Shown piece by piece: positions 1-64,000 of a DNA stretch of 64,000 nucleotides. Position numbers and translations under genes: made by a program. Position 1 is the stretch's first letter, and every line of letters starts with the position of its first letter. The notes beneath the pieces are model-generated. The model was given only the letters and a program-made list of their open reading frames with translations, did no database searches and was not told the DNA's origin. Source of the DNA: Sediminibacter sp. Hel_I_10 (lineage in GTDB: Bacteria; Bacteroidota; Bacteroidia; Flavobacteriales; Flavobacteriaceae); contig NZ_JHZX01000001.1 of the NCBI RefSeq assembly GCF_000688335.1, positions 3,968,001 through 4,032,000 of the forward strand, given 5' to 3'.

Positions 1-1
1 G

Positions 2-343
2 ATTTTAAACAAACAATTTGTACAATTAAATCAAGTTTTGGTGAGAGATGTGACTCTACCTAATACCATTAAAGATGCCATCGAACGTAAATTAAAGCAG
101 GAGCAAGAGTCTTTAGAATATGAGTTTAGATTGGTTACTGCAGACAAAGAAGCTCAAAAAGTAAGAATTGAAGCTCAAGGTAAAGCCGATGCCAATAAAA
201 TTTTAAGTGCATCACTTACCGATAAAATTTTGCAGGACAAAGGTATTGATGCCACTATGAAATTAGCGGAATCGCCTAACAGTAAAGTTATTGTTATTGG
301 TTCTGGAGATAGTGGATTACCTATTATTTTAGGAGATCAATAA
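2..343 (+). CDS. Prohibitin/SPFH-domain membrane protein, C-terminal part (5' end outside the window)
   Basis: The reading frame is open from base 2 to the stop at 341-343, giving 113 residues that continue a gene starting before the window. The visible part matches the end of the band-7/prohibitin (SPFH) domain. It has the segment VRDVTLPNTIKDAIERKLK, then a charged helix rich in Glu, Gln and Lys (about residues 35-75) of the kind that forms the coiled coil of prohibitins, and a short glycine-containing tail. These proteins form large membrane-bound rings that scaffold or protect membrane proteins. Family membership is fairly clear; the exact role cannot be told from this fragment. Confidence 0.8.
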   Translation: MLNKQFVQLNQVLVRDVTLPNTIKDAIERKLKQEQESLEYEFRLVTADKEAQKVRIEAQGKADANKILSASLTDKILQDKGIDATMKLAESPNSKVIVIGSGDSGLPIILGDQ

Positions 344-362
344 GCTTAACAGAATTTTAATA

Positions 363-405
363 AGCAAAGAGTAGCATATATTTGATTTTATTTATGATCT
401 TTGCT
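363..405. other. Inverted repeat between the SPFH gene and the his leader
   Basis: The 8-base arms agcaaaga (363-370) and tctttgct (398-405) are perfect complements separated by 27 A/T-rich bases. There is no T tract after the second arm, so it is not a classic terminator for the upstream gene. The 3' arm contains tctttgc, similar to the TTTGC part of a Bacteroidota -7 element, so the his promoter may overlap this repeat. Its function is unknown. Confidence 0.3.
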
Positions 406-421
406 AAATAATATAAGACGC

Positions 422-475
422 ATGACATTTATTCAAAACCATCATCATTTTCATTCTGGCAATCAAGCGAGCTGA
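422..475 (+). CDS. hisL: Histidine operon leader peptide (17 residues)
   Basis: The short frame encodes MTFIQNHHHFHSGNQAS and ends in TGA at 473-475. Four of 17 residues are histidine, at 440-448 and 452-454, directly upstream of a complete his operon and of the competing hairpins at 446-534. This is the hallmark of ribosome-mediated attenuation, in which lack of charged tRNA-His stalls the ribosome on these codons. The peptide has no function of its own. The call rests on sequence, position and the RNA structures together. Confidence 0.85.
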   Translation: MTFIQNHHHFHSGNQAS

Positions 476-536
476 AAATGTATTGAATAAATTAAAATAT
501 ATTTGAAACCCGTTTGAGCTAATCAAACGGGTTTTT
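446..536 (+). promoter_or_regulatory. his operon transcription attenuator (pause hairpin, antiterminator, terminator)
   Basis: Three RNA stems can be drawn. Pause stem: 446-453 (cattttca) with 473-480 (tgaaaatg), a perfect 8 bp helix whose 5' arm lies in the His codons. Antiterminator: 470-477 with 513-520, 7 of 8 pairs. Terminator: 506-517 with 523-534, a perfect 12 bp helix with a 5-base loop and a T run at 532-536. The antiterminator shares bases with both other stems, so they exclude one another. A ribosome stalled on the His codons would mask 446-453, release 473-480 to pair downstream and let RNA polymerase read into hisG. With ample histidine the terminator forms. Confidence 0.85.
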
Positions 537-596
537 TCGTTTCTATAATTCAAGCAATTAACAATTAAAATTACCTCACTCACGTGAGCACTACAG

Positions 597-1454
597 ATGA
601 AAAAACTAAAAATTGCAGTACAAAAATCAGGAAGACTTCACGACGATTCGATGGCCATTTTAAAAGAAGTTGGGATTTCTATAGATAATGGTAAAGAACA
701 ATTAAAAGCAGCCGCTAAAAATTTTCCTTTGGAAATTTTCTACCTTAGAAACGGCGATATCCCACAATACTTAAAGGATGGTGTCGTTGATGTGGCCATT
801 ATTGGCGAAAATGTGCTCATTGAAAAGGGAGAAGATATTGCTATCGTAGAAAAGCTAGGGTTCTCTTCTTGTAAGGTGTCTGTAGCCATTCCTAAATCAG
901 CGAAATATAATAGCGCTAAAGATTTAGAAGGAAAACGTATTGCCACATCTTACCCAAATACCGTAAATACATTTTTAGCAAAAAATAATATCAAGGCTCA
1001 CCTTCACATCATTAACGGAAGTGTAGAGATTGCTCCCAATATCGGTTTGGCCGATGCCATAGTAGATATTGTTTCTAGTGGTAGCACCTTGTTTAAAAAC
1101 GGACTTAAAGAAGCAGAGGTCATCTTAAAATCTGAAGCAGTCCTTGCGGTATCTCCAATGATTTCAGCAGAGGCAAAGAGCATTTTAGATAAGTTGCATT
1201 TTAGATTAAAATCTGTTTTAAGAGGGAGACAAAGCAAATATGTGCTTCTCAACGCACCTAACAATAAGATAGAAACTATTGTGAGTATTCTTCCGGGTAT
1301 GAATAGTCCCACTATTTTACCTTTAGCCAGAGAGGGCTGGAGTTCATTACATTCCGTCATCAATAAAAATGACTTTTGGGAAGTGATTGATGAGCTCAAA
1401 CAAAATGGAGCAGAAGGCATTCTCGTTTGTCCAATTGAGAACATGGTGCTCTAA
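597..1454 (+). CDS. hisG: ATP phosphoribosyltransferase, long form
   Basis: This enzyme catalyses the first, committed step of histidine synthesis, joining ATP and PRPP to give phosphoribosyl-ATP. The 285-residue product begins KIAVQKSGRLHDDS and has the periplasmic-binding-protein-like catalytic fold. It includes the segment DAIVDIVSSGSTL (about residues 155-167), typical of the PRPP-binding loop. The C-terminal 75 residues form the ACT-like regulatory domain that distinguishes long-form HisG, which is feedback-inhibited by histidine and needs no HisZ. It is the first structural gene of the his operon, downstream of the attenuator. The ATG at 597 gives the expected N-terminus. Confidence 0.97.
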   Translation: MKKLKIAVQKSGRLHDDSMAILKEVGISIDNGKEQLKAAAKNFPLEIFYLRNGDIPQYLKDGVVDVAIIGENVLIEKGEDIAIVEKLGFSSCKVSVAIPKSAKYNSAKDLEGKRIATSYPNTVNTFLAKNNIKAHLHIINGSVEIAPNIGLADAIVDIVSSGSTLFKNGLKEAEVILKSEAVLAVSPMISAEAKSILDKLHFRLKSVLRGRQSKYVLLNAPNNKIETIVSILPGMNSPTILPLAREGWSSLHSVINKNDFWEVIDELKQNGAEGILVCPIENMVL

Positions 1455-1508
1455 ACAAGCACTGCCTTAGGTATTAAAAACTGAAACCAACGTCTTAAAA
1501 AAATAAGC

Positions 1509-2795
1509 ATGAACATCATACTAAATCCAAAAAAATCAACTTGGTCCAACGTTTTAAAACGCCCAACCAAAACTGTTGAGAATATTGAGCATACGGTCAA
1601 TGAAATTTTTAATGACGTTAAACGCCATAAAGACAGTTCAGTTTTAAAATACACCGAAATGTTCGATGGTGTAAACTTAGATCATCTTTTGGTTTCTGAG
1701 GAAGAACTAAACGCTGCTTCCAATCACATTTCCGAAGATTTAAAAAGAGCAATTCAAACGGCTAAGCAAAATATTGAGACCTTTCACAAAGCTCAAAAAA
1801 CTGAGAAAATCAAGGTAACAACCACTACGGGTGTGGATTGTTGGCAAGAAAAGCGTCCCATCCAAAAAGTTGGGCTTTACATTCCTGGCGGCACGGCACC
1901 ATTATTCTCTACCGTTTTAATGCTTGCGGTACCAGCTAAAATAGCGGGTTGCAAGGAGATTGTTTTGTGTTCTCCACCAAATAAGCAAGGAAAAATAGCC
2001 CATGAGATTCTCTACACAGCTCAATTATGTGGGGTCACAAAAATTGTAAAAGTAGGAGGAATTCAAGCCATTGCAGGCATGACCTTTGGAACGGAAAGTA
2101 TTCCTCAAGTCTATAAAATTTTTGGTCCAGGAAACCAATATGTCACCGTTGCCAAGCAACTTGCTACTAAATTTGGAGTCGCTATTGATATGCCCGCGGG
2201 CCCTAGCGAATTGTTGGTTGTAGCAGATGATTCGGCCAAGGCGAGCTATGTAGCATCAGATTTGTTGAGTCAAGCAGAGCATGGATCAGACAGTCAAGTG
2301 ATTTTGATTTCTACATCCAAAGCACTCATAGAGGCTGTTTCTATTGAAGTGGAGAAGCAAATCCAGGCCTTGCCAAGAATGGAAATGGCACAAAAGGCTA
2401 TCGATAATTCGAATTTGATTTATGTTGAAAATGATGCTATTGCATTAGAGATCATTAATGCCTATGCACCCGAACATTTTATCATCTGTACCAAAAATGA
2501 AGCATTCTACGTTGATAACGTTTTAAATGCAGGTTCTGTTTTTATTGGTAATTTCACACCTGAAAGCGCAGGAGATTATGCCTCTGGAACCAATCATACC
2601 TTACCCACCAATGGCTACAGTCGCTCTTATTCTGGAGTAAATTTAGATAGCTTTAATAAGAGCATCACCTTTCAAAAAATTAGTGAAGAAGGCATTCTAA
2701 ATATTGGTAAGACTATTGAGTTAATGGCAGAGGCAGAAGGTTTGCATGCCCATAAAAATGCAGTAACCTTAAGATTAAACGACCTTAAAAAATAA
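1509..2795 (+). CDS. hisD: Histidinol dehydrogenase
   Basis: HisD is an NAD- and zinc-dependent enzyme that oxidises histidinol to histidine in two steps, the last reactions of the pathway. The 428-residue length is normal. Diagnostic segments are VGLYIPGGTAPLFSTVLM, the GPGNQYVTVAK motif, DMPAGPSELLV, the zinc and catalytic region with SQAEHGSDSQ, and EHFIICTKN carrying the general-base Glu-His. The distal ESAGDYASGTNHTLPT motif is also intact. The gene lies 54 bases after hisG and only 2 bases before hisC, so it is co-transcribed with both. Confidence 0.97.
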   Translation: MNIILNPKKSTWSNVLKRPTKTVENIEHTVNEIFNDVKRHKDSSVLKYTEMFDGVNLDHLLVSEEELNAASNHISEDLKRAIQTAKQNIETFHKAQKTEKIKVTTTTGVDCWQEKRPIQKVGLYIPGGTAPLFSTVLMLAVPAKIAGCKEIVLCSPPNKQGKIAHEILYTAQLCGVTKIVKVGGIQAIAGMTFGTESIPQVYKIFGPGNQYVTVAKQLATKFGVAIDMPAGPSELLVVADDSAKASYVASDLLSQAEHGSDSQVILISTSKALIEAVSIEVEKQIQALPRMEMAQKAIDNSNLIYVENDAIALEIINAYAPEHFIICTKNEAFYVDNVLNAGSVFIGNFTPESAGDYASGTNHTLPTNGYSRSYSGVNLDSFNKSITFQKISEEGILNIGKTIELMAEAEGLHAHKNAVTLRLNDLKK

Positions 2796-2797
2796 AC

Positions 2798-3853
2798 ATG
2801 ACAACAGATTTCAATCTAAACGAGCTGGTTAGAGATAATGTAAAGGCCATGAAGCCTTACTCTTCAGCACGCGATGAATTTAAGGCGATTGATGGTGCTC
2901 AGGTTTTTTTAGATGCCAATGAAAACCCTTTTGAAAATGGACTTAATCGCTATCCAGATCCACAGCAAGGCCAATTGAAAGCAGCACTTTCTAAGTTGAA
3001 AAACATAGCTGTAGAACATATTCTATTAGGAAATGGCAGTGATGAAGTTTTGGATTTGATCTTTAGAGCTTTTTGTGAGCCCAATAAAGATAATATCATT
3101 TCAGTGCCGCCAACCTACGGCATGTATGGTGTTTTAGCCAATCTCAATGCTATTGAAAATAGGGAAATTCCCTTAGATCCTGATTTTGAACTCGATCTTG
3201 ATAACATCTCAAGAGCAACGAGTACTCATACCAAACTCATTTTTATATGCGCTCCCAACAATCCTACGGCCAATACATTTGCGCCTAATGCTATCGAAAA
3301 CCTCTTGAAAACCTTTAATGGTATCGTTGTTATTGATGAGGCCTATATTGATTTTTCAAAGCACAAGAGTTGGACGAGCCGATTAGAGGATTTTCCAAAT
3401 CTTATAGTCACTCAGACGCTTTCAAAAGCCTACGGAATGGCAGGTATTCGATTGGGTATTTGTTATGCTTCCGCAGAAATTATTGCCATTTTAAATAAAA
3501 TCAAGCCACCATATAATATCAATGAACTAACGCAGCAAAAAGCTCTGGAACGATTATCTCATCCAGAAAAAGTAACAGAAGAAATCCAAAAGATCTTAAA
3601 ACAGCGTACCTGGTTAATTTCAAAATTAAAGCAGAATACTATTATTGAAACTGTCTATCCGTCTGATGCTAATTTTGTTTTGGCAAAGGTTGATGATGCT
3701 AACAAACGTTATGATCAATTAATAACACAAGGGATCGTGGTTAGAAATCGTAGTAATCAACCCGGTTGTGAAAACTGTTTGAGATTTACGGTGGGTACCC
3801 AATTTGAAAATATTAAATTAGTTAAAGCACTAGAAGATATTGCAGTAATATAA
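2798..3853 (+). CDS. hisC: Histidinol-phosphate aminotransferase
   Basis: This is a PLP-dependent class I/II aminotransferase that converts imidazole-acetol phosphate to histidinol phosphate with glutamate as donor. The 351 residues include LDANENPFENGLNRYPDP, which recognises substrate, and the cofactor-binding ICAPNNPTAN and VVIDEAYIDF. The PLP lysine is in TLSKAYGMAGIRLG, about residue 210. The C-terminal arginine region GCENCLRFTVGT is present. It is separated from hisD by two bases, so translation is probably coupled. Confidence 0.96.
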   Translation: MTTDFNLNELVRDNVKAMKPYSSARDEFKAIDGAQVFLDANENPFENGLNRYPDPQQGQLKAALSKLKNIAVEHILLGNGSDEVLDLIFRAFCEPNKDNIISVPPTYGMYGVLANLNAIENREIPLDPDFELDLDNISRATSTHTKLIFICAPNNPTANTFAPNAIENLLKTFNGIVVIDEAYIDFSKHKSWTSRLEDFPNLIVTQTLSKAYGMAGIRLGICYASAEIIAILNKIKPPYNINELTQQKALERLSHPEKVTEEIQKILKQRTWLISKLKQNTIIETVYPSDANFVLAKVDDANKRYDQLITQGIVVRNRSNQPGCENCLRFTVGTQFENIKLVKALEDIAVI

Positions 3854-3884
3854 CCATATACCTTCTAAAAAATAAAAGAAGATC

Positions 3885-5018
3885 ATGCCAAGAGTATTAT
3901 TTATAGATAGAGACGGAACGCTTATTAAAGAACCCGCTGACCAACAAATTGATTCCTTCCAAAAATTGGAGTTTTACCCAAAAGTGTTTCAATACTTAAG
4001 TAAAATTGCAAAAGAATTGGATTTTGAAATCGTTATGATTACAAATCAAGACGGCTTAGGAACAGAAGTGCACCCAGAGGATAAATTTTGGCCAGTTCAT
4101 AATTTTGTGTTGCAAACATTCAAATCTGAAGGAATTATTTTTAAAGAACAGTTTATCGATAGAACCTTTGCAAAGGATAACGCCCCAACCCGTAAACCAA
4201 ATACAGGACTTTTGACTCAGTATTTTTCTTCGGAATACGATCTTGAAAATTCATTTGTCATCGGTGATAGGTTGACAGACGTTGAACTTGCCAAAAACTT
4301 AGGTGCCAAAGGTATTTTTATTAATGATCACACACATTTAGGCACTAATGAGATCACTGTAAAACGGGATGATTTAGAGGATTTTATTGCTTTAGAATCT
4401 AATGATTGGGAGGAAATCTATACCTTTTTAAAATCTGATGCCAGAACAGGAAGCTTAGAACGGAACACCAATGAAACCAAGATTAAGATTGATCTTAATC
4501 TTGATGGTACTGGAAAGAGTAAAATTGATACAGGTCTTGCTTTTTTTGACCATATGCTAGACCAAATTGCAAGACACGGTCAATTAGACTTAAATATCAA
4601 AGTAGATGGCGACTTAGAGGTTGATGAGCACCACACTATTGAGGATACCGCTATTGCATTGGGAGAGCTATTTGCTCAAACCCTTGGTAATAAATTAGGT
4701 ATAGAACGCTATGGTTTCGCATTACCTATGGATGATTGTTTAGCCCAAGTAGCCATAGATTTTGGAGGTAGAAACTGGCTAGTATGGGAAGCAGACTTTA
4801 AAAGGGAAATGATTGGTAAGATGCCTACCGAGATGTTTTACCATTTCTTTAAATCCTTTACAGATGGGGCAAAATGCAATTTAAATATTAAAGCCGAAGG
4901 GACTAACGAGCATCATAAAATAGAAGCCATTTTTAAGGCCTTTGCCAAAGCTATTAAAATGGCCGTAAAACGGGATTTGGAGAAAATGATTTTACCATCA
5001 ACTAAAGGAACCCTTTAA
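3885..5018 (+). CDS. hisB: Bifunctional histidinol-phosphatase / imidazoleglycerol-phosphate dehydratase
   Basis: This is a fused enzyme for two non-consecutive steps. Residues 1 to about 165 are a HAD-family phosphatase: [12 protein letters not shown] carries the nucleophilic and acid/base Asp pair, [11 protein letters not shown] the second motif, and [11 protein letters not shown] the magnesium-binding motif. Residues about 185-377 are imidazoleglycerol-phosphate dehydratase, with the metal ligands in [28 protein letters not shown] and [17 protein letters not shown]. The fused form is well known in enterobacteria and Bacteroidota. It sits 31 bases after hisC and 11 bases before hisH. Confidence 0.96.
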
Positions 5019-5029
5019 ACAAAACGCAT

Positions 5030-5614
5030 TTGAAACTTGTTATTATAAATTACGGCGCAGGCAACATTAAAAGTATTCAGTTTGCTTTTCAACGTTTGGG
5101 CATTGAGGCCATCTTAAGCGATGATCCAGATGAAATTCAAACAGCAGATCGTGTGATTTTTCCAGGAGTAGGTGAGGCGAGTTCTGCCATGACGATGTTG
5201 AAATCTTCGAGGCTAGATCTTTTGATACCCAAACTAACACAACCGGTTCTAGGTATCTGTCTAGGCATGCAACTCATGTGTACATCTACAGAAGAAGGCA
5301 ACACCAAGGGGCTTGGCATATTTGATGTGGAGGTCAAAAAGTTTTCAAAAAAAGTTAAAGTTCCACAAATGGGATGGAATACCATTACAAATTTAAAATC
5401 TGACTTATTTAAAGATATTAAAGAACAAGAATTCATGTATCTTGTTCACAGTTTTTATGCCGAAATAAGTAATGAGGTCATAGCAACCACGTCTTATGAA
5501 CTGCAATATGCTTCTGCGCTTCAAAAAGACAATTTTTTTGGGGTACAATTTCATCCTGAAAAAAGCAGTTTGGCAGGTGAACAGGTGTTAAAGAATTTTA
5601 TAAATATTAAATAG
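5030..5614 (+). CDS. hisH: Imidazole glycerol phosphate synthase, glutamine amidotransferase subunit
   Basis: HisH hydrolyses glutamine and channels ammonia to HisF. The 194-residue class I amidotransferase has the catalytic Cys in GICLGMQLM (about residue 80) and the His-Glu pair in FGVQFHPEKS (about residues 175-184). The start must be the TTG at 5030. It gives the standard N-terminus KLVIINYGAGN, no ATG or GTG lies in frame near it, and the next in-frame ATG would remove the oxyanion-hole region. TTG use may lower its translation relative to its neighbours. Confidence 0.95.
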   Translation: MKLVIINYGAGNIKSIQFAFQRLGIEAILSDDPDEIQTADRVIFPGVGEASSAMTMLKSSRLDLLIPKLTQPVLGICLGMQLMCTSTEEGNTKGLGIFDVEVKKFSKKVKVPQMGWNTITNLKSDLFKDIKEQEFMYLVHSFYAEISNEVIATTSYELQYASALQKDNFFGVQFHPEKSSLAGEQVLKNFINIK

Positions 5615-5669
5615 CTAAAGGCTATTGGTACCAAGTGATGGGCTAATAGTTAAGAGCAAAGCATAGTAA

Positions 5670-6386
5670 ATGAGAATAATTCCAGCAATAGATGTTATAG
5701 ATGGTAAGTGTGTTCGCCTCACTAGGGGCGACTATAATACCAAAAAAGTGTACAATGAAAATCCTGTTGAAGTCGCAAAAGCATTTGAGAATGCGGGCAT
5801 TCAATATTTACATTTAGTTGACCTAGATGGTGCAAAAGCACAGCATATTGTCAACTATAAAGTCTTAGAACAGATTACTTCTAAAACCAACCTAAAAATT
5901 GATTTTGGAGGTGGTTTAAAAACCAATGAAGATTTACATATTGCTTTTAACTCAGGTGCTCGCCAAATAACAGGAGGAAGCATTGCGGTTAAAAACGCTA
6001 AAATATTTGAATCTTGGATACAAAAGTATGGTGGCACAAAAATTATTTTAGGTGCCGATTGTCAGAATGAAAAAATAGCCGTCTCTGGATGGCAAGAAGA
6101 AAGCGACCTCGATATATTGCCTTTTGTTAAAGACTATCTCTACAAGGGCATACAGTACGTGATCTGTACAGACATCGCTAAAGACGGCATGTTAGAGGGA
6201 CCTTCTTTTGATTTATACGAAAAGCTCATTCAAGAAACCCGGGATATTAAGCTGGTAGCTTCTGGAGGGATAACCTCAATAGAAGATATCAATAAGCTTG
6301 AAGATATTGGTTGCGAAGGCGCTATTATTGGTAAAGCGCTATACGAGGGTCACATACGTCTAAAAGATTTGGAAATCTACGGTTAA
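5670..6386 (+). CDS. hisA: ProFAR isomerase (phosphoribosylformimino-AICAR-P isomerase)
   Basis: HisA is a (beta-alpha)8-barrel that catalyses an Amadori rearrangement, giving PRFAR for HisF-HisH. The 238 residues start [16 protein letters not shown], where the first Asp is the catalytic base. The second catalytic Asp is in [15 protein letters not shown], and the two phosphate-binding loops are at [13 protein letters not shown] and [13 protein letters not shown]. The internal half-barrel repeat is visible. It lies between hisH and hisF with short gaps (55 and 26 bases). Confidence 0.96.
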
Positions 6387-6412
6387 ACCATTAGAAATTT
6401 CGATTAAAACTT

Positions 6413-7168
6413 ATGCTTACAAAACGAATTATCCCGTGTTTGGATATTAAAAATGGAAGAACCGTTAAAGGGGTTAATTTTTTAGATTTAAGAGATGCGG
6501 GTGATCCCGTTGAGCTAGCTAAAAAATATGCCAAACTTGGTGCCGATGAATTAGTGTTTTTGGATATTTCGGCAACATTAGAAGGCCGAAAAACCATGAT
6601 AGATCTTGTGTTAAAAGTGGCAGAGCAGGTGAATATCCCGTTTACGGTTGGTGGAGGCATTTCAAGCGTTGGTGACGTAGATCAGCTTCTAAAATCTGGT
6701 GCCGATAAAGTGTCTATCAACTCTTCAGCAGTAAAAAGACCAGAGTTGGTTACAGAGCTATCCAATAAATTTGGAAGTCAATGTGTTGTGGTTGCTATTG
6801 ATGCCAAAGATATAGATGGGGAATGGATGGTACATTTAGCCGGCGGTACAATTCCCACAGATTTAAATTTATTTGATTGGGCAAAAGAAATGGAGCTAAG
6901 AGGAGCTGGAGAAATACTGTTCACATCCATGAATAATGATGGCACCAAGGCTGGTTTTGCCAATGAGGCTTTATCGCGTTTATCAGAAACAGTCAATATC
7001 CCAATTATAGCCTCTGGAGGTGCTGGAACCATTCAGCATTTTGTAGACACCTTTAAAATAGGCAAAGCAGATGCTGCATTAGCGGCAAGCGTTTTTCATT
7101 TTGGTGAGATTGAGATTTTCGATCTTAAACGAGAATTGAAGCAGCAAGATATTGCTGTTCGACTTTAA
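6413..7168 (+). CDS. hisF: Imidazole glycerol phosphate synthase, cyclase subunit
   Basis: HisF uses ammonia from HisH to convert PRFAR to imidazole-glycerol phosphate and AICAR. The 251-residue barrel starts [19 protein letters not shown], with the catalytic Asp in CLDIKNG. It carries [12 protein letters not shown] and [13 protein letters not shown] as phosphate-binding loops and the second catalytic Asp in [14 protein letters not shown]. It shares ancestry and domain plan with the preceding hisA. All key residues appear intact. Confidence 0.97.
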
Positions 7169-7258
7169 AATACTCTTGCTAAGCAATTATAAATCAACAG
7201 TTAGATTGCTTTCAAACAAATAGCACAGTTTCTTAGAAACTAAATAAAATAAGTTTTG

Positions 7259-7858
7259 ATGACTATAGATTACAGTAAAAATAACGGACTCGTTCCTGCA
7301 ATTATTCAAGATGCAACTACCAAAAACGTACTCATGTTAGGGTATATGAATGAGGAGGCACTAAAAAAAACACAAGACACTAAACTGGTCACTTTTTTTA
7401 GCAGGAGCAAACAACGCTTATGGACCAAGGGCGAAGAAAGCGGAAATGTGCTGCACTTGGTAGATATTAAATTAGATTGTGATAATGACAGCTTGCTAGT
7501 TACCGTAAATCCCAAAGGCCCAACGTGCCATACAGGCGCTGATACCTGTTGGGACGAAACCAATGATCAAACTTTTGGTTTTCTTTCAAAATTGGAATCG
7601 GTCATCGAAGATCGCAAAACTAACGCTTCCGAAGACACTTCTTATGTGGCTTCTTTATTCGCAAAGGGTATTAATAAAATAGCCCAAAAAGTAGGCGAGG
7701 AAGCCGTTGAAGTCGTGATTGAAGCAAAAGACAATGATGATAACCTCTTTTTAAATGAAAGCGCTGATCTTCTATTTCATTATCTTATTTTGCTTCAGGC
7801 TAAAGGGTTTAAAATGAATGATATTGTTGCTGTTCTAGAAGATCGGGATAAAAAATAA
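7259..7858 (+). CDS. hisI: Bifunctional phosphoribosyl-AMP cyclohydrolase / phosphoribosyl-ATP pyrophosphatase
   Basis: This is a fused HisI-HisE enzyme for steps 2 and 3 of the pathway. The N-terminal half is the cyclohydrolase, with FFSRSKQRLWTKGEESGN and the zinc cysteines in LDCDND and PTCHTGADTCW. The C-terminal 90 residues are the MazG-like pyrophosphohydrolase, with KIAQKVGEEAVEVVIEAKD as metal-binding helix. A TTG sits directly before the ATG at 7259; I chose the ATG, which gives 199 residues. It is the last gene of the operon, about 90 bases after hisF. Confidence 0.95.
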   Translation: MTIDYSKNNGLVPAIIQDATTKNVLMLGYMNEEALKKTQDTKLVTFFSRSKQRLWTKGEESGNVLHLVDIKLDCDNDSLLVTVNPKGPTCHTGADTCWDETNDQTFGFLSKLESVIEDRKTNASEDTSYVASLFAKGINKIAQKVGEEAVEVVIEAKDNDDNLFLNESADLLFHYLILLQAKGFKMNDIVAVLEDRDKK

Positions 7859-7881
7859 GCCATCGCTATAAAGCAATGGCT
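7858..7881 (+). other. Hairpin after the his operon
   Basis: Two 10-base arms (7858-7867 and 7872-7881) pair with one mismatch around a 4-base loop, immediately after the hisI stop codon. There is no T tract, so it is not a textbook terminator. It may be a weak terminator or a 3' end protecting hairpin for the his mRNA. Confidence 0.35.
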
Positions 7882-7909
7882 TGTGGACTTAAAGATTAGT
7901 TTAGAAAGT

Positions 7910-8860
7910 TCAATCAGTCATAAGCACCACTTTTAAGTTGGGATAGTTTGTCTTGAGCGCTTTCTCTAGACCTATAACGTGTGACGCGCCAACAATAACA
8001 ATGTTTTTTTCCAAACCAGAAGCTATTACTTGCTCGGCAATGTTCTGAGACATTCTAAAATTACGTGCGTTCCAATATTTTTCACCTTCGGTACAACCAG
8101 ATGTTTTAACTTCAGCATAAGTAAAAGCGCTTGATTTATGGAGTCGTTCTAAAGATTTACGGCTATTGATATGTGATCCTAAACCTCTAAAAAGCGCTGG
8201 TATAATTGCGGAATTATATCCTTTTTTATTCAATTTCGTATTAATGGCGTTATTACCATTGTACTGCCCTTCTTTTGAACATTTGCTCCAAGCCTCATGA
8301 TACTTTCCGTTGGTACGTTGATCATCCATAGACTTCAATAACTTTATGTTCTGATCTAAGGCCAACTTAAATGTAAGGTCACCATCCTCATGGCGTGTAG
8401 GCTTGTGCGAACCTTCGCTGCCGTAAGTTTTTATATAAGAATAAAACTCATAATTGGCATGATCTCTATGATAAGTAAAGGTTTTTATGAGGAAGTCTAA
8501 GTCGTTATTATTCATAGTATTAAAATCTCTTTTTAAGATGGACTGAAATCTATTTTCATCTGGAGTAAATACAGATTGTATTGAATCTGATAAGCGATAG
8601 AATTTTTGATAGCTTTTAGACCATCCGTCTTTTAAATAGGCCCAGCTAAGACTATCAGTCCCTCTAGGACTTTCAACATAAATAGCATCTGGATGGTATG
8701 TGATGGCATCCTTGAGCATCGGCTTGTAACTCCGTTTTATAATTTTAGGAACGGTATGCATGGTTCCCATGATATAGATTTCTTGAGGATTTTCGGTTTG
8801 TGCATTTGAGCTTAAAATTCCGAAGAAAAAGATGGCGATTAAAGTGGTGATTGTTTTCAT
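7910..8860 (-). CDS. Secreted TraB/TIKI-superfamily protein (DUF5694-like)
   Basis: The start at 8860 gives MKTITTLIAIFFFGILSSNA, a clear signal peptide; an upstream ATG at 8869 adds only three residues. The mature part has the paired motifs of the TraB/GumN/ChaN/TIKI-like superfamily: GTMHTVP near the N-terminus and VGASHVIGLEKAL near the C-terminus, with a conserved Glu in IYVESPRG. Some members of that superfamily are metal-dependent hydrolases, but the substrate here is unknown. It is transcribed convergently to the his operon. A related but divergent protein is encoded at 59484. Confidence 0.65.
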   Translation of the reverse strand: MKTITTLIAIFFFGILSSNAQTENPQEIYIMGTMHTVPKIIKRSYKPMLKDAITYHPDAIYVESPRGTDSLSWAYLKDGWSKSYQKFYRLSDSIQSVFTPDENRFQSILKRDFNTMNNNDLDFLIKTFTYHRDHANYEFYSYIKTYGSEGSHKPTRHEDGDLTFKLALDQNIKLLKSMDDQRTNGKYHEAWSKCSKEGQYNGNNAINTKLNKKGYNSAIIPALFRGLGSHINSRKSLERLHKSSAFTYAEVKTSGCTEGEKYWNARNFRMSQNIAEQVIASGLEKNIVIVGASHVIGLEKALKTNYPNLKVVLMTD

Positions 8861-9020
8861 AATAGTCATGTGTTTTGATTAAACTTTCTGAAAACAAATT
8901 TAGAAGAAGACCTTGCTCTAATTCAATAATAATGGGACTTTGGGGTGAAATCAAATGCTGCTGTGGTGAAATTAATGGTGTTAATTTAAAATGTTTTAGA
9001 ATAAAGACAAACTTCTAAAA

Positions 9021-9806
9021 TCATAATCCTAAAACAAGCTTAGATTGCTCTAAATAAGTCTTAGAAATTGGCACTTCTATCTGATGGGAAAGATGAATTA
9101 TAGGTTTTCCTTTTTCGGTTTTCCAAGATTGAAAATGATAAGGATTGATCACATAGCCGCGATGCGTTCTTAAGAGATCGGGAAACGTATCGGCAACAAC
9201 CGATAGTTTATTTCTAATAAGGGTCTTTTTCAGCACATGTCCGTCAAGGTAAAACACCTCGATGTAATTATCAGAAGACTGAATGCTAATCAAATCCTGC
9301 TGTTGAAGTCGCAAGCCTTCATAATGACCTTCTCCCTTAATTTCAATTTTTTGATCCTCAAACTGTTTCTCTTTGTATTTGCCAAAGCCAAATCGTCCAA
9401 TAAGTAAAACGGGAAGTATAGTAAGCATTGCGGGAGCTAAAATAGCCCTGAAATGAAACCACAAACTATAAGCATTGGGATGCCAATGGACTATAAATTG
9501 CAAATAATAAAAACGCATAACCACAACCGCAATACCTATAAATAAGATCAGTACTAGTAGCTCATCTCGAAGTCGCCATTGACCGCTCTTATGATAAAGC
9601 CATTGCTGAACGGGTAACAACATTATATAGATGATTGCTGTTAAAATGCCATAGAGTGGGAGATAAATTAGCTTTTCAGTAGCGTTAAACTCATTGACGT
9701 CAAGCGGCTCTGTAAAATAGAGAAATACAAATACCCAAATGGCCAAGCCTAAGGCGATCAAGAGATGGTGCTTTATAGATGGATCAAATGGATACTTTAC
9801 AGTCAA
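9021..9806 (-). CDS. LytTR-type DNA-binding regulator with membrane-spanning N-terminus
   Basis: The 261-residue protein has four predicted transmembrane helices within residues 15-150: LLIALGLAIWVFVFLYF, LIYLPLYGILTAIIYIML, LLVLILFIGIAVVVMRFYYL and AILAPAMLTILPVLLI. A short linker leads to a LytTR domain (about 160-258) with ISIQSSDNYIEVFYL, LIRNKLSVV and LLRTHRGYVINP. There is no receiver domain. Membrane-anchored LytTR regulators of this build are common in Bacteroidota and probably sense a membrane or envelope signal directly. Target genes cannot be told from the sequence. Confidence 0.85.
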   Translation of the reverse strand: MTVKYPFDPSIKHHLLIALGLAIWVFVFLYFTEPLDVNEFNATEKLIYLPLYGILTAIIYIMLLPVQQWLYHKSGQWRLRDELLVLILFIGIAVVVMRFYYLQFIVHWHPNAYSLWFHFRAILAPAMLTILPVLLIGRFGFGKYKEKQFEDQKIEIKGEGHYEGLRLQQQDLISIQSSDNYIEVFYLDGHVLKKTLIRNKLSVVADTFPDLLRTHRGYVINPYHFQSWKTEKGKPIIHLSHQIEVPISKTYLEQSKLVLGL

Positions 9807-9915
9807 ATTAGAGGTTTACGTTTAGATTTTAAAAATAAGATTTTATGCGGAAATCCCAAATCAACAAAAACGCTAATAATTTTATAATCTTCATCAAAAT
9901 AACTTACTTGCGTGC

Positions 9916-10698
9916 ATGTTTACAAAGCGCTTTTATTACGTAGTCTCCATTCAATATTTAGGATATCGATTTCATGGTTGGCAAAAACAGCCAAAATTGA
10001 AAACCATTCATTTTATGATTGATCGCACGCTCAATTACGTGCTTGAAGGCAAACGCTTTAAAACGTTGGTTTCTGGACGAACAGATGCCATGGTCTCTGC
10101 AAATGAAACTGCTTTTGAATTATTTGTTTATCATGAAATTGAAGATAAAGAGGCTTTTATTGCCTTATTCAATCACAATCTTCCTCAAGATATTAGAGCG
10201 TTAAAAATGGAAGAAGTGACTGCCGAGTTCAATATCATCCAGCATTCTAAGGTTAAGGAATATGTTTATGTTTTTACCCACGGCCAAAAATGTCACCCCT
10301 TCTGTTCTCCAATAATGACCACCTTTTTAGAGCCCTTGGATATTGAACTTATGAAAAAGGGCGCAAAATTGTTTGAAGGGCTTCATAATTTTAAACCCTA
10401 TTGTTTTAGAGCCACTGAGAAAGGACTTTATGAGCGTGAAATTTTACATTGTGAAATTACAGAGAACACCATGTTTACTGCAAATTTCTTTCCTTCGGAA
10501 AGCTATACGCTCATTGTTAAGGGTAAGGGTTTTGGTCGAAATCAAATCAGGCTCATGATGGGCACACTAGTCAATCTAGGAAGGGGAGACGTGACCTTAG
10601 CCTATATTGAAAACTCATTAAAACCCGAAAGCACCGAAGTCATGGGCTTTGTTGCGCCAGCTTCTGGTTTAATCTTAAACAGTGTTGAATTTGAATAG
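9916..10698 (+). CDS. TruA-family tRNA pseudouridine synthase paralogue
   Basis: The 260-residue protein follows the TruA plan. YLGYRFHGWQKQP corresponds to the N-terminal YDGtxfxGWQxQ motif, SGRTDAMVSA to the active-site loop with the catalytic Asp, and GFGRNQIRLMMGTLVNLGRG to the C-terminal RNA-binding segment. Canonical TruA has GRTDAGVHA, so the Gly and His after the Asp are replaced by Met and Ser, and the usual HARFSA loop is not recognisable. It is therefore probably a second, divergent TruA-like enzyme rather than the housekeeping TruA of position 38-40. It is convergent with tsaD, with three bases between stop codons. Confidence 0.8.
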   Translation: MFTKRFYYVVSIQYLGYRFHGWQKQPKLKTIHFMIDRTLNYVLEGKRFKTLVSGRTDAMVSANETAFELFVYHEIEDKEAFIALFNHNLPQDIRALKMEEVTAEFNIIQHSKVKEYVYVFTHGQKCHPFCSPIMTTFLEPLDIELMKKGAKLFEGLHNFKPYCFRATEKGLYEREILHCEITENTMFTANFFPSESYTLIVKGKGFGRNQIRLMMGTLVNLGRGDVTLAYIENSLKPESTEVMGFVAPASGLILNSVEFE

Positions 10699-10701
10699 TG
10701 T

Positions 10702-11724
10702 TTAAATCTTCAATCGTGCACTAGCCATAACGCGTTGCTCTGCGTAATCTCCTTCCAGATATTTTAAATATCCTACAATACCAATCATGGCTGCATTATC
10801 TGTGGTATACTCAAATTTAGGTATGTAAGAGGTCCATCCAAATTTTTGCTCACCAGACATCAATGCCTCACGAATACCGGAGTTTGCAGAAACACCACCC
10901 CCTATTGCAATATGTTTGATACCAGTTTGCTTACTGGCCGATTTTAGTTTGTCCATCAAAATCCCAACAATAGTATATTGAATAGAAGCGCAAATATCAT
11001 TTAAATGTTCTTCAACAAAATTGGGATTGGCTTTAACTTGTTTTTGTACAAAATAGAGAATCGCCGTCTTTAATCCCGAAAAGCTAAAATTAAGTCCGTC
11101 TACTTTAGGTTTTGTAAACGCAAAGGCTTTTGGGTTGCCCAGTTTAGCACGTTTATCAATCTCTGGACCAGCGGGATATCCCAAACCGAGAAGCTTTCCG
11201 CTTTTATCAAATGCTTCGCCAACCGCATCATCAATAGTTTCTCCTATCACTTCCATATCAAAATAAGAGTCCACTTTAATAATCTGAGTATGACCGCCAG
11301 AAATTGTCATCGCCAAAAATGGAAATGGAGGCTTCTTGTAATCCTTTTCATCTATAAAATGAGCCAAAATATGAGCTTGCATGTGATTGACATCAATCAA
11401 TGGAATGCCCAACCCAAAGGCAAATGATTTTGCAAAAGAGGTACCCACCAGTAAAGAGCCCATGAGTCCGGGGCCACGGGTAAAGGCAATAGCATGCAAT
11501 TGTGATTTATCAATAGCTGCTTTTTTCAGAGCTTGATCAACCACAGGCACAATGTTCTGTTGGTGGGCTCTAGATGCGAGTTCTGGCACCACACCACCAT
11601 AAGCTTTATGAATGCTTTGATTGGCAACAACATTACTTAAAATAGTGTCGTTACAAAGTACAGCCGCCGCTGTATCGTCACAGGAAGACTCAATTGCTAA
11701 AATGTATATTTTTTGTGAAGCCAT
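10702..11724 (-). CDS. tsaD: tRNA N6-threonylcarbamoyladenosine transferase TsaD
   Basis: TsaD, with TsaB and TsaE, transfers threonylcarbamoyl from TC-AMP to A37 of ANN-decoding tRNAs. The 340 residues have the ASKHA-fold signatures: AIESSCDDTAAAVL at the N-terminus, the metal-binding HMQAHILAHF, the nucleotide motifs MTISGGHTQI and IAIGGGVSANSGIRE, and a second metal-ligand region in TTDNAAMIG. Nothing is missing. The gene is divergent from the tamB-like gene with a 55-100 base spacer. Confidence 0.96.
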   Translation of the reverse strand: MASQKIYILAIESSCDDTAAAVLCNDTILSNVVANQSIHKAYGGVVPELASRAHQQNIVPVVDQALKKAAIDKSQLHAIAFTRGPGLMGSLLVGTSFAKSFAFGLGIPLIDVNHMQAHILAHFIDEKDYKKPPFPFLAMTISGGHTQIIKVDSYFDMEVIGETIDDAVGEAFDKSGKLLGLGYPAGPEIDKRAKLGNPKAFAFTKPKVDGLNFSFSGLKTAILYFVQKQVKANPNFVEEHLNDICASIQYTIVGILMDKLKSASKQTGIKHIAIGGGVSANSGIREALMSGEQKFGWTSYIPKFEYTTDNAAMIGIVGYLKYLEGDYAEQRVMASARLKI

Positions 11725-11830
11725 TAGAAGAAATTAGGCACAATAATTGTTAATTTTGAAGTCAAAGTTATAACTTTCCATTCGCATCAGAAAATTTCTC
11801 AAAATAGTCTCAAAAATTGTAGCAATCATC

Positions 11831-14800
11831 TTGCTACTGTTCATCATTTTGGTGCTGTTTTTTTCTATCCCAGCGGTTCAAACGTATTTGGGTAAAAATG
11901 CCACCAATCGTATTAATAATGAGTTCGGCACCAATATTAATATAGGGAAAGTTGGTCTACAATTTAATGGCGATGTCGAACTAAAGAATGTGTTTATTGC
12001 CGACTATAGAAAGGATACGCTCATTAATATCAACGAGCTGAACACCTCCATTCTAAGTTTTAGAAATTTATACAACGGTTCTCTAACCTTTGGAGATATT
12101 GATATTATTGATCTCACGTTTAATGTGAAAAAATATTTAGATGAAGACGAAACCAATCTTGATGTTTTTGTCGCCAAATTTAATTCTGACAACCCCAAAA
12201 CCGAAGACAATCAATTTTTGCTCTCTTCCAGTGATGTCTCTATCTATAACGGCATCTTTAGAATGCTTGACGAAAATCGTGAAGAAGAAAAACTTTTAGA
12301 ATTTTACGACCTCAATATCAACGCCACAAATTTTGTGATCTTTGGTAGCGACGTCAATGCGCGCATCAATACTCTAACGTTTAAAGACACGAGAGGCGCT
12401 TATGTCAAAAACATGATTACCGATTTTGAATATACCTTAGACCACATGAGTTTTCAAAATCTAAGCATCAAGACCGAAAACTCTAACTTAAAAGGTGCTT
12501 TGCGTTTTGACTACAACCGTGAAGACTTTATCTATTTTGAAGATAAGGTGAACGTTACCGCTAGTTTTAAGGATTCAGAAATCTACCTTAATGATCTCAA
12601 TACATTTTATGATGAGTTTGGTTCTGACCAAAAAGCAGAAATTAACGTTGATTTTTCTGGAACCCTAAATAATTTAAATGCCAATAATCTTGAAGTCAAA
12701 ACCAGTTCAAGAACTCGAATTTATGGAGATCTCAATTTCAAAGACCTTTTTAATACTGAAGAAGGCAACTTTTCTATGGATGGGCGTTTTGATAACTTGT
12801 CTTCTAATTATTACGATCTAAAAGCCCTATTGCCAAATATTTTAGGAGAATCTATTCCTTCTGTATTTTCCAAAGTAGGCAACTTTACCATTTCCGGTAG
12901 GTCTTACATTACAAAAAACACCATTGATGCCGATTTAAGAATAGTCACTTCAATAGGAAATATCGTTTCCGATATGAAAATGAATCGGGTAGATGATATA
13001 GACAATGCAAGTTACGTTGGTAACGTAAAATTTGAGGACTTCAATTTAGGCGCCTTGCTCAATAATGAAGATTTAGGAACAACATCCTTAGACGTATCTG
13101 TAGATGGTGTAGGTTTTACCTTAAAAAATCTAAGCAGTAGGGTGCAAGGTGAAATTTTTGAAATTGAATACAATAACTACAATTATAAAAATATTGAAGT
13201 TATCGGAAGACTTGGAAATAATATTTTCAATGGTTTTTTAGAGGCTAAGGATAAAAATTTCAAATTCAAGTTTGATGGTTTGGCCGACTTGTCAAAAGAG
13301 ATCAATACCCTCAATTTTGTGGCCAACGTAGAATATGCAAACCTTAGGGCACTTAATTTTATTACCAAAGACAGTATTTCAGAGTTTAGAGGTATGGTAA
13401 CTACCTCTATGAAAGGTTCTAATATTGATGATGCTTACGGTTCTTTAAATTTTAGAAACACCACTTATGTTAATGAGCATGACCAATATTATTTTAAAGA
13501 TTTTAAAATAGAGTCGCAGTTTGAAGGTACCAAAAGAACCATTACTATTGATTCTCCAGATATTATGGAAGGGACCTTAAGCGGAAACTTTAAGTTTAAG
13601 GATATTGGTAAGCTGGTAGAAAATTCTGTAGGAAGCATCTATACCAACTACGTCCCAAACGTCATTGAAACCGATCAATATCTAGAATTCGATTTCAATA
13701 TCTATAACAAAATAGTGGAAGTTTTTTATCATGAGTTGGAGTTGGGTGCAAATACCAGAATCAAAGGCCGCATGGAAACTGATGAGAAACAGTTCAACCT
13801 CACCTTTAATGCGCCACAGATTAAATTGTTTGATTATTTTGCCAACGATATTTCTATTCTAATAGACAATAGCAACCCCTTGTTCAATACGTATATTGAG
13901 ATCGACACGCTCTACACCAAATATTATGACGTCTCTAAATTCAGTTTAATTAACGTTACCCAACGTGATACGCTATTTATTAAATCTGAATTTCAAGGCG
14001 GGAATCGAAACACCGATAATTTTGACCTCAGTTTATTTTATACCATTGATGAAAATAATAAATCCGTGGTAGGATTTAGTAGATCTAAAGTGACCTTTAA
14101 AGGAAATACTTGGACAATCAATGAAGACAGAAACAAATTAAACAAGGTGGTCTTTGATCGAGAATTCAAAACTTTCGATATTAATGAAATGGTCATGAGC
14201 CATTTTGAAGAACAGATTGAACTCTCGGGTATTGTCAAAGAAAATAACTACAAAGACATTCGGCTTGATTTTACAGATGTCGATTTAGATAAAATAACAC
14301 CTAGAGTAGATAGCCTGACGCTGAAAGGTAAGGTCAATGGCAAATTGGAAGTTTTGCAGGAAGATGGTATTTATATACCAAGTTCTAATGTAACGATTAC
14401 CGATTTTAAGGCCAATAATTATGAACTTGGAGATTTAAGAGCGGCCATCGTTGGCAACCAATCCTTAACCAATTATAATGTAGATATTACCCTTAAAAAT
14501 GATAATTTAAAATCTTTAGATGCCAAAGGTACTATTGATGTAGAAACCAATATCATTGATTTAGACGTTGACCTTGACGAATTTCTTTTAGACCCCTTAG
14601 ATCCTTTCGGAGCTGGCGTGATTACCAATATAAGAGGTCTGGTAACAGGGAGCGCCAAAGTTACAGGAGATCTTAAAAACCCAGATATTAATGGAGAATT
14701 GCTCTTGGATAATGCTGGGCTCACCATTCCATATCTAAATGTAGATTATAGTTTTGATTTTGATAGTAAGGTAAAATTAGAATCCCAGAAATTTATTTTT

Positions 14801-16222
14801 CAAGATGTAGAAATTACAGACTCTGAGTACTTCTCAAATGCAACGCTTAATGGATTTATTGGACACAAAAGTTTCTCAGATTGGAAATTGGGTCTAGAAA
14901 TAGAAACCAGTAGACTTTTGGTATTAAATACCACTTATGATGAAGAGCAATTATATTACGGTACCGCGTTTGTTGATGGTATCGCAACTATAAAAGGCCC
15001 CACAGATCAATTGATCATCGCTGTTGACGGGAGCACCGCAAGAGGGACGGTTTTTAAAATCCCATTAAATGATCTCGAAACTTATGGAGACAACTCTTAC
15101 ATCCACTTCTTGAGTCCTGAAGAAAAACTAGCCCGATTAAAAGGAGAGGTAATTAGGGATACCGAGGTCAAAGGGCTTGAGTTACAATTTGATTTAATTG
15201 TAAATCCTTATGCCGATATTGAGATTGTAATAGACAAAAATTCAGGCAGCACCATCAGAGGTTCTGGTAACGGTAACTTACTTTTTGATATCAACACGAA
15301 CGGGAAATTTCAAATGTTTGGTGATTTTCAAATTGTTGAAGGAACATACAATTTTGCCTACGGCGGATTTGTTCAGAAAAAACTAACCGTTGTGCCAGGT
15401 GGCTCTATACGTTGGGAAGGCGATCCGCTAAAAGCCCAAATTGGTTTAACTGCGGTATATCGAACGCAGGCAAACCCTTCGGTGTTGCTAGATAATCCCA
15501 TCAATAGAAGTATTGATGTAGAGGTAGAGGTCAATTTGGCTGGACAACTAGAACAACCCGAACCCGATTTTACATTTAATTTCCCAAATGTAAGTTCCAC
15601 AGTAAAATCTGAGCTAGAATACCGTTTAGAAACCAAAGAAAGTAGAACCAATCAAGCGCTCTTCTTGCTATCTACAGGCTCCTTTGCCAGTGAAATTAGT
15701 TTAGGACAACAAGCTTATGGTACCATATCAGATCGTGTAAATGCTTTTTTTAATAGTTTCTTGACCAATGCAGACGGTAAACTTCAAGTAGGTGTTAATT
15801 ACGAGGTTGGCGAACAAACTACAGATTATGAAACCGATGACCGCTTGGGGCTGACCTTGAGCACCAAGATTAGTGACCGGGTACTTATCAATGGCAAAGT
15901 AGGCGTGCCCATTGGAGGGGTCAACCAAACGGTAATTGCCGGAGATGTTCAAATTGATGTTTTACTTAATGAAGAAGGGACACTCACCGCTAAATTTTTC
16001 AATAGAGAAAATAGCATTCGTAATTTTGGTGAAGAAATTGGATATACCCAAGGTGTCGGTATATCTTATAATGTAGAGTTCGATACTTTTAAAGAATTGT
16101 TCGAGATTATTTTCTACGGAAAAAATAAAATTGATAAAGAAGAAACCCCTAAAAAGGAAGATGAAGAATCTGAAGAAGATCTCACTCCCGATTTCATAAA
16201 TATCAAGTCAAAAAACGATTAA
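11831..16222 (+). CDS. tamB: TamB-like (DUF490) envelope translocation/assembly protein
   Basis: A 1463-residue protein with one N-terminal membrane anchor followed by a very long, beta-rich repetitive body with many recurring alternating hydrophobic strands. The C-terminal third has the TamB/DUF490 features, including GNGNLLFDINTNGKFQMFGD and VEGTYNFAYGG. TamB-like proteins bridge the inner and outer membranes as a long lipid-transport groove. Flavobacterial homologues usually begin with a few basic residues before the anchor. Here the frame stays open upstream to a stop at 11771 and encodes RIRKFLKIVSK, but contains no ATG, GTG or TTG before 11831. Either the TTG at 11831 or a rare ATT at 11780 is used. 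The tail (last 25 residues) is strongly acidic. Confidence 0.85.
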   Translation: MLLFIILVLFFSIPAVQTYLGKNATNRINNEFGTNINIGKVGLQFNGDVELKNVFIADYRKDTLININELNTSILSFRNLYNGSLTFGDIDIIDLTFNVKKYLDEDETNLDVFVAKFNSDNPKTEDNQFLLSSSDVSIYNGIFRMLDENREEEKLLEFYDLNINATNFVIFGSDVNARINTLTFKDTRGAYVKNMITDFEYTLDHMSFQNLSIKTENSNLKGALRFDYNREDFIYFEDKVNVTASFKDSEIYLNDLNTFYDEFGSDQKAEINVDFSGTLNNLNANNLEVKTSSRTRIYGDLNFKDLFNTEEGNFSMDGRFDNLSSNYYDLKALLPNILGESIPSVFSKVGNFTISGRSYITKNTIDADLRIVTSIGNIVSDMKMNRVDDIDNASYVGNVKFEDFNLGALLNNEDLGTTSLDVSVDGVGFTLKNLSSRVQGEIFEIEYNNYNYKNIEVIGRLGNNIFNGFLEAKDKNFKFKFDGLADLSKEINTLNFVANVEYANLRALNFITKDSISEFRGMVTTSMKGSNIDDAYGSLNFRNTTYVNEHDQYYFKDFKIESQFEGTKRTITIDSPDIMEGTLSGNFKFKDIGKLVENSVGSIYTNYVPNVIETDQYLEFDFNIYNKIVEVFYHELELGANTRIKGRMETDEKQFNLTFNAPQIKLFDYFANDISILIDNSNPLFNTYIEIDTLYTKYYDVSKFSLINVTQRDTLFIKSEFQGGNRNTDNFDLSLFYTIDENNKSVVGFSRSKVTFKGNTWTINEDRNKLNKVVFDREFKTFDINEMVMSHFEEQIELSGIVKENNYKDIRLDFTDVDLDKITPRVDSLTLKGKVNGKLEVLQEDGIYIPSSNVTITDFKANNYELGDLRAAIVGNQSLTNYNVDITLKNDNLKSLDAKGTIDVETNIIDLDVDLDEFLLDPLDPFGAGVITNIRGLVTGSAKVTGDLKNPDINGELLLDNAGLTIPYLNVDYSFDFDSKVKLESQKFIFQDVEITDSEYFSNATLNGFIGHKSFSDWKLGLEIETSRLLVLNTTYDEEQLYYGTAFVDGIATIKGPTDQLIIAVDGSTARGTVFKIPLNDLETYGDNSYIHFLSPEEKLARLKGEVIRDTEVKGLELQFDLIVNPYADIEIVIDKNSGSTIRGSGNGNLLFDINTNGKFQMFGDFQIVEGTYNFAYGGFVQKKLTVVPGGSIRWEGDPLKAQIGLTAVYRTQANPSVLLDNPINRSIDVEVEVNLAGQLEQPEPDFTFNFPNVSSTVKSELEYRLETKESRTNQALFLLSTGSFASEISLGQQAYGTISDRVNAFFNSFLTNADGKLQVGVNYEVGEQTTDYETDDRLGLTLSTKISDRVLINGKVGVPIGGVNQTVIAGDVQIDVLLNEEGTLTAKFFNRENSIRNFGEEIGYTQGVGISYNVEFDTFKELFEIIFYGKNKIDKEETPKKEDEESEEDLTPDFINIKSKND

Positions 16223-16372
16223 TTAAGTAATTCATACTGTGTGTTTTTAAGAAAAATAAGTTTTTTTATTAACGAAAACGTTTGATATTTAATAGGCCTC
16301 CCAAATAATAGCTAATTCCATTTATATTGTTGTTTTTGTTTACTAAGTTTACTTATTGAAAGTTAAAAAACA

Positions 16373-17359
16373 ATGTCAAAAACAATAAAAAAAATAGGAG
16401 TCATGACCTCTGGAGGTGATTCTCCAGGAATGAATGCCGCCGTTAGATCTGTAGTAAGAACTTGTGCTTATCATCGCATTGCGTGCGCTGGTATTTATCG
16501 AGGTTTTGAAGGGATGATTGAAGGAGATTTTATTGATATGGATGCCCGTAGTGTAAAGGACATCATCAATAAAGGTGGAACCATTTTAAAATCTGCACGT
16601 TCAAAAGAATTTAGAACTCCAGAAGGACGAAAAAAAGCTTACGATAAACTTACCGAAGCCGGTATTGATGCCTTAGTCACTATTGGTGGAGACGGTACCT
16701 TTACTGGAGCTATGATTTTTGGTCAGGAATATGATTTTCCCGTGATGGGAATACCAGGAACTATCGATAATGATATTTTCGGTACAACGCATACCCTTGG
16801 CTATGACACTGCGCTAAATACGGTAGTAGAAGTCATTGATAAAATTCGTGATACGGCAAGTTCACACAATCGTCTCTTCTTTATTGAAGTTATGGGCCGA
16901 GATGTTGGTCACATAGCACTTAACGTTGGTGTTGGTGCTGGTGCTGAGGAAATTTTAATTCCCGAAGAAGATTTAGGTTTAGATCGTTTGTTAGAATCAT
17001 TAAGACGTAGCAAGCGCTCAGGAAAATCTTCTAGTATAGTTGTTGTAGCTGAAGGCGATAAAATTGGTAAAAATGTATTCGAGCTAAAAGATTACGTAGA
17101 GGCCAATATGACAGAGTACGAAGTGAGAGTTTCGGTTTTAGGTCATATGCAACGCGGTGGTTCGCCATCTTGTTTTGATCGTGTACTTGCCAGTAGAATG
17201 GGAGTAAGGGCTGTTGAAGAGCTTCTTAATGGCAAAACAGCTTATATGGTTGGCTTATTGAATGATAAAATGGCATTAACGCCCTTTGAGCAAGCTGTAA
17301 AAGGAAAATCAAAAATCAACATGGAATTACTTCGGGTTTCAGAAATCATGACCACTTAA
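16373..17359 (+). CDS. pfkA: ATP-dependent 6-phosphofructokinase
   Basis: PfkA phosphorylates fructose 6-phosphate to the 1,6-bisphosphate in glycolysis. The 328 residues have the ATP-binding GVMTSGGDSPGMNA, the GGDGTFTGA motif whose residue pattern fits ATP rather than pyrophosphate use, and the catalytic PGTIDND. EVMGRDVGHIAL and LGHMQRGGSPSCFDR form the substrate and effector sites. It lies 49 bases upstream of gap and is probably co-transcribed with it. Confidence 0.95.
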   Translation: MSKTIKKIGVMTSGGDSPGMNAAVRSVVRTCAYHRIACAGIYRGFEGMIEGDFIDMDARSVKDIINKGGTILKSARSKEFRTPEGRKKAYDKLTEAGIDALVTIGGDGTFTGAMIFGQEYDFPVMGIPGTIDNDIFGTTHTLGYDTALNTVVEVIDKIRDTASSHNRLFFIEVMGRDVGHIALNVGVGAGAEEILIPEEDLGLDRLLESLRRSKRSGKSSSIVVVAEGDKIGKNVFELKDYVEANMTEYEVRVSVLGHMQRGGSPSCFDRVLASRMGVRAVEELLNGKTAYMVGLLNDKMALTPFEQAVKGKSKINMELLRVSEIMTT

Positions 17360-17399
17360 AAAGTATTAGAATAGAATTAAATTAATAGTAAATAAATAA

Positions 17400-18410
<1,011 letters not shown>

Positions 18411-18423
18411 TAAGTTTAAACAT

Positions 18424-18483
18424 AAAATCCGTAGTCACTAAGATGCACAAATATTGGGTAACTTAGATTTCTACGGATTTTTT
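18424..18483 (+). terminator. Rho-independent terminator after gapA
   Basis: The outer stem is 11 perfect pairs (18424-18434 with 18471-18481). The inner helix is ctaag at 18438-18442 with cttag at 18462-18466, and the T run is at 18478-18483. The next start codon lies only 13 bases beyond the T run. Confidence 0.8.
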
Positions 18484-18496
18484 ATACACCATACAC

Positions 18497-19357
18497 ATGA
18501 TTTTAATTGTAGATAGTGGATCCACAAAATGTGACTGGATCGCAGTAGATAAAGATGGAAAACAACTCCGCGAAAAAATTCGTACTAGTGGCTTAAATCC
18601 CGCTATTCTTAAGGAAAATAAGATTAAGAAAATCATCAAGGAGAGTGAAGAGTTAATGGATTTGAAAGAAGCCGTTACCCATGTTTTTTTCTACGGTGCT
18701 GGTTGCGGTACAGAAAAACCGAGAACCATGTTAGCACACGTTCTTCAATTTATTTTTGTAAATGCTGTAGTTGATGTTCAAGAAGATACAATGGCGGCGG
18801 TACGCGCGACATTAAATCATGATGACGAAGCTGCTGTGGTTTGCATTATGGGTACTGGTTCAAATTGCAGTTATTACGATGGTAAAAAGTTACACCAACG
18901 TGTTAAATCTTTGGGGTATTCCTTAATGGACGACGCTTCTGGAAATTACTTCGGAAAAGAGCTCATTAAAGACTACTATTACAATAATATGCCAGAGGAG
19001 ATCAAAATCGCCTTTGAGCACAAATACAATTTAGATCCAGACGTTATAAAATACAACCTGTACAAGCAACCAAATCCTAATGCATATCTCGCAAACTTTG
19101 CAGAGTTCATGTTTTTAAATAAGGATTCGGAATATACCAAGAAGCTTATTAAATCAGGTATTACAAGATTTGCCAATAACATGATTTTTCAATATAAGGA
19201 GGAAATAAAAACTGTTCCAGTACATTTTGCAGGATCGATTGCGTTCTTTTCTGAAAATGAAATTCGTGAAGTCGCAGCAGAAATGGGATTCATTGTCGGT
19301 AATTTTGCAAGACGCCCAATTCAAGGCCTTGTAAAGTATCACACAAAAGATATGTAA
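18497..19357 (+). CDS. BadF/BadG-type ATPase, N-acetylglucosamine-kinase-like
   Basis: The 286-residue protein belongs to the ASKHA superfamily, in the branch that includes eukaryotic N-acetylglucosamine kinase. It has the phosphate-1 motif VDSGSTKCDWIAVD, VQEDTMAAVRATL with the catalytic Asp, and the phosphate-2 loop CIMGTGSNCSYYDG. It probably phosphorylates a free amino sugar, perhaps from cell-wall recycling. It starts just after the gapA terminator and ends 3 bases before mgsA, so the two form a transcription unit. The substrate is inferred from the family only. Confidence 0.8.
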   Translation: MILIVDSGSTKCDWIAVDKDGKQLREKIRTSGLNPAILKENKIKKIIKESEELMDLKEAVTHVFFYGAGCGTEKPRTMLAHVLQFIFVNAVVDVQEDTMAAVRATLNHDDEAAVVCIMGTGSNCSYYDGKKLHQRVKSLGYSLMDDASGNYFGKELIKDYYYNNMPEEIKIAFEHKYNLDPDVIKYNLYKQPNPNAYLANFAEFMFLNKDSEYTKKLIKSGITRFANNMIFQYKEEIKTVPVHFAGSIAFFSENEIREVAAEMGFIVGNFARRPIQGLVKYHTKDM

Positions 19358-19360
19358 ACT

Positions 19361-19732
19361 ATGGAAATAGCACTTATTGCCCATGATGGTAAAAAAACAG
19401 AAATGGTTCAGTTTCTAAATGAACACAGGGCAATACTACTTCAAAAGAACATCCAACTGGTGTCTACCGGTACCACAGGTAAAAAAGTAAAAAAAGCCGG
19501 TTTCGAGGTAGAGCGCATGCTTTCCGGTCCTTTGGGGGGCGATGCACAAATCGCAGCACGTGTTGCTGAGGGTAAATGTCATATGGTACTCTTTTTTAGA
19601 GATCCCTTAGAAAAACACCCTCACGAACCAGATGTATTAATGCTTATGCGTATTTGTGATGTACATGATGTGCCTTTGGCCACCAACCCTGCTACCGCAC
19701 AACTATTGATTAAGGCTATGTCGTTGCTTTAA
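19361..19732 (+). CDS. mgsA: Methylglyoxal synthase
   Basis: MgsA converts dihydroxyacetone phosphate to methylglyoxal and phosphate, a bypass that frees phosphate when sugar phosphates build up. The 123 residues include IALIAHDGKK, the phosphate-binding STGTTGKKV, the catalytic Asp in SGPLGGDAQIAARV and the FFRDPLEKHPHEPDV loop. It follows the sugar kinase by three bases and overlaps the 3' end of the convergent symporter gene by 17 bases. Its place next to glycolytic genes fits a role in carbon-overflow control. Confidence 0.93.
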   Translation: MEIALIAHDGKKTEMVQFLNEHRAILLQKNIQLVSTGTTGKKVKKAGFEVERMLSGPLGGDAQIAARVAEGKCHMVLFFRDPLEKHPHEPDVLMLMRICDVHDVPLATNPATAQLLIKAMSLL

Positions 19733-21443
19733 ACGATTTTACAATAGCAAAACAGCACACCAATACCACAGCACACAATCCGAATGCCAATGCTGTTTTT
19801 CCGTAGATAAAATTACCTATGGCAAATAAGGTGCAATACACACCGATAACCCCACAGAAAAATCCTAATATTTTCATTCCGAATCCTTTAAACTTAGATT
19901 CGCTACCAAAAATCAGACTATCAAAGGAATTTATGGTTTCCTCGTTTGAAGGTTTTGTGAGCAAGGTGACAACAACCCATCCAATGGTGGTTACCAGAAC
20001 TCCAAAGACCAATTGCCAATGACTTTCCAATTCCACAAACGGTGTATCCATTTTTCCATTTACAAAAAAGAATAGCGCAATTCCAAAGGAAATAACCATG
20101 GCAGCAATTTCAGAATACGGATTGATACGATGCCAGAACCAGCGTAAGATAAATAGCAACCCCGTACCGGCACCAATTTGTAACATCAAATCAAAAGCAT
20201 CTCTTGCCTCTTCAAGCACCAATGCCAAAAGTGCAGCGCACACCATCATCACTACAGTAGAAATTCTTCCCGCCAATACTTGTTCTTTATCTGAAGCATT
20301 CTTTCTTACAAATCGGGCATAGAAATCATTGACCACATAAGAGCTTCCCCAGTTAAGGTGGGTGGAAATGGTGCTCATAAACGCAGCGATTAAAGAGGTA
20401 ATGACTATTCCTAAAAGTCCTGCAGGCAAAAACGTAAGCATGGCAGGGTAGGATAGATCATTCTTTACAAAGGAAGATTCCAATTCTGGAAATGCGGCTT
20501 GTAAACTTTCGATGTTCGGAAAAATCACAATGGAGGCAAGACCAATAATGATCCAAGGCCAAGGCCGTAAGGCATAATGGGCAAAATTAAAGAATAATAC
20601 AGCCCAAGTCGCATGTTTTTCATCTTTGGCAGCAAGCATACGTTGTGCAATATAACCACCGCCGCCAGGCTCTGCACCAGGGTACCAAACACTCCACCAT
20701 TGTACAGCTAACGGAATAATCAATAAGGGGATAAAGAGCTCTGGTTTTGAGAAATCTGGAAGCATTGCTGTTTTTTCAGCAACTTCAGGAGTGGCTAATA
20801 GTTTTTTGATACCTCCAATTTCGGACATATTGACGATATGGATGGTTGCCCAAATACTCCCAACCATCGCGATGATAAATTGAACGAAATCTGTCAGCAA
20901 TACGCCTTTTAATCCGCCCAAAGCAGAATAAACAACCGTTACTACCGATGCGATGAAGAGTGTTTGAAAAGTTGTGAAACCAAACATTACATGACCAATT
21001 TTTATGGCTGCCAAGCACACATTGGCCATAATGACAACGTTAAAGAACACTCCTAAATAGATGGCTCTAAAGCCACGTAAAAAAGCGGCACTTTTTCCGC
21101 TGTATCGCAATTCGTAAAACTCAAGATCTGTGGTAATTCCGCTACGTCGCCATAACTTAGCATAGAAAAAAACAGTAAGCATGCCGGTTAACAAAAAACT
21201 CCACCATATCCAATTTCCGAAGACACCATCTTCTCTAATTACACCAGCAACAAAGTTGGGCGTGTCTGCAGCAAAGGTTGTTGCCACCATACTCACGCCG
21301 AGTAACCACCAAGGCATATTTCTGCCAGAAAGAAAAAAGGCCTTAGAATCTTTACCTGCTTGTTTAGAAACGTAAACGCCAATAGCAGCAAATAAAGCCA
21401 AGAAAAATATAATGATGACCCAATCTAGTGTAGAAATTACCAT
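19716..21443 (-). CDS. Sodium:solute symporter (SSS family)
   Basis: A 575-residue integral membrane protein with about 14 hydrophobic segments typical of the SLC5/SSS family of sodium-coupled sugar, amino-acid or anion transporters. It shows the N-terminal WVIIIFFLALFAAIGVYV, AGKDSKAFFLSGRNMPWWLLG, which matches the SSS signature region, and TTFAADTPNFVAG. The substrate cannot be told; Bacteroidota members close to this type are often annotated as sugar transporters. It is monocistronic, with a terminator-like hairpin between it and the upstream 74-residue gene. Confidence 0.85.
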   Translation of the reverse strand: MVISTLDWVIIIFFLALFAAIGVYVSKQAGKDSKAFFLSGRNMPWWLLGVSMVATTFAADTPNFVAGVIREDGVFGNWIWWSFLLTGMLTVFFYAKLWRRSGITTDLEFYELRYSGKSAAFLRGFRAIYLGVFFNVVIMANVCLAAIKIGHVMFGFTTFQTLFIASVVTVVYSALGGLKGVLLTDFVQFIIAMVGSIWATIHIVNMSEIGGIKKLLATPEVAEKTAMLPDFSKPELFIPLLIIPLAVQWWSVWYPGAEPGGGGYIAQRMLAAKDEKHATWAVLFFNFAHYALRPWPWIIIGLASIVIFPNIESLQAAFPELESSFVKNDLSYPAMLTFLPAGLLGIVITSLIAAFMSTISTHLNWGSSYVVNDFYARFVRKNASDKEQVLAGRISTVVMMVCAALLALVLEEARDAFDLMLQIGAGTGLLFILRWFWHRINPYSEIAAMVISFGIALFFFVNGKMDTPFVELESHWQLVFGVLVTTIGWVVVTLLTKPSNEETINSFDSLIFGSESKFKGFGMKILGFFCGVIGVYCTLFAIGNFIYGKTALAFGLCAVVLVCCFAIVKSFKATT

Positions 21444-21525
21444 ATTAAAATAGAGAAAGGTTAGACAAACAAATCTAACATTAATATTGAAATAAACACA
21501 GCCTCATTATTTAATGACTGGGCAT

Positions 21526-21572
21526 AAAAAAACCGACTCAAGTGATATTAACATACCTGAGTCGGTTTTTTC
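21526..21572 (-). terminator. Hairpin terminator downstream of the 74-residue gene
   Basis: The arms aaaaaaccgactca and tgagtcggtttttt pair perfectly around a loop of about 19 bases, and the helix can be extended by pairing inside the loop. Read on the minus strand it follows the gene at 21589-21813 and ends in a T run. The structure is nearly symmetrical and would also work on the plus strand. Confidence 0.75.
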
Positions 21573-21588
21573 TATATTTTGAAAAGAA

Positions 21589-21813
21589 TTAATCTTCTAC
21601 AACGTGCATCACTGGGTTTTTATCTACCCATTTGCCATTTTTAGATTCCCCGAGAATAAGAACGTCTTTAGTAAGCTCATATTCCTTGATGGTCCTCATC
21701 ATTTGTTCTTTTGTATCTCTATGTAATTTAATACCTGTGTTTTTACCCTTATTTCTAATCTCTATATAAAATCCATCCCTGAATTTAATTGGTCTTGTTG
21801 GAGGTCTTCCCAT
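21589..21813 (-). CDS. Small conserved basic protein of unknown function
   Basis: This 74-residue protein begins GRPPTRPIKFRDGFYIEIRN, with many Lys and Arg residues and a mixed beta-helix pattern (FYIEIRNKGKNTGIKL, then the helix TKEQMMRTIKEYEL). It resembles a short conserved family that I recall from many Flavobacteriaceae genomes without a known function. It has its own terminator and a separate upstream region, so it is likely expressed alone. The basic N-terminus could bind nucleic acid, but no known motif is visible. Confidence 0.7.
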   Translation of the reverse strand: MGRPPTRPIKFRDGFYIEIRNKGKNTGIKLHRDTKEQMMRTIKEYELTKDVLILGESKNGKWVDKNPVMHVVED

Positions 21814-21990
21814 GAATGTGTATTTGAAAAAATTTATTTTGGCATATTAATAAAAAAATAAACGATACGCAAGTGTATTGCTATATAAAATCAAGTCTTT
21901 TTTAACAACGAAATCACCCTTAAATATTTTGTGATATAAATGGGCTCCTAATCTTATAAAATTGATATTTTTAACTTGAAAGTTCAAGAC

Positions 21991-23067
21991 ATGAAAATGA
22001 AGCTAAAAAGAAAGAAAAAGTCCTATAAAGTCAAAAACTTACCTCCAGGAACAATGGCCTATCAAGGCAAGAAGGAGGTGACATCTACTTCAATTGATAT
22101 CATAAATTACAATCAAGATACCTATCATGTTAAGAATTCCAAGCTTATTAATGATGCGTTTCATTATAAAGGAACTAATCAAGTAACTTGGGTTAATATC
22201 AATGGCCTTAATAATTTAAAAGATATTGAGGAGGTTGGCGAGCACTACAACATCCACCCCCTTACTTTAGAAGATATTGTAAATACCCATCATCGCCCAA
22301 AAATTGATGAATTTGAGAATTATCTGTTCATCGTATTTAAGATGCTATATTTTAAAAATGACGAAGAATTGCAATATGAGCATGTTAGCATGATTGTAGG
22401 AGAAGACTACATATTGACATTTCAAGAAGCAGATGGGGATGTGTTTGATGATTTAAGGGAGCGTATATCAAGCTCTAAGGGGCGCATAAGAACCCAAGGC
22501 GCCGATTATCTCATGTATGCTATTCTCGATGCTATTGTGGATAATTACTTTTCAGTGATTGAAGCTTTTGGTGATAAAATAGAAGATCTTGAGGGTAATA
22601 TTTTTATGGCTAACACCGACAGTAATGAAACACCCAACCAAATTCAAAGCTTAAAACAGGACATCCTTAAGATTAGAAGGGCAATCTTTCCGCTAAGAGA
22701 GGTCATTAACAGACTAGAAAAAGCAGATGTCAATTTTATTGACGTTAAAACAAACAGCTATTTACGCGATCTTTATGACCATATCATTCAAGTGAGTGAA
22801 TCTATAGATTTGTACCGGGAGATGGTTTGGAGTTTAATGGACATGTACATGACCATCATTAGCAATAAAATGAATGAGATCATGAAGGTCTTAACCATTA
22901 TTGCCACCATTTTTATTCCGTTGACCTTTATAGCGGGGATCTACGGTATGAATTTTAAAAATATGCCTGAGCTTCAAACCGAAAATGGATATTTCTATTT
23001 ATTAGGAGCTATGGCTATTTTATTCTTATTTATGTTAAACTATTTTAGAAGAAAAAAATGGCTTTAA
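21991..23067 (+). CDS. corA: CorA-type magnesium/cobalt transporter
   Basis: CorA is a homopentameric divalent-cation channel. The protein has a large soluble N-terminal domain with EDIVNTHHRPKIDEF, a long central helix region and two C-terminal membrane helices. The first ends in the selectivity motif GMN (FIAGIYGMNFKNMPEL), and the tail is basic (FRRKKWL). The TTG at 21976 would add five residues; I chose the ATG at 21991, which gives the lysine-rich start MKMKLKRKKKSYKVK. It is monocistronic. Confidence 0.93.
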   Translation: MKMKLKRKKKSYKVKNLPPGTMAYQGKKEVTSTSIDIINYNQDTYHVKNSKLINDAFHYKGTNQVTWVNINGLNNLKDIEEVGEHYNIHPLTLEDIVNTHHRPKIDEFENYLFIVFKMLYFKNDEELQYEHVSMIVGEDYILTFQEADGDVFDDLRERISSSKGRIRTQGADYLMYAILDAIVDNYFSVIEAFGDKIEDLEGNIFMANTDSNETPNQIQSLKQDILKIRRAIFPLREVINRLEKADVNFIDVKTNSYLRDLYDHIIQVSESIDLYREMVWSLMDMYMTIISNKMNEIMKVLTIIATIFIPLTFIAGIYGMNFKNMPELQTENGYFYLLGAMAILFLFMLNYFRRKKWL

Positions 23068-23117
23068 CACAATTTAAGTTAATAAACCTTAATGAGCGTT
23101 AAAGCCTGTTAATAGCG

Positions 23118-23148
23118 TTGTAATACCTCTCAATAAGCTGTATCTTAG
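23118..23148 (+). promoter_or_regulatory. Bacteroidota-type promoter of dps
   Basis: TTG at 23118-23120 is followed after 20 bases by tatcttag at 23141-23148, close to the TTTG-N19/20-TAnnTTTG consensus of Bacteroidota sigma-ABfr promoters. Transcription would begin near 23155, downstream of the GTG at 23151. This supports the ATG at 23190 as the real dps start. Confidence 0.55.
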
Positions 23149-23189
23149 TAGTGTTAAAAGAAATTATTAATACTATTAAACCAATACAC

Positions 23190-23693
23190 ATGAGTTATTT
23201 AAATATGTCTGAGGAAAAATTAATACCAGTAGTGGTAGAGTTAAATACCTTACTTGCTGATTATAATGTTTACTATCAAAAAATGAGAAATTTTCACTGG
23301 AATGTATTAGGTGAGAATTTCTTTGACTTACATATCAAATTTGAAGAGTTATACACAGATGCTAGAACCAAAATCGATGAGATCGCAGAACGCATCTTAA
23401 CTTTAAGATATCACCCAATGAGTAAGATGAGTGATTATTTAGAGGCTTCCGCGGTTAAAGAGGTATCACCTCTAAAAACGGATAAAGCGATGGTTAAGGA
23501 GATTTTAAACGATCACAAGATTATTTTAGCACAAATGTCTAAGGTAATTGAGAAGGCAGGTTCTGCTAAAGATGAAGGTACCATTGATTTAATTGGTGCT
23601 TATATTAGAGAGCTTGAGAAATCTAGCTGGATGCTGAATGCATGGTCTAAAAAATCATCTGATCATTTAAAAAGTACCATTATAGAATCTTAA
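23190..23693 (+). CDS. dps: Dps-family ferritin-like DNA-protection protein
   Basis: Dps forms a 12-subunit shell that oxidises and stores iron with peroxide and shields DNA. The 167 residues hold the ferroxidase ligands in YYQKMRNFHWNVLGENFFDLHIKFEELY (pattern H-x(10)-H-x(3)-D/E), followed by DARTKIDEIAERIL. An in-frame GTG at 23151 would give 180 residues, but it lies upstream of the predicted transcription start. It is monocistronic, with a terminator after it. Oxidative or starvation induction is expected from the family, and no operator was recognised. Confidence 0.92.
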   Translation: MSYLNMSEEKLIPVVVELNTLLADYNVYYQKMRNFHWNVLGENFFDLHIKFEELYTDARTKIDEIAERILTLRYHPMSKMSDYLEASAVKEVSPLKTDKAMVKEILNDHKIILAQMSKVIEKAGSAKDEGTIDLIGAYIRELEKSSWMLNAWSKKSSDHLKSTIIES

Positions 23694-23720
23694 AAGTTAT
23701 AATTATATAACCTTAAGGTT

Positions 23721-23773
23721 ATAAGCCAAATAAAGGGAATTGAACCAATTTCTATTTATTTGGCTTATTTTTT
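23721..23773 (+). terminator. Rho-independent terminator after dps
   Basis: A 14-base perfect inverted repeat (23721-23734 with 23755-23768) is followed by a T run. It lies 28 bases after the dps stop codon. Confidence 0.75.
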
Positions 23774-23782
23774 ATGTAAAAT

Positions 23783-23812
23783 TTGCACTATCTGTTTTTT
23801 GTATTACATTTA
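23783..23812 (+). promoter_or_regulatory. Promoter of the acidic lipoprotein gene
   Basis: TTTG ends at 23785 and is followed after 19 bases by tacattta (23805-23812), close to TAnnTTTG. It lies about 38 bases upstream of the ATG at 23850. Confidence 0.5.
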
Positions 23813-23849
23813 TCCCCTTAGATCACTAACAATTTAAACCAAATTTAAG

Positions 23850-24065
23850 ATGAAAAAACTAGTACTATCCATGGTGTTTATGTTCACATTAGCTACCGTA
23901 TTTACAAGCTGTAGAGAAGAAAAAACACCAGACGAAAAGGTTGAAGAAGCAATGGATGATGTTGAAGAAGATCTTGAAGATGCTTCTGACGATGTACAAG
24001 ATGCTGCAGAAGACTTAGAAGAAGAAGTTGAGGAAGCTGCTGAAGAAGCAAGTGACGACAACTAA
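23850..24065 (+). CDS. Small, extremely acidic lipoprotein
   Basis: The 71-residue precursor has a lipoprotein signal, KKLVLSMVFMFTLATVFTSC, with the lipidated Cys at residue 21. The mature 50 residues are almost entirely Glu, Asp and Ala in a heptad-like pattern (EEAMDDVEEDLEDASDDVQD), suggesting a long charged amphipathic helix or coiled coil. The protein would be anchored in the outer or cytoplasmic membrane. Function is unknown; the charge could bind cations. A promoter lies upstream and a strong terminator just downstream, so it is a real single-gene unit. Confidence 0.8.
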   Translation: MKKLVLSMVFMFTLATVFTSCREEKTPDEKVEEAMDDVEEDLEDASDDVQDAAEDLEEEVEEAAEEASDDN

Positions 24066-24083
24066 TACATAAGAGTATCTACT

Positions 24084-24115
24084 AAAAAGTCCTAGCTAAT
24101 GCTAGGACTTTTTTT
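24084..24115 (+). terminator. Rho-independent terminator of the acidic lipoprotein gene
   Basis: The stem aaaaagtcctagc / gctaggacttttt (24084-24096 with 24101-24113) has a 4-base loop and a T run. It is strong and symmetrical. Confidence 0.85.
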
Positions 24116-24191
24116 ATGGTATATTTTTCTTAATTCTTAATTCTCAATTCAAAACGAATTTCAATCTAAAAAAACTCAAATTTCACAAGGC

Positions 24192-24638
24192 TTACTTGAT
24201 ATCAATAATATCATACCTGGCGTCATTAAACGAGATTTGTTCACCTACCTTTTTGTTTAACATTAATTGACCAACAGGAGCGTTTTTTGAAATTACAAAA
24301 AACTCTTGATCATTTAAAGCAATTTTACCTAAGCTCACACCGATAAAGAAATGTATAGTTTTGGTCATGACCAAGCTTCCTAAAACGACATAATCATTTT
24401 GTATTTTGGGATTGATCAATTTTAAAGTATCTAGCATTTTATGGGCATCACTCAGGTATTGCGCGTTTTTTTCGAGATCATTCAACAATTTTCCGTTACC
24501 AGAATCATCATCCTCGTCACTGCTTTTATCGTTGCTCTCAATAGCGTCTTTTATAGTGTCGATCTCGTTTTTATAGCTAGTAATACGTTTATTAACGTGC
24601 TCAAAGCAAATTTGTAACAATTCAGATTTTATACTCAT
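24192..24638 (-). CDS. GreA/GreB-like transcript-cleavage-factor homologue
   Basis: The 148 residues show an N-terminal helical, partly coiled-coil part (1-90) with a very acidic turn DKSSDEDDDSGNG at the position of the hairpin tip. The C-terminal FKBP-like part contains KNAPVGQLMLNKKVGEQISF, which matches the GreA C-terminal signature (SPlGxALlGkkxGD). Gre factors enter the RNA polymerase secondary channel and stimulate transcript cleavage. This divergent form is typical of Flavobacteriaceae and its activity is untested. Its start overlaps the stop of the upstream 137-residue gene (ATGA), so translation is coupled. Confidence 0.75.
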   Translation of the reverse strand: MSIKSELLQICFEHVNKRITSYKNEIDTIKDAIESNDKSSDEDDDSGNGKLLNDLEKNAQYLSDAHKMLDTLKLINPKIQNDYVVLGSLVMTKTIHFFIGVSLGKIALNDQEFFVISKNAPVGQLMLNKKVGEQISFNDARYDIIDIK

Positions 24639-25048
24639 ATAGCTTCGGCAAATGCGCCATTAAATAGTTGGATATTGCTGATAAGGCGTTCCTTTGTAAT
24701 ATTCATCATACGTTTGTTAAGAGCAGAAGAGTTTTGAATATATAGTGCATATTCTTCCGCAGTAAATTGTCCTATCACCATCCCTTTTAGAGAATTTCTA
24801 AACTTCATATCCTTGTTGATCGCATTTTCTATATACGCCAACTGCTTGGGGAGTTGAAGTTCATAAAACACATTCTTGCGTTTTTTAATGTAATTTTTAA
24901 ACACTTCGATAAAAAGCTCATTTTGCATTTTAACTATAGGTCTTAGCGTTGCGTTTTGAAAGCGCTCATCGCTCGTCATATCATCATTGACCAAGGCTGT
25001 TGCAATAGTTGGCCTTATAGATATTAGGTCTTTGCTTCTTTGTGTCAT
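24635..25048 (-). CDS. Conserved flavobacterial protein of unknown function, partner of the GreA-like gene
   Basis: A 137-residue, mostly helical soluble protein with the segments SDERFQNATLRPIVKMQNELFIEVF and FRNSLKGMVIGQFTAEEYALY. Related proteins in flavobacteria are, as I recall, sometimes annotated as glyoxalases, but no VOC-fold metal ligands are visible here, so I do not accept that name. The 4-base overlap with the GreA-like gene argues for a shared role, perhaps in transcription. No domain was recognised. Confidence 0.7.
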   Translation of the reverse strand: MTQRSKDLISIRPTIATALVNDDMTSDERFQNATLRPIVKMQNELFIEVFKNYIKKRKNVFYELQLPKQLAYIENAINKDMKFRNSLKGMVIGQFTAEEYALYIQNSSALNKRMMNITKERLISNIQLFNGAFAEAI

Positions 25049-25348
25049 GGCTCTGATTTTTAATAAATGTAGGAAGAATACGATTGACTATCAAAACTGA
25101 GCGCTTATGTTGTTAACGAGTTTATCAACAAATGACGGTATACCTATAATATTGGCATTATGAGATTCATCATACAATCGTTTTTATAGCTCAACCTAAA
25201 TAATATTCCTGTAAAAACCTAACGGCTCATTACATCCTCAGTTTGTAAAAAATACCTGCAACTATTCTCAAAATCGAAATCAACATAAGATTGGTACAGA
25301 TTTTTAAAGCCTTGAAATTTCAAGTATCTTTGAGTTAAATTCGTCAGT
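25049..25348. other. Intergenic region between two divergent units
   Basis: These 300 bases separate the minus-strand GreA-like pair from the plus-strand DUF72 gene. They hold the promoter-operator at 25311-25332 described separately. I see no further gene or repeat in the remainder. Confidence 0.5.
25311..25332 (+). promoter_or_regulatory. Promoter -7 element with an overlapping 14-base palindrome (candidate operator)
   Basis: A perfect palindrome cttgaaatttcaag (25311-25324) abuts tatctttg (25325-25332), an exact match to the Bacteroidota -7 element TAnnTTTG. The palindrome fills the spacer between the -33 and -7 regions, a classic place for a repressor site. The start codon of the DUF72 gene follows at 25349. 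Confidence 0.5.
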
Positions 25349-26233
25349 ATGAAATTTGGAAGCGTTGATAACCCTCAAGACCTTGACCTCAGTCTCCCTA
25401 ATGATCATATAGATACGGCGCGTGTTCTTGAAAAATCAAAAAACGATGTGCTGCCTCAAATTTTTGTAGGCTGCGCTAAATGGAACAGGGCAGACCTTAA
25501 AGGCTTCTATCCTAGAGGCACTAAAGACGAACTGGGGTATTATTCCTCTCAGTTTAATGCTATTGAAATGAATGCGACGTTTTATCGTATTTTTCCTGCG
25601 GAACAATTTGCGACCTGGTATGACAAAACACCAAAAAACTTTAAGTTTTTCCCAAAATTATATCAAGAGATTAGCCATTGGAAACGCCTGAGCGGCGTTG
25701 ATAGTGTTGTAGAAAATTACCTGAACAATGCAGCCAACCTAAAAGAAAAGTTGGGAACTATTTTTTTGCAAATGCATTCTAATTTTAAACCTAAAGATTT
25801 TGATAGGGTCATTGATTTTGTAGAAAGTTGGCCCAAAGAGATCCCTTTGGCTATAGAGTTTAGACATACAGATTGGTATAATGAGACTGTAGTAGCAGAT
25901 CAACTTTATGATCTACTCGAGACCAATAATATCTCTAACGTGATTGTTGATACAGCTGGTAGGCGAGACTTAATGCACATGCGCTTAACCAATAGTACCG
26001 CTTTTGTAAGATACGTTGGTGCCAATCACAAAAGCGACTATACACGACTTGATGAGTGGGTGCAGCGCCTCAAAGAATGGAAAGATCAAGGGATTGACGA
26101 AGTTGATTTCTTTATTCATCAAAATATAGAAAAAGAGTCCCCACTCTTATCTGCCTACTTTATTGAACAACTCAATACGGAATTGGGTTATGATTTAAAA
26201 ATTCCAAATAGGGACGAGAACACCTTATTTTAA
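25349..26233 (+). CDS. DUF72 (YecE-family) protein
   Basis: The 294-residue protein is a TIM-barrel-like DUF72 member. IFVGCAKWNRADLKGFYPRG, YSSQFNAIEMNATFYR, the proline-rich KTPKNFKFFPKLYQEISH, and LAIEFRHTDWY are the characteristic segments. The molecular function of the family is not settled. The gene has a good promoter with a palindromic candidate operator, and is followed after 22 bases by a thioesterase gene on the same strand, suggesting an operon. Confidence 0.88.
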   Translation: MKFGSVDNPQDLDLSLPNDHIDTARVLEKSKNDVLPQIFVGCAKWNRADLKGFYPRGTKDELGYYSSQFNAIEMNATFYRIFPAEQFATWYDKTPKNFKFFPKLYQEISHWKRLSGVDSVVENYLNNAANLKEKLGTIFLQMHSNFKPKDFDRVIDFVESWPKEIPLAIEFRHTDWYNETVVADQLYDLLETNNISNVIVDTAGRRDLMHMRLTNSTAFVRYVGANHKSDYTRLDEWVQRLKEWKDQGIDEVDFFIHQNIEKESPLLSAYFIEQLNTELGYDLKIPNRDENTLF

Positions 26234-26255
26234 AACCAATTAAAACCGAACTTAA

Positions 26256-26648
26256 ATGCGATTTCATACAAGAAAATGGGTAAAGCCCGAAGATTTAAAT
26301 CCCAATCAAACCTTATTTGGAGGACAACTTTTAGCTTGGATTGACGAAGAAGTGGCCTTATATACTGTGATTCAGCTAGAGAATTCTAGAGTCGTTACCA
26401 AATACATGTCTGAAATTAATTTTATGGCCTCTGCAAAGCAAGGAGATATTATTGAAATAGGTATTGAGGTTCTTAAATTTGGAAATACGTCCTTATCCAT
26501 GAAGTGTGAGGTACGCAACAAAATGACCAGAGGCACCATTTTAACGGTTGACAAAATCATCATGGTCAATTTAGGTGAAGACGGAAAGCCTGCACCTCAT
26601 GGAAAAACAAAGATTGAGTTTGTAAAAGACCGCTTAGAAGACAAGTAA
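26256..26648 (+). CDS. Acyl-CoA thioesterase, hotdog fold (YciA-like)
   Basis: The 130-residue protein has the single hotdog domain of the acyl-CoA hydrolase family. PNQTLFGGQLLAWIDEEVAL includes the conserved Asn-x(4)-Gly-Gly and the catalytic Asp in the central helix. Its beta strands follow the family pattern (INFMASAKQGDIIEIGIEVL). It likely hydrolyses acyl-CoA thioesters in the cytoplasm. It probably shares a transcript with the DUF72 gene and ends one base before the convergent MscS gene. Confidence 0.85.
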   Translation: MRFHTRKWVKPEDLNPNQTLFGGQLLAWIDEEVALYTVIQLENSRVVTKYMSEINFMASAKQGDIIEIGIEVLKFGNTSLSMKCEVRNKMTRGTILTVDKIIMVNLGEDGKPAPHGKTKIEFVKDRLEDK

Positions 26649-26649
26649 T

Positions 26650-27903
26650 TTATAACGCGTCTGAAGACGGTGCTAAAATACAAGTAAGCTCATAGACTTC
26701 TAAGTCAAAATAAGGTACCGCTGCTAGCGCATGATCGAAAATGTCAGACATGATGTATTCATAATTCTGCCAACGTTTATCACTACTAAAACAATAAATC
26801 TCTAACGGAAGACCTTGAGCTGTAGGAGCCAATTGTCTCACCATAATAAACATGTCTTTATTGATTCCTGAATGGTTTTCAATATAGGTCTGTAAATATT
26901 TTCTAAACACGCCCAAATTGGTCAAGTTGCGCCCGTTGATGAGTACCGATTTATTGGCGTTGTTCTCTTTATTAAAACTATTGATCTCCTGTTGTCGATC
27001 CCCAAGATATTGACTAATTATCTCAATCCTTTTTAACTCCTCGATCTTATCATCAGTTAAATATTTGATACTTTTTGCCTTGAGCAAAATAGACCGTTTA
27101 ATTCGTCTCCCTCCAGAGGCTTGCATGCCTCTCCAATTCTTGAAAGAATCGGCAATAAGCGCATAAGTAGGAATGTGGGTAATGGTCATGTCAAAATTCT
27201 GCACTTGAACGGTAGATAAATTGATTTCAACAACATCTCCATCGGCGCCATATTTATCCATAGTAATCCAATCGCCAATTCTAACACTATCGTTGATGGC
27301 AACCTGAATACTTGCAACAAAACCAAGGATGGTGTCTTTAAAAATCAACAATAAGATGGCCGAAGCAGCTCCTAAAGTGGTGAAGAACTTTAAAAAGGAT
27401 AAATTGATCAATACTGCCAAAGCAGAAGCAATCCCGATGATCCATACAAAAAGCATCACCACTTGTATATAACTATCAATAGGCTTATCTCTTAGACTAG
27501 GAAGGGTTTTGAAGTAACTCTCAAAGGTTCTTAAAATGCTTCTAATGATCCAAACAATAATGACTATGGCAAATACTTTAAGTAAGATAAGCACATAGGT
27601 CTCAAACTGAGGAAAATCGTAAAAAACAACAGGAAATAACTTAATGGTTACGATTAACGGCACAATATGGGCAATATGACGTGGCGCCCGGTGATTTACC
27701 AAAAGGTCATCAAAGTTGGTTTTTGTGCGTTCAGATAATTTGGTGAACGTGTTGATCAACAACTTACGTGTAATCCTATCGGTAATGTAAATGATGATGA
27801 GAAGTGCAAACAATAAACTAAGCATATTAAAATACTCAGCCGCACGTTCTGACACGCCGATGCTTACAAAATAGTCATGGAAAAAACATTGTATGTCTTT
27901 CAT
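26650..27903 (-). CDS. Mechanosensitive channel, MscS family (YbdG type)
   Basis: A 417-residue protein with about five membrane helices in the N-terminal half, then the pore helix and MscS beta domain, followed by a long cytoplasmic C-terminus. RIGDWITMDKYGADGDVVEI and THIPTYALIADSFKNWRGM closely follow the E. coli YbdG (MscM-type) pattern. Such channels open at high membrane tension during osmotic downshift. It overlaps the upstream DUF3817 gene by 4 bases. A second, shorter MscS is encoded at 34018. Confidence 0.9.
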   Translation of the reverse strand: MKDIQCFFHDYFVSIGVSERAAEYFNMLSLLFALLIIIYITDRITRKLLINTFTKLSERTKTNFDDLLVNHRAPRHIAHIVPLIVTIKLFPVVFYDFPQFETYVLILLKVFAIVIIVWIIRSILRTFESYFKTLPSLRDKPIDSYIQVVMLFVWIIGIASALAVLINLSFLKFFTTLGAASAILLLIFKDTILGFVASIQVAINDSVRIGDWITMDKYGADGDVVEINLSTVQVQNFDMTITHIPTYALIADSFKNWRGMQASGGRRIKRSILLKAKSIKYLTDDKIEELKRIEIISQYLGDRQQEINSFNKENNANKSVLINGRNLTNLGVFRKYLQTYIENHSGINKDMFIMVRQLAPTAQGLPLEIYCFSSDKRWQNYEYIMSDIFDHALAAVPYFDLEVYELTCILAPSSDAL

Positions 27904-28196
27904 GAGTTGCGCTTAGGTTTCAAATATTTATATTCAACATAAAAGGTGCCAAACGGAATGATGGATGCCAGAAGTACAATGAAGAGCGTTTTTTTGGTCC
28001 ATCCCATTTCCGAAGCTAATACAATCGCTAAAACAATATAGGCCAAAAACAAGATACCATGTGGCATCCCCAAAAGCTTAACGTATTGCGGGTCATTCGC
28101 AAAATACTTGATAGGCACGGCTATAAACAAAAGAAGAATGTACGAGATGCCTTCAAGAAGCGCTACAAGCCTAAAACTATTAAATAATGAAAACAT
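27900..28196 (-). CDS. DUF3817 membrane protein
   Basis: The 98 residues carry three hydrophobic segments: FRLVALLEGISYILLLFIAV, MPHGILFLAYIVLAIVL and LFIVLLASIIPFGTFYVEY. The GISY, KYLG-like and GxxHGxLF features are typical of DUF3817. A TTG at 28217 would lengthen it by seven residues, but the ATG at 28196 is the better start. Its 3' end overlaps the start of the YbdG-type channel gene by 4 bases, so the two are translated together. The function is unknown. Confidence 0.85.
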   Translation of the reverse strand: MFSLFNSFRLVALLEGISYILLLFIAVPIKYFANDPQYVKLLGMPHGILFLAYIVLAIVLASEMGWTKKTLFIVLLASIIPFGTFYVEYKYLKPKRNS

Positions 28197-28243
28197 AAGG
28201 TTCCAAATTTTGTGCAAAATTACCTTATGTTAACTGATTCTGA

Positions 28244-30418
28244 CTAGTATTTAACAACTTTTTTAGTAAACTGAATACCACTGTGGTTATCTCTAAATTT
28301 GGCAAAATAAATGCCAGAATTAAGATGACCTAAATTGAGAGTATTCATATCCGCCGCTATGGTTGACGTTGTTATAATTTTACCATCTAAACCAATGAAG
28401 GTCATGACATAGCTAGAGGTGTTTTTGTTTTGAATTTGCAACTGATCTTGAAATGGCATAGGAAAGATAGAAATATGATCTGCTATGTTGATTGTTGGAA
28501 TGCTGAGACTGCCTTGAAAATAAGTTTGGGCGAGATCAAAGGCACTATTTCCTAACTCATAACCAAGTTGTCGACCTCTAATATCGTCAATAGGCGGGTG
28601 AATGCCTCCATAGATTCGAGATAAGCTCGCTTGATCGGAAGCATCCCGATAGGTAGCCCACTGCAGCACCATATCTTCGGAAGGTCCCGTTTCAAAAAAT
28701 AAGAAATCGTTTTGTGTGACGTTAAATGTCCCCATACCATCAGGAAAAAATGGATTATCGGTCAGTCTTGTCAGTACTTCGGCAGCAGCTCTAGAAAACG
28801 TAGAGTGCCCAGAAAGGTAACCTGCAAAATTTGGAGTTACAAAAGTACCGCGTTGGTAGGGCCACCAATGCGTACCAATGATCCAATCGACACCGGCAAT
28901 ATCAGTCGTAGGATCTTCAATAAAGTCTGGGCCTTTCCAAGCTTTTATTTTAATTCTATTGACGTTTTCATCATTATCACCACTTAAAGGGTCGCCTGAA
29001 GTAATTAATTCTATTGCACCGGTAATCAAGGGTAAACCATGTGGATCATAACTAGGTAGACTACTATCAGAACTTTGTCCTTTTCCTGCCATATAACGAA
29101 TGGCAGATATTGGTCTCACATAGTCGTAATAGCCTTTAATACCCCAAATATTCACGGCGGTATCGTGCATGGCACCACCAAGGGCTAAGTAAGATTTGAC
29201 GTCCCACTCCAGATCGCTTACAACATCGCCCTCTCCCGCAATACGCTTTTCTAAAGAGGGATGATCGCTCACATAGTTTAAAATAGTAAACCAATGTCCT
29301 GGAGGGGTTTCAGAAGCAGGACCATCTGCCCAATATTCTGCAAGTACACGACCAAAATCAGCACGTTTCACCAGTTGCGTTTCATAAGGTTGGCCAGTCG
29401 CAGGATTAAGATCGTAACCTGTACTAGAATCGCCCCCATTGGTAAAATCATAAAAGGCTTGATATTCCTCAAAAGTTTCAGGAAGGTCTAAAATATTCAT
29501 ATTACCTTTAGAAGCTGGTGAAATATCAATCATTGTAGGGTCTTCGGGATCTAAATGAGAAGACCAAGTGGCTACCATTGCAAAATTCCATTTGTAAGGA
29601 TCGGAAATACCATCTTCATTGGAGTCTTGAATATAAACTGGAGGTCCCGGATTGTTGTAAACATAGCAATCAAAACTGTTATTGATAATTTCCAAGTTTT
29701 CAGAAGACAATGCAAAAGGCGTGACCTGACCCCATTCTGCACCTAAGAATGCAGGTGTACTCAACGGAAACTCATTACCGCTTTGATCAACATAAACATC
29801 AAAAGCCAAGGGTTGCCAATGGTTGGGGTCAATAGGATTGGTCTCATAGTAGTTTTCAAGAATCAGTGGTGGGTTGAAAGGTGTATAAAAACTATTGGCG
29901 TAATTGGACTGTTCATTAGAATTATCCTGCAAGCCAAAAGCAATCATTTGAGCTCCCATATAATTTCCTAAAGCCGCATAGCTCCCGGTACTGTAGTCAA
30001 TGGATGTGATATTGGAGTCATAGCCTAGAGTTGTAAATAAAGTTTCAAACTCTGAGAGCAAGAAAGCACCATTGGGTGAGTTTTGAAAACGGTGGTTTAA
30101 TAAACGTAGCATGGCATAGCTCATGATTTCCTCTCTTGCAGCATCTAATGAAGAAGGAGTTGCAATACCTGTAAAGACACAGTTAAATCCGCCAAAATCC
30201 TTACCTAAAAATACGGTTTCTGCATTCTCATCAAAAAGCGCCCAAGCATCATACATCACAACCGAGGTATGAAACAAGTTTCGAGCATGCACTGTGGGAC
30301 GTGCTAAATCATTACGTATAGCTATAAGCGTCATTTCATTCCATTCTCTTGCTACAGAATTCTGCGCATTACAGATGACCACACTAAATATAAGAAGCGC
30401 ATAAGTAATTTTTTTCAT
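28244..30418 (-). CDS. Secreted vanadium-haloperoxidase-like enzyme with type IX secretion sorting domain
   Basis: The 724-residue precursor starts at the ATG at 30418 with the signal peptide KKITYALLIFSVVICNAQN; a longer frame upstream adds only 13 residues. It belongs to the PAP2/vanadium chloroperoxidase superfamily. YLSGHSTFSRAAAEVL (about residue 535) has the Ser-Gly-His motif, and SRIYGGIHPPIDDIRG (about 602) the Arg and catalytic His of the vanadate-binding site. The first Lys/Arg ligand pair could not be placed with confidence. The last 75 residues form a type IX sorting domain with ISIFPMPFQDQLQI and LNSGIYFAKF. It should be exported to the cell surface. Halogenating versus phosphatase activity is undecided. 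Confidence 0.85.
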   Translation of the reverse strand: MKKITYALLIFSVVICNAQNSVAREWNEMTLIAIRNDLARPTVHARNLFHTSVVMYDAWALFDENAETVFLGKDFGGFNCVFTGIATPSSLDAAREEIMSYAMLRLLNHRFQNSPNGAFLLSEFETLFTTLGYDSNITSIDYSTGSYAALGNYMGAQMIAFGLQDNSNEQSNYANSFYTPFNPPLILENYYETNPIDPNHWQPLAFDVYVDQSGNEFPLSTPAFLGAEWGQVTPFALSSENLEIINNSFDCYVYNNPGPPVYIQDSNEDGISDPYKWNFAMVATWSSHLDPEDPTMIDISPASKGNMNILDLPETFEEYQAFYDFTNGGDSSTGYDLNPATGQPYETQLVKRADFGRVLAEYWADGPASETPPGHWFTILNYVSDHPSLEKRIAGEGDVVSDLEWDVKSYLALGGAMHDTAVNIWGIKGYYDYVRPISAIRYMAGKGQSSDSSLPSYDPHGLPLITGAIELITSGDPLSGDNDENVNRIKIKAWKGPDFIEDPTTDIAGVDWIIGTHWWPYQRGTFVTPNFAGYLSGHSTFSRAAAEVLTRLTDNPFFPDGMGTFNVTQNDFLFFETGPSEDMVLQWATYRDASDQASLSRIYGGIHPPIDDIRGRQLGYELGNSAFDLAQTYFQGSLSIPTINIADHISIFPMPFQDQLQIQNKNTSSYVMTFIGLDGKIITTSTIAADMNTLNLGHLNSGIYFAKFRDNHSGIQFTKKVVKY

Positions 30419-30620
30419 AGATAAAAAGTTGAGTTGAGCGATGCTCAAAATTAACAAACAATTTCACCTGTAAAAATTTTAACTAAACTTTAAGTTTTAA
30501 AATTATGCTTGAAATTCAATTTAAGAGTGTCGCTTTTTTTTGAATTGCAATTTATCATGACCACTCGGCAGCGTTAATTCGTATTGCTTTTAGTTATATA
30601 TTTCAGAGAATGAAAGCATT

Positions 30621-30655
30621 TAAAAAAAGAAAGACCGCTATATCAGCGGTCTTTC
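30621..30655 (-). terminator. Terminator of the OmpA-like lipoprotein gene
   Basis: The stem gaaagaccgct / agcggtctttc (30629-30639 with 30645-30655) has a 5-base loop. On the minus strand it is followed by a T-rich run (the complement of 30621-30628). It lies 44 bases beyond the stop codon. Confidence 0.8.
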
Positions 30656-30698
30656 CTCGGATTAATTAACCAATATTAAGTCGGTTAAGTAAATGCTA

Positions 30699-31526
30699 TT
30701 ATTTTTTTTCTGCCATTAGAGCGAAAAATTTATCAATGTTTGGAAGAATCACCACACGGGTTCTTCTATTAGTGGCTCTATTTTCTTTAGTATCATTTTC
30801 TACTAAAGGTTGATAGAATGAACGTCCTGCAGCAATCAACTTCTCAGGTGCAACGTTGTATTTGTCTTGCAGTTTCTTAACTACAGCTGTAGCTCTTAAA
30901 ACACTCAAGTCCCAATTATCCTTAATTGCAGAAGAGCTTACAAACGCTTTGTCATCTGTATGACCTTCAATCATAACATCTAAACTTTCTTCAGAGTTTA
31001 CGATTTTAGCAATTTTAGCTAAAATATCATTGGCCTTATCGCTAATGTTATAGCTACCAGACTTAAATAACATTTTATCAGAAATAGAAATCATGACAAC
31101 CGTTTCTTCAATATTGACATTGATATCGTCATCTTCCTCAATGTTCTCCATAGACTTTTTAAGGTTGAATTGAACAGCAAGGTTCATACTATCTTTCAAT
31201 GTCTTGGCCGTCGCCATATAAGCTGGAGGTACATTTTTTAGTGTTTCTCTTAAAGCCTCTTTCTGATTTTCAGAAATAACTACACCATCTACGGTTACCA
31301 ATTTGGCATTATTGTCTTCAGTAAGTGAGTTTATTTTAGAGTTATAGTTGTCAACACGTGCTTGAATTTCGTCAAACTTAGCTTCCAGTTCTTCTTTTTC
31401 AACTTTAGTTTTAGTCAGTTCACTTTTTAACTCTCCGTTATCTTGCTCAAGAGCTGTATATTTTTTCTTGGATACACAAGAGGTCATTAAAAATGCAAGT
31501 GCTACAATTACTGTAATTCGTTTCAT
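30699..31526 (-). CDS. OmpA-family peptidoglycan-associated lipoprotein with coiled coil
   Basis: The 275-residue precursor has the lipoprotein signal KRITVIVALAFLMTSC, with Cys at 17. A coiled coil (about residues 25-75) comes next, then an OmpA/MotB C-terminal domain (about 145-265). The latter shows MLFKSGSYNISDKANDILAK, VMIEGHTDDKAF and LSVLRATAVVKKL, ending with AAGRSFYQPLVEN and NRRTRVVIL. This build anchors the outer membrane to peptidoglycan. It has its own terminator at 30621. Confidence 0.92.
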   Translation of the reverse strand: MKRITVIVALAFLMTSCVSKKKYTALEQDNGELKSELTKTKVEKEELEAKFDEIQARVDNYNSKINSLTEDNNAKLVTVDGVVISENQKEALRETLKNVPPAYMATAKTLKDSMNLAVQFNLKKSMENIEEDDDINVNIEETVVMISISDKMLFKSGSYNISDKANDILAKIAKIVNSEESLDVMIEGHTDDKAFVSSSAIKDNWDLSVLRATAVVKKLQDKYNVAPEKLIAAGRSFYQPLVENDTKENRATNRRTRVVILPNIDKFFALMAEKK

Positions 31527-31655
31527 ATTGTATTCGATTTATTTTTGGTTACTGTCTCTATTTACGACAGCATTCGAGATCTAGATGTTTGCCCCTAGAA
31601 TTTTCACATTTCTTTATGATATTCTGAACATCAAATAATAGGAGTGAATGTCTAT

Positions 31656-31958
31656 TTAATAGTTCTTCATTTTAGACTGGCGCTTCTCTAATTGTCTTAA
31701 CAATTCAGTTACCGTTTCTGCAACAGACTGTTCAAAATTATCGTGAGAACTTTCAGCAAATAGGCGAGGTCCAGGTGCACTTAAACGAATACCACACTTC
31801 ATACCAGTTTCATCACTAGAGGTGTTTTCTTTTTTGAAAAAGATGTCTGCTCTGGTTACAAATTCATACCGTTTAAAGACTGGTTTTAATTTTTCTTCAG
31901 TGAATGCTTCTAATCGTTCACTAGCGCTAATGTCATGATATTCAAAATTGGTCGTCAT
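31656..31958 (-). CDS. hpf: Ribosome hibernation promoting factor, short form (HPF/RaiA-like)
   Basis: The 100-residue protein beginning TTNFEYHDISASERLEAFTEEKL has the HPF/RaiA fold pattern. Two amphipathic helices (the second about residues 78-95) flank a beta sheet with RADIFFKKE and KCGIRLSAPGPRLFAES. Short HPFs bind 30S subunits in stationary phase. The frame is open for another 54 codons upstream, but that stretch lacks family resemblance, so I start at the ATG at 31958. It is preceded by an upstream region shared with the divergent permease gene. Confidence 0.85.
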   Translation of the reverse strand: MTTNFEYHDISASERLEAFTEEKLKPVFKRYEFVTRADIFFKKENTSSDETGMKCGIRLSAPGPRLFAESSHDNFEQSVAETVTELLRQLEKRQSKMKNY

Positions 31959-32206
31959 AATATGTATAGTTTTAGAATTTCCGTAGAAATTGTTATTAAT
32001 AGTTTGGAAAAGATAGGCTTTAAAGGCGGCACCAAATAGCTGAAATCTATTAATTCTTGACGCAATCCCTAACACTTGATATTTGCTAGTGCAGAAGCCT
32101 AAAATAGGCTCTAATAACAAAAGCTTTAACCCATTGCATTTAAATGCTTTGGTATTGAAGTTTTAGCCAATGAATTTAATATCTTAGAATGCTCTAATTA
32201 TAAACG

Positions 32207-34009
32207 ATGGATCTCCAGATTATTTTAATATTTTCCATCATAGGGGTATCTATCGTGCTTTTTGTCACAGAGATCATGCCTATTGATAAAATTGCTTTTT
32301 TTATCATAGTGGCCTTGGTGCTTACCGGTCTCACTACCCCAGAAGAAGCCATAAGTGGCTTTGCCAATCCTGCAACCATCACGGTTTTAATGTTGATGAT
32401 CATGGCCATAGGTTTAGAAGACAATGGCGTTATCCAGCTTTTTAGCGATGCTATTAAACGTCTTAGTTTTTTACCACTCATTATTATGGTACCTGTATTT
32501 ATGATTGTTTCTGCGGGAATTTCATCTTTTATAAGCACAACAGCTGTCGTGGTTATTTTTTTAAAAATCATTGCCCAACTCTCTAAAAAATATAATTTCT
32601 CGGTACCCAAGCTCTTAATGCCTATTTCATTCGCTGGTATTTTGGGAGGAAGCTGCACGCTTATGGGTACGTCAACCAACCTTTTGGTAAACTCGGTAGC
32701 GGTAGATTATGGGATGGAGAAGTTTAGCTTTTTTGAGTTTTCGCTCTACGGACTGGTATTATTGGGTGTAGGCGTCGTGTTCATGTCTATTGCCAGTAAA
32801 TGGTTGCCCAAAGGCGGGGAGAACACCTTGAGAACCTATAATGAACAATCTAATTTTCTGTTCACTTTAACGGTAAGAGCCGAATCTAAATATGTAGGAC
32901 AAGCATTTTCAAAGGTTCCGTTTTATGAAAACCCAAACATAAAGGTCCTTAAATTGATTAGAGGTGAAAATGTAAATACAGCACCTGGTAAAAACACCAC
33001 CTTACGTGCCGAAGATCAGTTGGTCTTGATGAGTGACATTCAGGATTTTTCTTTAATTTCTGAGGATGATTTTGTGTTGTCTCTTAAAAACGATGAGATT
33101 AAAGACAATAAGGTCATTGAGGAAAATATTGCAACAACTTTTGTAGAAGTATTGGTCTTACCCGGATCTGAATTTATTGATAAAACCTTACAGGAACTCA
33201 AAGTGATCTTGCATAAAATTGGAGATCCCGTCGGTATTCAAAAAAAGAAAATGCTCAACCTTAAAGAAAAGGTCTATTTACCAAAAGCCATAAAAAAGTT
33301 GATTGTAAAAGCGGGTGATCGTCTTTTAATTAACGTCGATAAAAACCAGATGGAGGTTTTTTACGAATATAATAATATCGTGGTATTGCGCCAGCATGAA
33401 GATGACTATCAAGTTAATCGTTACAAACAAGTGTGGTGTATGATGGTTTTAATAGCCGTAATCGGTTTGGCGGCTACCAGTGTGCTATCCATTTTAGCGA
33501 GTACCATTGCTGGTGTAGGCGCACTGCTTTTGGCTGATTGTATCAACTTGAACAAAATATATAAAAGAGTGAATTGGCAAATTGTGTTTTTATTGGCAGG
33601 AATGATTCCCTTAGGAGTAGCCATGGGCAACACGGGCGCTGATATGTGGATTTCAGGAAAACTCTTATCTTTGTTATCTGGTCAAGCACCCGTTATCGTT
33701 TTGGGATCTTTGTTTGCCATGACGATGCTTATGAGCGGCTTTATTTCTAACAATGCCACCGCTGTTATTGTTACTCCAATTGCCATAGCTTTAGCCACCG
33801 GTTTAGATTTACCGTTAAAACCTTTTGTGATTGCGGTAATGTTTGGTGCAAATTTTAGCTTTTTTACACCCATGGGCTATCAAACCAATACGCTAATTTA
33901 CGGCACTGGTGCTTATAAGTTTAAGCACTTTTTGATTGTTGGAGGGATGCTCTCCATTATTTTATTAATTGTTGGTACGCTATTATTATCAACCCTATTA
34001 ACACCTTAA
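32207..34009 (+). CDS. SLC13/ArsB-NhaD-type permease with two RCK_C (TrkA-C) domains
   Basis: The 600-residue protein has an N-terminal half with about five membrane helices and the anion-transporter motif GGSCTLMGTSTNLLVNSVAV. Two soluble TrkA-C-like domains (about residues 215-300 and 305-390) follow, the second with DKTLQELKVILHKIGDPV. A C-terminal membrane half has AGMIPLGVAMGNTGADMWI and SGFISNNATAVIVTPIAIAL. This layout is that of the citrate/sulfate/dicarboxylate permease-like proteins; the substrate is unknown. It lies 9 bases before an MscS gene, so they are probably co-transcribed. Confidence 0.88.
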   Translation: MDLQIILIFSIIGVSIVLFVTEIMPIDKIAFFIIVALVLTGLTTPEEAISGFANPATITVLMLMIMAIGLEDNGVIQLFSDAIKRLSFLPLIIMVPVFMIVSAGISSFISTTAVVVIFLKIIAQLSKKYNFSVPKLLMPISFAGILGGSCTLMGTSTNLLVNSVAVDYGMEKFSFFEFSLYGLVLLGVGVVFMSIASKWLPKGGENTLRTYNEQSNFLFTLTVRAESKYVGQAFSKVPFYENPNIKVLKLIRGENVNTAPGKNTTLRAEDQLVLMSDIQDFSLISEDDFVLSLKNDEIKDNKVIEENIATTFVEVLVLPGSEFIDKTLQELKVILHKIGDPVGIQKKKMLNLKEKVYLPKAIKKLIVKAGDRLLINVDKNQMEVFYEYNNIVVLRQHEDDYQVNRYKQVWCMMVLIAVIGLAATSVLSILASTIAGVGALLLADCINLNKIYKRVNWQIVFLLAGMIPLGVAMGNTGADMWISGKLLSLLSGQAPVIVLGSLFAMTMLMSGFISNNATAVIVTPIAIALATGLDLPLKPFVIAVMFGANFSFFTPMGYQTNTLIYGTGAYKFKHFLIVGGMLSIILLIVGTLLLSTLLTP

Positions 34010-34017
34010 ATTAAATT

Positions 34018-34902
34018 ATGATACATTTTTTAGAAATCGGTATGTATGTCGATAAAATCTATGATAAGCTAGAAGCCTGGCTTAATGCAATTATTTTAAA
34101 ACTGCCCAACTTTCTCTTGGCCATGTTGGTGCTTTTTGGCTTTTATTATCTCGCCAAGATCGTTTCTGCATTGGTTTTAAAATTGCTTAAAAAGAAAATG
34201 GATAACATTTCCGTGAGACGTATCATCAAGAAGATGGTCTTTATGGTCATCTTTTTAGTCGGTTTTTTTATAGCCTTAGGGATTTTAGATTTAGATAAAG
34301 CCTTAACCAGTATCCTTGCCGGTGCAGGTGTTGTGGCCTTGGCCATTGGTTTGGCATTACAAGGCACATTAAATAATACGTTCTCTGGAGTGCTACTGTC
34401 GTTTATGCCTAGAATACGTATTAACGATTATATCGAAACTTCAAGTCATAATGGATTTGTTGAGGAAATATCCCTTCGGAATTTTGTACTCAGACGTCCA
34501 GACAACCATATCGTGGTCATGCCCAACTCTCTCATTGTTGATGAGCCATTTGTAAATTACTCTCTGACGGAAAGAAGTAGAATCACCGTTAAATGTGGGG
34601 TAGGGTATAGCTCTAGTCTTCGCAATGTAAAAGAAATGGTGACCAAACTCATGGCTGAGCATTTTCCGCAGAAAGATGGTGAAAAAGTAGAGTTCTATTG
34701 GTTAGAATTTGGAGATAGCTCCATTAATTTTATGACCCGTTTTTATATTGATTACACCAAACCAAGTCAAATGTTCACTCAACAAAGTGAAGCAATCATG
34801 CTCATTAAAGAAGTGTTTGATAAAAACGATATCAATATTCCATTCCCTATCCGTACGTTAATGATGGATACCAAGGTAGAGATTGCCAAGGAGGAATCTT
34901 AA
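34018..34902 (+). CDS. Small-conductance mechanosensitive channel, MscS family
   Basis: A 294-residue protein with three membrane helices, the third being the glycine- and alanine-rich pore helix AGAGVVALAIGLALQGTLNN. The beta domain has RIRINDYIETSSHNGFVEEI, and the C-terminal alpha/beta domain ends FPIRTLMMDT. It is the ordinary short MscS and complements the YbdG-type channel at 26650. It follows the SLC13 permease by 9 bases, so they likely share an mRNA. Confidence 0.92.
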   Translation: MIHFLEIGMYVDKIYDKLEAWLNAIILKLPNFLLAMLVLFGFYYLAKIVSALVLKLLKKKMDNISVRRIIKKMVFMVIFLVGFFIALGILDLDKALTSILAGAGVVALAIGLALQGTLNNTFSGVLLSFMPRIRINDYIETSSHNGFVEEISLRNFVLRRPDNHIVVMPNSLIVDEPFVNYSLTERSRITVKCGVGYSSSLRNVKEMVTKLMAEHFPQKDGEKVEFYWLEFGDSSINFMTRFYIDYTKPSQMFTQQSEAIMLIKEVFDKNDINIPFPIRTLMMDTKVEIAKEES

Positions 34903-35048
34903 AATCTGATCGTTCATTAGGGCGCAAGACTTCAGTTTGACTTGCATCTTAATTAATTTGTAACTTAGAGGTTTTCTAAATTTACGCTTATAAACCAAGT
35001 TGGTTAATCCAACGGAATTTAAAAGTGTTTTTAGACAACCTCTTTTTT

Positions 35049-35774
35049 ATGAAGTTTTTTAATAAACAGCGCTACAGTCTATCTAAAGGCAGCGGTCTTG
35101 CTAAATATTTGAGCTACGCCATAGGTGAGGTCATCTTAGTGGTTATTGGTATTCTCATTGCTTTAGCCATTAATAATTGGAATGAGCAGCGTAAAGCAGA
35201 AGACAGAACACTTACGCTCAAAGCCAGAGTTCTAAAGCAAGTTGATAGCGACTTAGAAGTGATGCAACGCTATCGGATCAATCTCGATACCTTGCAGCAA
35301 GAATATCTAAAAGTTTTAGAGAAAGCACACGATAGTTCCCTTACCAGGTTTGGCTCAAGAGTGGCATCCCTCATTTTACAAGTAGAGGTGTTAGAGGTTG
35401 ATAATAGCACCATCAACATGATTGATAATGTCTATTTGGAAGATAATGAAGTGGCTAGAGAGCTCAATGATATGAGCGGACTCTATAAACTCTATTTCAA
35501 AGATATGAAAGCCGTAGAAACCATTGTATTTGATGCCATGGTTGAAAATCTCAAAACACTTGAACGTACTGAGGCGTGGTATCCAGATTTTATTACCAAT
35601 TTTAATTGCTCAGATGAATGCATCGCTTATCTGTTAAACAATTCTGAATTAAAAGCGCGTATCGCCTCTTTGAGATATTTCCTTATTGACGGCTATGGGG
35701 GTACCGTAGATGATTTTTATTACGACTTAAAGGTCTCTCGAGACGAACTTTATAACACTACACTAGATAATTAA
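35049..35774 (+). CDS. DUF6090-family membrane-anchored protein
   Basis: The start is at the ATG at 35049 (MKFFNKQRYSLSKGSG); the longer frame from 35025 is less likely. The N-terminus has the family pattern KYLSYAIGEVILVVIGILIALAINNWNE, a single membrane helix followed by the conserved NNWNE. The remaining 190 residues are a helical extracytoplasmic domain. Proteins of this kind are abundant in Flavobacteriaceae, often in several copies, and have no assigned function. It is 6 bases upstream of the metalloprotease gene, so the pair is probably co-expressed. Confidence 0.8.
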   Translation: MKFFNKQRYSLSKGSGLAKYLSYAIGEVILVVIGILIALAINNWNEQRKAEDRTLTLKARVLKQVDSDLEVMQRYRINLDTLQQEYLKVLEKAHDSSLTRFGSRVASLILQVEVLEVDNSTINMIDNVYLEDNEVARELNDMSGLYKLYFKDMKAVETIVFDAMVENLKTLERTEAWYPDFITNFNCSDECIAYLLNNSELKARIASLRYFLIDGYGGTVDDFYYDLKVSRDELYNTTLDN

Positions 35775-35780
35775 TACATT

Positions 35781-38258
35781 ATGACGCGACTTTTTATTCT
35801 CATCCTTACACTATCCCTTTTTAACACTCAAGATGGTTTAGCCCAATCCAAACGCCAAAAGAAAAAAGATAAGGAAAAGGCAGAAGCCAAAGCTGCCGCA
35901 GCTGCTAAGCCAGACAAAGACGCCATTAAACCCTATAACAAGGTGATTACTAAAGAGGCGATTACAGATGATGGCTTATTTAAAGTGCATAAAGTAGGAG
36001 CGAAGTACTACTATGAAATCCCAAACGATTATCTCGATACTGACATGCTTTTAGTAAGCAGAATTGCCAAACTCCCAGCTAATCTCGGAGGCGGCTACTA
36101 CAATGCGGGAACAAAAACCAATACACGTCTCATTCATTGGACGCGATTTGACAAGAAAATACTCATCAAGGAGAAATCTTATAATGCCGTGGCCGATGAA
36201 GCATTGCCTATCAGCATTTCTGTAGCAAACAATAACTATTCGCCCACCTTATATGCTTTTGATATTGAAGCCTTCAGCCCAGATTCTACTGCTGTGGTCG
36301 TAGATGTTACCAAATTTTATGACAGTGATGTGAAAGCCATCAGCGGACTCTCATCACGGTTGCGCAGCACCTACAAAGTCAAAAACCTAGATGCCTCTAG
36401 GAGTTTTATTACCAGTATGAAAAGTTTCCCGCAGAACATAGAGGTGGTACAAGATCTCACCTACAATGCTTCTGAGCCACCGTCTACAGAATCTGCGGAA
36501 ACCATCAGCCTTCAAATGAATCAGAGCATGGTATTGTTGCCAAAAGAACCAATGCAACCTCGTTTTGCCGATGAGCGTGTGGGTTGGTTTACTTTCAGTC
36601 AAGTAGATTACGGAAGTGATCAGCTTAAGGCCGACGAAAAAACCTACATTAGAAGATGGCGATTAGAACCTAAGGACCCTGAAGCCTATGCTCGTGGTGA
36701 ATTGGTAGAACCCGTAAAACCAATTGTATATTATTTAGATCCCGCCACGCCCGAAAAATTGCGCAAATACATGAAAGCAGGGATCGAACTTTGGCAAAAA
36801 CCCTTTGAAACCGCAGGTTTTAAAAATGCCATTATTGCAAAAGATCCGCCAACTAAAGAAGAAGATCCAGAATTTAGTCCCGAAGACGTGCGTTATTCTG
36901 TAGTGCGTTACGTGGCCAGTGAAACTAGAAATGCCGTGGGCCCTAGTGTGGCCGACCCAAGAAGTGGTGAAATTATTGAGAGTGATATCATTTGGTATCA
37001 TAACCATTTGCGCTCGTATAGAAATCGTTATTTATTGGAAACTGGTGCAGCAAATCCTTCGGCGCGAAGCTTAAATACTCCAGACGAGGAGATCGGTGAG
37101 ATGATGAAAATGGTCATTGCCCATGAAGTAGGCCATGCGCTCGGTTTACCACATAATATGAGTGCCAGCAAGGCTTATGATGTAGAGAGCTATAGAAATG
37201 GTGATTTTACTCAAGAGTTTGGGATTGCCTCGACGATTATGGATTATGCCCGTTATAATTACATTGCCCAACCTGGCGATGAAAACATTAGGTTTATACG
37301 GCAGATTGGTCCGTATGACCATTATGCCATCAATTGGGGCTATCGCGATATTCCCGCGGCTTACACAGCAGAGGCTGAGCGTCCTGTGCTAGATGCTTGG
37401 ATTTTAGAAAAGGCAGGCGATCCTAAATATGTCTTCGGAAAGCAGGGTAGCCGGTTTGATCCAACCTCACAAACAGAAGATATTGGAGACAATGCTATCG
37501 AAGCCTCTAATTATGCCTTGAAAAACTTAAAGGTGGTGATTCAGAATTTGCCAGAATGGACCAGCGATCAAACCAATGATTATGAAGATTTGGAGGAGCT
37601 CTATGGCGAATTGTTGAGCTGCTATAACCGCTATGTCTTTCATGTGCTTAATTATGTAGGCGGTGTAGAAGAACACTTGATTACCCCCAAACAAGGCGGC
37701 TTGGCCTATAATGCCGTGCCTAAAGCTAAACAACAAGCCAGTATGCAATGGGTGCAAAACAATGCTTTTGAGACACCCCAGTGGTTGTTGGATAAACGCT
37801 TACTTCAGAAAATTGATTATGGAGGCTATACCCAGCGCCTGAGTCGTCTACAAAGCCGTTATATCGATGCACTCCTAAGTTTTGACCGATTGGGGCTACT
37901 GATGGATCACCATACTTTAAACGCCGATAACTATTCTGCTTTAGACATGTTACAGAATTTACGTAAGGGCATCTGGAAAGAAGTAGGAACGAGTAGCAAT
38001 GTAGATGTTTTCCGAAGAAATTTGCAACGTGCTTATGTGGATCGCATGGCGTATCTCATGACTGAAGATCTTGATCGTGACCGTACAAACCAATATTATG
38101 ATGTCAATCAAAGCGACGTTAGAGCCTTGGTGAGAGGTGAACTTCAAACGTTGAAACGCCAAGTAGAGGCCGCTGCAAAAAAACAAGTAGGAACCGAAAC
38201 CCAATACCATTATCAAGATATTGAAGCCCGTATAGATCATATCTTGAACCCGAAATAA
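35781..38258 (+). CDS. Secreted zinc-dependent metalloprotease (DUF5117/DUF5118 type)
   Basis: The 825-residue precursor has a signal peptide (RLFILILTLSLFNTQDGLAQ), then a short Lys/Ala-rich segment. The DUF5118/DUF5117 part (about 60-400) is followed by the catalytic domain with the extended zinc motif HEVGHALGLPHN (about 448-459) and a Met-turn STIMDYARYNY. These are features of the metzincin-like clan. It is expected to act in the periplasm or at the cell surface. No type IX sorting domain is visible. It probably forms an operon with the preceding DUF6090 gene. Confidence 0.92.
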   Translation: MTRLFILILTLSLFNTQDGLAQSKRQKKKDKEKAEAKAAAAAKPDKDAIKPYNKVITKEAITDDGLFKVHKVGAKYYYEIPNDYLDTDMLLVSRIAKLPANLGGGYYNAGTKTNTRLIHWTRFDKKILIKEKSYNAVADEALPISISVANNNYSPTLYAFDIEAFSPDSTAVVVDVTKFYDSDVKAISGLSSRLRSTYKVKNLDASRSFITSMKSFPQNIEVVQDLTYNASEPPSTESAETISLQMNQSMVLLPKEPMQPRFADERVGWFTFSQVDYGSDQLKADEKTYIRRWRLEPKDPEAYARGELVEPVKPIVYYLDPATPEKLRKYMKAGIELWQKPFETAGFKNAIIAKDPPTKEEDPEFSPEDVRYSVVRYVASETRNAVGPSVADPRSGEIIESDIIWYHNHLRSYRNRYLLETGAANPSARSLNTPDEEIGEMMKMVIAHEVGHALGLPHNMSASKAYDVESYRNGDFTQEFGIASTIMDYARYNYIAQPGDENIRFIRQIGPYDHYAINWGYRDIPAAYTAEAERPVLDAWILEKAGDPKYVFGKQGSRFDPTSQTEDIGDNAIEASNYALKNLKVVIQNLPEWTSDQTNDYEDLEELYGELLSCYNRYVFHVLNYVGGVEEHLITPKQGGLAYNAVPKAKQQASMQWVQNNAFETPQWLLDKRLLQKIDYGGYTQRLSRLQSRYIDALLSFDRLGLLMDHHTLNADNYSALDMLQNLRKGIWKEVGTSSNVDVFRRNLQRAYVDRMAYLMTEDLDRDRTNQYYDVNQSDVRALVRGELQTLKRQVEAAAKKQVGTETQYHYQDIEARIDHILNPK

Positions 38259-38436
38259 GATTAGTGCTGAAGGTGCTGCTGTAGTGAATCTAAACTTTAT
38301 GGACGAAGATAGGATTCAAATCGATTTAAGACTTTATTAACAGTTCATATTAAAATAAACTTAAAATAAGTCCCGTTTTTACGTAATTTCTTGATTTTGT
38401 TTTATATTCTTACATAATAATTAAACAAAAAAAACA

Positions 38437-38814
38437 ATGACTTACATAATTATCGTTTTAAAATTTATTGTTTCTATTAGCCTTATTAATGTGTGGCTGA
38501 TACAAAAAGATGCACCTACCAAATGGCGTGGTGGTAATGCCCAAAACCTGAAACAAGAATTTGAGGTCTATGGTTTGCCCGCTTGGATGCTTTATGTTGT
38601 AGGAGTTCTGAAGGTAGTCTTAGCGCTTTGTTTGTTAGCTTCAATCTGGTTCACTCTATTGGCACAGCCTGCCGCTTTAGCACTTGCAGTATTATTACTC
38701 GGCTCTATTATCATGCACTTTAAAATCAATGATCCTTTATATAAAAGCATGCCAGCGGCTATATTTCTTGTGCTTTGTTTGATTATTGCTTTTTCTGATC
38801 AAATAATAGCTTAA
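38437..38814 (+). CDS. DoxX-like four-helix membrane protein
   Basis: The 125 residues carry four hydrophobic helices: YIIIVLKFIVSISLINVWLI, WMLYVVGVLKVVLALCLLA, ALALAVLLLGSIIMHFKI and AAIFLVLCLIIAFSDQII. The layout is that of small DoxX/DoxD-like proteins. EFEVYGLPAWMLYVVGVLKV matches the DoxX pattern around the second helix. Its function is unknown. The stop codon overlaps the stop codon of a second, convergent DoxX-like gene. Confidence 0.75.
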   Translation: MTYIIIVLKFIVSISLINVWLIQKDAPTKWRGGNAQNLKQEFEVYGLPAWMLYVVGVLKVVLALCLLASIWFTLLAQPAALALAVLLLGSIIMHFKINDPLYKSMPAAIFLVLCLIIAFSDQIIA

Positions 38815-39164
38815 ACGAAGGCTTTAAAAAATAATAGTGCCAAATATAGATTGAGTAAAGCATACATTAATGCTGGAGCCGAAGCCACTACAGAGTCTTT
38901 GATTTTTAATCGTACAAAAAAGCCCAAAAACATGAGTACGCTAAGACCCGCAGCACTAATAGCCGCTATTGTTACAGACATGTAATAGCCAATTCCCAAA
39001 CCTAAACCGCCTAGCAATTGTAACATGCCCACAAGATTTCGTTGTTTGCTAAGACCAAACCGTTCAAATTCTTTGGCCATGCGCTTAGAAGTTAAACAGC
39101 TTAGGCCGTAAAAGAGAAAGGAGAAGGATGAAAACAATGTAACTATGGTAAGCGAACTTGGCAT
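38811..39164 (-). CDS. DoxX-like membrane protein, second copy
   Basis: The 117-residue protein has four membrane helices, and EFERFGLSKQRNLVGMLQLLGG again resembles the DoxX-family linker between helices 1 and 2. It is a diverged paralogue of the gene on the opposite strand. The two stop codons overlap by 4 bases, so the genes are arranged tail to tail. No specific function can be assigned. Confidence 0.75.
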   Translation of the reverse strand: MPSSLTIVTLFSSFSFLFYGLSCLTSKRMAKEFERFGLSKQRNLVGMLQLLGGLGLGIGYYMSVTIAAISAAGLSVLMFLGFFVRLKIKDSVVASAPALMYALLNLYLALLFFKAFV

Positions 39165-39297
39165 CTTTGTTTTTTTTACAAAGATAGTTTTTTCAATATT
39201 GAAGTGACGTTGAGATGAAAAGCTCTATTTCAAGTAAAAAGAAACAAGAAAAAAAACTGCGGTTTAAGATATTATAACAATAAGAGCATGCTATAAA

Positions 39298-39316
39298 GAT
39301 TGATTGATTGATTGAT
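39298..39316. repeat. Tetranucleotide repeat (GATT)n
   Basis: Four complete GATT units are followed by GAT (39298-39316), then a further GAT, in a non-coding stretch upstream of the prenyltransferase gene. It is short and may be chance, but such repeats can vary in length. Confidence 0.5.
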
Positions 39317-39435
39317 GATCTGTGATAAATAGACTTCAATCTGTTGTCTCAACTCAATAACAAATTAATTGAAACATAAACAACTCATCCAAAATACAAG
39401 ATAAAGTGTTGCTATCATCCAATTTTCGCTCTCTT

Positions 39436-40287
39436 ATGAGGTTAACACCCAAAGAAGTTTTCTTTTTATCCAGACCAAGATTCTGGATGTATGTACTTGG
39501 AACTTTTCTTGTAGGTGTTATGTCTTCAGGAAACCTATTTGTTTATGATACGACTACTACCATACTTTTAATAGTATTCGGCATATTTTTCTCTTTACCA
39601 GCAAATGTGTTTATTTATGGTGTAAATGATATTTATGATTATCAAACCGATATATATAACGAGAAGAAAGTAAAATATGAATCGGTACTAGAACCCGAAA
39701 AACATAAAAGTCTGTGGTGGATTATGGGAGTGCTACTCATTCCTTTTGTGCCTTTCTTTTTTATGGTAAATGTGTATGCAAAATTAGCCTTAACCGTATT
39801 TTTATTCACAGGGTTATTTTATTCTGCAGCTCCCATACGCGCTAAAAGTAAACCACCATTAGATGTTCTGTTTTCTGCAATAATATATGTGTCACCAGCA
39901 CTGGTTGGCTTTTTTATAACCGGCAATACAAACATTCAATGGTTAGCCGTAATAGGCGGACTTATTTGGGCATTCGGGATGCAAACCTACTCGGCTATTC
40001 CAGATATTGAAGCCGATGAGAAAGCTGGAGTACATACTTTAGCCACTATGCTCGGTGAGAAAAAAGCCCTTTGGTTCTGCTTATTGGCCTATCTCATATC
40101 TGCTTCTATAGGCTTCTATTTTGTAGGTGTTATTGCCATCTCTTTTGGACTTATTTATGTCGCTATCGTATTGCTTAGTATCAACAACAAATCAAAGCTG
40201 TTTAAATATTACACCTATTTTCCACTTATAAATGTGGCATCTGGAGCAGTTTTATTTTTCTATATGTTTTTTCAAGATATGTTTTAG
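39436..40287 (+). CDS. UbiA-family prenyltransferase (lycopene-elongase-like)
   Basis: The 283-residue protein has about eight membrane helices and both Asp-rich prenyl-diphosphate motifs: GVNDIYDYQTDIYN (NDxxDxxxD) and the second in PDIEADEKAGVHTLA. The N-terminus LSRPRFWMYVLGTFLVGV resembles the lycopene elongase/CrtEb branch of UbiA. Starts at GTG 39406 and TTG 39409 are also open; I chose ATG 39436. It is convergent with the CrtI-family gene (five bases between stops). This supports a carotenoid substrate but does not prove it. Chlorophyll or quinone prenylation is less likely in this setting. Confidence 0.8.
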   Translation: MRLTPKEVFFLSRPRFWMYVLGTFLVGVMSSGNLFVYDTTTTILLIVFGIFFSLPANVFIYGVNDIYDYQTDIYNEKKVKYESVLEPEKHKSLWWIMGVLLIPFVPFFFMVNVYAKLALTVFLFTGLFYSAAPIRAKSKPPLDVLFSAIIYVSPALVGFFITGNTNIQWLAVIGGLIWAFGMQTYSAIPDIEADEKAGVHTLATMLGEKKALWFCLLAYLISASIGFYFVGVIAISFGLIYVAIVLLSINNKSKLFKYYTYFPLINVASGAVLFFYMFFQDMF

Positions 40288-40292
40288 TGAGT

Positions 40293-41798
40293 CTACAGCG
40301 ACTCTAAAGGTCTTGGATTTTTAATCTTTTGAATACGTTTGTAAACGAGTTCTGCCGAAATCAAACAAATTGGCATCCCAATCCCAGGACTTGTACCTGC
40401 GCCTACATAATAAAGGTTTTTCACCTTCTTACTATAGTTTAAAGGACGTTTTAGGGTTTGTTTTAAAGTATGTGCCAAACCTAAAGCGGTACCTTTATAT
40501 GCATTATAATCGCTTCGGAAATCGTCGCTCCAGTAAGATCTTTCGTAAACAACATAGTCTTCCAGATCTGGAAGGTCTAAATCGGCTTTCATAAGATTTA
40601 AAATTTTCTGACGGTAACTTGCCATAGTCGCTTTAGATAGTTCTAAACCTGGAGGAATAGGTACCAGAACAAACAAATTATCAGTTCCTGGTGGCGATAA
40701 TGCCGGATCAGTTTCCGTAGGCTTACAGATGTAATAACTGGGATCATCTGGGAGTTGGGGCGTATCAAACAGCTCCTTAAAATTTTGTTTCCAATCTCCA
40801 CCGAAGCGAAGGTTGTGATGACTTAAAATATCTAATTCTCTGTCTAAACCCAAATACATGATAAAAGCACTTGGACTAATGACGGCCTTTTCCCAATACT
40901 TCTCAGGATAGGTTTGATACCGTTTCTCAAGCAAATGTGTTTCTGTAAACCATAAATCGGCATTAGAGATGACCATATCAGCTTCTAACACACTGCCATC
41001 CTCAAGTTGTACACCCGTAGCTTTTTTATTTTCCACTATGATTTGAGACACAGAACTATTGGTTATAAATTGAGTGCCATGTGCTTTATTAATAGTGACT
41101 AAAGCCTTTACAATCTCATAAATACCACCTTTGGGGTAATAAACGCCCATATTAAAATCTATGGCATTCATGATGTTATACATGGCAGGAGTTTTTGACG
41201 GATCTGAACCCAGAAACACTAAGGTATATTCTAGTATTTTTTTGACACGATCACTTTTAAACCAGCTGTTGAGATAAGATTGCATGGTTTGAAACGGATT
41301 GAGTTCAATCCCTTTTTTTATCACATCCCACTTTAAAAAATCTAAAGAAAACCCAAGATTACGATACATGAACGTATTTTTCGCCATCTCATATTGTTCA
41401 CCAGAACGTTTGAGGTATTCTTTAATCTTAGGCGTAATACCGGGTTCTAACTGTTCGAAAAGAGGTAAATCTTTTTCTAAATCGGAATGAATATCAACTA
41501 CAGGTAACTCCTTATCATTAGAAAAAAACACACGGTAAGAGGGGGAAAGTTTAACTAGATCTAAGTGTTTTGAAAGATCTTCATCTAGTAATTTGAAATA
41601 GTGTTCAAAAACATCGGGCATTAAATACCAGGAAGGCCCCATATCAAAAGTGTAACCGTTGGCTTCAAAAATATTGGCACGACCGCCTAGATTGGTGTTT
41701 TTTTCAATTACAGTAACTTCATATCCAGATTTAGCCAACAAGGCAGCAGCACCTAAACCTCCAATCCCAGAACCGATAATGATGATTTTCTTTTTCAA
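40293..41798 (-). CDS. crtI: CrtI-family carotenoid desaturase
   Basis: The 501-residue flavoprotein begins IIIIGSGIGGLGAAALLAKSG (the Rossmann FAD-binding motif). It has the family segments NLGGRANIFEANGYTFDMGPSWYLMP and SFKGTALGLAHTL-like, here YKGTALGLAHTLKQTL, and ends with the CrtI signature YYVGAGTSPGIGMPICLISAELV. It introduces conjugated double bases into a carotenoid backbone. Sequence alone does not separate phytoene desaturation (CrtI) from 3,4-desaturation (CrtD). No phytoene synthase is nearby, so the symbol is tentative. Confidence 0.85.
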   Translation of the reverse strand: MKKKIIIIGSGIGGLGAAALLAKSGYEVTVIEKNTNLGGRANIFEANGYTFDMGPSWYLMPDVFEHYFKLLDEDLSKHLDLVKLSPSYRVFFSNDKELPVVDIHSDLEKDLPLFEQLEPGITPKIKEYLKRSGEQYEMAKNTFMYRNLGFSLDFLKWDVIKKGIELNPFQTMQSYLNSWFKSDRVKKILEYTLVFLGSDPSKTPAMYNIMNAIDFNMGVYYPKGGIYEIVKALVTINKAHGTQFITNSSVSQIIVENKKATGVQLEDGSVLEADMVISNADLWFTETHLLEKRYQTYPEKYWEKAVISPSAFIMYLGLDRELDILSHHNLRFGGDWKQNFKELFDTPQLPDDPSYYICKPTETDPALSPPGTDNLFVLVPIPPGLELSKATMASYRQKILNLMKADLDLPDLEDYVVYERSYWSDDFRSDYNAYKGTALGLAHTLKQTLKRPLNYSKKVKNLYYVGAGTSPGIGMPICLISAELVYKRIQKIKNPRPLESL

Positions 41799-42115
41799 TA
41801 GTGTAAAAATATTGATGCTAAACGTGGTATGAACATATTTAAGAAGAAATTATGAGAAAACTAATTATTGGCAAAACAAGTTATAGCCATTTACTAATTC
41901 TATGGTGTTGGCTCCTTTTTTATAGCCACCTTTCTTGAATCTAATTTACTTTGCTATCCACGACAATTTTTAACAACCTAAATTTATTTTTTATTGAAAC
42001 GTACTTAGTAATACAAAGCGTTTCGATTGACAGTAATTACAAAAACTATAAACTAATTTAGGAAATACAAATAAACTTGGCAGGTTGAAAAATCAGAAGG
42101 ACAGTGTTTCAGAAG
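41799..42115. other. Intergenic region, no gene seen
   Basis: These 317 bases are A/T-rich and lie between the crtI-like gene (promoter side) and the 3' end of the VOC gene. I found no convincing reading frame or strong hairpin. Confidence 0.4.
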
Positions 42116-42499
42116 TTAGATCGCATCATTGATTTCAATCCAATAACCGTTTGGATCTTGAAAGTAAACCTGTTTAACCTTATCTTTTCGAATATAATCT
42201 TTGTTCGGTGTATCCTTCCAGTCTGAGTAATCGATTTTTAATGCTTCCAGATGCTTGATCAAGGCATTTATATCAGTTGTTGATAACGCAAAATGAACGG
42301 CCTTATTTATTTTAATTTCAGAATTTGGACGAGGAATCAGATGAAGCTGTTTGCCTTCACCAAGGGATAGCCATCTCGTTTTTGAGTCTGAAGCCGTATT
42401 CTTAATCTCCTCAAGTTGAAGAACCTCCTGATAAAATGCAACAGATTGATCCACATCTTTTACAGAAAGGGCAATATGATTGAATAAAAAACTAAACAT
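42116..42499 (-). CDS. VOC-superfamily (glyoxalase-like) protein
   Basis: The 127 residues form two beta-alpha-beta-beta-beta units of the vicinal-oxygen-chelate fold. The metal ligands look intact: His in FNHIALSV, His in KQLHLIPR, His in AVHFALST and Glu in YWIEINDA. The length and pattern fit glyoxalase I-like or dioxygenase-like enzymes; the substrate is not predictable. It is a single gene on the minus strand, upstream of and divergent from the tandem UvrA gene. Confidence 0.85.
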   Translation of the reverse strand: MFSFLFNHIALSVKDVDQSVAFYQEVLQLEEIKNTASDSKTRWLSLGEGKQLHLIPRPNSEIKINKAVHFALSTTDINALIKHLEALKIDYSDWKDTPNKDYIRKDKVKQVYFQDPNGYWIEINDAI

Positions 42500-42705
42500 A
42501 AATTGTCTTAATTATACATGAGAACGTCAAACGTAATATAAACCGTCTCATAATTTAGTTCAAAATTATTGGATAAATTTAGGTCAACTAAAATACATTT
42601 TATCAAATACTCCGAAGGTTTTTTATAAAACAATCGTTCTAATTAAAATTTAGAACGCGTTACCAAAAGCTCCCCAGACGCTTCTATAAGCCCTTATATT
42701 CTTTA

Positions 42706-42713
42706 TACCTTTG
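42706..42713 (+). promoter_or_regulatory. Candidate -7 element of the tandem uvrA gene
   Basis: The sequence tacctttg matches TAnnTTTG exactly and lies 33 bases before the ATG at 42746. No clear -33 TTG is seen at the expected distance, so this is a partial promoter match. Confidence 0.4.
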
Positions 42714-42745
42714 GAAATTCTAAAACTAAAGAAGCCTTTCGCAGT

Positions 42746-45700
42746 ATGAAGATCACCAATGCCCATCAAAATAATCTCAAGAATATCGATTTGAACATAC
42801 CTGAAAACCGTTTAATCGTGGTCACCGGGTTGTCTGGCTCTGGGAAATCTTCCTTGGCTATGGGCGTGATTGCTAATGAAGGCTACCGTTACTTTCTAGA
42901 AAGCTTACCAGCGTATAGTCAACAAAATGGGGAAATGATTCCCACGGCAGAGGTCGATGATCTTGAAGACTTACCACCTGTAATAAAGGTAGAACAAACC
43001 AAACGCTTCCAATCCATCAATGCCACCTTTGGAACGCTCTCTGAGTTGGCCGCCATCTTTAGAATTATTTTTGCCCGTTATTCTGGTGAGAATACCATGA
43101 GCAAGTCCCTGTTTTCCTTTAACCACCCTAAAGGCGCCTGTGAGGTGTGCCGTGGCATTGGTGAAGCAGAGTATATTGATCTTGACAAATTGGTGGGTGA
43201 TCCCAATAAAACCCTGAGAGAAGGCGCTATAACAACGACTTTGCCTAACGGCTATATCGTATATTCCCAAATAACGGTAGAAGAACTTAATAAGGTCTGT
43301 AAAGCACATGGCTTTTCGGTAGACATCCCTTGGAAAACACTGTCTGAGGCACAAAAAGACGTCGTTCTAAACGGTAGTGATCGGCTCAAGGTCTTCTACG
43401 GAAAACATGGACTGGAGTCACGTCTTCGTTGGCAAGGTATTAAGGCCAAACCTCGCGAAGAGGGCTACTATAAAGGAATGCTACCCATCATGCAAGACAT
43501 TTTAAGACGGGATAGGAATCCCAATATCTTGAAATTTGCAAGCTCTAAAGTCTGCCCAAGTTGCAAGGGTGGCCGTATTAAAGCCGAACATCTCAAATAC
43601 CATTGGAAGGGCTTAAATTTTCAAGACTGGATGGAGCTGCCTTTAACCGATTTGTATGCGCATCTCAATCAACTTGAGTTAAATAGCGGCGAAAAGCTTC
43701 TGGTCGATAAAATGGCCACTCAGTTGTTAGATCTCATTCGTCTAGGCATGGACCATTATCAATTGAGTACACCGAGTACGTCCATCTCTTCTGGAGATGG
43801 ACAGCGCATTAAGCTCATCAATCAAGTCAATAGCAACCTGCAAGGAATACTGTATGTGTTTGATGAGCCTTCTATTGGCTTATCCGCCAATTACCAAAGG
43901 TATCTGCTCCATATTTTGGACCGATTGATCAAACGTGGCAATACAGTCATGGTGGTAGAACATGACTTAGACTTCATAAAAGCCTCGGATTGGATTGTAG
44001 AGTTAGGACCTAAAGCCGGAATTTACGGCGGGGAAGTGGTTTATAACGGTACCACGGCAGACTTTTTAAAGGTCAAAAACCGCAACAGTCCTACCTTATC
44101 TGCCATTGCAATGGTGAGTGCTGAAAAGGCTCAAAATTCAGAAAACAATAGCATAAAACAGACGCTAGCCAACCTTCAGCCAAAAACAAATCAATTAGCT
44201 GTGGTGAGTCGAAAAACACCTCAGTTTTTAAAACATATCACGAGTTACTGCCAACAGGAGGGTTTAAATCTGCTAACGGTCAACGATCAACCCATTGGTA
44301 AAACTCCACGAAGTAATCCAGCAACTTATACAGGTTTAGCGGATAAGACCAGGGATCTGCTGGCGAAAACCCAGGAAGCCAAATCCTTAAATCTTGGAAA
44401 AAGTGCCTTTTCCTTTAATAATAAAAAAGGACGCTGTGAAATTTGTGAAGGCGCTGGCGTGATTACCCTTTCTATGAGCGTCATGGGCAGCATCAACCAA
44501 ACCTGTCCCACCTGCAACGGAAAACGGTTTAAGGCGGAAGTGCTTCGCGCACATTATAAAGACAAAACCATAGCCGCTATCTACAATCTCAGTATTGAAG
44601 AGGCTTACGATTTCTTTTCCGAAGAAAAGAAGATTACCGAGATCTTGTCCTTAATGATCCAATTGGGTCTGGGATATATCAAACTTGGTCAGCCTTCTAA
44701 CACCTTATCGGGAGGAGAAGCACAGCGTATTAAACTGACCAAACACTTCGCCAAAAAATCGAAACAAACGCTTTTGGTGTTGGAAGAACCTAGTATAGGA
44801 TTACACCATCAAAATGTGGTGCAATTGTTGGACGCCCTCAACCAACTAAAGGCGCAAACGGCAGGCATCCTGTGTTTTGAAAATCATCCTTTATTTCTTT
44901 CTGCTTGTGATATTTGGGTAGATAATGCATTAGAGGTTGAAACTATTGCCATAAATGATGAAGCGCCTCAGCAAAGAGATCACATTGCTATTAGAGGTGC
45001 AAGAACTCATGCACTCAAGGACTTGGATTTGGATTTTCCCAAGCAACAGTTATCGGTGGTTACGGGTATATCAGGCTCGGGTAAATCGTCTTTGGTAATT
45101 GATACGTTGCACGGTTATGGACTTCAGGAAATGACCAAACAGTTTTCGGCATACCAACAATCTAGAGTAGGAGTGAATTTTCAGTTTGACGTCAATTATA
45201 TTGAAGGCCTAACACCTAGTATTTGCATTACAAGAAAACAAAAAAACGAGTCCCTACGTTCGGATATTGCAAAGCAAACGGGCATTGATAAAGTCTTACG
45301 ATTTGCTTTTTCCCGAAAAGCGCAATATGAAGGTGAAGAGTTATCTGCAAGTCATTTTTCTAATAACCACGAATTAGGAAAATGTACCATTTGTGAAGGT
45401 ATTGGTCAAGAATTACGTCCCGATCTTGATAAGTTGGTTTTAGATACCAATAAAAGTATTGCGAGCGGTGTTTTTAGCCACAATAAAGCCATTGGTTATT
45501 ATGGAGACCCTTTAGGGCAACATATGGCCATTTTAAAGGCAATAGGAGATGAACATGATTTTACTTTGGAAACCCCATTTAATAAACTCTCATCACAACA
45601 AAAAGACATCGTGTTGCATGGTACCGGAGATCGAATTTGGAAAGCCAATTGGGTCTATCAAACAAAAACAAGACAGGGAACGCAAGCGCTTAGTATGCCA

Positions 45701-47248
45701 TGGAAAGGTTTGTTTACCTACCTACAAGACGAATATTATAAAACTCGAAAAAACAAAAACATCGGTCATCTTACAGCGCTTTTTTCTCAACAGGAATGCA
45801 GCCATTGTAAGAGCAGCGGGTTAAAACCGGCGCGATTGAAGTTTCACATTGGGGGCAAATCCATTGCTGCCATTACCGCTATGGATTTTAAAGCGCTAGG
45901 CGAGTGGCTATCTCAAAATACCAGTACTAAAGATATTGACGGACAACTGCTCTCCAAAATTGAGCCGCACCTTCACAATACCATTGCAAGAGCAAAGGAA
46001 CTGCATATTGATTACCTGCAACTCAACCGAAAATCACCAACACTTTCAGGTGGAGAAAATCAACGGGTGGCTCTCATCAAGCAGTTAAAGAGTCCGTTAA
46101 AAGGAATCACCTATTTATTAGATGAACCTTCTGCAGGCCTATCTCAAGAAAATATTCCAGACTTGATACGCATACTGAAAGAGCTAATTGCTAAAGGAAA
46201 TACTGTGATTGTGATTGAGCATGATAAATCCATCATTCATGCGGCAGATCATATCGTACAAATTGGACCAAAAGCAGGAGCATTAGGCGGCTATATCACC
46301 TATGAAGGCAATACAGAAGGATTATTGCAACAACCCGGTTGCCATCCTTTTTTAAAAGCACCTAGCAAAACCGTAAAACTTAAAGACGGGACAACGCATG
46401 TCAACATTAAAAAGTTAGCCAAGCACACCCTATCGAAAGATAAATTACAGGTACCCATTGGCGGTATCACAGCGCTAACAGGGAAATCTGGCGTTGGTAA
46501 AACCACATTGGTAAAAGACATCTTGATCCCAAGTATCAAAACCAATCAACCCATCAATTGTAGTTACATTGATTTCCCAAAAACGTATAGTGGCGCCCAT
46601 TATTTTGAACCTAAAAAACTAAGAACCTATAACCAGACCTTACTAGTAAATTACTTAGGTTTGTTAAAGGACATTAGTGCTCTATTTGCTAGTAAAACCG
46701 ACTTAAAAGCAAAAGACTTCTCATATAAGACCAAAAATAGCCAATGCCCAAATTGTAAAGGCATGGGATATATCGAAACCAGTTTAGACCTTGCAGCCAA
46801 TGCCATTGAAATTTGCGAAGTATGTGATGGCAAACGTTATCAACCCCATATTTTAGCTTATGAGGTGCATTCTAAAACCATTGCTCAGGTTCTGGCGATG
46901 ACTATTGCGGAATTAAGTTTATGGAGTTCAGATTTTAAAATAGCTGCTAGTAGCGAAGCACTTATCAAAAGTTTAGAAGCTATTGGCTTGGCACATTTGA
47001 GTTTAGAACAAACGGTGCAGTCGCTTTCTTCTGGAGAGAAGCAACGTTTACTGTTATTGAACTGGCTGAAAGAGAGTCCTGAAAACGAGCTCTTTATTTT
47101 AGATGAACCAAGTACTGGCTTGCATTATGCAGATATTGATTTGCTTTATGAGATCTTAAAAGAACTGAGTGCTACAAATGACATCTTGGTGATTGATCAC
47201 AACCCATATCTACTTGAAAAAATAGGAGTGGGACTGGTTTTGAAGTAA
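42746..47248 (+). CDS. Double-length UvrA-like ABC ATPase (four ABC modules)
   Basis: At 1500 residues this is about 1.6 times normal UvrA, and it is two UvrA units in tandem. P-loops are at 28-36 (GLSGSGKSS), about 773 (GISGSGKSS) and about 1246 (GKSGVGKTT). The expected second P-loop near 485-500 is lost (LAVVSRKTPQF). Signatures are SISSGDGQR (about 347), LSGGEAQR (654), LSGGENQR (1100) and LSSGEKQR (1428). Zinc-finger Cys pairs are CEVC/CPSC, CEIC/CPTC, CTIC/CSHC and CPNC/CEVC. In both halves the segment between the first P-loop and the first finger is short (for example FARYSG runs straight into KSLFSFNHPKGAC), so the UvrB-binding domain is absent. It likely binds DNA, but probably not in UvrABC repair with UvrB; self-protection against DNA-binding compounds is possible. 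Confidence 0.93.
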   Translation: MKITNAHQNNLKNIDLNIPENRLIVVTGLSGSGKSSLAMGVIANEGYRYFLESLPAYSQQNGEMIPTAEVDDLEDLPPVIKVEQTKRFQSINATFGTLSELAAIFRIIFARYSGENTMSKSLFSFNHPKGACEVCRGIGEAEYIDLDKLVGDPNKTLREGAITTTLPNGYIVYSQITVEELNKVCKAHGFSVDIPWKTLSEAQKDVVLNGSDRLKVFYGKHGLESRLRWQGIKAKPREEGYYKGMLPIMQDILRRDRNPNILKFASSKVCPSCKGGRIKAEHLKYHWKGLNFQDWMELPLTDLYAHLNQLELNSGEKLLVDKMATQLLDLIRLGMDHYQLSTPSTSISSGDGQRIKLINQVNSNLQGILYVFDEPSIGLSANYQRYLLHILDRLIKRGNTVMVVEHDLDFIKASDWIVELGPKAGIYGGEVVYNGTTADFLKVKNRNSPTLSAIAMVSAEKAQNSENNSIKQTLANLQPKTNQLAVVSRKTPQFLKHITSYCQQEGLNLLTVNDQPIGKTPRSNPATYTGLADKTRDLLAKTQEAKSLNLGKSAFSFNNKKGRCEICEGAGVITLSMSVMGSINQTCPTCNGKRFKAEVLRAHYKDKTIAAIYNLSIEEAYDFFSEEKKITEILSLMIQLGLGYIKLGQPSNTLSGGEAQRIKLTKHFAKKSKQTLLVLEEPSIGLHHQNVVQLLDALNQLKAQTAGILCFENHPLFLSACDIWVDNALEVETIAINDEAPQQRDHIAIRGARTHALKDLDLDFPKQQLSVVTGISGSGKSSLVIDTLHGYGLQEMTKQFSAYQQSRVGVNFQFDVNYIEGLTPSICITRKQKNESLRSDIAKQTGIDKVLRFAFSRKAQYEGEELSASHFSNNHELGKCTICEGIGQELRPDLDKLVLDTNKSIASGVFSHNKAIGYYGDPLGQHMAILKAIGDEHDFTLETPFNKLSSQQKDIVLHGTGDRIWKANWVYQTKTRQGTQALSMPWKGLFTYLQDEYYKTRKNKNIGHLTALFSQQECSHCKSSGLKPARLKFHIGGKSIAAITAMDFKALGEWLSQNTSTKDIDGQLLSKIEPHLHNTIARAKELHIDYLQLNRKSPTLSGGENQRVALIKQLKSPLKGITYLLDEPSAGLSQENIPDLIRILKELIAKGNTVIVIEHDKSIIHAADHIVQIGPKAGALGGYITYEGNTEGLLQQPGCHPFLKAPSKTVKLKDGTTHVNIKKLAKHTLSKDKLQVPIGGITALTGKSGVGKTTLVKDILIPSIKTNQPINCSYIDFPKTYSGAHYFEPKKLRTYNQTLLVNYLGLLKDISALFASKTDLKAKDFSYKTKNSQCPNCKGMGYIETSLDLAANAIEICEVCDGKRYQPHILAYEVHSKTIAQVLAMTIAELSLWSSDFKIAASSEALIKSLEAIGLAHLSLEQTVQSLSSGEKQRLLLLNWLKESPENELFILDEPSTGLHYADIDLLYEILKELSATNDILVIDHNPYLLEKIGVGLVLK

Positions 47249-47355
47249 AAATTATTTAATGGATTAGCATTTGCACGACGTGATGTTTTCCAAAGCACAT
47301 TTCAGGAGTTCTATGGAAGATCAACTGAATTACATTTTGATTCATCACCAGGCTC

Positions 47356-48006
47356 TTAAAGTTTGAATTCCTTAATATTTTCATTGATATCAAAAATATG
47401 AGGATAGTGTGCTTTAATATTCTGTTTCATAAAATCAATGGGCACATCTTCAAAATGGCCGTAATCGTCAATGTATTCCATAAACCGCAGGCCATTGCTG
47501 TTGTACTGTTGTAAAAACGAATGCTGTTCGCCATCAAAATCCAAAGGGTCTACATTCAATTTCTCACACAAGGACGCATTAAATGCTGGCGACATTTTTA
47601 ACCAAGTATTCCCTAGATAGGCGTTAACCATGCCATGAGGCGTTAATTCATTAGACCCAAACTTTTCGGTCAATCGTTCTACTGCAATATGGTTTTTTAC
47701 TTTCCCAAGATGCAATCTTGCCGGTATGTCTAAAGCACGAAGGCAAGCAATTAACAGAATGGCTTTTTCAACACAATTACCAGACTGTTTTTTGGCGATA
47801 TGACTTGACTTATACTTTTCTTCTGAAAGACTGATCGTGTAGGGATCGTATGTCCAACCATCACGTACTTTGGTGTATAATGCTATGGCTTTGGCTTTAT
47901 CTGAAAGCTGTTCAGTTTTTAACTCAGAGATCAGCTCTTGAATGGGTGCGGTCTCAAAATCAAAAAAATAGGTCGGTTTTAAATAAGGCATAGTGTTTAT
48001 TTGCAT
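47356..48006 (-). CDS. Transglutaminase-like superfamily protein
   Basis: The 216-residue protein has the papain-like transglutaminase core: the catalytic Cys in SGNCVEKAILLIACLRALDIPARL and the His in LTPHGMVNAYLG. A Trp-Asp/Ser-containing segment (TWLKMSPAFNASL) is in the place of the third residue. In bacteria this fold is usually a cysteine protease or amidase rather than a cross-linker. I start at the ATG 48006; a TTG at 48024 would add six residues and abut the stop of the upstream ABC gene. It lies directly downstream of the two-gene ABC unit and may be part of it. Confidence 0.8.
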   Translation of the reverse strand: MQINTMPYLKPTYFFDFETAPIQELISELKTEQLSDKAKAIALYTKVRDGWTYDPYTISLSEEKYKSSHIAKKQSGNCVEKAILLIACLRALDIPARLHLGKVKNHIAVERLTEKFGSNELTPHGMVNAYLGNTWLKMSPAFNASLCEKLNVDPLDFDGEQHSFLQQYNSNGLRFMEYIDDYGHFEDVPIDFMKQNIKAHYPHIFDINENIKEFKL

Positions 48007-48024
48007 ATTAGTGGGTTTATTCAA

Positions 48025-48720
48025 TCAAGTTGAAGACTTGTTCTTATAAGTACTGTTATAAGTAGCTTCTGTCATATATCCTAAAGCTACTAATTCGCTT
48101 TTATCTTTTAGTTCTTTTAAAATTCCGCTTTGTAAATAGAGAATACTATCTGCTAAATCTATGATATGTTCATAATCATGATCAGTGATGATAAATCCTT
48201 TTGATGATTTCATGCTTCTAATATATTTAATAATATAATCCCTTACAATTGGACTGACCCCATTAAATGGCTCATCAAGTAATATAAATTGTGCTTCAGA
48301 ATGAATAATTAATAAAATTTCAATTATTCTTTTTTCTCCACCAGACAAATTTTGATTTCTTTGATGCAGTAATGGCTTCACATATTCGTTCTCCAATACT
48401 GCTTTTCTATTATTTTTTTGAAGAAATAAACTAATCAATGTCTTTATTGAAATGTTATTTGGCAAAAAATTATTTTGAGGTAAATAGTTGATGAGATTTC
48501 TTCCATCGGATACGTTCTTTATAACTTCATTCCCAATTCTCACAAATTTGTAATCTGATTTTTCCGTTCCGAAAATAATTTTTAAAAGAGTAGATTTTCC
48601 TGAACCATTTCTACCAATCAAACCTTTGATTTCTCCTTTTACACAAGAAATAAAAACATCACTTAAAATGACTTTGTTGTCATAAGATTTTGTGACGCTA
48701 TCTACATGAAGTTTATTCAT
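48025..48720 (-). CDS. ABC transporter ATP-binding protein (LptB-like)
   Basis: The 231-residue single ABC domain has Walker A GLIGRNGSGKSTLLK, the Q-loop NYLPQNNFLP, signature NLSGGEKRIIE, Walker B QFILLDEPFNGV and H-loop FIITDHDYEHI. The arrangement SPIVRDYIIKYIR after Walker B resembles the LptB/branched-chain subfamily. It overlaps the 91-residue membrane-protein gene upstream by 4 bases. No ordinary permease lies nearby. Codons are more A/T-rich than in the surrounding genes, which suggests a different origin. Confidence 0.9.
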   Translation of the reverse strand: MNKLHVDSVTKSYDNKVILSDVFISCVKGEIKGLIGRNGSGKSTLLKIIFGTEKSDYKFVRIGNEVIKNVSDGRNLINYLPQNNFLPNNISIKTLISLFLQKNNRKAVLENEYVKPLLHQRNQNLSGGEKRIIEILLIIHSEAQFILLDEPFNGVSPIVRDYIIKYIRSMKSSKGFIITDHDYEHIIDLADSILYLQSGILKELKDKSELVALGYMTEATYNSTYKNKSST

Positions 48721-48992
48721 ATTAAAATTAATATCAATAGATTAATTAATCCAATAACAAAAGTTGACATCCAGAGCATGACATTACTTATTCCTGAATT
48801 ATAGAAGAAATAATATTGGTTTTTATGTTTTATTTCATAGAAAAAATAGTGCGTAAAAGGTGAAATGAACAAAAAGCTCAAACCAATCATTTTTGGTTGA
48901 AAATCAAATAAAATTCCGACAATCATGGAGAGTGTATATGATATAAAAAATATCTTTTTCTGAAATAAAAGTATGTTTTTGATGATTTTCAA
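48717..48992 (-). CDS. Small four-helix membrane protein, translationally coupled to the ABC ATPase
   Basis: The 91 residues are almost all hydrophobic and form about three or four helices: IFFISYTLSMIVGILFDF, MIGLSFLFISPFTHYFFYEI and NVMLWMSTFVIGLINLLIL. The stop overlaps the start of the ABC ATPase (ATGA), so they form one translational unit. It is much smaller than known ABC permease domains, yet it is the only candidate for a membrane partner. I recognise no family. Confidence 0.7.
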   Translation of the reverse strand: MKIIKNILLFQKKIFFISYTLSMIVGILFDFQPKMIGLSFLFISPFTHYFFYEIKHKNQYYFFYNSGISNVMLWMSTFVIGLINLLILILI

Positions 48993-49188
48993 ATATTGAA
49001 TTATAGAGTATTGAATTAAAATGAGTTGAATAGTTGATATGCTTAATTTATCACATTTTAAGGGAATTAGTTACAAGCATTATGGAAATTCCTACAGTCC
49101 CGATAAATTACAGGGTTTCTCTCTTAGATAGCCGTGCGCTAGTAAAAATGATAAAGGACCTGATACAGCCAGTTATTTCGTTTTTCAA

Positions 49189-49351
49189 TTAATAAAAATA
49201 TTTCCAAATAGCTATAACGAGAACAATCACCAAAATAATTCCAGCAACAATTAATTGAAACCTGTAGTATGTTGATATTTCATTCCAAAATGATTTTTCC
49301 CCATTTCTAATTTCTGGTAATTAAGAATCCCACTAATATAAAAATTATCAT
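49189..49351 (-). pseudogene. Frameshifted small membrane-protein gene
   Basis: Reading from the ATG at 49351 gives MIIFILVGFLITRN and then a stop. The next frame, open over the same region, continues EIRNGEKSFWNEISTYYR followed by a membrane helix, GIILVIVLVIAIWKYFY, and a stop at 49189. A single +1 shift joins a helix-loop-helix protein of about 53 residues, a layout (helix, FWNE loop, helix) I recall for small membrane proteins in flavobacteria. The total length, 163 bases, is not a multiple of three. A sequencing error would explain it equally well. Confidence 0.4.
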
Positions 49352-49574
49352 TTTAAACACCACAACTTACACCTATACGTTTTATTATGAAACGCTCAAT
49401 AGCGGTTTAAGAACAAAGTGAGATCCTCAAAAGCACAATAGTCTTCAGCGACTTTCAATTCAAGTTGAATAGCAAGTTCCTTCAAGTCTTATCTTATTTT
49501 AAAACAATAGCGTAACACTAAAAAAAAAGAGATGGGCTGCTCACAAAATTTGCTATAGGAAAGCGATAAAGAGA

Positions 49575-49582
49575 TATCTTTG
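49575..49582 (+). promoter_or_regulatory. Candidate -7 element for the 49618 gene
   Basis: The sequence tatctttg matches TAnnTTTG. A TTTG lies 22 bases upstream (in aaaatttgc), slightly wider than the usual spacing. The start codon is 36 bases further on. Confidence 0.45.
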
Positions 49583-49617
49583 TTTTGACCTTAAGAGGCA
49601 TATACATTTAGAACACT

Positions 49618-50361
49618 ATGATCAAAAATACACTTTTTATACTGATGGTATGGTTGACCATCAGCACACTACATGCGCAGGATAATTTCTTGATAGGCAC
49701 TTGGACTTATGAGAAAATACCTGATCATGTAGATATTGACGACGAAGGTCTTGAAATCGCCAATGAGTTCTTTAAGGACATGAAGCTATCGTTTGACCAA
49801 AGTCATTACAATCACCTTGTCATGGGGAAATTAGAAACGGGGACCTATGCGCTTTTATCAGACAGCACCTATCAATTTAACGCTTCAAAAGGGTATAGCT
49901 ATGCTGTTGAATTAATTGCCCTAAGTGACTATCAACTCATTTTTAAGCAGGACAGTCGGGAATTGCAATTTTCAAAAATCAGTACCAACCCTACAATTGA
50001 AATCGCAAAAAACACCATGGCGGAGATTGTGGGCATTAAAATCAATGCCGCAGACTTGATTGGTACATGGTTTTATAACGGACGCATAAAAAATGGAAAA
50101 GAGAGCGATTTGATTTTAAAACATAATGAGACTGAAATCGTTAATTATACCTTTCTTGACACAGGTGATTTTATAAACAGGTCGCCTTTTGAAATTGAAT
50201 TAACGGGAACATGGAGCATTGATGCAGATCAACAAACCTTGTGGATTGATAGCGATAACCTCAAGGAATCCCTAAAAGTTGTAAAATTAGATGCTTCGGA
50301 ACTGTATGTCTACAATCCTAAAAACGCGTCGGTCTTAAAATTTAAGAAAGCCCAAGAATAG
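49618..50361 (+). CDS. Secreted protein with two lipocalin-like repeats
   Basis: The 247-residue precursor starts with a signal peptide (IKNTLFILMVWLTISTLHA). The mature part consists of two related beta-rich units, each opening with the lipocalin-like G-x-W: FLIGTWTYEKI near residue 25 and DLIGTWFYNGR near 147. The second half also has ELTGTWSIDADQQTLWI. Proteins with this pattern are common, uncharacterised envelope proteins in flavobacteria. It has its own promoter and no terminator was noted. Confidence 0.7.
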   Translation: MIKNTLFILMVWLTISTLHAQDNFLIGTWTYEKIPDHVDIDDEGLEIANEFFKDMKLSFDQSHYNHLVMGKLETGTYALLSDSTYQFNASKGYSYAVELIALSDYQLIFKQDSRELQFSKISTNPTIEIAKNTMAEIVGIKINAADLIGTWFYNGRIKNGKESDLILKHNETEIVNYTFLDTGDFINRSPFEIELTGTWSIDADQQTLWIDSDNLKESLKVVKLDASELYVYNPKNASVLKFKKAQE

Positions 50362-50442
50362 GATGAGGCGTTAAAACCTTAAGCTTATCTGCTAGAGGTT
50401 TACATCTTCCAAAATCTTTAAATTTAAAGAACATCTCTAAAC

Positions 50443-51474
50443 TCAATCTTCCTTCTTTAGTAAAAAAGCATAGGCCTCCATGCCTTTGGTATGCTCAAAT
50501 ATCACCTTAATCACTCCTATAATTGGCAAGGCGATTATCGCGCCTACGGTGCCCCAAATCATCGAGAATAGAATGATCCCAAACACGGTAATAAAAGGAT
50601 TTAGACCCGTTTCATCACCAATAATCCAAGGTGTGAGAATGTAATTTTCAAGCAATTGTGCTGCCGAGATCACAGCAAGTACAATAAGGGCAGGAGTGGT
50701 GCCAGCGTATAAATAAGAGAGCATTAAGGCAAGACCTCCACCAATAATATTTCCTACATAAGGAATAATTGAAAATAATGCTGCAAACAAGGCCAAAAAC
50801 AAAGCATATGGCACAGAGCCCAACATAAAGCCAAGGTAATATATAACGAACAGCATCACCATGATCTTGGATTTTCCGAAGAGATAACTGCTAATAATGG
50901 TTGCAGCACCACTTAAAAGTCCCGTCATAGCAACGGCATCAGAAGTTAATTTTTTAAAGAACCGAATGAACATGCTTTTTTGCATGAGAAGAAGTACAAT
51001 GTAGACAAAAATGATGAGCGATTGCGACAGTAGATTGACGAAAGAGGACACCGCACTGCTTGCCAAACCTTCGAGTTTCTCAACAAGACGTTTGTTATTA
51101 TTGATATAGTCCTTGTATTCCCAATTTAAGGTTTCATTGGCCCATTCACTTAGCGCATTCAATTTTTCTGTGGATTTGTCTTTAATGGTAGGCCAATCGT
51201 CTACAATGATATTTATTTGCGAACCTATGAACCAGCTCAACAATAAAAAAATGACCACCATCAAGACAATAGAAATAGAAATGGCCAACCAACTGGGCAA
51301 ACCCCATTGTTGTAGCTTTTGAGTGGGTTTGTCTAAAAGAATGGCAATAATAGCGGCAACCACTAAAGGCAGTAAAAGCGTAGCTCCAATATATAGAAAT
51401 GCCAAAATGCCACCAACAACAAGCATGGCTTTGATGAGATAACTTCCTGAAACTTCTATTTTGGATGCACTCAT
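50443..51474 (-). CDS. AI-2E-family (PerM/YdiK-type) permease
   Basis: A 343-residue protein with about eight membrane helices, including two in YLIKAMLVVGGILAFLYIGATLLLPLVVAAIIAILL and a C-terminal block with GNIIGGGLALMLSYLYAG, GLNPFITVFGIILFSMIWG and GAIIALPIIGVIKVI. The DEPTQK-like DKPTQKLQQWG after helix 2 and the long extracytoplasmic loop fit the AI-2E transporter family. Despite the family name, many members export other compounds or sodium. It is a single gene. Confidence 0.88.
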   Translation of the reverse strand: MSASKIEVSGSYLIKAMLVVGGILAFLYIGATLLLPLVVAAIIAILLDKPTQKLQQWGLPSWLAISISIVLMVVIFLLLSWFIGSQINIIVDDWPTIKDKSTEKLNALSEWANETLNWEYKDYINNNKRLVEKLEGLASSAVSSFVNLLSQSLIIFVYIVLLLMQKSMFIRFFKKLTSDAVAMTGLLSGAATIISSYLFGKSKIMVMLFVIYYLGFMLGSVPYALFLALFAALFSIIPYVGNIIGGGLALMLSYLYAGTTPALIVLAVISAAQLLENYILTPWIIGDETGLNPFITVFGIILFSMIWGTVGAIIALPIIGVIKVIFEHTKGMEAYAFLLKKED

Positions 51475-51762
51475 AAGTTCTAACGTTTAAAATGAAATTG
51501 AAATGTTTGCATGAATTGGTCTTGTAAAGTTAGTAGAATTATTTTAGCTCATATTGAAGTATGGGATATGTCTTGATTTATTTGGAAAAGCTAGGTATTT
51601 CAAAGGTCTTTGCAGATGTTATTATGAAAGGAACATAATTTCCAAAATAATTGCAAACCAAGAAATCTGTAAGATGATATGAGAAACATAGAGCAAGACA
51701 CCATTCTCCGCTTATTATTGATATTCTATGTAACTTGTATGTACATTAAATAGCAGTGTGCT

Positions 51763-52227
51763 TTGAAACAGATGAGCGTAAAAAAAGGGGAATTGCTGCA
51801 GCACAGCGGCGATTTGAATACTAAGGTGTATCACGTGATTTCCGGACTCTTGAGAAGTTACACTATAGACCAGAAAGGCAAAGTGCATATCTTTATGTTT
51901 GCACCAGAACGCTGGACCATTGCTGACAGTCAATCAAAAGACCGCCCTTGCGATTTGTATATTGATGCTCTAGAAGATTCCGTAGTTATGGTAACAGCAA
52001 AAGACCTCAACCAAGAAAGCAAAAATGTTGCTGCGCTTATTAAACGCATGTCGGTATTACAAAAACGGGTGGTTATGCTTATGAGCTTTTCGGCTATAGA
52101 GCGCTATGCTCATTTTGAAGAAACCTATCCTGAAATACTACAACGTGTCCCTCAAAAAATGGTAGCGTCTTATTTGGGTATTACGCCAGAAGCCCTAAGC
52201 AAACTCAAAAAGGAACGTATGAAATAA
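51763..52227 (+). CDS. Short Crp/Fnr-family transcription regulator
   Basis: The 154 residues hold a cyclic-nucleotide-binding-like beta roll (about 5-85, with KKGELLQHSGDLNTKVYHVISGLLRSY) and a dimerisation helix. A compact winged-helix part ends in the recognition helix QKMVASYLGITPEALSKLKKER. The start is TTG 51763; an ATG at 51772 is in frame as well. Upstream the frame is open from an ATG at 51679 until a TAG at 51751, so a longer N-terminus may have been lost. It precedes a small membrane protein on the same strand that it might control. Confidence 0.8.
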   Translation: MKQMSVKKGELLQHSGDLNTKVYHVISGLLRSYTIDQKGKVHIFMFAPERWTIADSQSKDRPCDLYIDALEDSVVMVTAKDLNQESKNVAALIKRMSVLQKRVVMLMSFSAIERYAHFEETYPEILQRVPQKMVASYLGITPEALSKLKKERMK

Positions 52228-52310
52228 AAACGTAAAGTGTCATTTCTTAATCTACATTAATGTGTAACATGTTTCTGTAAAGCATCTTTGTGATTCTAAA
52301 ACATACTGAA

Positions 52311-52769
52311 ATGAAACAACTCACTACCGTATTAAAAACAGCTGCTCTATTATGGATGGTTTGGGGCCTTGTGCACATCTTAGCTGGCATCATGACCATG
52401 AAAGGGATATTAACAGATGATATTACCGCTTCCATTACTGGCATTGCAGATGCAGTAAACCCCAATAGTCTTCAGATGGATTACCCAAAAGCCACTGGCG
52501 CTATTATAGGGCAACACGGATTCAATTTACTTTGGATTGGACTGGTCACGTTTATCGCTGCCTTCTATATTTGGAAAGGGCAGACAAATGCCATTTTTAT
52601 CGCCGCACTGGTAGGTGGATTGGCAGATTTAGGATACTTCCTATTTTTGGATCTGGGCGGATTTGTAAAATTTGTTCCGGGGACAATGATGACCTTAGTG
52701 TCTTCTTTAGCCATTATCCTAAGTTTTTATGTGTATTTCAAAAGACGACAAACTTCTATACCGGCATAA
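52311..52769 (+). CDS. Four-helix membrane protein of unknown function
   Basis: The 152 residues start at ATG 52311 (MKQLTTVLKTAALLWMVWGL) and carry four hydrophobic helices, the last ending in YVYFKRRQ. HILAGIMTMKG and the GQHGFNLLWIGLV region contain conserved-looking His residues. I do not recognise the family. It lies 83 bases after the Crp/Fnr gene with a possible -7 element (catctttg) in between, suggesting its own, perhaps regulated, promoter. Confidence 0.75.
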   Translation: MKQLTTVLKTAALLWMVWGLVHILAGIMTMKGILTDDITASITGIADAVNPNSLQMDYPKATGAIIGQHGFNLLWIGLVTFIAAFYIWKGQTNAIFIAALVGGLADLGYFLFLDLGGFVKFVPGTMMTLVSSLAIILSFYVYFKRRQTSIPA

Positions 52770-52858
52770 GGAATATCATTAAAACACCTTGCGAACAATC
52801 TTCATTTTGAAATTCATAAGGTTTTTTAAAAAAAGTAAATAAGGCGACTGCTCAAGAC

Positions 52859-53101
52859 CTAAGGCTTACGTTGTTTATATTTCAAAAGCGCGATGAGCGA
52901 CACCAAAGCCCAAACGCCTTCTAAGATGATAAACGGCACGTAAGCCATTCGTATAGAAGCCCAACAGGCCAATGTGGCACCAACGAAATTGAGTAACATA
53001 AACAAAAGAGCGCTATGTTTGATCTTGCCTAAAACATTAAGAATGTAAGCAAGTAATATCAAAAATACTCCAATAGAACCAATCGAGTCTGTAAAATTCA
53101 T
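52859..53101 (-). CDS. Small membrane protein (CBU_0592-like)
   Basis: The 80-residue protein has three membrane helices. IGSIGVFLILLAYILNVLG and ALLFMLLNFVGATLACWAS fit the CBU_0592 family, a widespread group of short membrane proteins. ILEGVWALVSLIALLKY completes the layout. It is transcribed on the minus strand alongside other small membrane proteins, and its function is unknown. Confidence 0.8.
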   Translation of the reverse strand: MNFTDSIGSIGVFLILLAYILNVLGKIKHSALLFMLLNFVGATLACWASIRMAYVPFIILEGVWALVSLIALLKYKQRKP

Positions 53102-53224
53102 AGCTTATACATTGATGTTTCTATTGGGGTTCAATATGATTTTCTTATCTGATGGCTTTTCTTAGTCCTTATCAAGTTATAATTCAATTGTAGCTTTATG
53201 CAATTCCATGTTTAGTTTTAACTT

Positions 53225-53449
53225 CTAAAACGTCAAAACAGTTCCCGATTTTAAAAGATACATTGCAATCACTGTAAATCCAATACCATATAATATAGCC
53301 GCTTGCCAATAGGACAATCGCGTTGGCCAATGTGTCCACATCTTTTCACCATATTTTTTTTTCGCATAACCACGAGTCAACCTCCAAAAAAGAAAAATGA
53401 ATATTAAAAAAATCAGTAGTGCTATGAATGCAATCCATTGATGTCCCAT
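53225..53449 (-). CDS. Small two-helix membrane protein
   Basis: The 74 residues comprise two hydrophobic helices (FIALLIFLIFIFLFWRL and WQAAILYGIGFTVIAMYLL) joined by a Lys-rich loop, AKKKYGEKMWTHWPTRLS. No family was recognised. It is preceded on the same strand by the flavin monooxygenase gene 73 bases away and could share its transcript. Confidence 0.65.
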   Translation of the reverse strand: MGHQWIAFIALLIFLIFIFLFWRLTRGYAKKKYGEKMWTHWPTRLSYWQAAILYGIGFTVIAMYLLKSGTVLTF

Positions 53450-53522
53450 TTGTTTAGTTTTTTGTGTTCGCGCTCATTTCAGAAAAAACGTACACTAATT
53501 TTAAAAGCTTACCGAAACGCCA

Positions 53523-54584
53523 TTATGCCGTGGCGCGCTTCTCTGCTTGCTCTTGAATCACCGTCGCTAAGTATTCTGCATCTTTTGAGACACCGCCTAG
53601 AGTTGCAGAGCCTCTCGTAAACAGCCATGGCAGCCCTATAAAATAGAGTCCGTCAATGTTGCTTACCCCTCTGTAATTTTTAGGATAGCCATCAGAGTCC
53701 AACTCTAAACCATCAATCCATGTAAAATTAGGACGATAGCCCGTGGCCCAAATCACGTTTTTGATGCTAGATACTTTTTGGTCTTCAAAAATGATCTGCT
53801 CGTTCAAAGCATCTTTTGTTCTCCCTACAGGGATGACATTCTCTCTAGATAGAATTTCTTTAACATCGGTACCTATTACGGGTTGGGTTATAGAACTGAG
53901 ACTTTTACCTATCCAACTGTACTTATTATAACTCAAGAATCCAATCTTTGTAAACCACCACCAGAGTGTTTTTCCTAAAAAATTCTGGGGTAAGGACTTA
54001 ACAGTGGTATCTCCAGAAAAATAGACTGTTCTTGAGGCATCTTTAGAAATTTCGTTTAAGATTTGATATCCAGAGTCTCCACCACCAACAACTAAGGCAT
54101 CGCCTTGTTCTAACTGTTTTTCACGCTTATAATTATTACTGTGCATTTGAAAAATGTCATCAGCCATTCTCTTATGACAGGGTGGTGTGTAGGGAATATG
54201 GAAAGGTCCTGTAGCCACAATAACGTTTCTTGCCAAGATGTTACCACCGTTGTGCACCACCTCAAAACCGTCTTCTGTTTTATGTACGGAAGTGACCAAG
54301 GTGTTTAACTGCACCGGAATCTTGAAGACATCCACATAATTTTTAAAATAGTTGGCCACCTCAAATTTGGTTGGATAATGGCCCTTCGGGGCATCAAATT
54401 CCAGCCCTGGCAAATGATTGAATTCGGTAGGCGTAAATAATTTTAGAGAATCCCATCGGCTCAGCCATGAAGCTCCAATCTCGTCTTTACCATCTAAAAC
54501 AATAAAATCCTTGTCCATAGCTTTTAAGTGATAAGCCATTGACAAGCCTGCTTGTGCCGCTCCTATTACTGCAAAATCTAACAT
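53523..54584 (-). CDS. FAD-dependent NAD(P)-binding monooxygenase (CzcO-like)
   Basis: The 353-residue flavoprotein has the FAD-binding motif in FAVIGAAQAGLSMAYHL, where GAAQAG replaces the usual GxGxxG, and an NAD(P)-binding motif ALVVGGGDSGYQIL (about residue 165). VIWATGYRPNFTWIDG is the ATG motif typical of flavin-containing and Baeyer-Villiger monooxygenases. It probably oxygenates a small organic substrate; the exact substrate is unknown. It is a single gene or the first of a pair with the downstream 74-residue protein. Confidence 0.85.
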   Translation of the reverse strand: MLDFAVIGAAQAGLSMAYHLKAMDKDFIVLDGKDEIGASWLSRWDSLKLFTPTEFNHLPGLEFDAPKGHYPTKFEVANYFKNYVDVFKIPVQLNTLVTSVHKTEDGFEVVHNGGNILARNVIVATGPFHIPYTPPCHKRMADDIFQMHSNNYKREKQLEQGDALVVGGGDSGYQILNEISKDASRTVYFSGDTTVKSLPQNFLGKTLWWWFTKIGFLSYNKYSWIGKSLSSITQPVIGTDVKEILSRENVIPVGRTKDALNEQIIFEDQKVSSIKNVIWATGYRPNFTWIDGLELDSDGYPKNYRGVSNIDGLYFIGLPWLFTRGSATLGGVSKDAEYLATVIQEQAEKRATA

Positions 54585-54810
54585 GTGATGTATATTGTGA
54601 TCCCTACAAAAATAGTCACAAATGCCGTATTTACTGAATAATTGCGGATTTTAATCTTGAAAGTCAAAAAGAAGTAAGGGATTACGGTTTTTTCTAAGAG
54701 GCTTTTCATTGTGATATGCTCACTCAAAATAGATGACGACTCAACATTACAATTGTATTTACTAAATTGTGATCTAAAATGACAACACCTTCTGCAATAC
54801 TTCACACCGA

Positions 54811-55386
54811 ATGAAACACCTTTATCTACTTCTTTGGCTACCTCTAACCTTGCTATGCGCCAGCTGTGCCGATCAACAAGACACACAAACCATTGCTAAA
54901 AAGAATCTTTACGAACTGACTTTACCTAGTTTTCTTTCAGAAACTTCTAATTTAAATGATGATGCCTCCCTTCAATACCAACATTTGTTTAAAGAGTTTT
55001 ATGTGGTGGTTATTGATGAGCCAAAAGAGGAATTTCATCAAGTATTAACAGATTATGACTTAACAGAAACCTATACTTCTGATATAGAGGGTTATACCAA
55101 CTTGACCTTAGACGATATGAAAACCGCATTGACCAATCCTACCATTTCTGAAGTTTCAGAGGACAATGTTAACGGTTTGCCAGCACGGTTTGTTACTGTA
55201 GATTCTAAGATTGAGGGCATCCAAATCTATTATGCCTACGGCATGTACGAAGGTCAAGACAACTATTATCAGGTCATTGCTTGGACCCTAAGTGAAAAAC
55301 AAGATACCCACAAGGCTAAGATGCAGGATATTTTAGAAAGTTTGAATGAACTCAGTAAAGGAAGCAAGAAAAAGATGATGGAGTAG
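54811..55386 (+). CDS. Lipoprotein of unknown function
   Basis: The 191-residue precursor begins KHLYLLLWLPLTLLCASC, a lipoprotein signal with Cys at 19-20. The mature domain is an acidic alpha/beta fold with YEGQDNYYQVIAWTLSEK and a long C-terminal helix rich in Lys and Glu. The beta pattern recalls the PsbP/DUF-type lipoproteins, but I would not assign one. It is convergent with the PepSY gene, with only 33 bases between the stop codons. Confidence 0.7.
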   Translation: MKHLYLLLWLPLTLLCASCADQQDTQTIAKKNLYELTLPSFLSETSNLNDDASLQYQHLFKEFYVVVIDEPKEEFHQVLTDYDLTETYTSDIEGYTNLTLDDMKTALTNPTISEVSEDNVNGLPARFVTVDSKIEGIQIYYAYGMYEGQDNYYQVIAWTLSEKQDTHKAKMQDILESLNELSKGSKKKMME

Positions 55387-55419
55387 GGCTTCAAAACCTA
55401 GTTTTAAAGCTCTGGCTAT

Positions 55420-56556
55420 TTATGACGCTTGAATCGGTTTCTTTTTCTTTTTGTAATGGCGACCATACCACAATAAAACTCCTGTAACAGGCAAACTAGC
55501 GGTTAGTAAACTGATTAAAAATACAATAATCTTTCCTACAATACCACCTATGGCTCCTATGTGTATGTCGTAATTCATACGCTGAATTTTGTCAGCGACC
55601 TTAGCATTCTTATAGCTCCCGTAAAGACTTGGTGTTTCTATTTCTTGTAATGTATGTTGGTCAAAAAATCGATAATCGGAATCGTAAATCAGGCCTTTAC
55701 TTTTCGAAATCTCAACAAAAATACTTTCCTCTTCAGTGTGGGGATAATGCAATTCAAAACTTTCTGCATTCGGTAATGCCTTATGAAGCCTTACAATGAG
55801 TTGATCCATTGGGCTAGTCTTATCATGTTCCAACGGTTCACTTTTATTTTCAGGAATAGTAAAAGCAATCGCTTTCTCGCCTCCTGTAGCTTTATAAACA
55901 CCATACCTCAACCAATTATAAGACATCATAGATCCCGTAAAAGCCAAAATTAAAGCCAAGGTGCAAATGTAAAAACCAACCACGGTGTGCAAATCAAAAT
56001 TTTTACGTTTCCAACGGGTGGTCGCTTTCCAATCAAATGTTAAGCGTTGCTTTAGGTGTTTACGTTTCTTCGGAAGCCATAACATAAACCCTGAAATAAT
56101 AATGAGTATAAAAATTAAAACGGAAATACCAACAACATGCTCTCCAATGGCTTTAGGCAACCAAAGACGTATATGTCCCTTTAGTACAAATGCAAAAAAT
56201 CCCGATAGGTGGTCATCGATTTGAATCACGTCTCCCGAATAAGGGTTTAAGAAAACACTTTGATAGAATTCTGGTGCTGCATCATAAAAAATCACTTCAA
56301 TGGCATCGTCGCCTTTCTTAAAAACCGTACCGTGAACGGTTTGATTGGGAAATACTTCAACGGCAAGATCCCTGGCTTCCGTAGCTGTTAATACGGGCGC
56401 ATCTTGTGCGATAACGGTTTTATAGTCGTCATAAAGACTCTCTATGTCATCTTTAAAAGCCCAACAGCAACCCGTAATGGCTACAATAAATACAATCAAA
56501 CCGGTGGCAAGGCCTAGTATTTTGTGTAATTGAAATATAACCTTCTTAAATGTCAT
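55420..56556 (-). CDS. PepSY-associated membrane protein (ferric reductase-like)
   Basis: The 378 residues have four membrane helices: KILGLATGLIVFIVAITGCCW, VVGISVLIFILIIISGFMLWL, YICTLALILAFTGSMMSY and the C-terminal KIIVFLISLLTASLPVTGVLLW. A large periplasmic loop carries PepSY-like repeats. His residues near helices (LHKILG, LHTVVG, DIHIGA) could bind haem. PepSY-TM proteins of this type work beside siderophore receptors to reduce or release iron. It lies directly downstream of the TonB receptor gene, with a hairpin between them. Confidence 0.88.
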   Translation of the reverse strand: MTFKKVIFQLHKILGLATGLIVFIVAITGCCWAFKDDIESLYDDYKTVIAQDAPVLTATEARDLAVEVFPNQTVHGTVFKKGDDAIEVIFYDAAPEFYQSVFLNPYSGDVIQIDDHLSGFFAFVLKGHIRLWLPKAIGEHVVGISVLIFILIIISGFMLWLPKKRKHLKQRLTFDWKATTRWKRKNFDLHTVVGFYICTLALILAFTGSMMSYNWLRYGVYKATGGEKAIAFTIPENKSEPLEHDKTSPMDQLIVRLHKALPNAESFELHYPHTEEESIFVEISKSKGLIYDSDYRFFDQHTLQEIETPSLYGSYKNAKVADKIQRMNYDIHIGAIGGIVGKIIVFLISLLTASLPVTGVLLWYGRHYKKKKKPIQAS

Positions 56557-56571
56557 CTTTTAAATATTTAA

Positions 56572-56600
56572 AAAGCGCAGCCTAAAAAAAGCTGCGCTTT
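56572..56600 (-). terminator. Hairpin between the TonB receptor and PepSY genes
   Basis: The arms aaagcgcagc (56572-56581) and gctgcgcttt (56591-56600) pair perfectly. On the minus strand the second arm is followed by a short T-rich stretch before the PepSY start. It may partly terminate after the receptor and lower expression of the downstream gene. Confidence 0.6.
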
Positions 56601-56613
56601 CTGACTCGACTAA

Positions 56614-59037
56614 TTAAAATTGATATGATATTTTCGCTAATAACGCTCTTGGCATCTGTGGCGTAATAGTGGTCCAACCCTTATAATATTCTTTATTGAA
56701 AGCGTTATTCAATTTTAGACTAAAACGATAGCGATCTGCTTGATAAAAGATGGAAGCATTTGCAATGGTGTAGCTTGGTAAAATAAACTCACCTGTAGAA
56801 GCATAATTGATTGCAAAGCGTTCACTTGCACCATTAAAACCGGCACCAACGCCAAAGCCTTCTAAAGACCCTTCTTGAAATTCATAATTTGCCCAAAAAT
56901 TATAAACGGTTTCTGGTCCTGCCTCCAATGGTCTTCTATTTAAGATTTCGGCATTATCAGATTTTGTGGTTTCGCTATCGTTATTACTAAATCCGGCTCT
57001 AATGTTCAAACCGTTAATTGGGTTGGCGTTGATTTCAACTTCAAAGCCTTTGCTCACCACTTCACCACCTTGAATTTTATTAAAGGGAGATGAGGGGTCT
57101 GTAATAACACGATCCTTCACTTTGATATCATAATAACTTACGATAACATTCAAACGGTTATGAAATAAGTTGGTCTTGACCCCAAACTCGATCTGGTTGG
57201 CCTGTTCTGGATCAAAAGTTTGTAAAGATTGAATTTCGTCAGGATTACCCACCAATTGTGGGGCTACGTTTGTAAAGCCATTTTGATAATTTCCAAAAAT
57301 AGAAACCTTATTCTTAATGGGCTGAAAAAGAAGTCCGAATTTTGGAGATAAGGTCGTCTGATCGTAATCATCTTCAAGATTTGACAAATCCCCTTCGTTA
57401 TCAAAATGATCCAACCTTAAGCCAACCATAGCTGAAAAGTTATCGGTAATATTTAAAACATCAGAGGCATAAACACTGTAGATACTGTATGTTGATTTTA
57501 GATTGTTGACAGCTTGTGATGCCAATACCGCATCAACTGCCGATGTTGACAATGGATACATATCATTTTCTATCACCTCCCCTGTAAAAGGGTTGTCTCC
57601 ATTAGAGCCACCATTAGGGGTAATGTTGCCATAAAAGGCATAACCAGTACCATTATCGGTTTGTGTGGCACTAAAGTAATCCAACCCAATAACCACTCTA
57701 TTTCTTAGAGATGCGACTTCAAAATCACCAATAAAATTTTGTTGAATGTCCGTGGTTTGTGTATTGGCATTCTGCTTGTTAATGTATCTGGTATAGGTGT
57801 TACCTTCCAATAATCCGTGATCAAATAAATACGAATAATAGCCTTTTGTTGAGGTTACACTTTTAGAAAGTAAGGTTTGTGATTGCCAAGAATCCGATAG
57901 CTTATAATCCATTTCAACTCTATAGTTCTGGGTTGGATTTTGTAGGCTCAAGTCATTGCTTGTAAATGAGAGTTTATTGTTGTAATCCAATGCTTCAAGA
58001 TTGGCAGCTACGGTGGGTGCACTTCGGTTTAAGAATAAAAACATAGGGTTGGTTTGCTCCGCTTGTGTAATTTCACCATAAAATGAAAATGACAATCTGT
58101 TATTCACGCGATACGATAGAGAGGGAGCCACAAAAAAGGATTTCCGGAATCCCGCGTCCTGAAAACTTTGACTCGTGGTATACGCAGTGTTCAATCTAAA
58201 ATATAAATTATCTTTTTTGCTAAGGGCTGTGTTGACGTCCCCTACAATTTGATTAAAGCCATAACTTCCCGAAGTAAATGATAAGCTACCACCAGAACCT
58301 TCATAAGGTTTCTTAGTAACCACGTTAATAAGTCCTCCGTAAGAACTCACCGCATTACCAAATAAGGTTGCAGAAGGGCCTTTTAAAACTTCAATACGTT
58401 CAATGTTTGCAGCATTAATTGTTCCGTTGGTTATGCCAGGTAGACCGTTCACCAGTTGTGGTTGAACGGCAAAGCCCCGAAGCGAGAAATAACCGGCGCC
58501 ATCACCACCACGACCAGTAGAATTCCATAATTGCTCAACTCCAGTAGCATTTTTCAAGGCATCGTCAAAATTTGTGACCACAAGAGACTCTAAGAGTTCT
58601 GAGGTAACAGTACTATAGACTTGAGTGTTTTCGATATCTTTTAAAGGCAGTTTTGAAACATAAGCCGTTTTTTTTCTGGAGAATTTATTACGACGCTCCC
58701 CTTCGATAACAACTTCGCTTAAAATCTCATTGCCTTCATAAAGCACTATGGATGGGACATTGGTGCGCTGATAATTTGATACAGAAACAGATAGTTCTCT
58801 GGTTTTAAATCCCAAATAGGTAACCATCAAGGTATACTCTCCTGGCTCAATCTTGTTTAATTCAAACTCACCGTTGTTATTGGTTTGAACGCCTTTACTG
58901 GTGTTTTTCAAAAAAACGTTAACGCCTTCTAGCGGCAATTCGGTTTGGTCTGTTACGCTACCTATGACACTACCAGACTGTGAAAACGCGAAATGGGTTA
59001 GCAATAAAAAGATGACGATAAGAATTGGTTTATTCAT
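56614..59037 (-). CDS. TonB-dependent siderophore receptor
   Basis: The 807-residue precursor has a signal peptide (NKPILIVIFLLLTHFAFS). A carboxypeptidase-regulatory-like domain (about 22-110) follows, with GVNVFLKNTSKGVQTNNNGE. The plug domain has GPSATLFGNAVSSYGGLINVVTKKP, the region of the conserved Gly-rich loop, and the 22-stranded barrel ends in Phe (ALLAKISYQF). The layout is that of the siderophore-receptor family (FhuE/FpvA-like). It should import a ferric siderophore with TonB-ExbBD energy. A Fur-like operator sits over its promoter and a PepSY reductase follows, which supports iron control. Confidence 0.94.
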   Translation of the reverse strand: MNKPILIVIFLLLTHFAFSQSGSVIGSVTDQTELPLEGVNVFLKNTSKGVQTNNNGEFELNKIEPGEYTLMVTYLGFKTRELSVSVSNYQRTNVPSIVLYEGNEILSEVVIEGERRNKFSRKKTAYVSKLPLKDIENTQVYSTVTSELLESLVVTNFDDALKNATGVEQLWNSTGRGGDGAGYFSLRGFAVQPQLVNGLPGITNGTINAANIERIEVLKGPSATLFGNAVSSYGGLINVVTKKPYEGSGGSLSFTSGSYGFNQIVGDVNTALSKKDNLYFRLNTAYTTSQSFQDAGFRKSFFVAPSLSYRVNNRLSFSFYGEITQAEQTNPMFLFLNRSAPTVAANLEALDYNNKLSFTSNDLSLQNPTQNYRVEMDYKLSDSWQSQTLLSKSVTSTKGYYSYLFDHGLLEGNTYTRYINKQNANTQTTDIQQNFIGDFEVASLRNRVVIGLDYFSATQTDNGTGYAFYGNITPNGGSNGDNPFTGEVIENDMYPLSTSAVDAVLASQAVNNLKSTYSIYSVYASDVLNITDNFSAMVGLRLDHFDNEGDLSNLEDDYDQTTLSPKFGLLFQPIKNKVSIFGNYQNGFTNVAPQLVGNPDEIQSLQTFDPEQANQIEFGVKTNLFHNRLNVIVSYYDIKVKDRVITDPSSPFNKIQGGEVVSKGFEVEINANPINGLNIRAGFSNNDSETTKSDNAEILNRRPLEAGPETVYNFWANYEFQEGSLEGFGVGAGFNGASERFAINYASTGEFILPSYTIANASIFYQADRYRFSLKLNNAFNKEYYKGWTTITPQMPRALLAKISYQF

Positions 59038-59076
59038 TAGTTTTTATTTAGACTTAGTATAAATAGATTATTTTTG

Positions 59077-59109
59077 GCAAAAGTATCTATGTGCTTTTAC
59101 ATATCCAAA
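59077..59109 (-). promoter_or_regulatory. Promoter of the TonB receptor gene
   Basis: On the minus strand, tacttttgc (complement of 59077-59085) matches TAnnTTTGC. It is preceded after 20 bases by TTG (complement of 59106-59108), the complete Bacteroidota -33/-7 arrangement. The start codon lies about 40 bases downstream. Confidence 0.65.
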
Positions 59110-59132
59110 TTATCTAGAACAAATCTAAATAA
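59110..59132. promoter_or_regulatory. Candidate Fur box upstream of the TonB receptor gene
   Basis: The inverted repeat ttatctaga-N5-tctaaataa (59110-59118 and 59124-59132) has a single mismatch between arms and abuts the -33 element. The half-site TTATTTAGA resembles A/T-rich Fur boxes described from Bacteroidota. Given the iron-uptake gene it controls, Fur repression is a reasonable inference. Confidence 0.5.
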
Positions 59133-59483
59133 TAAATCCTAACAGCTTGAATGCCTCATTTTACTGTAGTTCATATATTATCTAACCTACCATTGATAAT
59201 TAAAACGCTGCTTGAAACACGACTACTGTCTAACATAACCTGAGTTGCATCTCATTTTATAATCAAAATGATTGAGCAAACCCATGAGATCAAACGGCAT
59301 CAAACATCTACGGAAACAGGAACAATTGGTATCAGAATAAAAGACTATAACAGTGATACGGTACGAGATACTGCTGGGTCAAAAAAAGCATCTCAAATTA
59401 ATGGGATTTTGATTCCGATGGAACACCTACAATAATTAATTTAGCAGCAGATGAAATCACTCCGTTTCAATTTTTAAATAGTT
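59133..59483 (+). other. Intergenic region with a possible decayed gene
   Basis: Beyond the receptor's control region this stretch contains a 55-codon frame at 59268-59435 (starting MIEQTHEIKRHQTST, no family recognised). Another frame overlapping its end is open across 59411-59532 (WDFDSDGTPTIINLAADE, then EITPFQFLNSYED). The two read like pieces of one broken gene, but I cannot identify a parent. No hairpin or promoter was noted for the gene at 59484. Confidence 0.3.
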
Positions 59484-60317
59484 ATGAAGACATGTTTTAT
59501 AAGCGTATTAACGCTACTCGTTTTATCCTGTAATTCGGAAATTAAGAAGGATACCCCCAAACAATCACCAATAAAAGCAACAGAGACCTCAGGCATCCCT
59601 GTATTGAACTTTGGGACCATTCATCTTAGCGGAAGCACAGACGCTTATGCCTCAATTACAGATGTTAACAACCCGCAATCTAAAGCAGCAATTAAAAAGA
59701 TAGTAGATGAGCTGGTGGCCTTTAAACCCACCATTATCTGTGTTGAAATTCCCCCGGAAAGCACTGAGTTCATGAACGAGACCTATCAAAACTATAAGAC
59801 CGATCGCACCAGCAGAATTAATTATTCCGAAGAGGTCAACGTCATAGCGATGGAAGTTGCTAGATTAAGTGGTACCAAAACCATCTATGGCATTGATAAC
59901 CCTATTGGTTTTGACTACCCCAGCTTAATCCAAATAGCCAATCAGAATGCGGAAGACAGCCTACAAGTTCAACAAACCATGACGTACTACGAACAGTTGA
60001 ATGAGAAACCCTTGTTGGAACAGTTTGAAGAAATTAATACCAAAGCCGCTAAAATGGCCACCTTTGATTTTTATAATGTATTAGCCACAATGCATACACC
60101 AGATCAATTTGAAGGGGCAGATGTTATTGCAGAGTTTTACAAACGCAACTTAAGAATGTATACCAATTTCTCAGACATCCCAGTGACCAAAGCGGATAGA
60201 GTATTGATTGTGATGGGCGCAACTCATACAGCGTATTTTGATATTTTTATAGCAAACAGTTCAAAATATACACTGGAAAATGCGAGTGACTATACCCAGT
60301 ATGCCAGTGAGCAATAA
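59484..60317 (+). CDS. DUF5694-type lipoprotein, TraB/TIKI superfamily
   Basis: The 277-residue precursor starts KTCFISVLTLLVLSCNSE, a lipoprotein signal with Cys at 16. The mature domain has VLNFGTIHLSG near the N-terminus, IICVEIPPES, and MGATHTAYFDIF near the C-terminus. This is the same set (GT-x-H, E, G-A-T/S-H) as in the protein encoded at 7910. The metal- or substrate-binding His and Glu are kept. The enzyme activity is not known. It is convergent with the DJ-1/PfpI operon, with a shared hairpin between. Confidence 0.75.
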   Translation: MKTCFISVLTLLVLSCNSEIKKDTPKQSPIKATETSGIPVLNFGTIHLSGSTDAYASITDVNNPQSKAAIKKIVDELVAFKPTIICVEIPPESTEFMNETYQNYKTDRTSRINYSEEVNVIAMEVARLSGTKTIYGIDNPIGFDYPSLIQIANQNAEDSLQVQQTMTYYEQLNEKPLLEQFEEINTKAAKMATFDFYNVLATMHTPDQFEGADVIAEFYKRNLRMYTNFSDIPVTKADRVLIVMGATHTAYFDIFIANSSKYTLENASDYTQYASEQ

Positions 60318-60413
60318 ATCCTATCAATGTCTAAGTTTTGAATAGTTTTCGGCCCTATGACTATGAGAAACAAAGCGTAGATAAGAAAACGAATGAACAG
60401 CTGAGACCAAAAT

Positions 60414-60446
60414 AAAAGCCTGCAAACACGAAGTCTACAGGCTTTT
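60414..60446. terminator. Bidirectional hairpin terminator between convergent units
   Basis: The arms aaaagcctg (60414-60422) and caggctttt (60438-60446) are perfect complements, with A and T runs on the two outer sides. It serves the DUF5694 gene on the plus strand and the stress operon on the minus strand. Confidence 0.7.
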
Positions 60447-60476
60447 GGCTATGAATCAATAGGGATTACATAGGGA

Positions 60477-61283
60477 TTATTTTAAAGCTTCTAATAATTT
60501 TTCAGCAACTCCGGTTGAAGATGCTGGGTTCTGGCCTGTAATCAAAAGACCATCTTGCAACACATATGGTTCCCAGTTGTCGCCATTAGAATACTTAGCG
60601 CCACTTTCAATCAACATATCTTCTACCAACAATGGCACAACATCGGTTAATCCTACGGCTGCTTCTTCTTTGTTTGAAAATCCAGTCACTTTTTTACCTT
60701 TCACCAACAGCGTCCCATCACTGTTTTTAACGCCTTTTAAGGCAGCAGGGGCGTGGCATACAAATGCTACGGGCTTATCTTGGCTATAGAATTTTTCTAT
60801 TAAAGCAATAGAAGTGCTATCGTTGGCCAAATCCCATAATGGACCGTGACCTCCTGGATAAAACACCGCGTCAAAATCATCTGGATTCATATCCGATAAT
60901 TTTTTGGTGTCGGCAATACGTGCCTGCGCTTGTTCGTCTTTATCATAACGCTTAGTGGCTTCTGTAGCCGCATCTGGAGCATCACTGGTTGGGTCTACTG
61001 GTGCAGCGCCTCCTTTTGGCGTCGCAATGGTAATGTGTGCGCCTTTATCTAATAAGGTGTAATATGGGCTAGCAAATTCTTCTACCCAAAATCCTGTTTT
61101 CTTTCCGGTATCTCCCAATTGATCGTGAGATGTTAATACAAATAATACATTCATGTCTTTGTCTTGTTTTATAGTTGTGGTGTCTTCTGAAACCTTTTCA
61201 GAAGAACTTTCTTTTGTCGTTTGCTTACAGCTGGATGCTGTAAGGATCGTGAGCGCTATGGCTAATGATGGAAAAATTCTCAT
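60477..61283 (-). CDS. DJ-1/PfpI-family lipoprotein (Hsp31-like)
   Basis: The 268-residue precursor has a lipoprotein signal (RIFPSLAIALTILTASSC, Cys at about 19) and a short Ser/Glu/Lys-rich linker. The type 1 glutamine-amidotransferase-like domain has the nucleophile elbow VAFVCHAPAALKG with the reactive Cys, and DAVFYPGGHGPLWDL for the Glu/His region. Members include Hsp31-type glyoxalases and deglycases. The lipoprotein anchor is unusual and would place it outside the cytoplasm. It is last in the minus-strand operon, 9 bases after the alcohol dehydrogenase. Confidence 0.85.
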   Translation of the reverse strand: MRIFPSLAIALTILTASSCKQTTKESSSEKVSEDTTTIKQDKDMNVLFVLTSHDQLGDTGKKTGFWVEEFASPYYTLLDKGAHITIATPKGGAAPVDPTSDAPDAATEATKRYDKDEQAQARIADTKKLSDMNPDDFDAVFYPGGHGPLWDLANDSTSIALIEKFYSQDKPVAFVCHAPAALKGVKNSDGTLLVKGKKVTGFSNKEEAAVGLTDVVPLLVEDMLIESGAKYSNGDNWEPYVLQDGLLITGQNPASSTGVAEKLLEALK

Positions 61284-61292
61284 AACTACGGC

Positions 61293-62453
61293 TTAATAGG
61301 CCATTTTTACAATCTTTTCCACCTGATCTGGTGATAAGGACTGGTGTTCCCCTAATCCTTTCCAACCACGGTCTGTAAAGCGTTTTGATATTTTTTCTGC
61401 AGTCCCTTCATAGTCCTTGGTGTAATCTGATAACTTAGTATCAATGCCTAGGTCATGAAAGAAGGCTACCGTTTTTTCTATGGCTGCGTAAGCCTTATCA
61501 TCGGTACTGCCTTCGGTAACATTCCAAACACGTTCTGCATACTGGGCTAGTTTTTCTTTCTTAGTCTCAAAGTTGAATTTGTAATGGCTCGGCGCAATAA
61601 CGGCTAGGGTACGGGCGTGATCAATTCCAAATAAAGCGGTGAGTTCATGACCCATAGCGTGTACCGCCCAATCGGTTGGAACACCTTTTTGAATGAGGCC
61701 GTTTAAGGCCATCGTACAACTCCACATAAAATTAGAGGCTGCTTTGTAATCTGTTGGATCTTTCAACACCCGAGGCGCTACTTCAATAAGTGTTTGTAAA
61801 ATGCTCTCGGCAAAACGATCTTGTAATAAAGCACCAATCGGGTAAGTCATGTATTGCTCTAAAACGTGGGTAAATGCATCGGTCAATCCATTTGCCAATT
61901 GACGCTCGGGGATAGAGGTAATGACTTGAGGATCTAAAATAGAGAACACGGGAAACAATCCAGGTCCGCCCATAGCGAGTTTTTCTTGGGTCTCTTCTCT
62001 CGTGATTACCGATCCTGAGTTCATTTCAGAACCTGTTGCAGGTAAGGTTAAAACCGTACCAAAAGGCATGCCTTTTTCTGTTCTTATATTTTGGGTTAAG
62101 ATATCCCAAGGGGTATCGCCATCATATAAAGCGGCTGCCGAGAGAAACTTGGTCCCGTCAATCACCGATCCGCCACCTACGGCCAATAAATATGTGATCT
62201 TCTCGTCTTTAATAACGTTGAGCGCTTCCATCAATTTTGCATATTCCGGATTGGCGGGAATCCCACCAAACTCCACAACGTCTAATGCCGATAGAGCGGA
62301 TTTCACCTGATCATAAATACCATTTTTCTTAATACTGCCGCCACCATAGAGTAGCAATACTTTGACATCTTTTGGGATTTGGCTGTCGAGTTGTTTTATC
62401 GTGTCCTTTCCAAATATGATTTTGGTCGGGTTATGAAATTCAAAATTGTTCAT
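61293..62453 (-). CDS. Iron-containing alcohol dehydrogenase (YqhD-like)
   Basis: The 386-residue enzyme is a group III dehydrogenase with a Rossmann-like part (LLYGGGSIKKNGIY, YLLAVGGGSVIDGTKFL) and an iron-binding helical part. The iron-ligand regions are LTDAFTHVLEQYM and the His-rich HAMGHELTALFGIDHARTLA. It is the NADPH-dependent YqhD/BDH type, which reduces short and lipid-derived aldehydes such as acrolein and malondialdehyde. Its operon partners support an aldehyde-detoxification role. Confidence 0.9.
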   Translation of the reverse strand: MNNFEFHNPTKIIFGKDTIKQLDSQIPKDVKVLLLYGGGSIKKNGIYDQVKSALSALDVVEFGGIPANPEYAKLMEALNVIKDEKITYLLAVGGGSVIDGTKFLSAAALYDGDTPWDILTQNIRTEKGMPFGTVLTLPATGSEMNSGSVITREETQEKLAMGGPGLFPVFSILDPQVITSIPERQLANGLTDAFTHVLEQYMTYPIGALLQDRFAESILQTLIEVAPRVLKDPTDYKAASNFMWSCTMALNGLIQKGVPTDWAVHAMGHELTALFGIDHARTLAVIAPSHYKFNFETKKEKLAQYAERVWNVTEGSTDDKAYAAIEKTVAFFHDLGIDTKLSDYTKDYEGTAEKISKRFTDRGWKGLGEHQSLSPDQVEKIVKMAY

Positions 62454-62502
62454 TGTTGTTTTGTTTTTGGTTTGTAATTGTGATGTGCACTCAAAAAGAG
62501 AA

Positions 62503-63135
62503 TTACTCCATGACTGTGACTAATTCGTCCATTGGTTTTCTTACCTTAACCAGGTTCACCAACCAATCGTCTTCTTCTTTTCTATAGCCTAAAGGCAATA
62601 AAACGGCACTGCGCAGTCCTTTTTCACGAAGTCCTAAGATCTTATCTACGGCGTCTGGGTCAAACCCCTCAATAGGTGTGGCATCCACACCTTCAAAGGC
62701 CGCTGCACTAATGGCTTGAGAAAACGCGATGTAGGCTTGTTTTGCCGTATGATTAAAATTCTCTTCGGCATCTTTTTGCGGATAAGAGTTAAGCAGCATC
62801 TGTCTGTAATTCTCCCAACCTTCATTTTTAAAGCCACGAATCTCGTTGGTCAAATCAAACATGTAATTGATGCGATCTGCCGTATAGGTATCCCAAGCAG
62901 CAAAAACGAGTAGGTGAGAACAGTCTGTAATCACACTTTGGTTCCAAGCTACTGGTTTAATTTGTTCTTTAATATCTTGATTCTTAATCACTATAATTTC
63001 AAAAGGCTGTAAGCCACTTGAGGTAGGCGCCAAACGTGCAGCTTCTAAAATGTGATCAATTTTAGCTTCGGCTACTTTTTCACCGTTCATGGCTTTGGCA
63101 GCATAACGCCAGTTGAGTTTATCTAATAATTCCAT
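62503..63135 (-). CDS. NAD(P)H-dependent nitroreductase-family oxidoreductase
   Basis: The 210-residue flavoprotein has the FMN-binding start LNWRYAAKAMNGEKVAE, with the RYAxK motif seen in NfsB-type enzymes. The segment EAARLAPTSSGLQPFEIIVIK and the C-terminal VLLPLGYRKEEDDWLVNLVKVR complete the pattern. Such enzymes reduce nitro compounds or quinones. It lies between the NAD(P)-binding gene (11 bases) and the alcohol dehydrogenase (49 bases) in one operon. Confidence 0.9.
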   Translation of the reverse strand: MELLDKLNWRYAAKAMNGEKVAEAKIDHILEAARLAPTSSGLQPFEIIVIKNQDIKEQIKPVAWNQSVITDCSHLLVFAAWDTYTADRINYMFDLTNEIRGFKNEGWENYRQMLLNSYPQKDAEENFNHTAKQAYIAFSQAISAAAFEGVDATPIEGFDPDAVDKILGLREKGLRSAVLLPLGYRKEEDDWLVNLVKVRKPMDELVTVME

Positions 63136-63146
63136 TGTATGTTATT

Positions 63147-63824
63147 TTATAAGTTGGTTGTTGTTTTTGTTGCTTGTGCTTTAATGGCTTCTGAGCTAAA
63201 GATGGTTTCCGAAGTGCTTGCATCATTTGCTAAGTGAATCATGGCTCGTGCGATGGTTTCGGCTTCAATGATTTGGTATTTTTTTAACGGACCTACAAGC
63301 AGTGGCTGAAGGAGTTCAAAAAAACGTAAACCCAGTTGTTCCATAGTGCGTTTTTCGTCACGATCCCCTCCAATTAGGGCGGGTCTAAAAATGTAAGTGT
63401 GCCTCACATCTTGCTTTAAAACATCGGCTTCCATCTCGCCTTTGGTTCTATTATAAAAAATACGACTCTCCTCATCGGCTCCCATGGCAGAGATCACTAA
63501 AAACTTAGGAATTTGCTGTGCCTTTACCAATCTTGCTGCCGCCACAGGGATTCCATAATCTATCTGTCTATACAGATCTTTATCTGGCGTCTTGCTCGTG
63601 GTGGTCCCAATACAACAATAGACCTCATCTGCTGTAAAGTGAGACTTAAATTGATCTAATTGTAAAAGGTCTCCAATATACTGGGTCACTTTTGGAGGTA
63701 AACCCTCTAGTTTTGATCTGGAGATCAGTTTAATGCTATCGTAACGATCATCCTTAGCAAGTTGGTCTAAAACACAACCGCCTGTAAGACCTGATGCTCC
63801 TAATATAATGGCTGTTTTTTTCAT
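63147..63824 (-). CDS. NAD(P)-binding oxidoreductase, atypical SDR (HTATIP2-like)
   Basis: The 225-residue protein begins AIILGASGLTGGCVLDQLAKD, the Rossmann NAD(P) motif of atypical short-chain dehydrogenases. It also has VYCCIGTTTSKTPDKDLYRQ and FLVISAMGADEESRIFYNRTKGEME, with a Tyr-x3-Lys-like YNRTKGE, and IFRPALIGGDRDEKR. This places it near the HTATIP2/NmrA-like group. The stop codon of the upstream TetR-like gene is one base away, showing that they are read as a unit. The substrate is unknown. Confidence 0.85.
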   Translation of the reverse strand: MKKTAIILGASGLTGGCVLDQLAKDDRYDSIKLISRSKLEGLPPKVTQYIGDLLQLDQFKSHFTADEVYCCIGTTTSKTPDKDLYRQIDYGIPVAAARLVKAQQIPKFLVISAMGADEESRIFYNRTKGEMEADVLKQDVRHTYIFRPALIGGDRDEKRTMEQLGLRFFELLQPLLVGPLKKYQIIEAETIARAMIHLANDASTSETIFSSEAIKAQATKTTTNL

Positions 63825-63825
63825 C

Positions 63826-64000
63826 TTATTTAAGCACTTTAATACTGCTCCAAGCCGCTTGATAAGCGTCTTCTAATTGATTTTTATCCAATTGAAATGC
63901 GCCTCTGTTTTGAGACATCATCAAAAAGGAGAGCGGATTAATGGCATAGGCATATAGTAGGTAGTTGGATAAGGGCTTGATGATGCCCTCCTTTTTACCG
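63826..64000 (-). CDS. TetR-family regulator, C-terminal fragment (gene continues beyond the window)
   Basis: The frame is open from the window end to a TAA at 63826-63828 and encodes 57 residues. The segment PLSNYLLYAYAINPLSFLMMSQ followed by the helix LEDAYQAAWSSIKVLK resembles the C-terminal ligand-binding and dimerisation helices of TetR-type regulators. The DNA-binding end is outside the window, so the call is inferred. Position one base before the next gene suggests the regulator is encoded in the operon it controls. Confidence 0.5.
   Translation of the reverse strand, partial: GKKEGIIKPLSNYLLYAYAINPLSFLMMSQNRGAFQLDKNQLEDAYQAAWSSIKVLK

Follow-up and report, generated by a model that had tools for sequence, protein, structure and literature searches.

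UvrA proteins have reportedly been sorted into classes in an older review. The canonical, class I proteins share with the protein described here an ABC ATPase core, an insertion domain and zinc modules 2 and 3; they also possess zinc module 1 and a domain for binding UvrB. Class II proteins are homodimers of single-protomer chains. They have a UvrA core without the UvrB-binding domain, retain the insertion domain, carry two zinc modules per protomer, and would typically display consensus motifs at their ATP sites. In PMC5128194, class II UvrAs are said to contribute to the repair and tolerance of DNA damage. For one of them, Ecm16, PMC10192343 reports that the insertion domain is required for DNA binding and governs drug-DNA discrimination, and that resistance is independent of UvrA, B, C or D. 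The Deinococcus radiodurans protein UvrA2 (2vf7/2vf8) is built in the same way: it lacks the UvrB-binding domain, keeps an insertion domain and carries two zinc modules in each protomer. UvrAs of double length are represented by the profile NF001885 (PRK00635, 1809 positions), which we take to describe a chlamydial protein, and which appears from its length and name to join two UvrA units in one chain. Because the length of the model implies it, these units are probably of class I size, with the UvrB-binding domain kept. Our literature search, which covered listings and the openings of abstracts for papers outside subscription, found none on such a tandem protein, whether under the name of a double or duplicated UvrA or of a ‘class III’ one.

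The gene discussed here lies in a window of 64,000 nucleotides from Sediminibacter sp. Hel_I_10, the whole stretch of DNA that was analysed. It encodes 1500 amino acids in one frame that begins with ATG and contains zero internal stops (Table 1). A preliminary description, made from the window alone, had recognized two UvrA halves in this single frame, and this holds: the frame is uninterrupted, and the profile TIGR00630 aligns with it twice. When 78 relative loci are sorted by their match and the length of their frame, 52 fall within the tandem family; in 43 of these the gene is one long open frame, and in the other nine it is broken or ended by the end of a contig. An artefact of assembly or frame that joins two genes is thus excluded. 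The aligned set comprises 43 sequences, the window protein and 42 relatives, and divides into clades A (26 members) and B (17 members), which span Flavobacteriaceae and Saprospiraceae. Double UvrAs had been described as rare, and so they are, occurring in 1 of 296 genomes sampled across the phylum and in 12 of 299 sampled across the family. Their distribution is patchy; both of the other congeneric genomes sampled within the family lack the gene. Phylogenetically, half 1 forms one clade and half 2 another, each with support of 100, and the same A/B branching recurs in both. Recent internal duplication is rejected for this reason and, as read from the tree, the two halves were joined in a single, ancient fusion. 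On viral contigs, 40 loci resemble half 1, with 30–51% identity.

Table 1. Features of the tandem uvrA gene (window coordinates)
Feature	Position	Strand	Basis
Tandem uvrA gene of class II type, 1500 aa	42746..47248	+	ORF; TIGR00630 aligned twice; closest solved relative 2vf7
Half 1 (residues 1-738), whole UvrA protomer fold without UvrB-binding domain	42746..44959	+	AF2, Foldseek
Half-1 Walker A, ATP-binding domain I (proximal site), intact	42827..42853	+	Motif alignment
Half-1 junction where canonical UvrA holds the UvrB-binding domain (residues 112-122)	43079..43111	+	Alignment
Zinc module 2 of half 1, first CxxC (partner 43553-43564)	43139..43150	+	CxxC 43/43
ID1, half-1 insertion domain (residues 146-262), more conserved between clades A and B than any other stretch	43181..43531	+	Identity comparison
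Half-1 signature I (distal site), degenerate SISSGDGQR	43781..43807	+	Motif alignment
Half-1 Walker B, ATP-binding domain I, intact DEPS	43844..43885	+	Motif alignment
Half-1 position of the lost Walker A II motif (distal site)	44189..44239	+	Motif alignment
TPRSNPATY motif, retained by half 1 but no longer present in half 2	44303..44329	+	Motif alignment
Zinc module 3 of half 1 (CxxC 44435-44446, 44504-44515)	44435..44515	+	CxxC 43/43
Half-1 signature II (proximal site), intact LSGGE	44696..44737	+	Motif alignment
Half-1 Walker B II (distal site), Asp to Glu, LEEPS	44768..44812	+	Motif alignment
Half 2 (residues 739-1500), whole UvrA protomer fold without UvrB-binding domain	44960..47245	+	AF2, Foldseek
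Half-2 Walker A I, intact	45056..45094	+	Motif alignment
Zinc module 2 of half 2 (CxxC 45383-45394, 45797-45808)	45383..45808	+	CxxC 43/43
ID2, half-2 insertion domain (residues 893-1002), conservation about that of half-2 core	45422..45751	+	Identity comparison
Half-2 signature I, intact LSGGE	46034..46075	+	Motif alignment
Half-2 Walker A II, intact	46466..46510	+	Motif alignment
Zinc module 3 of half 2 (CxxC 46745-46756, 46814-46825)	46745..46825	+	CxxC 43/43
Half-2 signature II, LSSGE	47015..47056	+	Motif alignment

Both halves lack the UvrB-binding domain, as the preliminary description had proposed. TIGR00630 skips from profile position 113 to 262 in half 1 and from 114 to 256 in half 2, the place of this domain, and Pfam UvrA_inter (PF17760) is found in neither half in the complete lists of matches at E<=0.01, which also rules out a copy hidden elsewhere in the protein. 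The search for a canonical uvrA elsewhere in the genome, suggested at the outset, finds two class I UvrAs, and both match PF17760 (1.6e-28 and 3e-19). Zinc module 1, likewise a class I feature, is missing too (no CxxC within residues 1-131). UvrA_DNA-bind (PF17755) matches both halves. With its two halves added, the whole protein scores above the cut-off of the UvrA equivalog TIGR00630 (1069.3 versus 729.8 bits), and below that of NF001503 (1046.3 versus 1147). Its score against the double-length NF001885 is far below the cut-off (665.1 versus 3054). AlphaFold2 models of the halves, each made separately, have pLDDT values of 85.4 (half 1) and 87.3 (half 2), and comparison with UvrA structures bears out a complete protomer fold without the UvrB-binding domain in each. 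By sequence, the closest solved relative is UvrA2 (2vf7, E 3.8e-151). In Foldseek, both halves superpose on class II Ecm16 (7sh1_B) at 3.3 Å rmsd, the smallest among the matches listed; ranked by E-value or by query TM-score, structures of class I stand above those of class II for both halves, and these rankings do not settle the class. Judged from the sequence, it is the missing domain that settles the assignment as class II-type. This absence naturally suggests a role that needs no contact with UvrB, in keeping with the class II precedent. By analogy, the tandem protein would probably work like Ecm16/DrrC, whose architecture it shares, as a UvrB-independent DNA clamp. It might instead be an accessory sensor that aids the excision repair of its host, for instance by handing lesions over to the canonical UvrA–UvrB pair; the genome does carry uvrB besides its two class I UvrAs, and repair and tolerance of damage are what class II UvrAs are reported to serve (PMC5128194). 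With a UvrB-binding domain in neither half, however, any link to excision repair would be indirect, and we consider this quite improbable.

The tandem protein differs from UvrA2 in that its chain comprises two protomers that are not identical, one of which has a degenerate ATP site. The ‘four ABC modules’ counted previously are present as folds; as motifs they are not, because Walker A has disappeared from one of these ATP-binding modules. The affected site is the distal one of half 1. Its signature I departs from LSGG in all 43 sequences, the Walker B Asp is replaced in 42 of 43, and Walker A is lost in all 26 members of clade A. In clade B, 14 of 17 members keep this Walker A, and so the site may still bind nucleotide there. 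A changed signature I is also seen in further class II proteins, such as L088 and L091 (both LSPGE). Half 2 has consensus Walker A motifs at both sites in 43/43. By these motifs, then, the distal site of half 1 is degenerate, and half 2 retains both of its sites. The zinc ligands had been undercounted: rather than four Cys pairs there are eight CxxC pairs, present in 43/43 sequences, and they make up four zinc modules (modules 2 and 3 of each half).

A second asymmetry concerns the insertion domains. Between clades A and B, ID1 is 67.3% identical, versus 38.8–47.8% for the three core regions of half 1 (442 pairs); the rest of half 1 is about 41% identical between these two deepest clades. Fifty of the 117 columns of ID1 are invariant, versus 7 of 110 in ID2. 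In the ordinary UvrAs that we compared, few and of differing depth, the insertion domain is the least conserved region: 28.4% versus 56.9–75.8% for the core in class I (91 pairs, 14 sequences), and 31.8% versus 49.3–55.4% in class II (45 pairs, 10 sequences). Among four close class II proteins the deficit is small (66.4% versus 72.2–87.1%), and within clade A, ID1 (85.6%) does not rise above the first core region (86.2%). Outside ID1, conservation is strongest in residues 516-632, a segment that contains the TPRSNPATY loop and the zinc hairpin, both DNA-contacting elements in UvrA. Fourfold-degenerate sites in ID1 are saturated (0.263 observed, 0.257 expected), which places the constraint on the protein and rules out recent exchange of ID1 between the clades. 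One of the patterns by which relatives were retrieved, EEGYYKGM, falls within ID1 (residues 238-245), and so the conservation there stems in part from how sequences were selected. With residues 234-250 dropped, identity between the clades is still 64.1% in ID1 versus 40.7%. Two clade-B-like sequences obtained by other searches, L223 (with the whole protein) and L224 (with half 2 of L042, the only query without any ID1), give 64.3 and 68.2% versus 40.9 and 40.1%, and 61.9 and 66.9% in ID1 when 234-250 is dropped. On these two sequences and the removal of 234-250, retrieval bias is countered as the source. The pattern suggests that ID1, one of two likely DNA-reading arms, recognizes one specific target, although it might bind protein or RNA instead of DNA.

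A target beyond chromosomal damage, such as RNA, the ribosome or invading DNA, recognized through the arm ID1, would fit this conservation, as any invariant macromolecule would, and a distribution as patchy as this one, within the genus and beyond, is what accessory functions typically show. The presence of UvrA_DNA-bind in both halves, and the conserved loop and hairpin of residues 516-632, speak against it, as do the 25 PADLOC matches listed, which are seemingly short, generic ABC similarities (best mad3, best stretch 84 residues); on these matches anti-phage defence was rejected, and we regard the broader proposal as very doubtful. The gene might, alternatively, protect against a DNA-targeting antibiotic, as the preliminary description had suggested, by binding drug-loaded DNA in the manner of DrrC/Ecm16 and ejecting environmental DNA-binding natural products by ATP hydrolysis. 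Ecm16 has the same domain set, and plasmids carry relatives of single length (753 matching records), one of the 15 listed being annotated as daunorubicin resistance protein DrrC; none of these 15, however, is of tandem length. Genomic context lends this suggestion nothing, since, of the neighbour families listed (25 per scan; 132/149 listed neighbour proteins, 40/50 loci), none for biosynthesis or export recurs. The tandem protein is fused, unlike Ecm16/DrrC, and one of its insertion domains is conserved across lineages. Drug chemistry is expected to vary by lineage, whereas ID1 is 67% identical from Flavobacteriaceae to Saprospiraceae; a reader domain so conserved favours one constant target, and we think drug protection unlikely. 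More generally, the neighbours are diverse and none is decisive as a clue to function. In an empty-site comparison with the same-genus genomes G383 and G596, no other window gene is recognized in some 19 kb around their copy of the VOC gene, and the remaining window matches are on other contigs. A shared operator was also considered and set aside: the only upstream element to recur, in some members of clade A, is a short, AT-rich sequence that resembles a promoter, and a sigma-70 scan of 42400-47500 gives 14 sites versus 13.4 expected.

The reading that we favour, with moderate confidence, is a single-chain, asymmetric clamp that operates independently of UvrB. Half 1 would read a single constant target, and most of the ATPase activity would come from half 2. 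The halves would pack head to head, like the two subunits of a class II dimer. Half 1, the reader, would grip its target on duplex DNA by means of ID1, the TPRSNPATY loop and the zinc hairpin; half 2, with two consensus ATP sites, would be the motor. Cycles of ATP in half 2 and at the proximal site of half 1 would open and close the clamp, which would displace or mark what it finds, with no handover to UvrB. Ordinary excision repair would be left to the two canonical UvrAs, working with UvrB in parallel.

More tentatively, and with somewhat less than even confidence, we propose that these proteins form a family of UvrA-derived sensors, dedicated readers of one target that act without UvrB across the Bacteroidota. 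Half 1 would combine a constrained insertion domain with a dead ATP site, half 2 would be the faster-evolving motor, and the target would be an unchanging lesion, a DNA structure or a DNA-bound factor. The protomers of a homodimer cannot be mutated separately. Here, natural fusion and differentiation have separated them, and therefore the ATP sites and the insertion domains can be altered one at a time. As a conserved domain of 117 residues, ID1, finally, offers a handle on the natural target, and so on what UvrB-independent UvrAs recognize.

The tandem uvrA of Sediminibacter sp. Hel_I_10, whose genome is one contig of 4,106,053 bases, is an uninterrupted frame of 1500 codons, divided here into half 1 (residues 1–738) and half 2 (residues 739–1500), with insertion domains ID1 (residues 146–262) and ID2 (residues 893–1002). 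The preliminary description took it for a double UvrA devoid of both UvrB-binding domains, and the profiles bear this out: the UvrA model TIGR00630 matches twice, skipping profile positions 113–262 in half 1 and 114–256 in half 2, and in a Pfam search each half matches the UvrA DNA-binding (insertion) domain, whereas neither matches UvrA_inter (PF17760), the UvrB-binding domain. Judged by sequence, the class II architecture, that of UvrA without UvrA_inter, occurs twice in one chain. AlphaFold2 models of the halves are confident (half 1: mean pLDDT 85.4, pTM 0.77; half 2: 87.3, 0.79), and both match entire UvrA protomers in a structure search. Class I UvrAs rank first by E-value for both halves; among the matches listed, class II Ecm16 (7sh1_B) has the smallest rmsd, 3.3 A for half 1 and half 2, and the best solved relative by sequence is D. 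radiodurans UvrA2. Elsewhere in the genome, where a canonical uvrA was to be sought, there are two, both with UvrA_inter, and a uvrB that scores over the cut-off. Given these genes, and its own lack of UvrA_inter, the tandem protein is probably not the UvrA that the host uses for ordinary repair. The host's second class I UvrA, present beside the usual one, is divergent, has a UvrB-binding domain, and sits on a long branch in the tree.

Positions of the tandem uvrA and of associated genes
Feature	Sequence or locus	Positions	Strand	Remarks
Tandem uvrA	window	42746-47248	+	
VOC/glyoxalase-family gene	window	42116-42499	-	divergent to, and adjoining, tandem uvrA
Amine oxidoreductase (PF01593)	window	40293-41798	-	directly past VOC gene
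Second, divergent class I UvrA	L002 (host genome)	1501-4197		genome C1:3946347-3949043
PLP-dependent enzyme	L018	4773-6614	-	counterparts in L020, L021, L026, L028, L040, L041, L050, L061
Broken tandem gene	L043	8001-12502		
Broken tandem gene	L056	6108-10887		
Broken tandem gene	L079	1-3956		

A scan of genome contigs returned 78 relative loci, sorted by open-frame length and match into 52 of the tandem family and 26 single-length UvrAs. One long frame is present at 43 of the 52, which upholds the single frame against the assembly artefact considered in the preliminary description; the other nine are broken or truncated. The gene is split into three frames in the complete genome of Lacinutrix neustonica and into two in two MAGs, through decay or sequencing error. 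The window protein was aligned with 42 of the 43 long-frame relatives (L053, with an abnormally long frame, was left out), giving clade A (26 sequences including the window's, about 1500 residues) and clade B (17 sequences, about 1570–1630 residues). Hosts are all Bacteroidota where the record title names a group, which it does not for aligned L037 and L047. The gene is patchy and, as first supposed, rare: it occurs in 1/296 genomes of a phylum sample and 12/299 of a family sample, and is missing from both other same-genus genomes in the latter. A clade-B-like copy is present in 2 of 271 genomes of Fulvivirga's order, one being the query's own; this count required an E-value of 0 and an open frame over 1400, in a search that would not single out clade A copies, which are present in Marivirga.

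A tree of 73 rows places every half 1 in a single clade and every half 2 in a second one, both supported at 100, and the A/B split is alike within both. The tandem family is therefore the product of one ancient fusion; repeated duplication is ruled out by the monophyly of each half and the shared A/B branching. Half 1 groups with short class II singles at a weak support of 83, with four longer class II rows elsewhere and the root arbitrary, so the fused partners may have been twins or two class II proteins that already differed. The family is a real, rare and old variant of class II UvrA. A double architecture as such has a precedent in another double-length UvrA, for which an NCBI model exists; in the searchable literature we found no description of an asymmetric UvrA fusion with a constrained reader domain.

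The neighbours of the tandem gene vary between genomes. In scans covering 132 of 149 listed proteins and 40 of 50 loci (the other 17 were for the most part long or were copies of a PLP enzyme), none of the 25 families listed per scan occurs in more than 4/72 or 3/60. The exception in the clustering is this PLP-type enzyme (614 residues, remotely PF01053, with no NCBIfam match), which lies within about 8 kb in 9/50 loci, with about 0.2 expected. Near the tandem gene it is found in clades A and B, in differing order. Counted per genome, it is present in 39/45 tandem genomes versus 6/198 genomes of the phylum sample. In the family sample, however, it occurs in only 5/12 tandem genomes versus 62/287 others (p 0.10), and a search of the genome that holds the window did not find it. 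Counterparts of the VOC gene in two same-genus genomes have no uvrA in about 19 kb around them; we read the amine oxidoreductase as carotenoid-desaturase-like.

Constraint on the two insertion domains is asymmetric. Over 442 pairs between clades A and B, ID1 is 67.3% identical and the three half-1 core regions 38.8–47.8%; the corresponding values are 37.7% for ID2 and 33.1–39.2% for the half-2 core. In the ordinary UvrAs compared, the insertion domain lies below the core (28.4% versus 56.9–75.8% in class I control pairs, 31.8% versus 49.3–55.4% in class II, and, a weak deficit, 66.4% versus 72.2–87.1% among four close class II proteins), whereas ID1 lies above it; within clade A this contrast is small (85.6% versus 74.1–86.2%). 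Among the 43 sequences, 50/117 columns of ID1 and 7/110 of ID2 are invariant. ID1 is the best-conserved 117-residue stretch of the protein, and the best not overlapping it (residues 516–632, 52%) includes the TPRSNPATY loop and zinc hairpin of half 1. Column-wise tests against the remainder of each half give p = 8e-11 for ID1 and p = 0.018 for ID2 (36.9 versus 34.7%), values that are descriptive because columns are non-independent. Agreement at four-fold degenerate sites is close to that expected from composition (ID1, 0.263 versus 0.257; rest of half 1, 0.268 versus 0.263), and so recent exchange of ID1 and nucleotide-level constraint are both ruled out as explanations of its identity.

One of the retrieval patterns, EEGYYKGM, falls within ID1 and biases the set of relatives, so the comparison was repeated on 12 sequences from whole-genome searches, two of which matched relative loci L014 and L018. 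In the two that are clade-B-like, ID1 is 64.3% and 68.2% identical versus 40.9% and 40.1% for the remaining half 1, and 61.9% and 66.9% without residues 234–250; resting on two such sequences, this control is a confirmation, not a survey. Of these two, L223 was found with an ID1-containing query and L224 with half 2 alone. An ID1 search of the phylum sample matched 34/296 genomes, the window's own copy included, and no full ID1 outside the tandem family; besides that copy and its gene's own half 2, matches are weak, ending at or before residue 93/127. Three plasmid records match 54% of ID1.

The ATP motifs are also asymmetric between the halves. According to two papers, the proximal site of UvrA comprises ATP-binding domain I and signature II, and the distal site ATP-binding domain II and signature I (PMC10192343, PMC6486640); canonical distal sites bind tightly and hydrolyze fast, gated by proximal ATP binding (PMC6486640). 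The proximal site of half 1 is consensus. At its distal site, signature I is not LSGG in 43/43, and is likewise degenerate in 10 further sequences from other searches, non-identical to the 43 in the compared stretch; the Walker B Asp is replaced in 42/43 (L037 excepted), the clade A change being mild, to Glu; and 26/26 of clade A have lost Walker A II, which 14/17 of clade B keep. In half 2, Walker A is consensus at each of the two sites in 43/43. TPRSNPATY is exact in half 1 of 42/43 (TARSNPATY in aligned L049; TPRSNAATY in L224, a further member) and is missing from half 2 in 43/43; the motif is likewise eroded in some class II singles, and so its loss from half 2 is not unique.

We infer that the protein forms a clamp within its single chain, with half 1 as the reader and half 2 as the driver. 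In the scan of the protein, half 2 contains no stretch of 117 residues as conserved as ID1, and the partner of ID1 is therefore more likely to lie outside the tandem protein. An invariant target of this kind would argue for a fixed lesion, DNA structure or DNA-bound factor, over antibiotics that differ between lineages.
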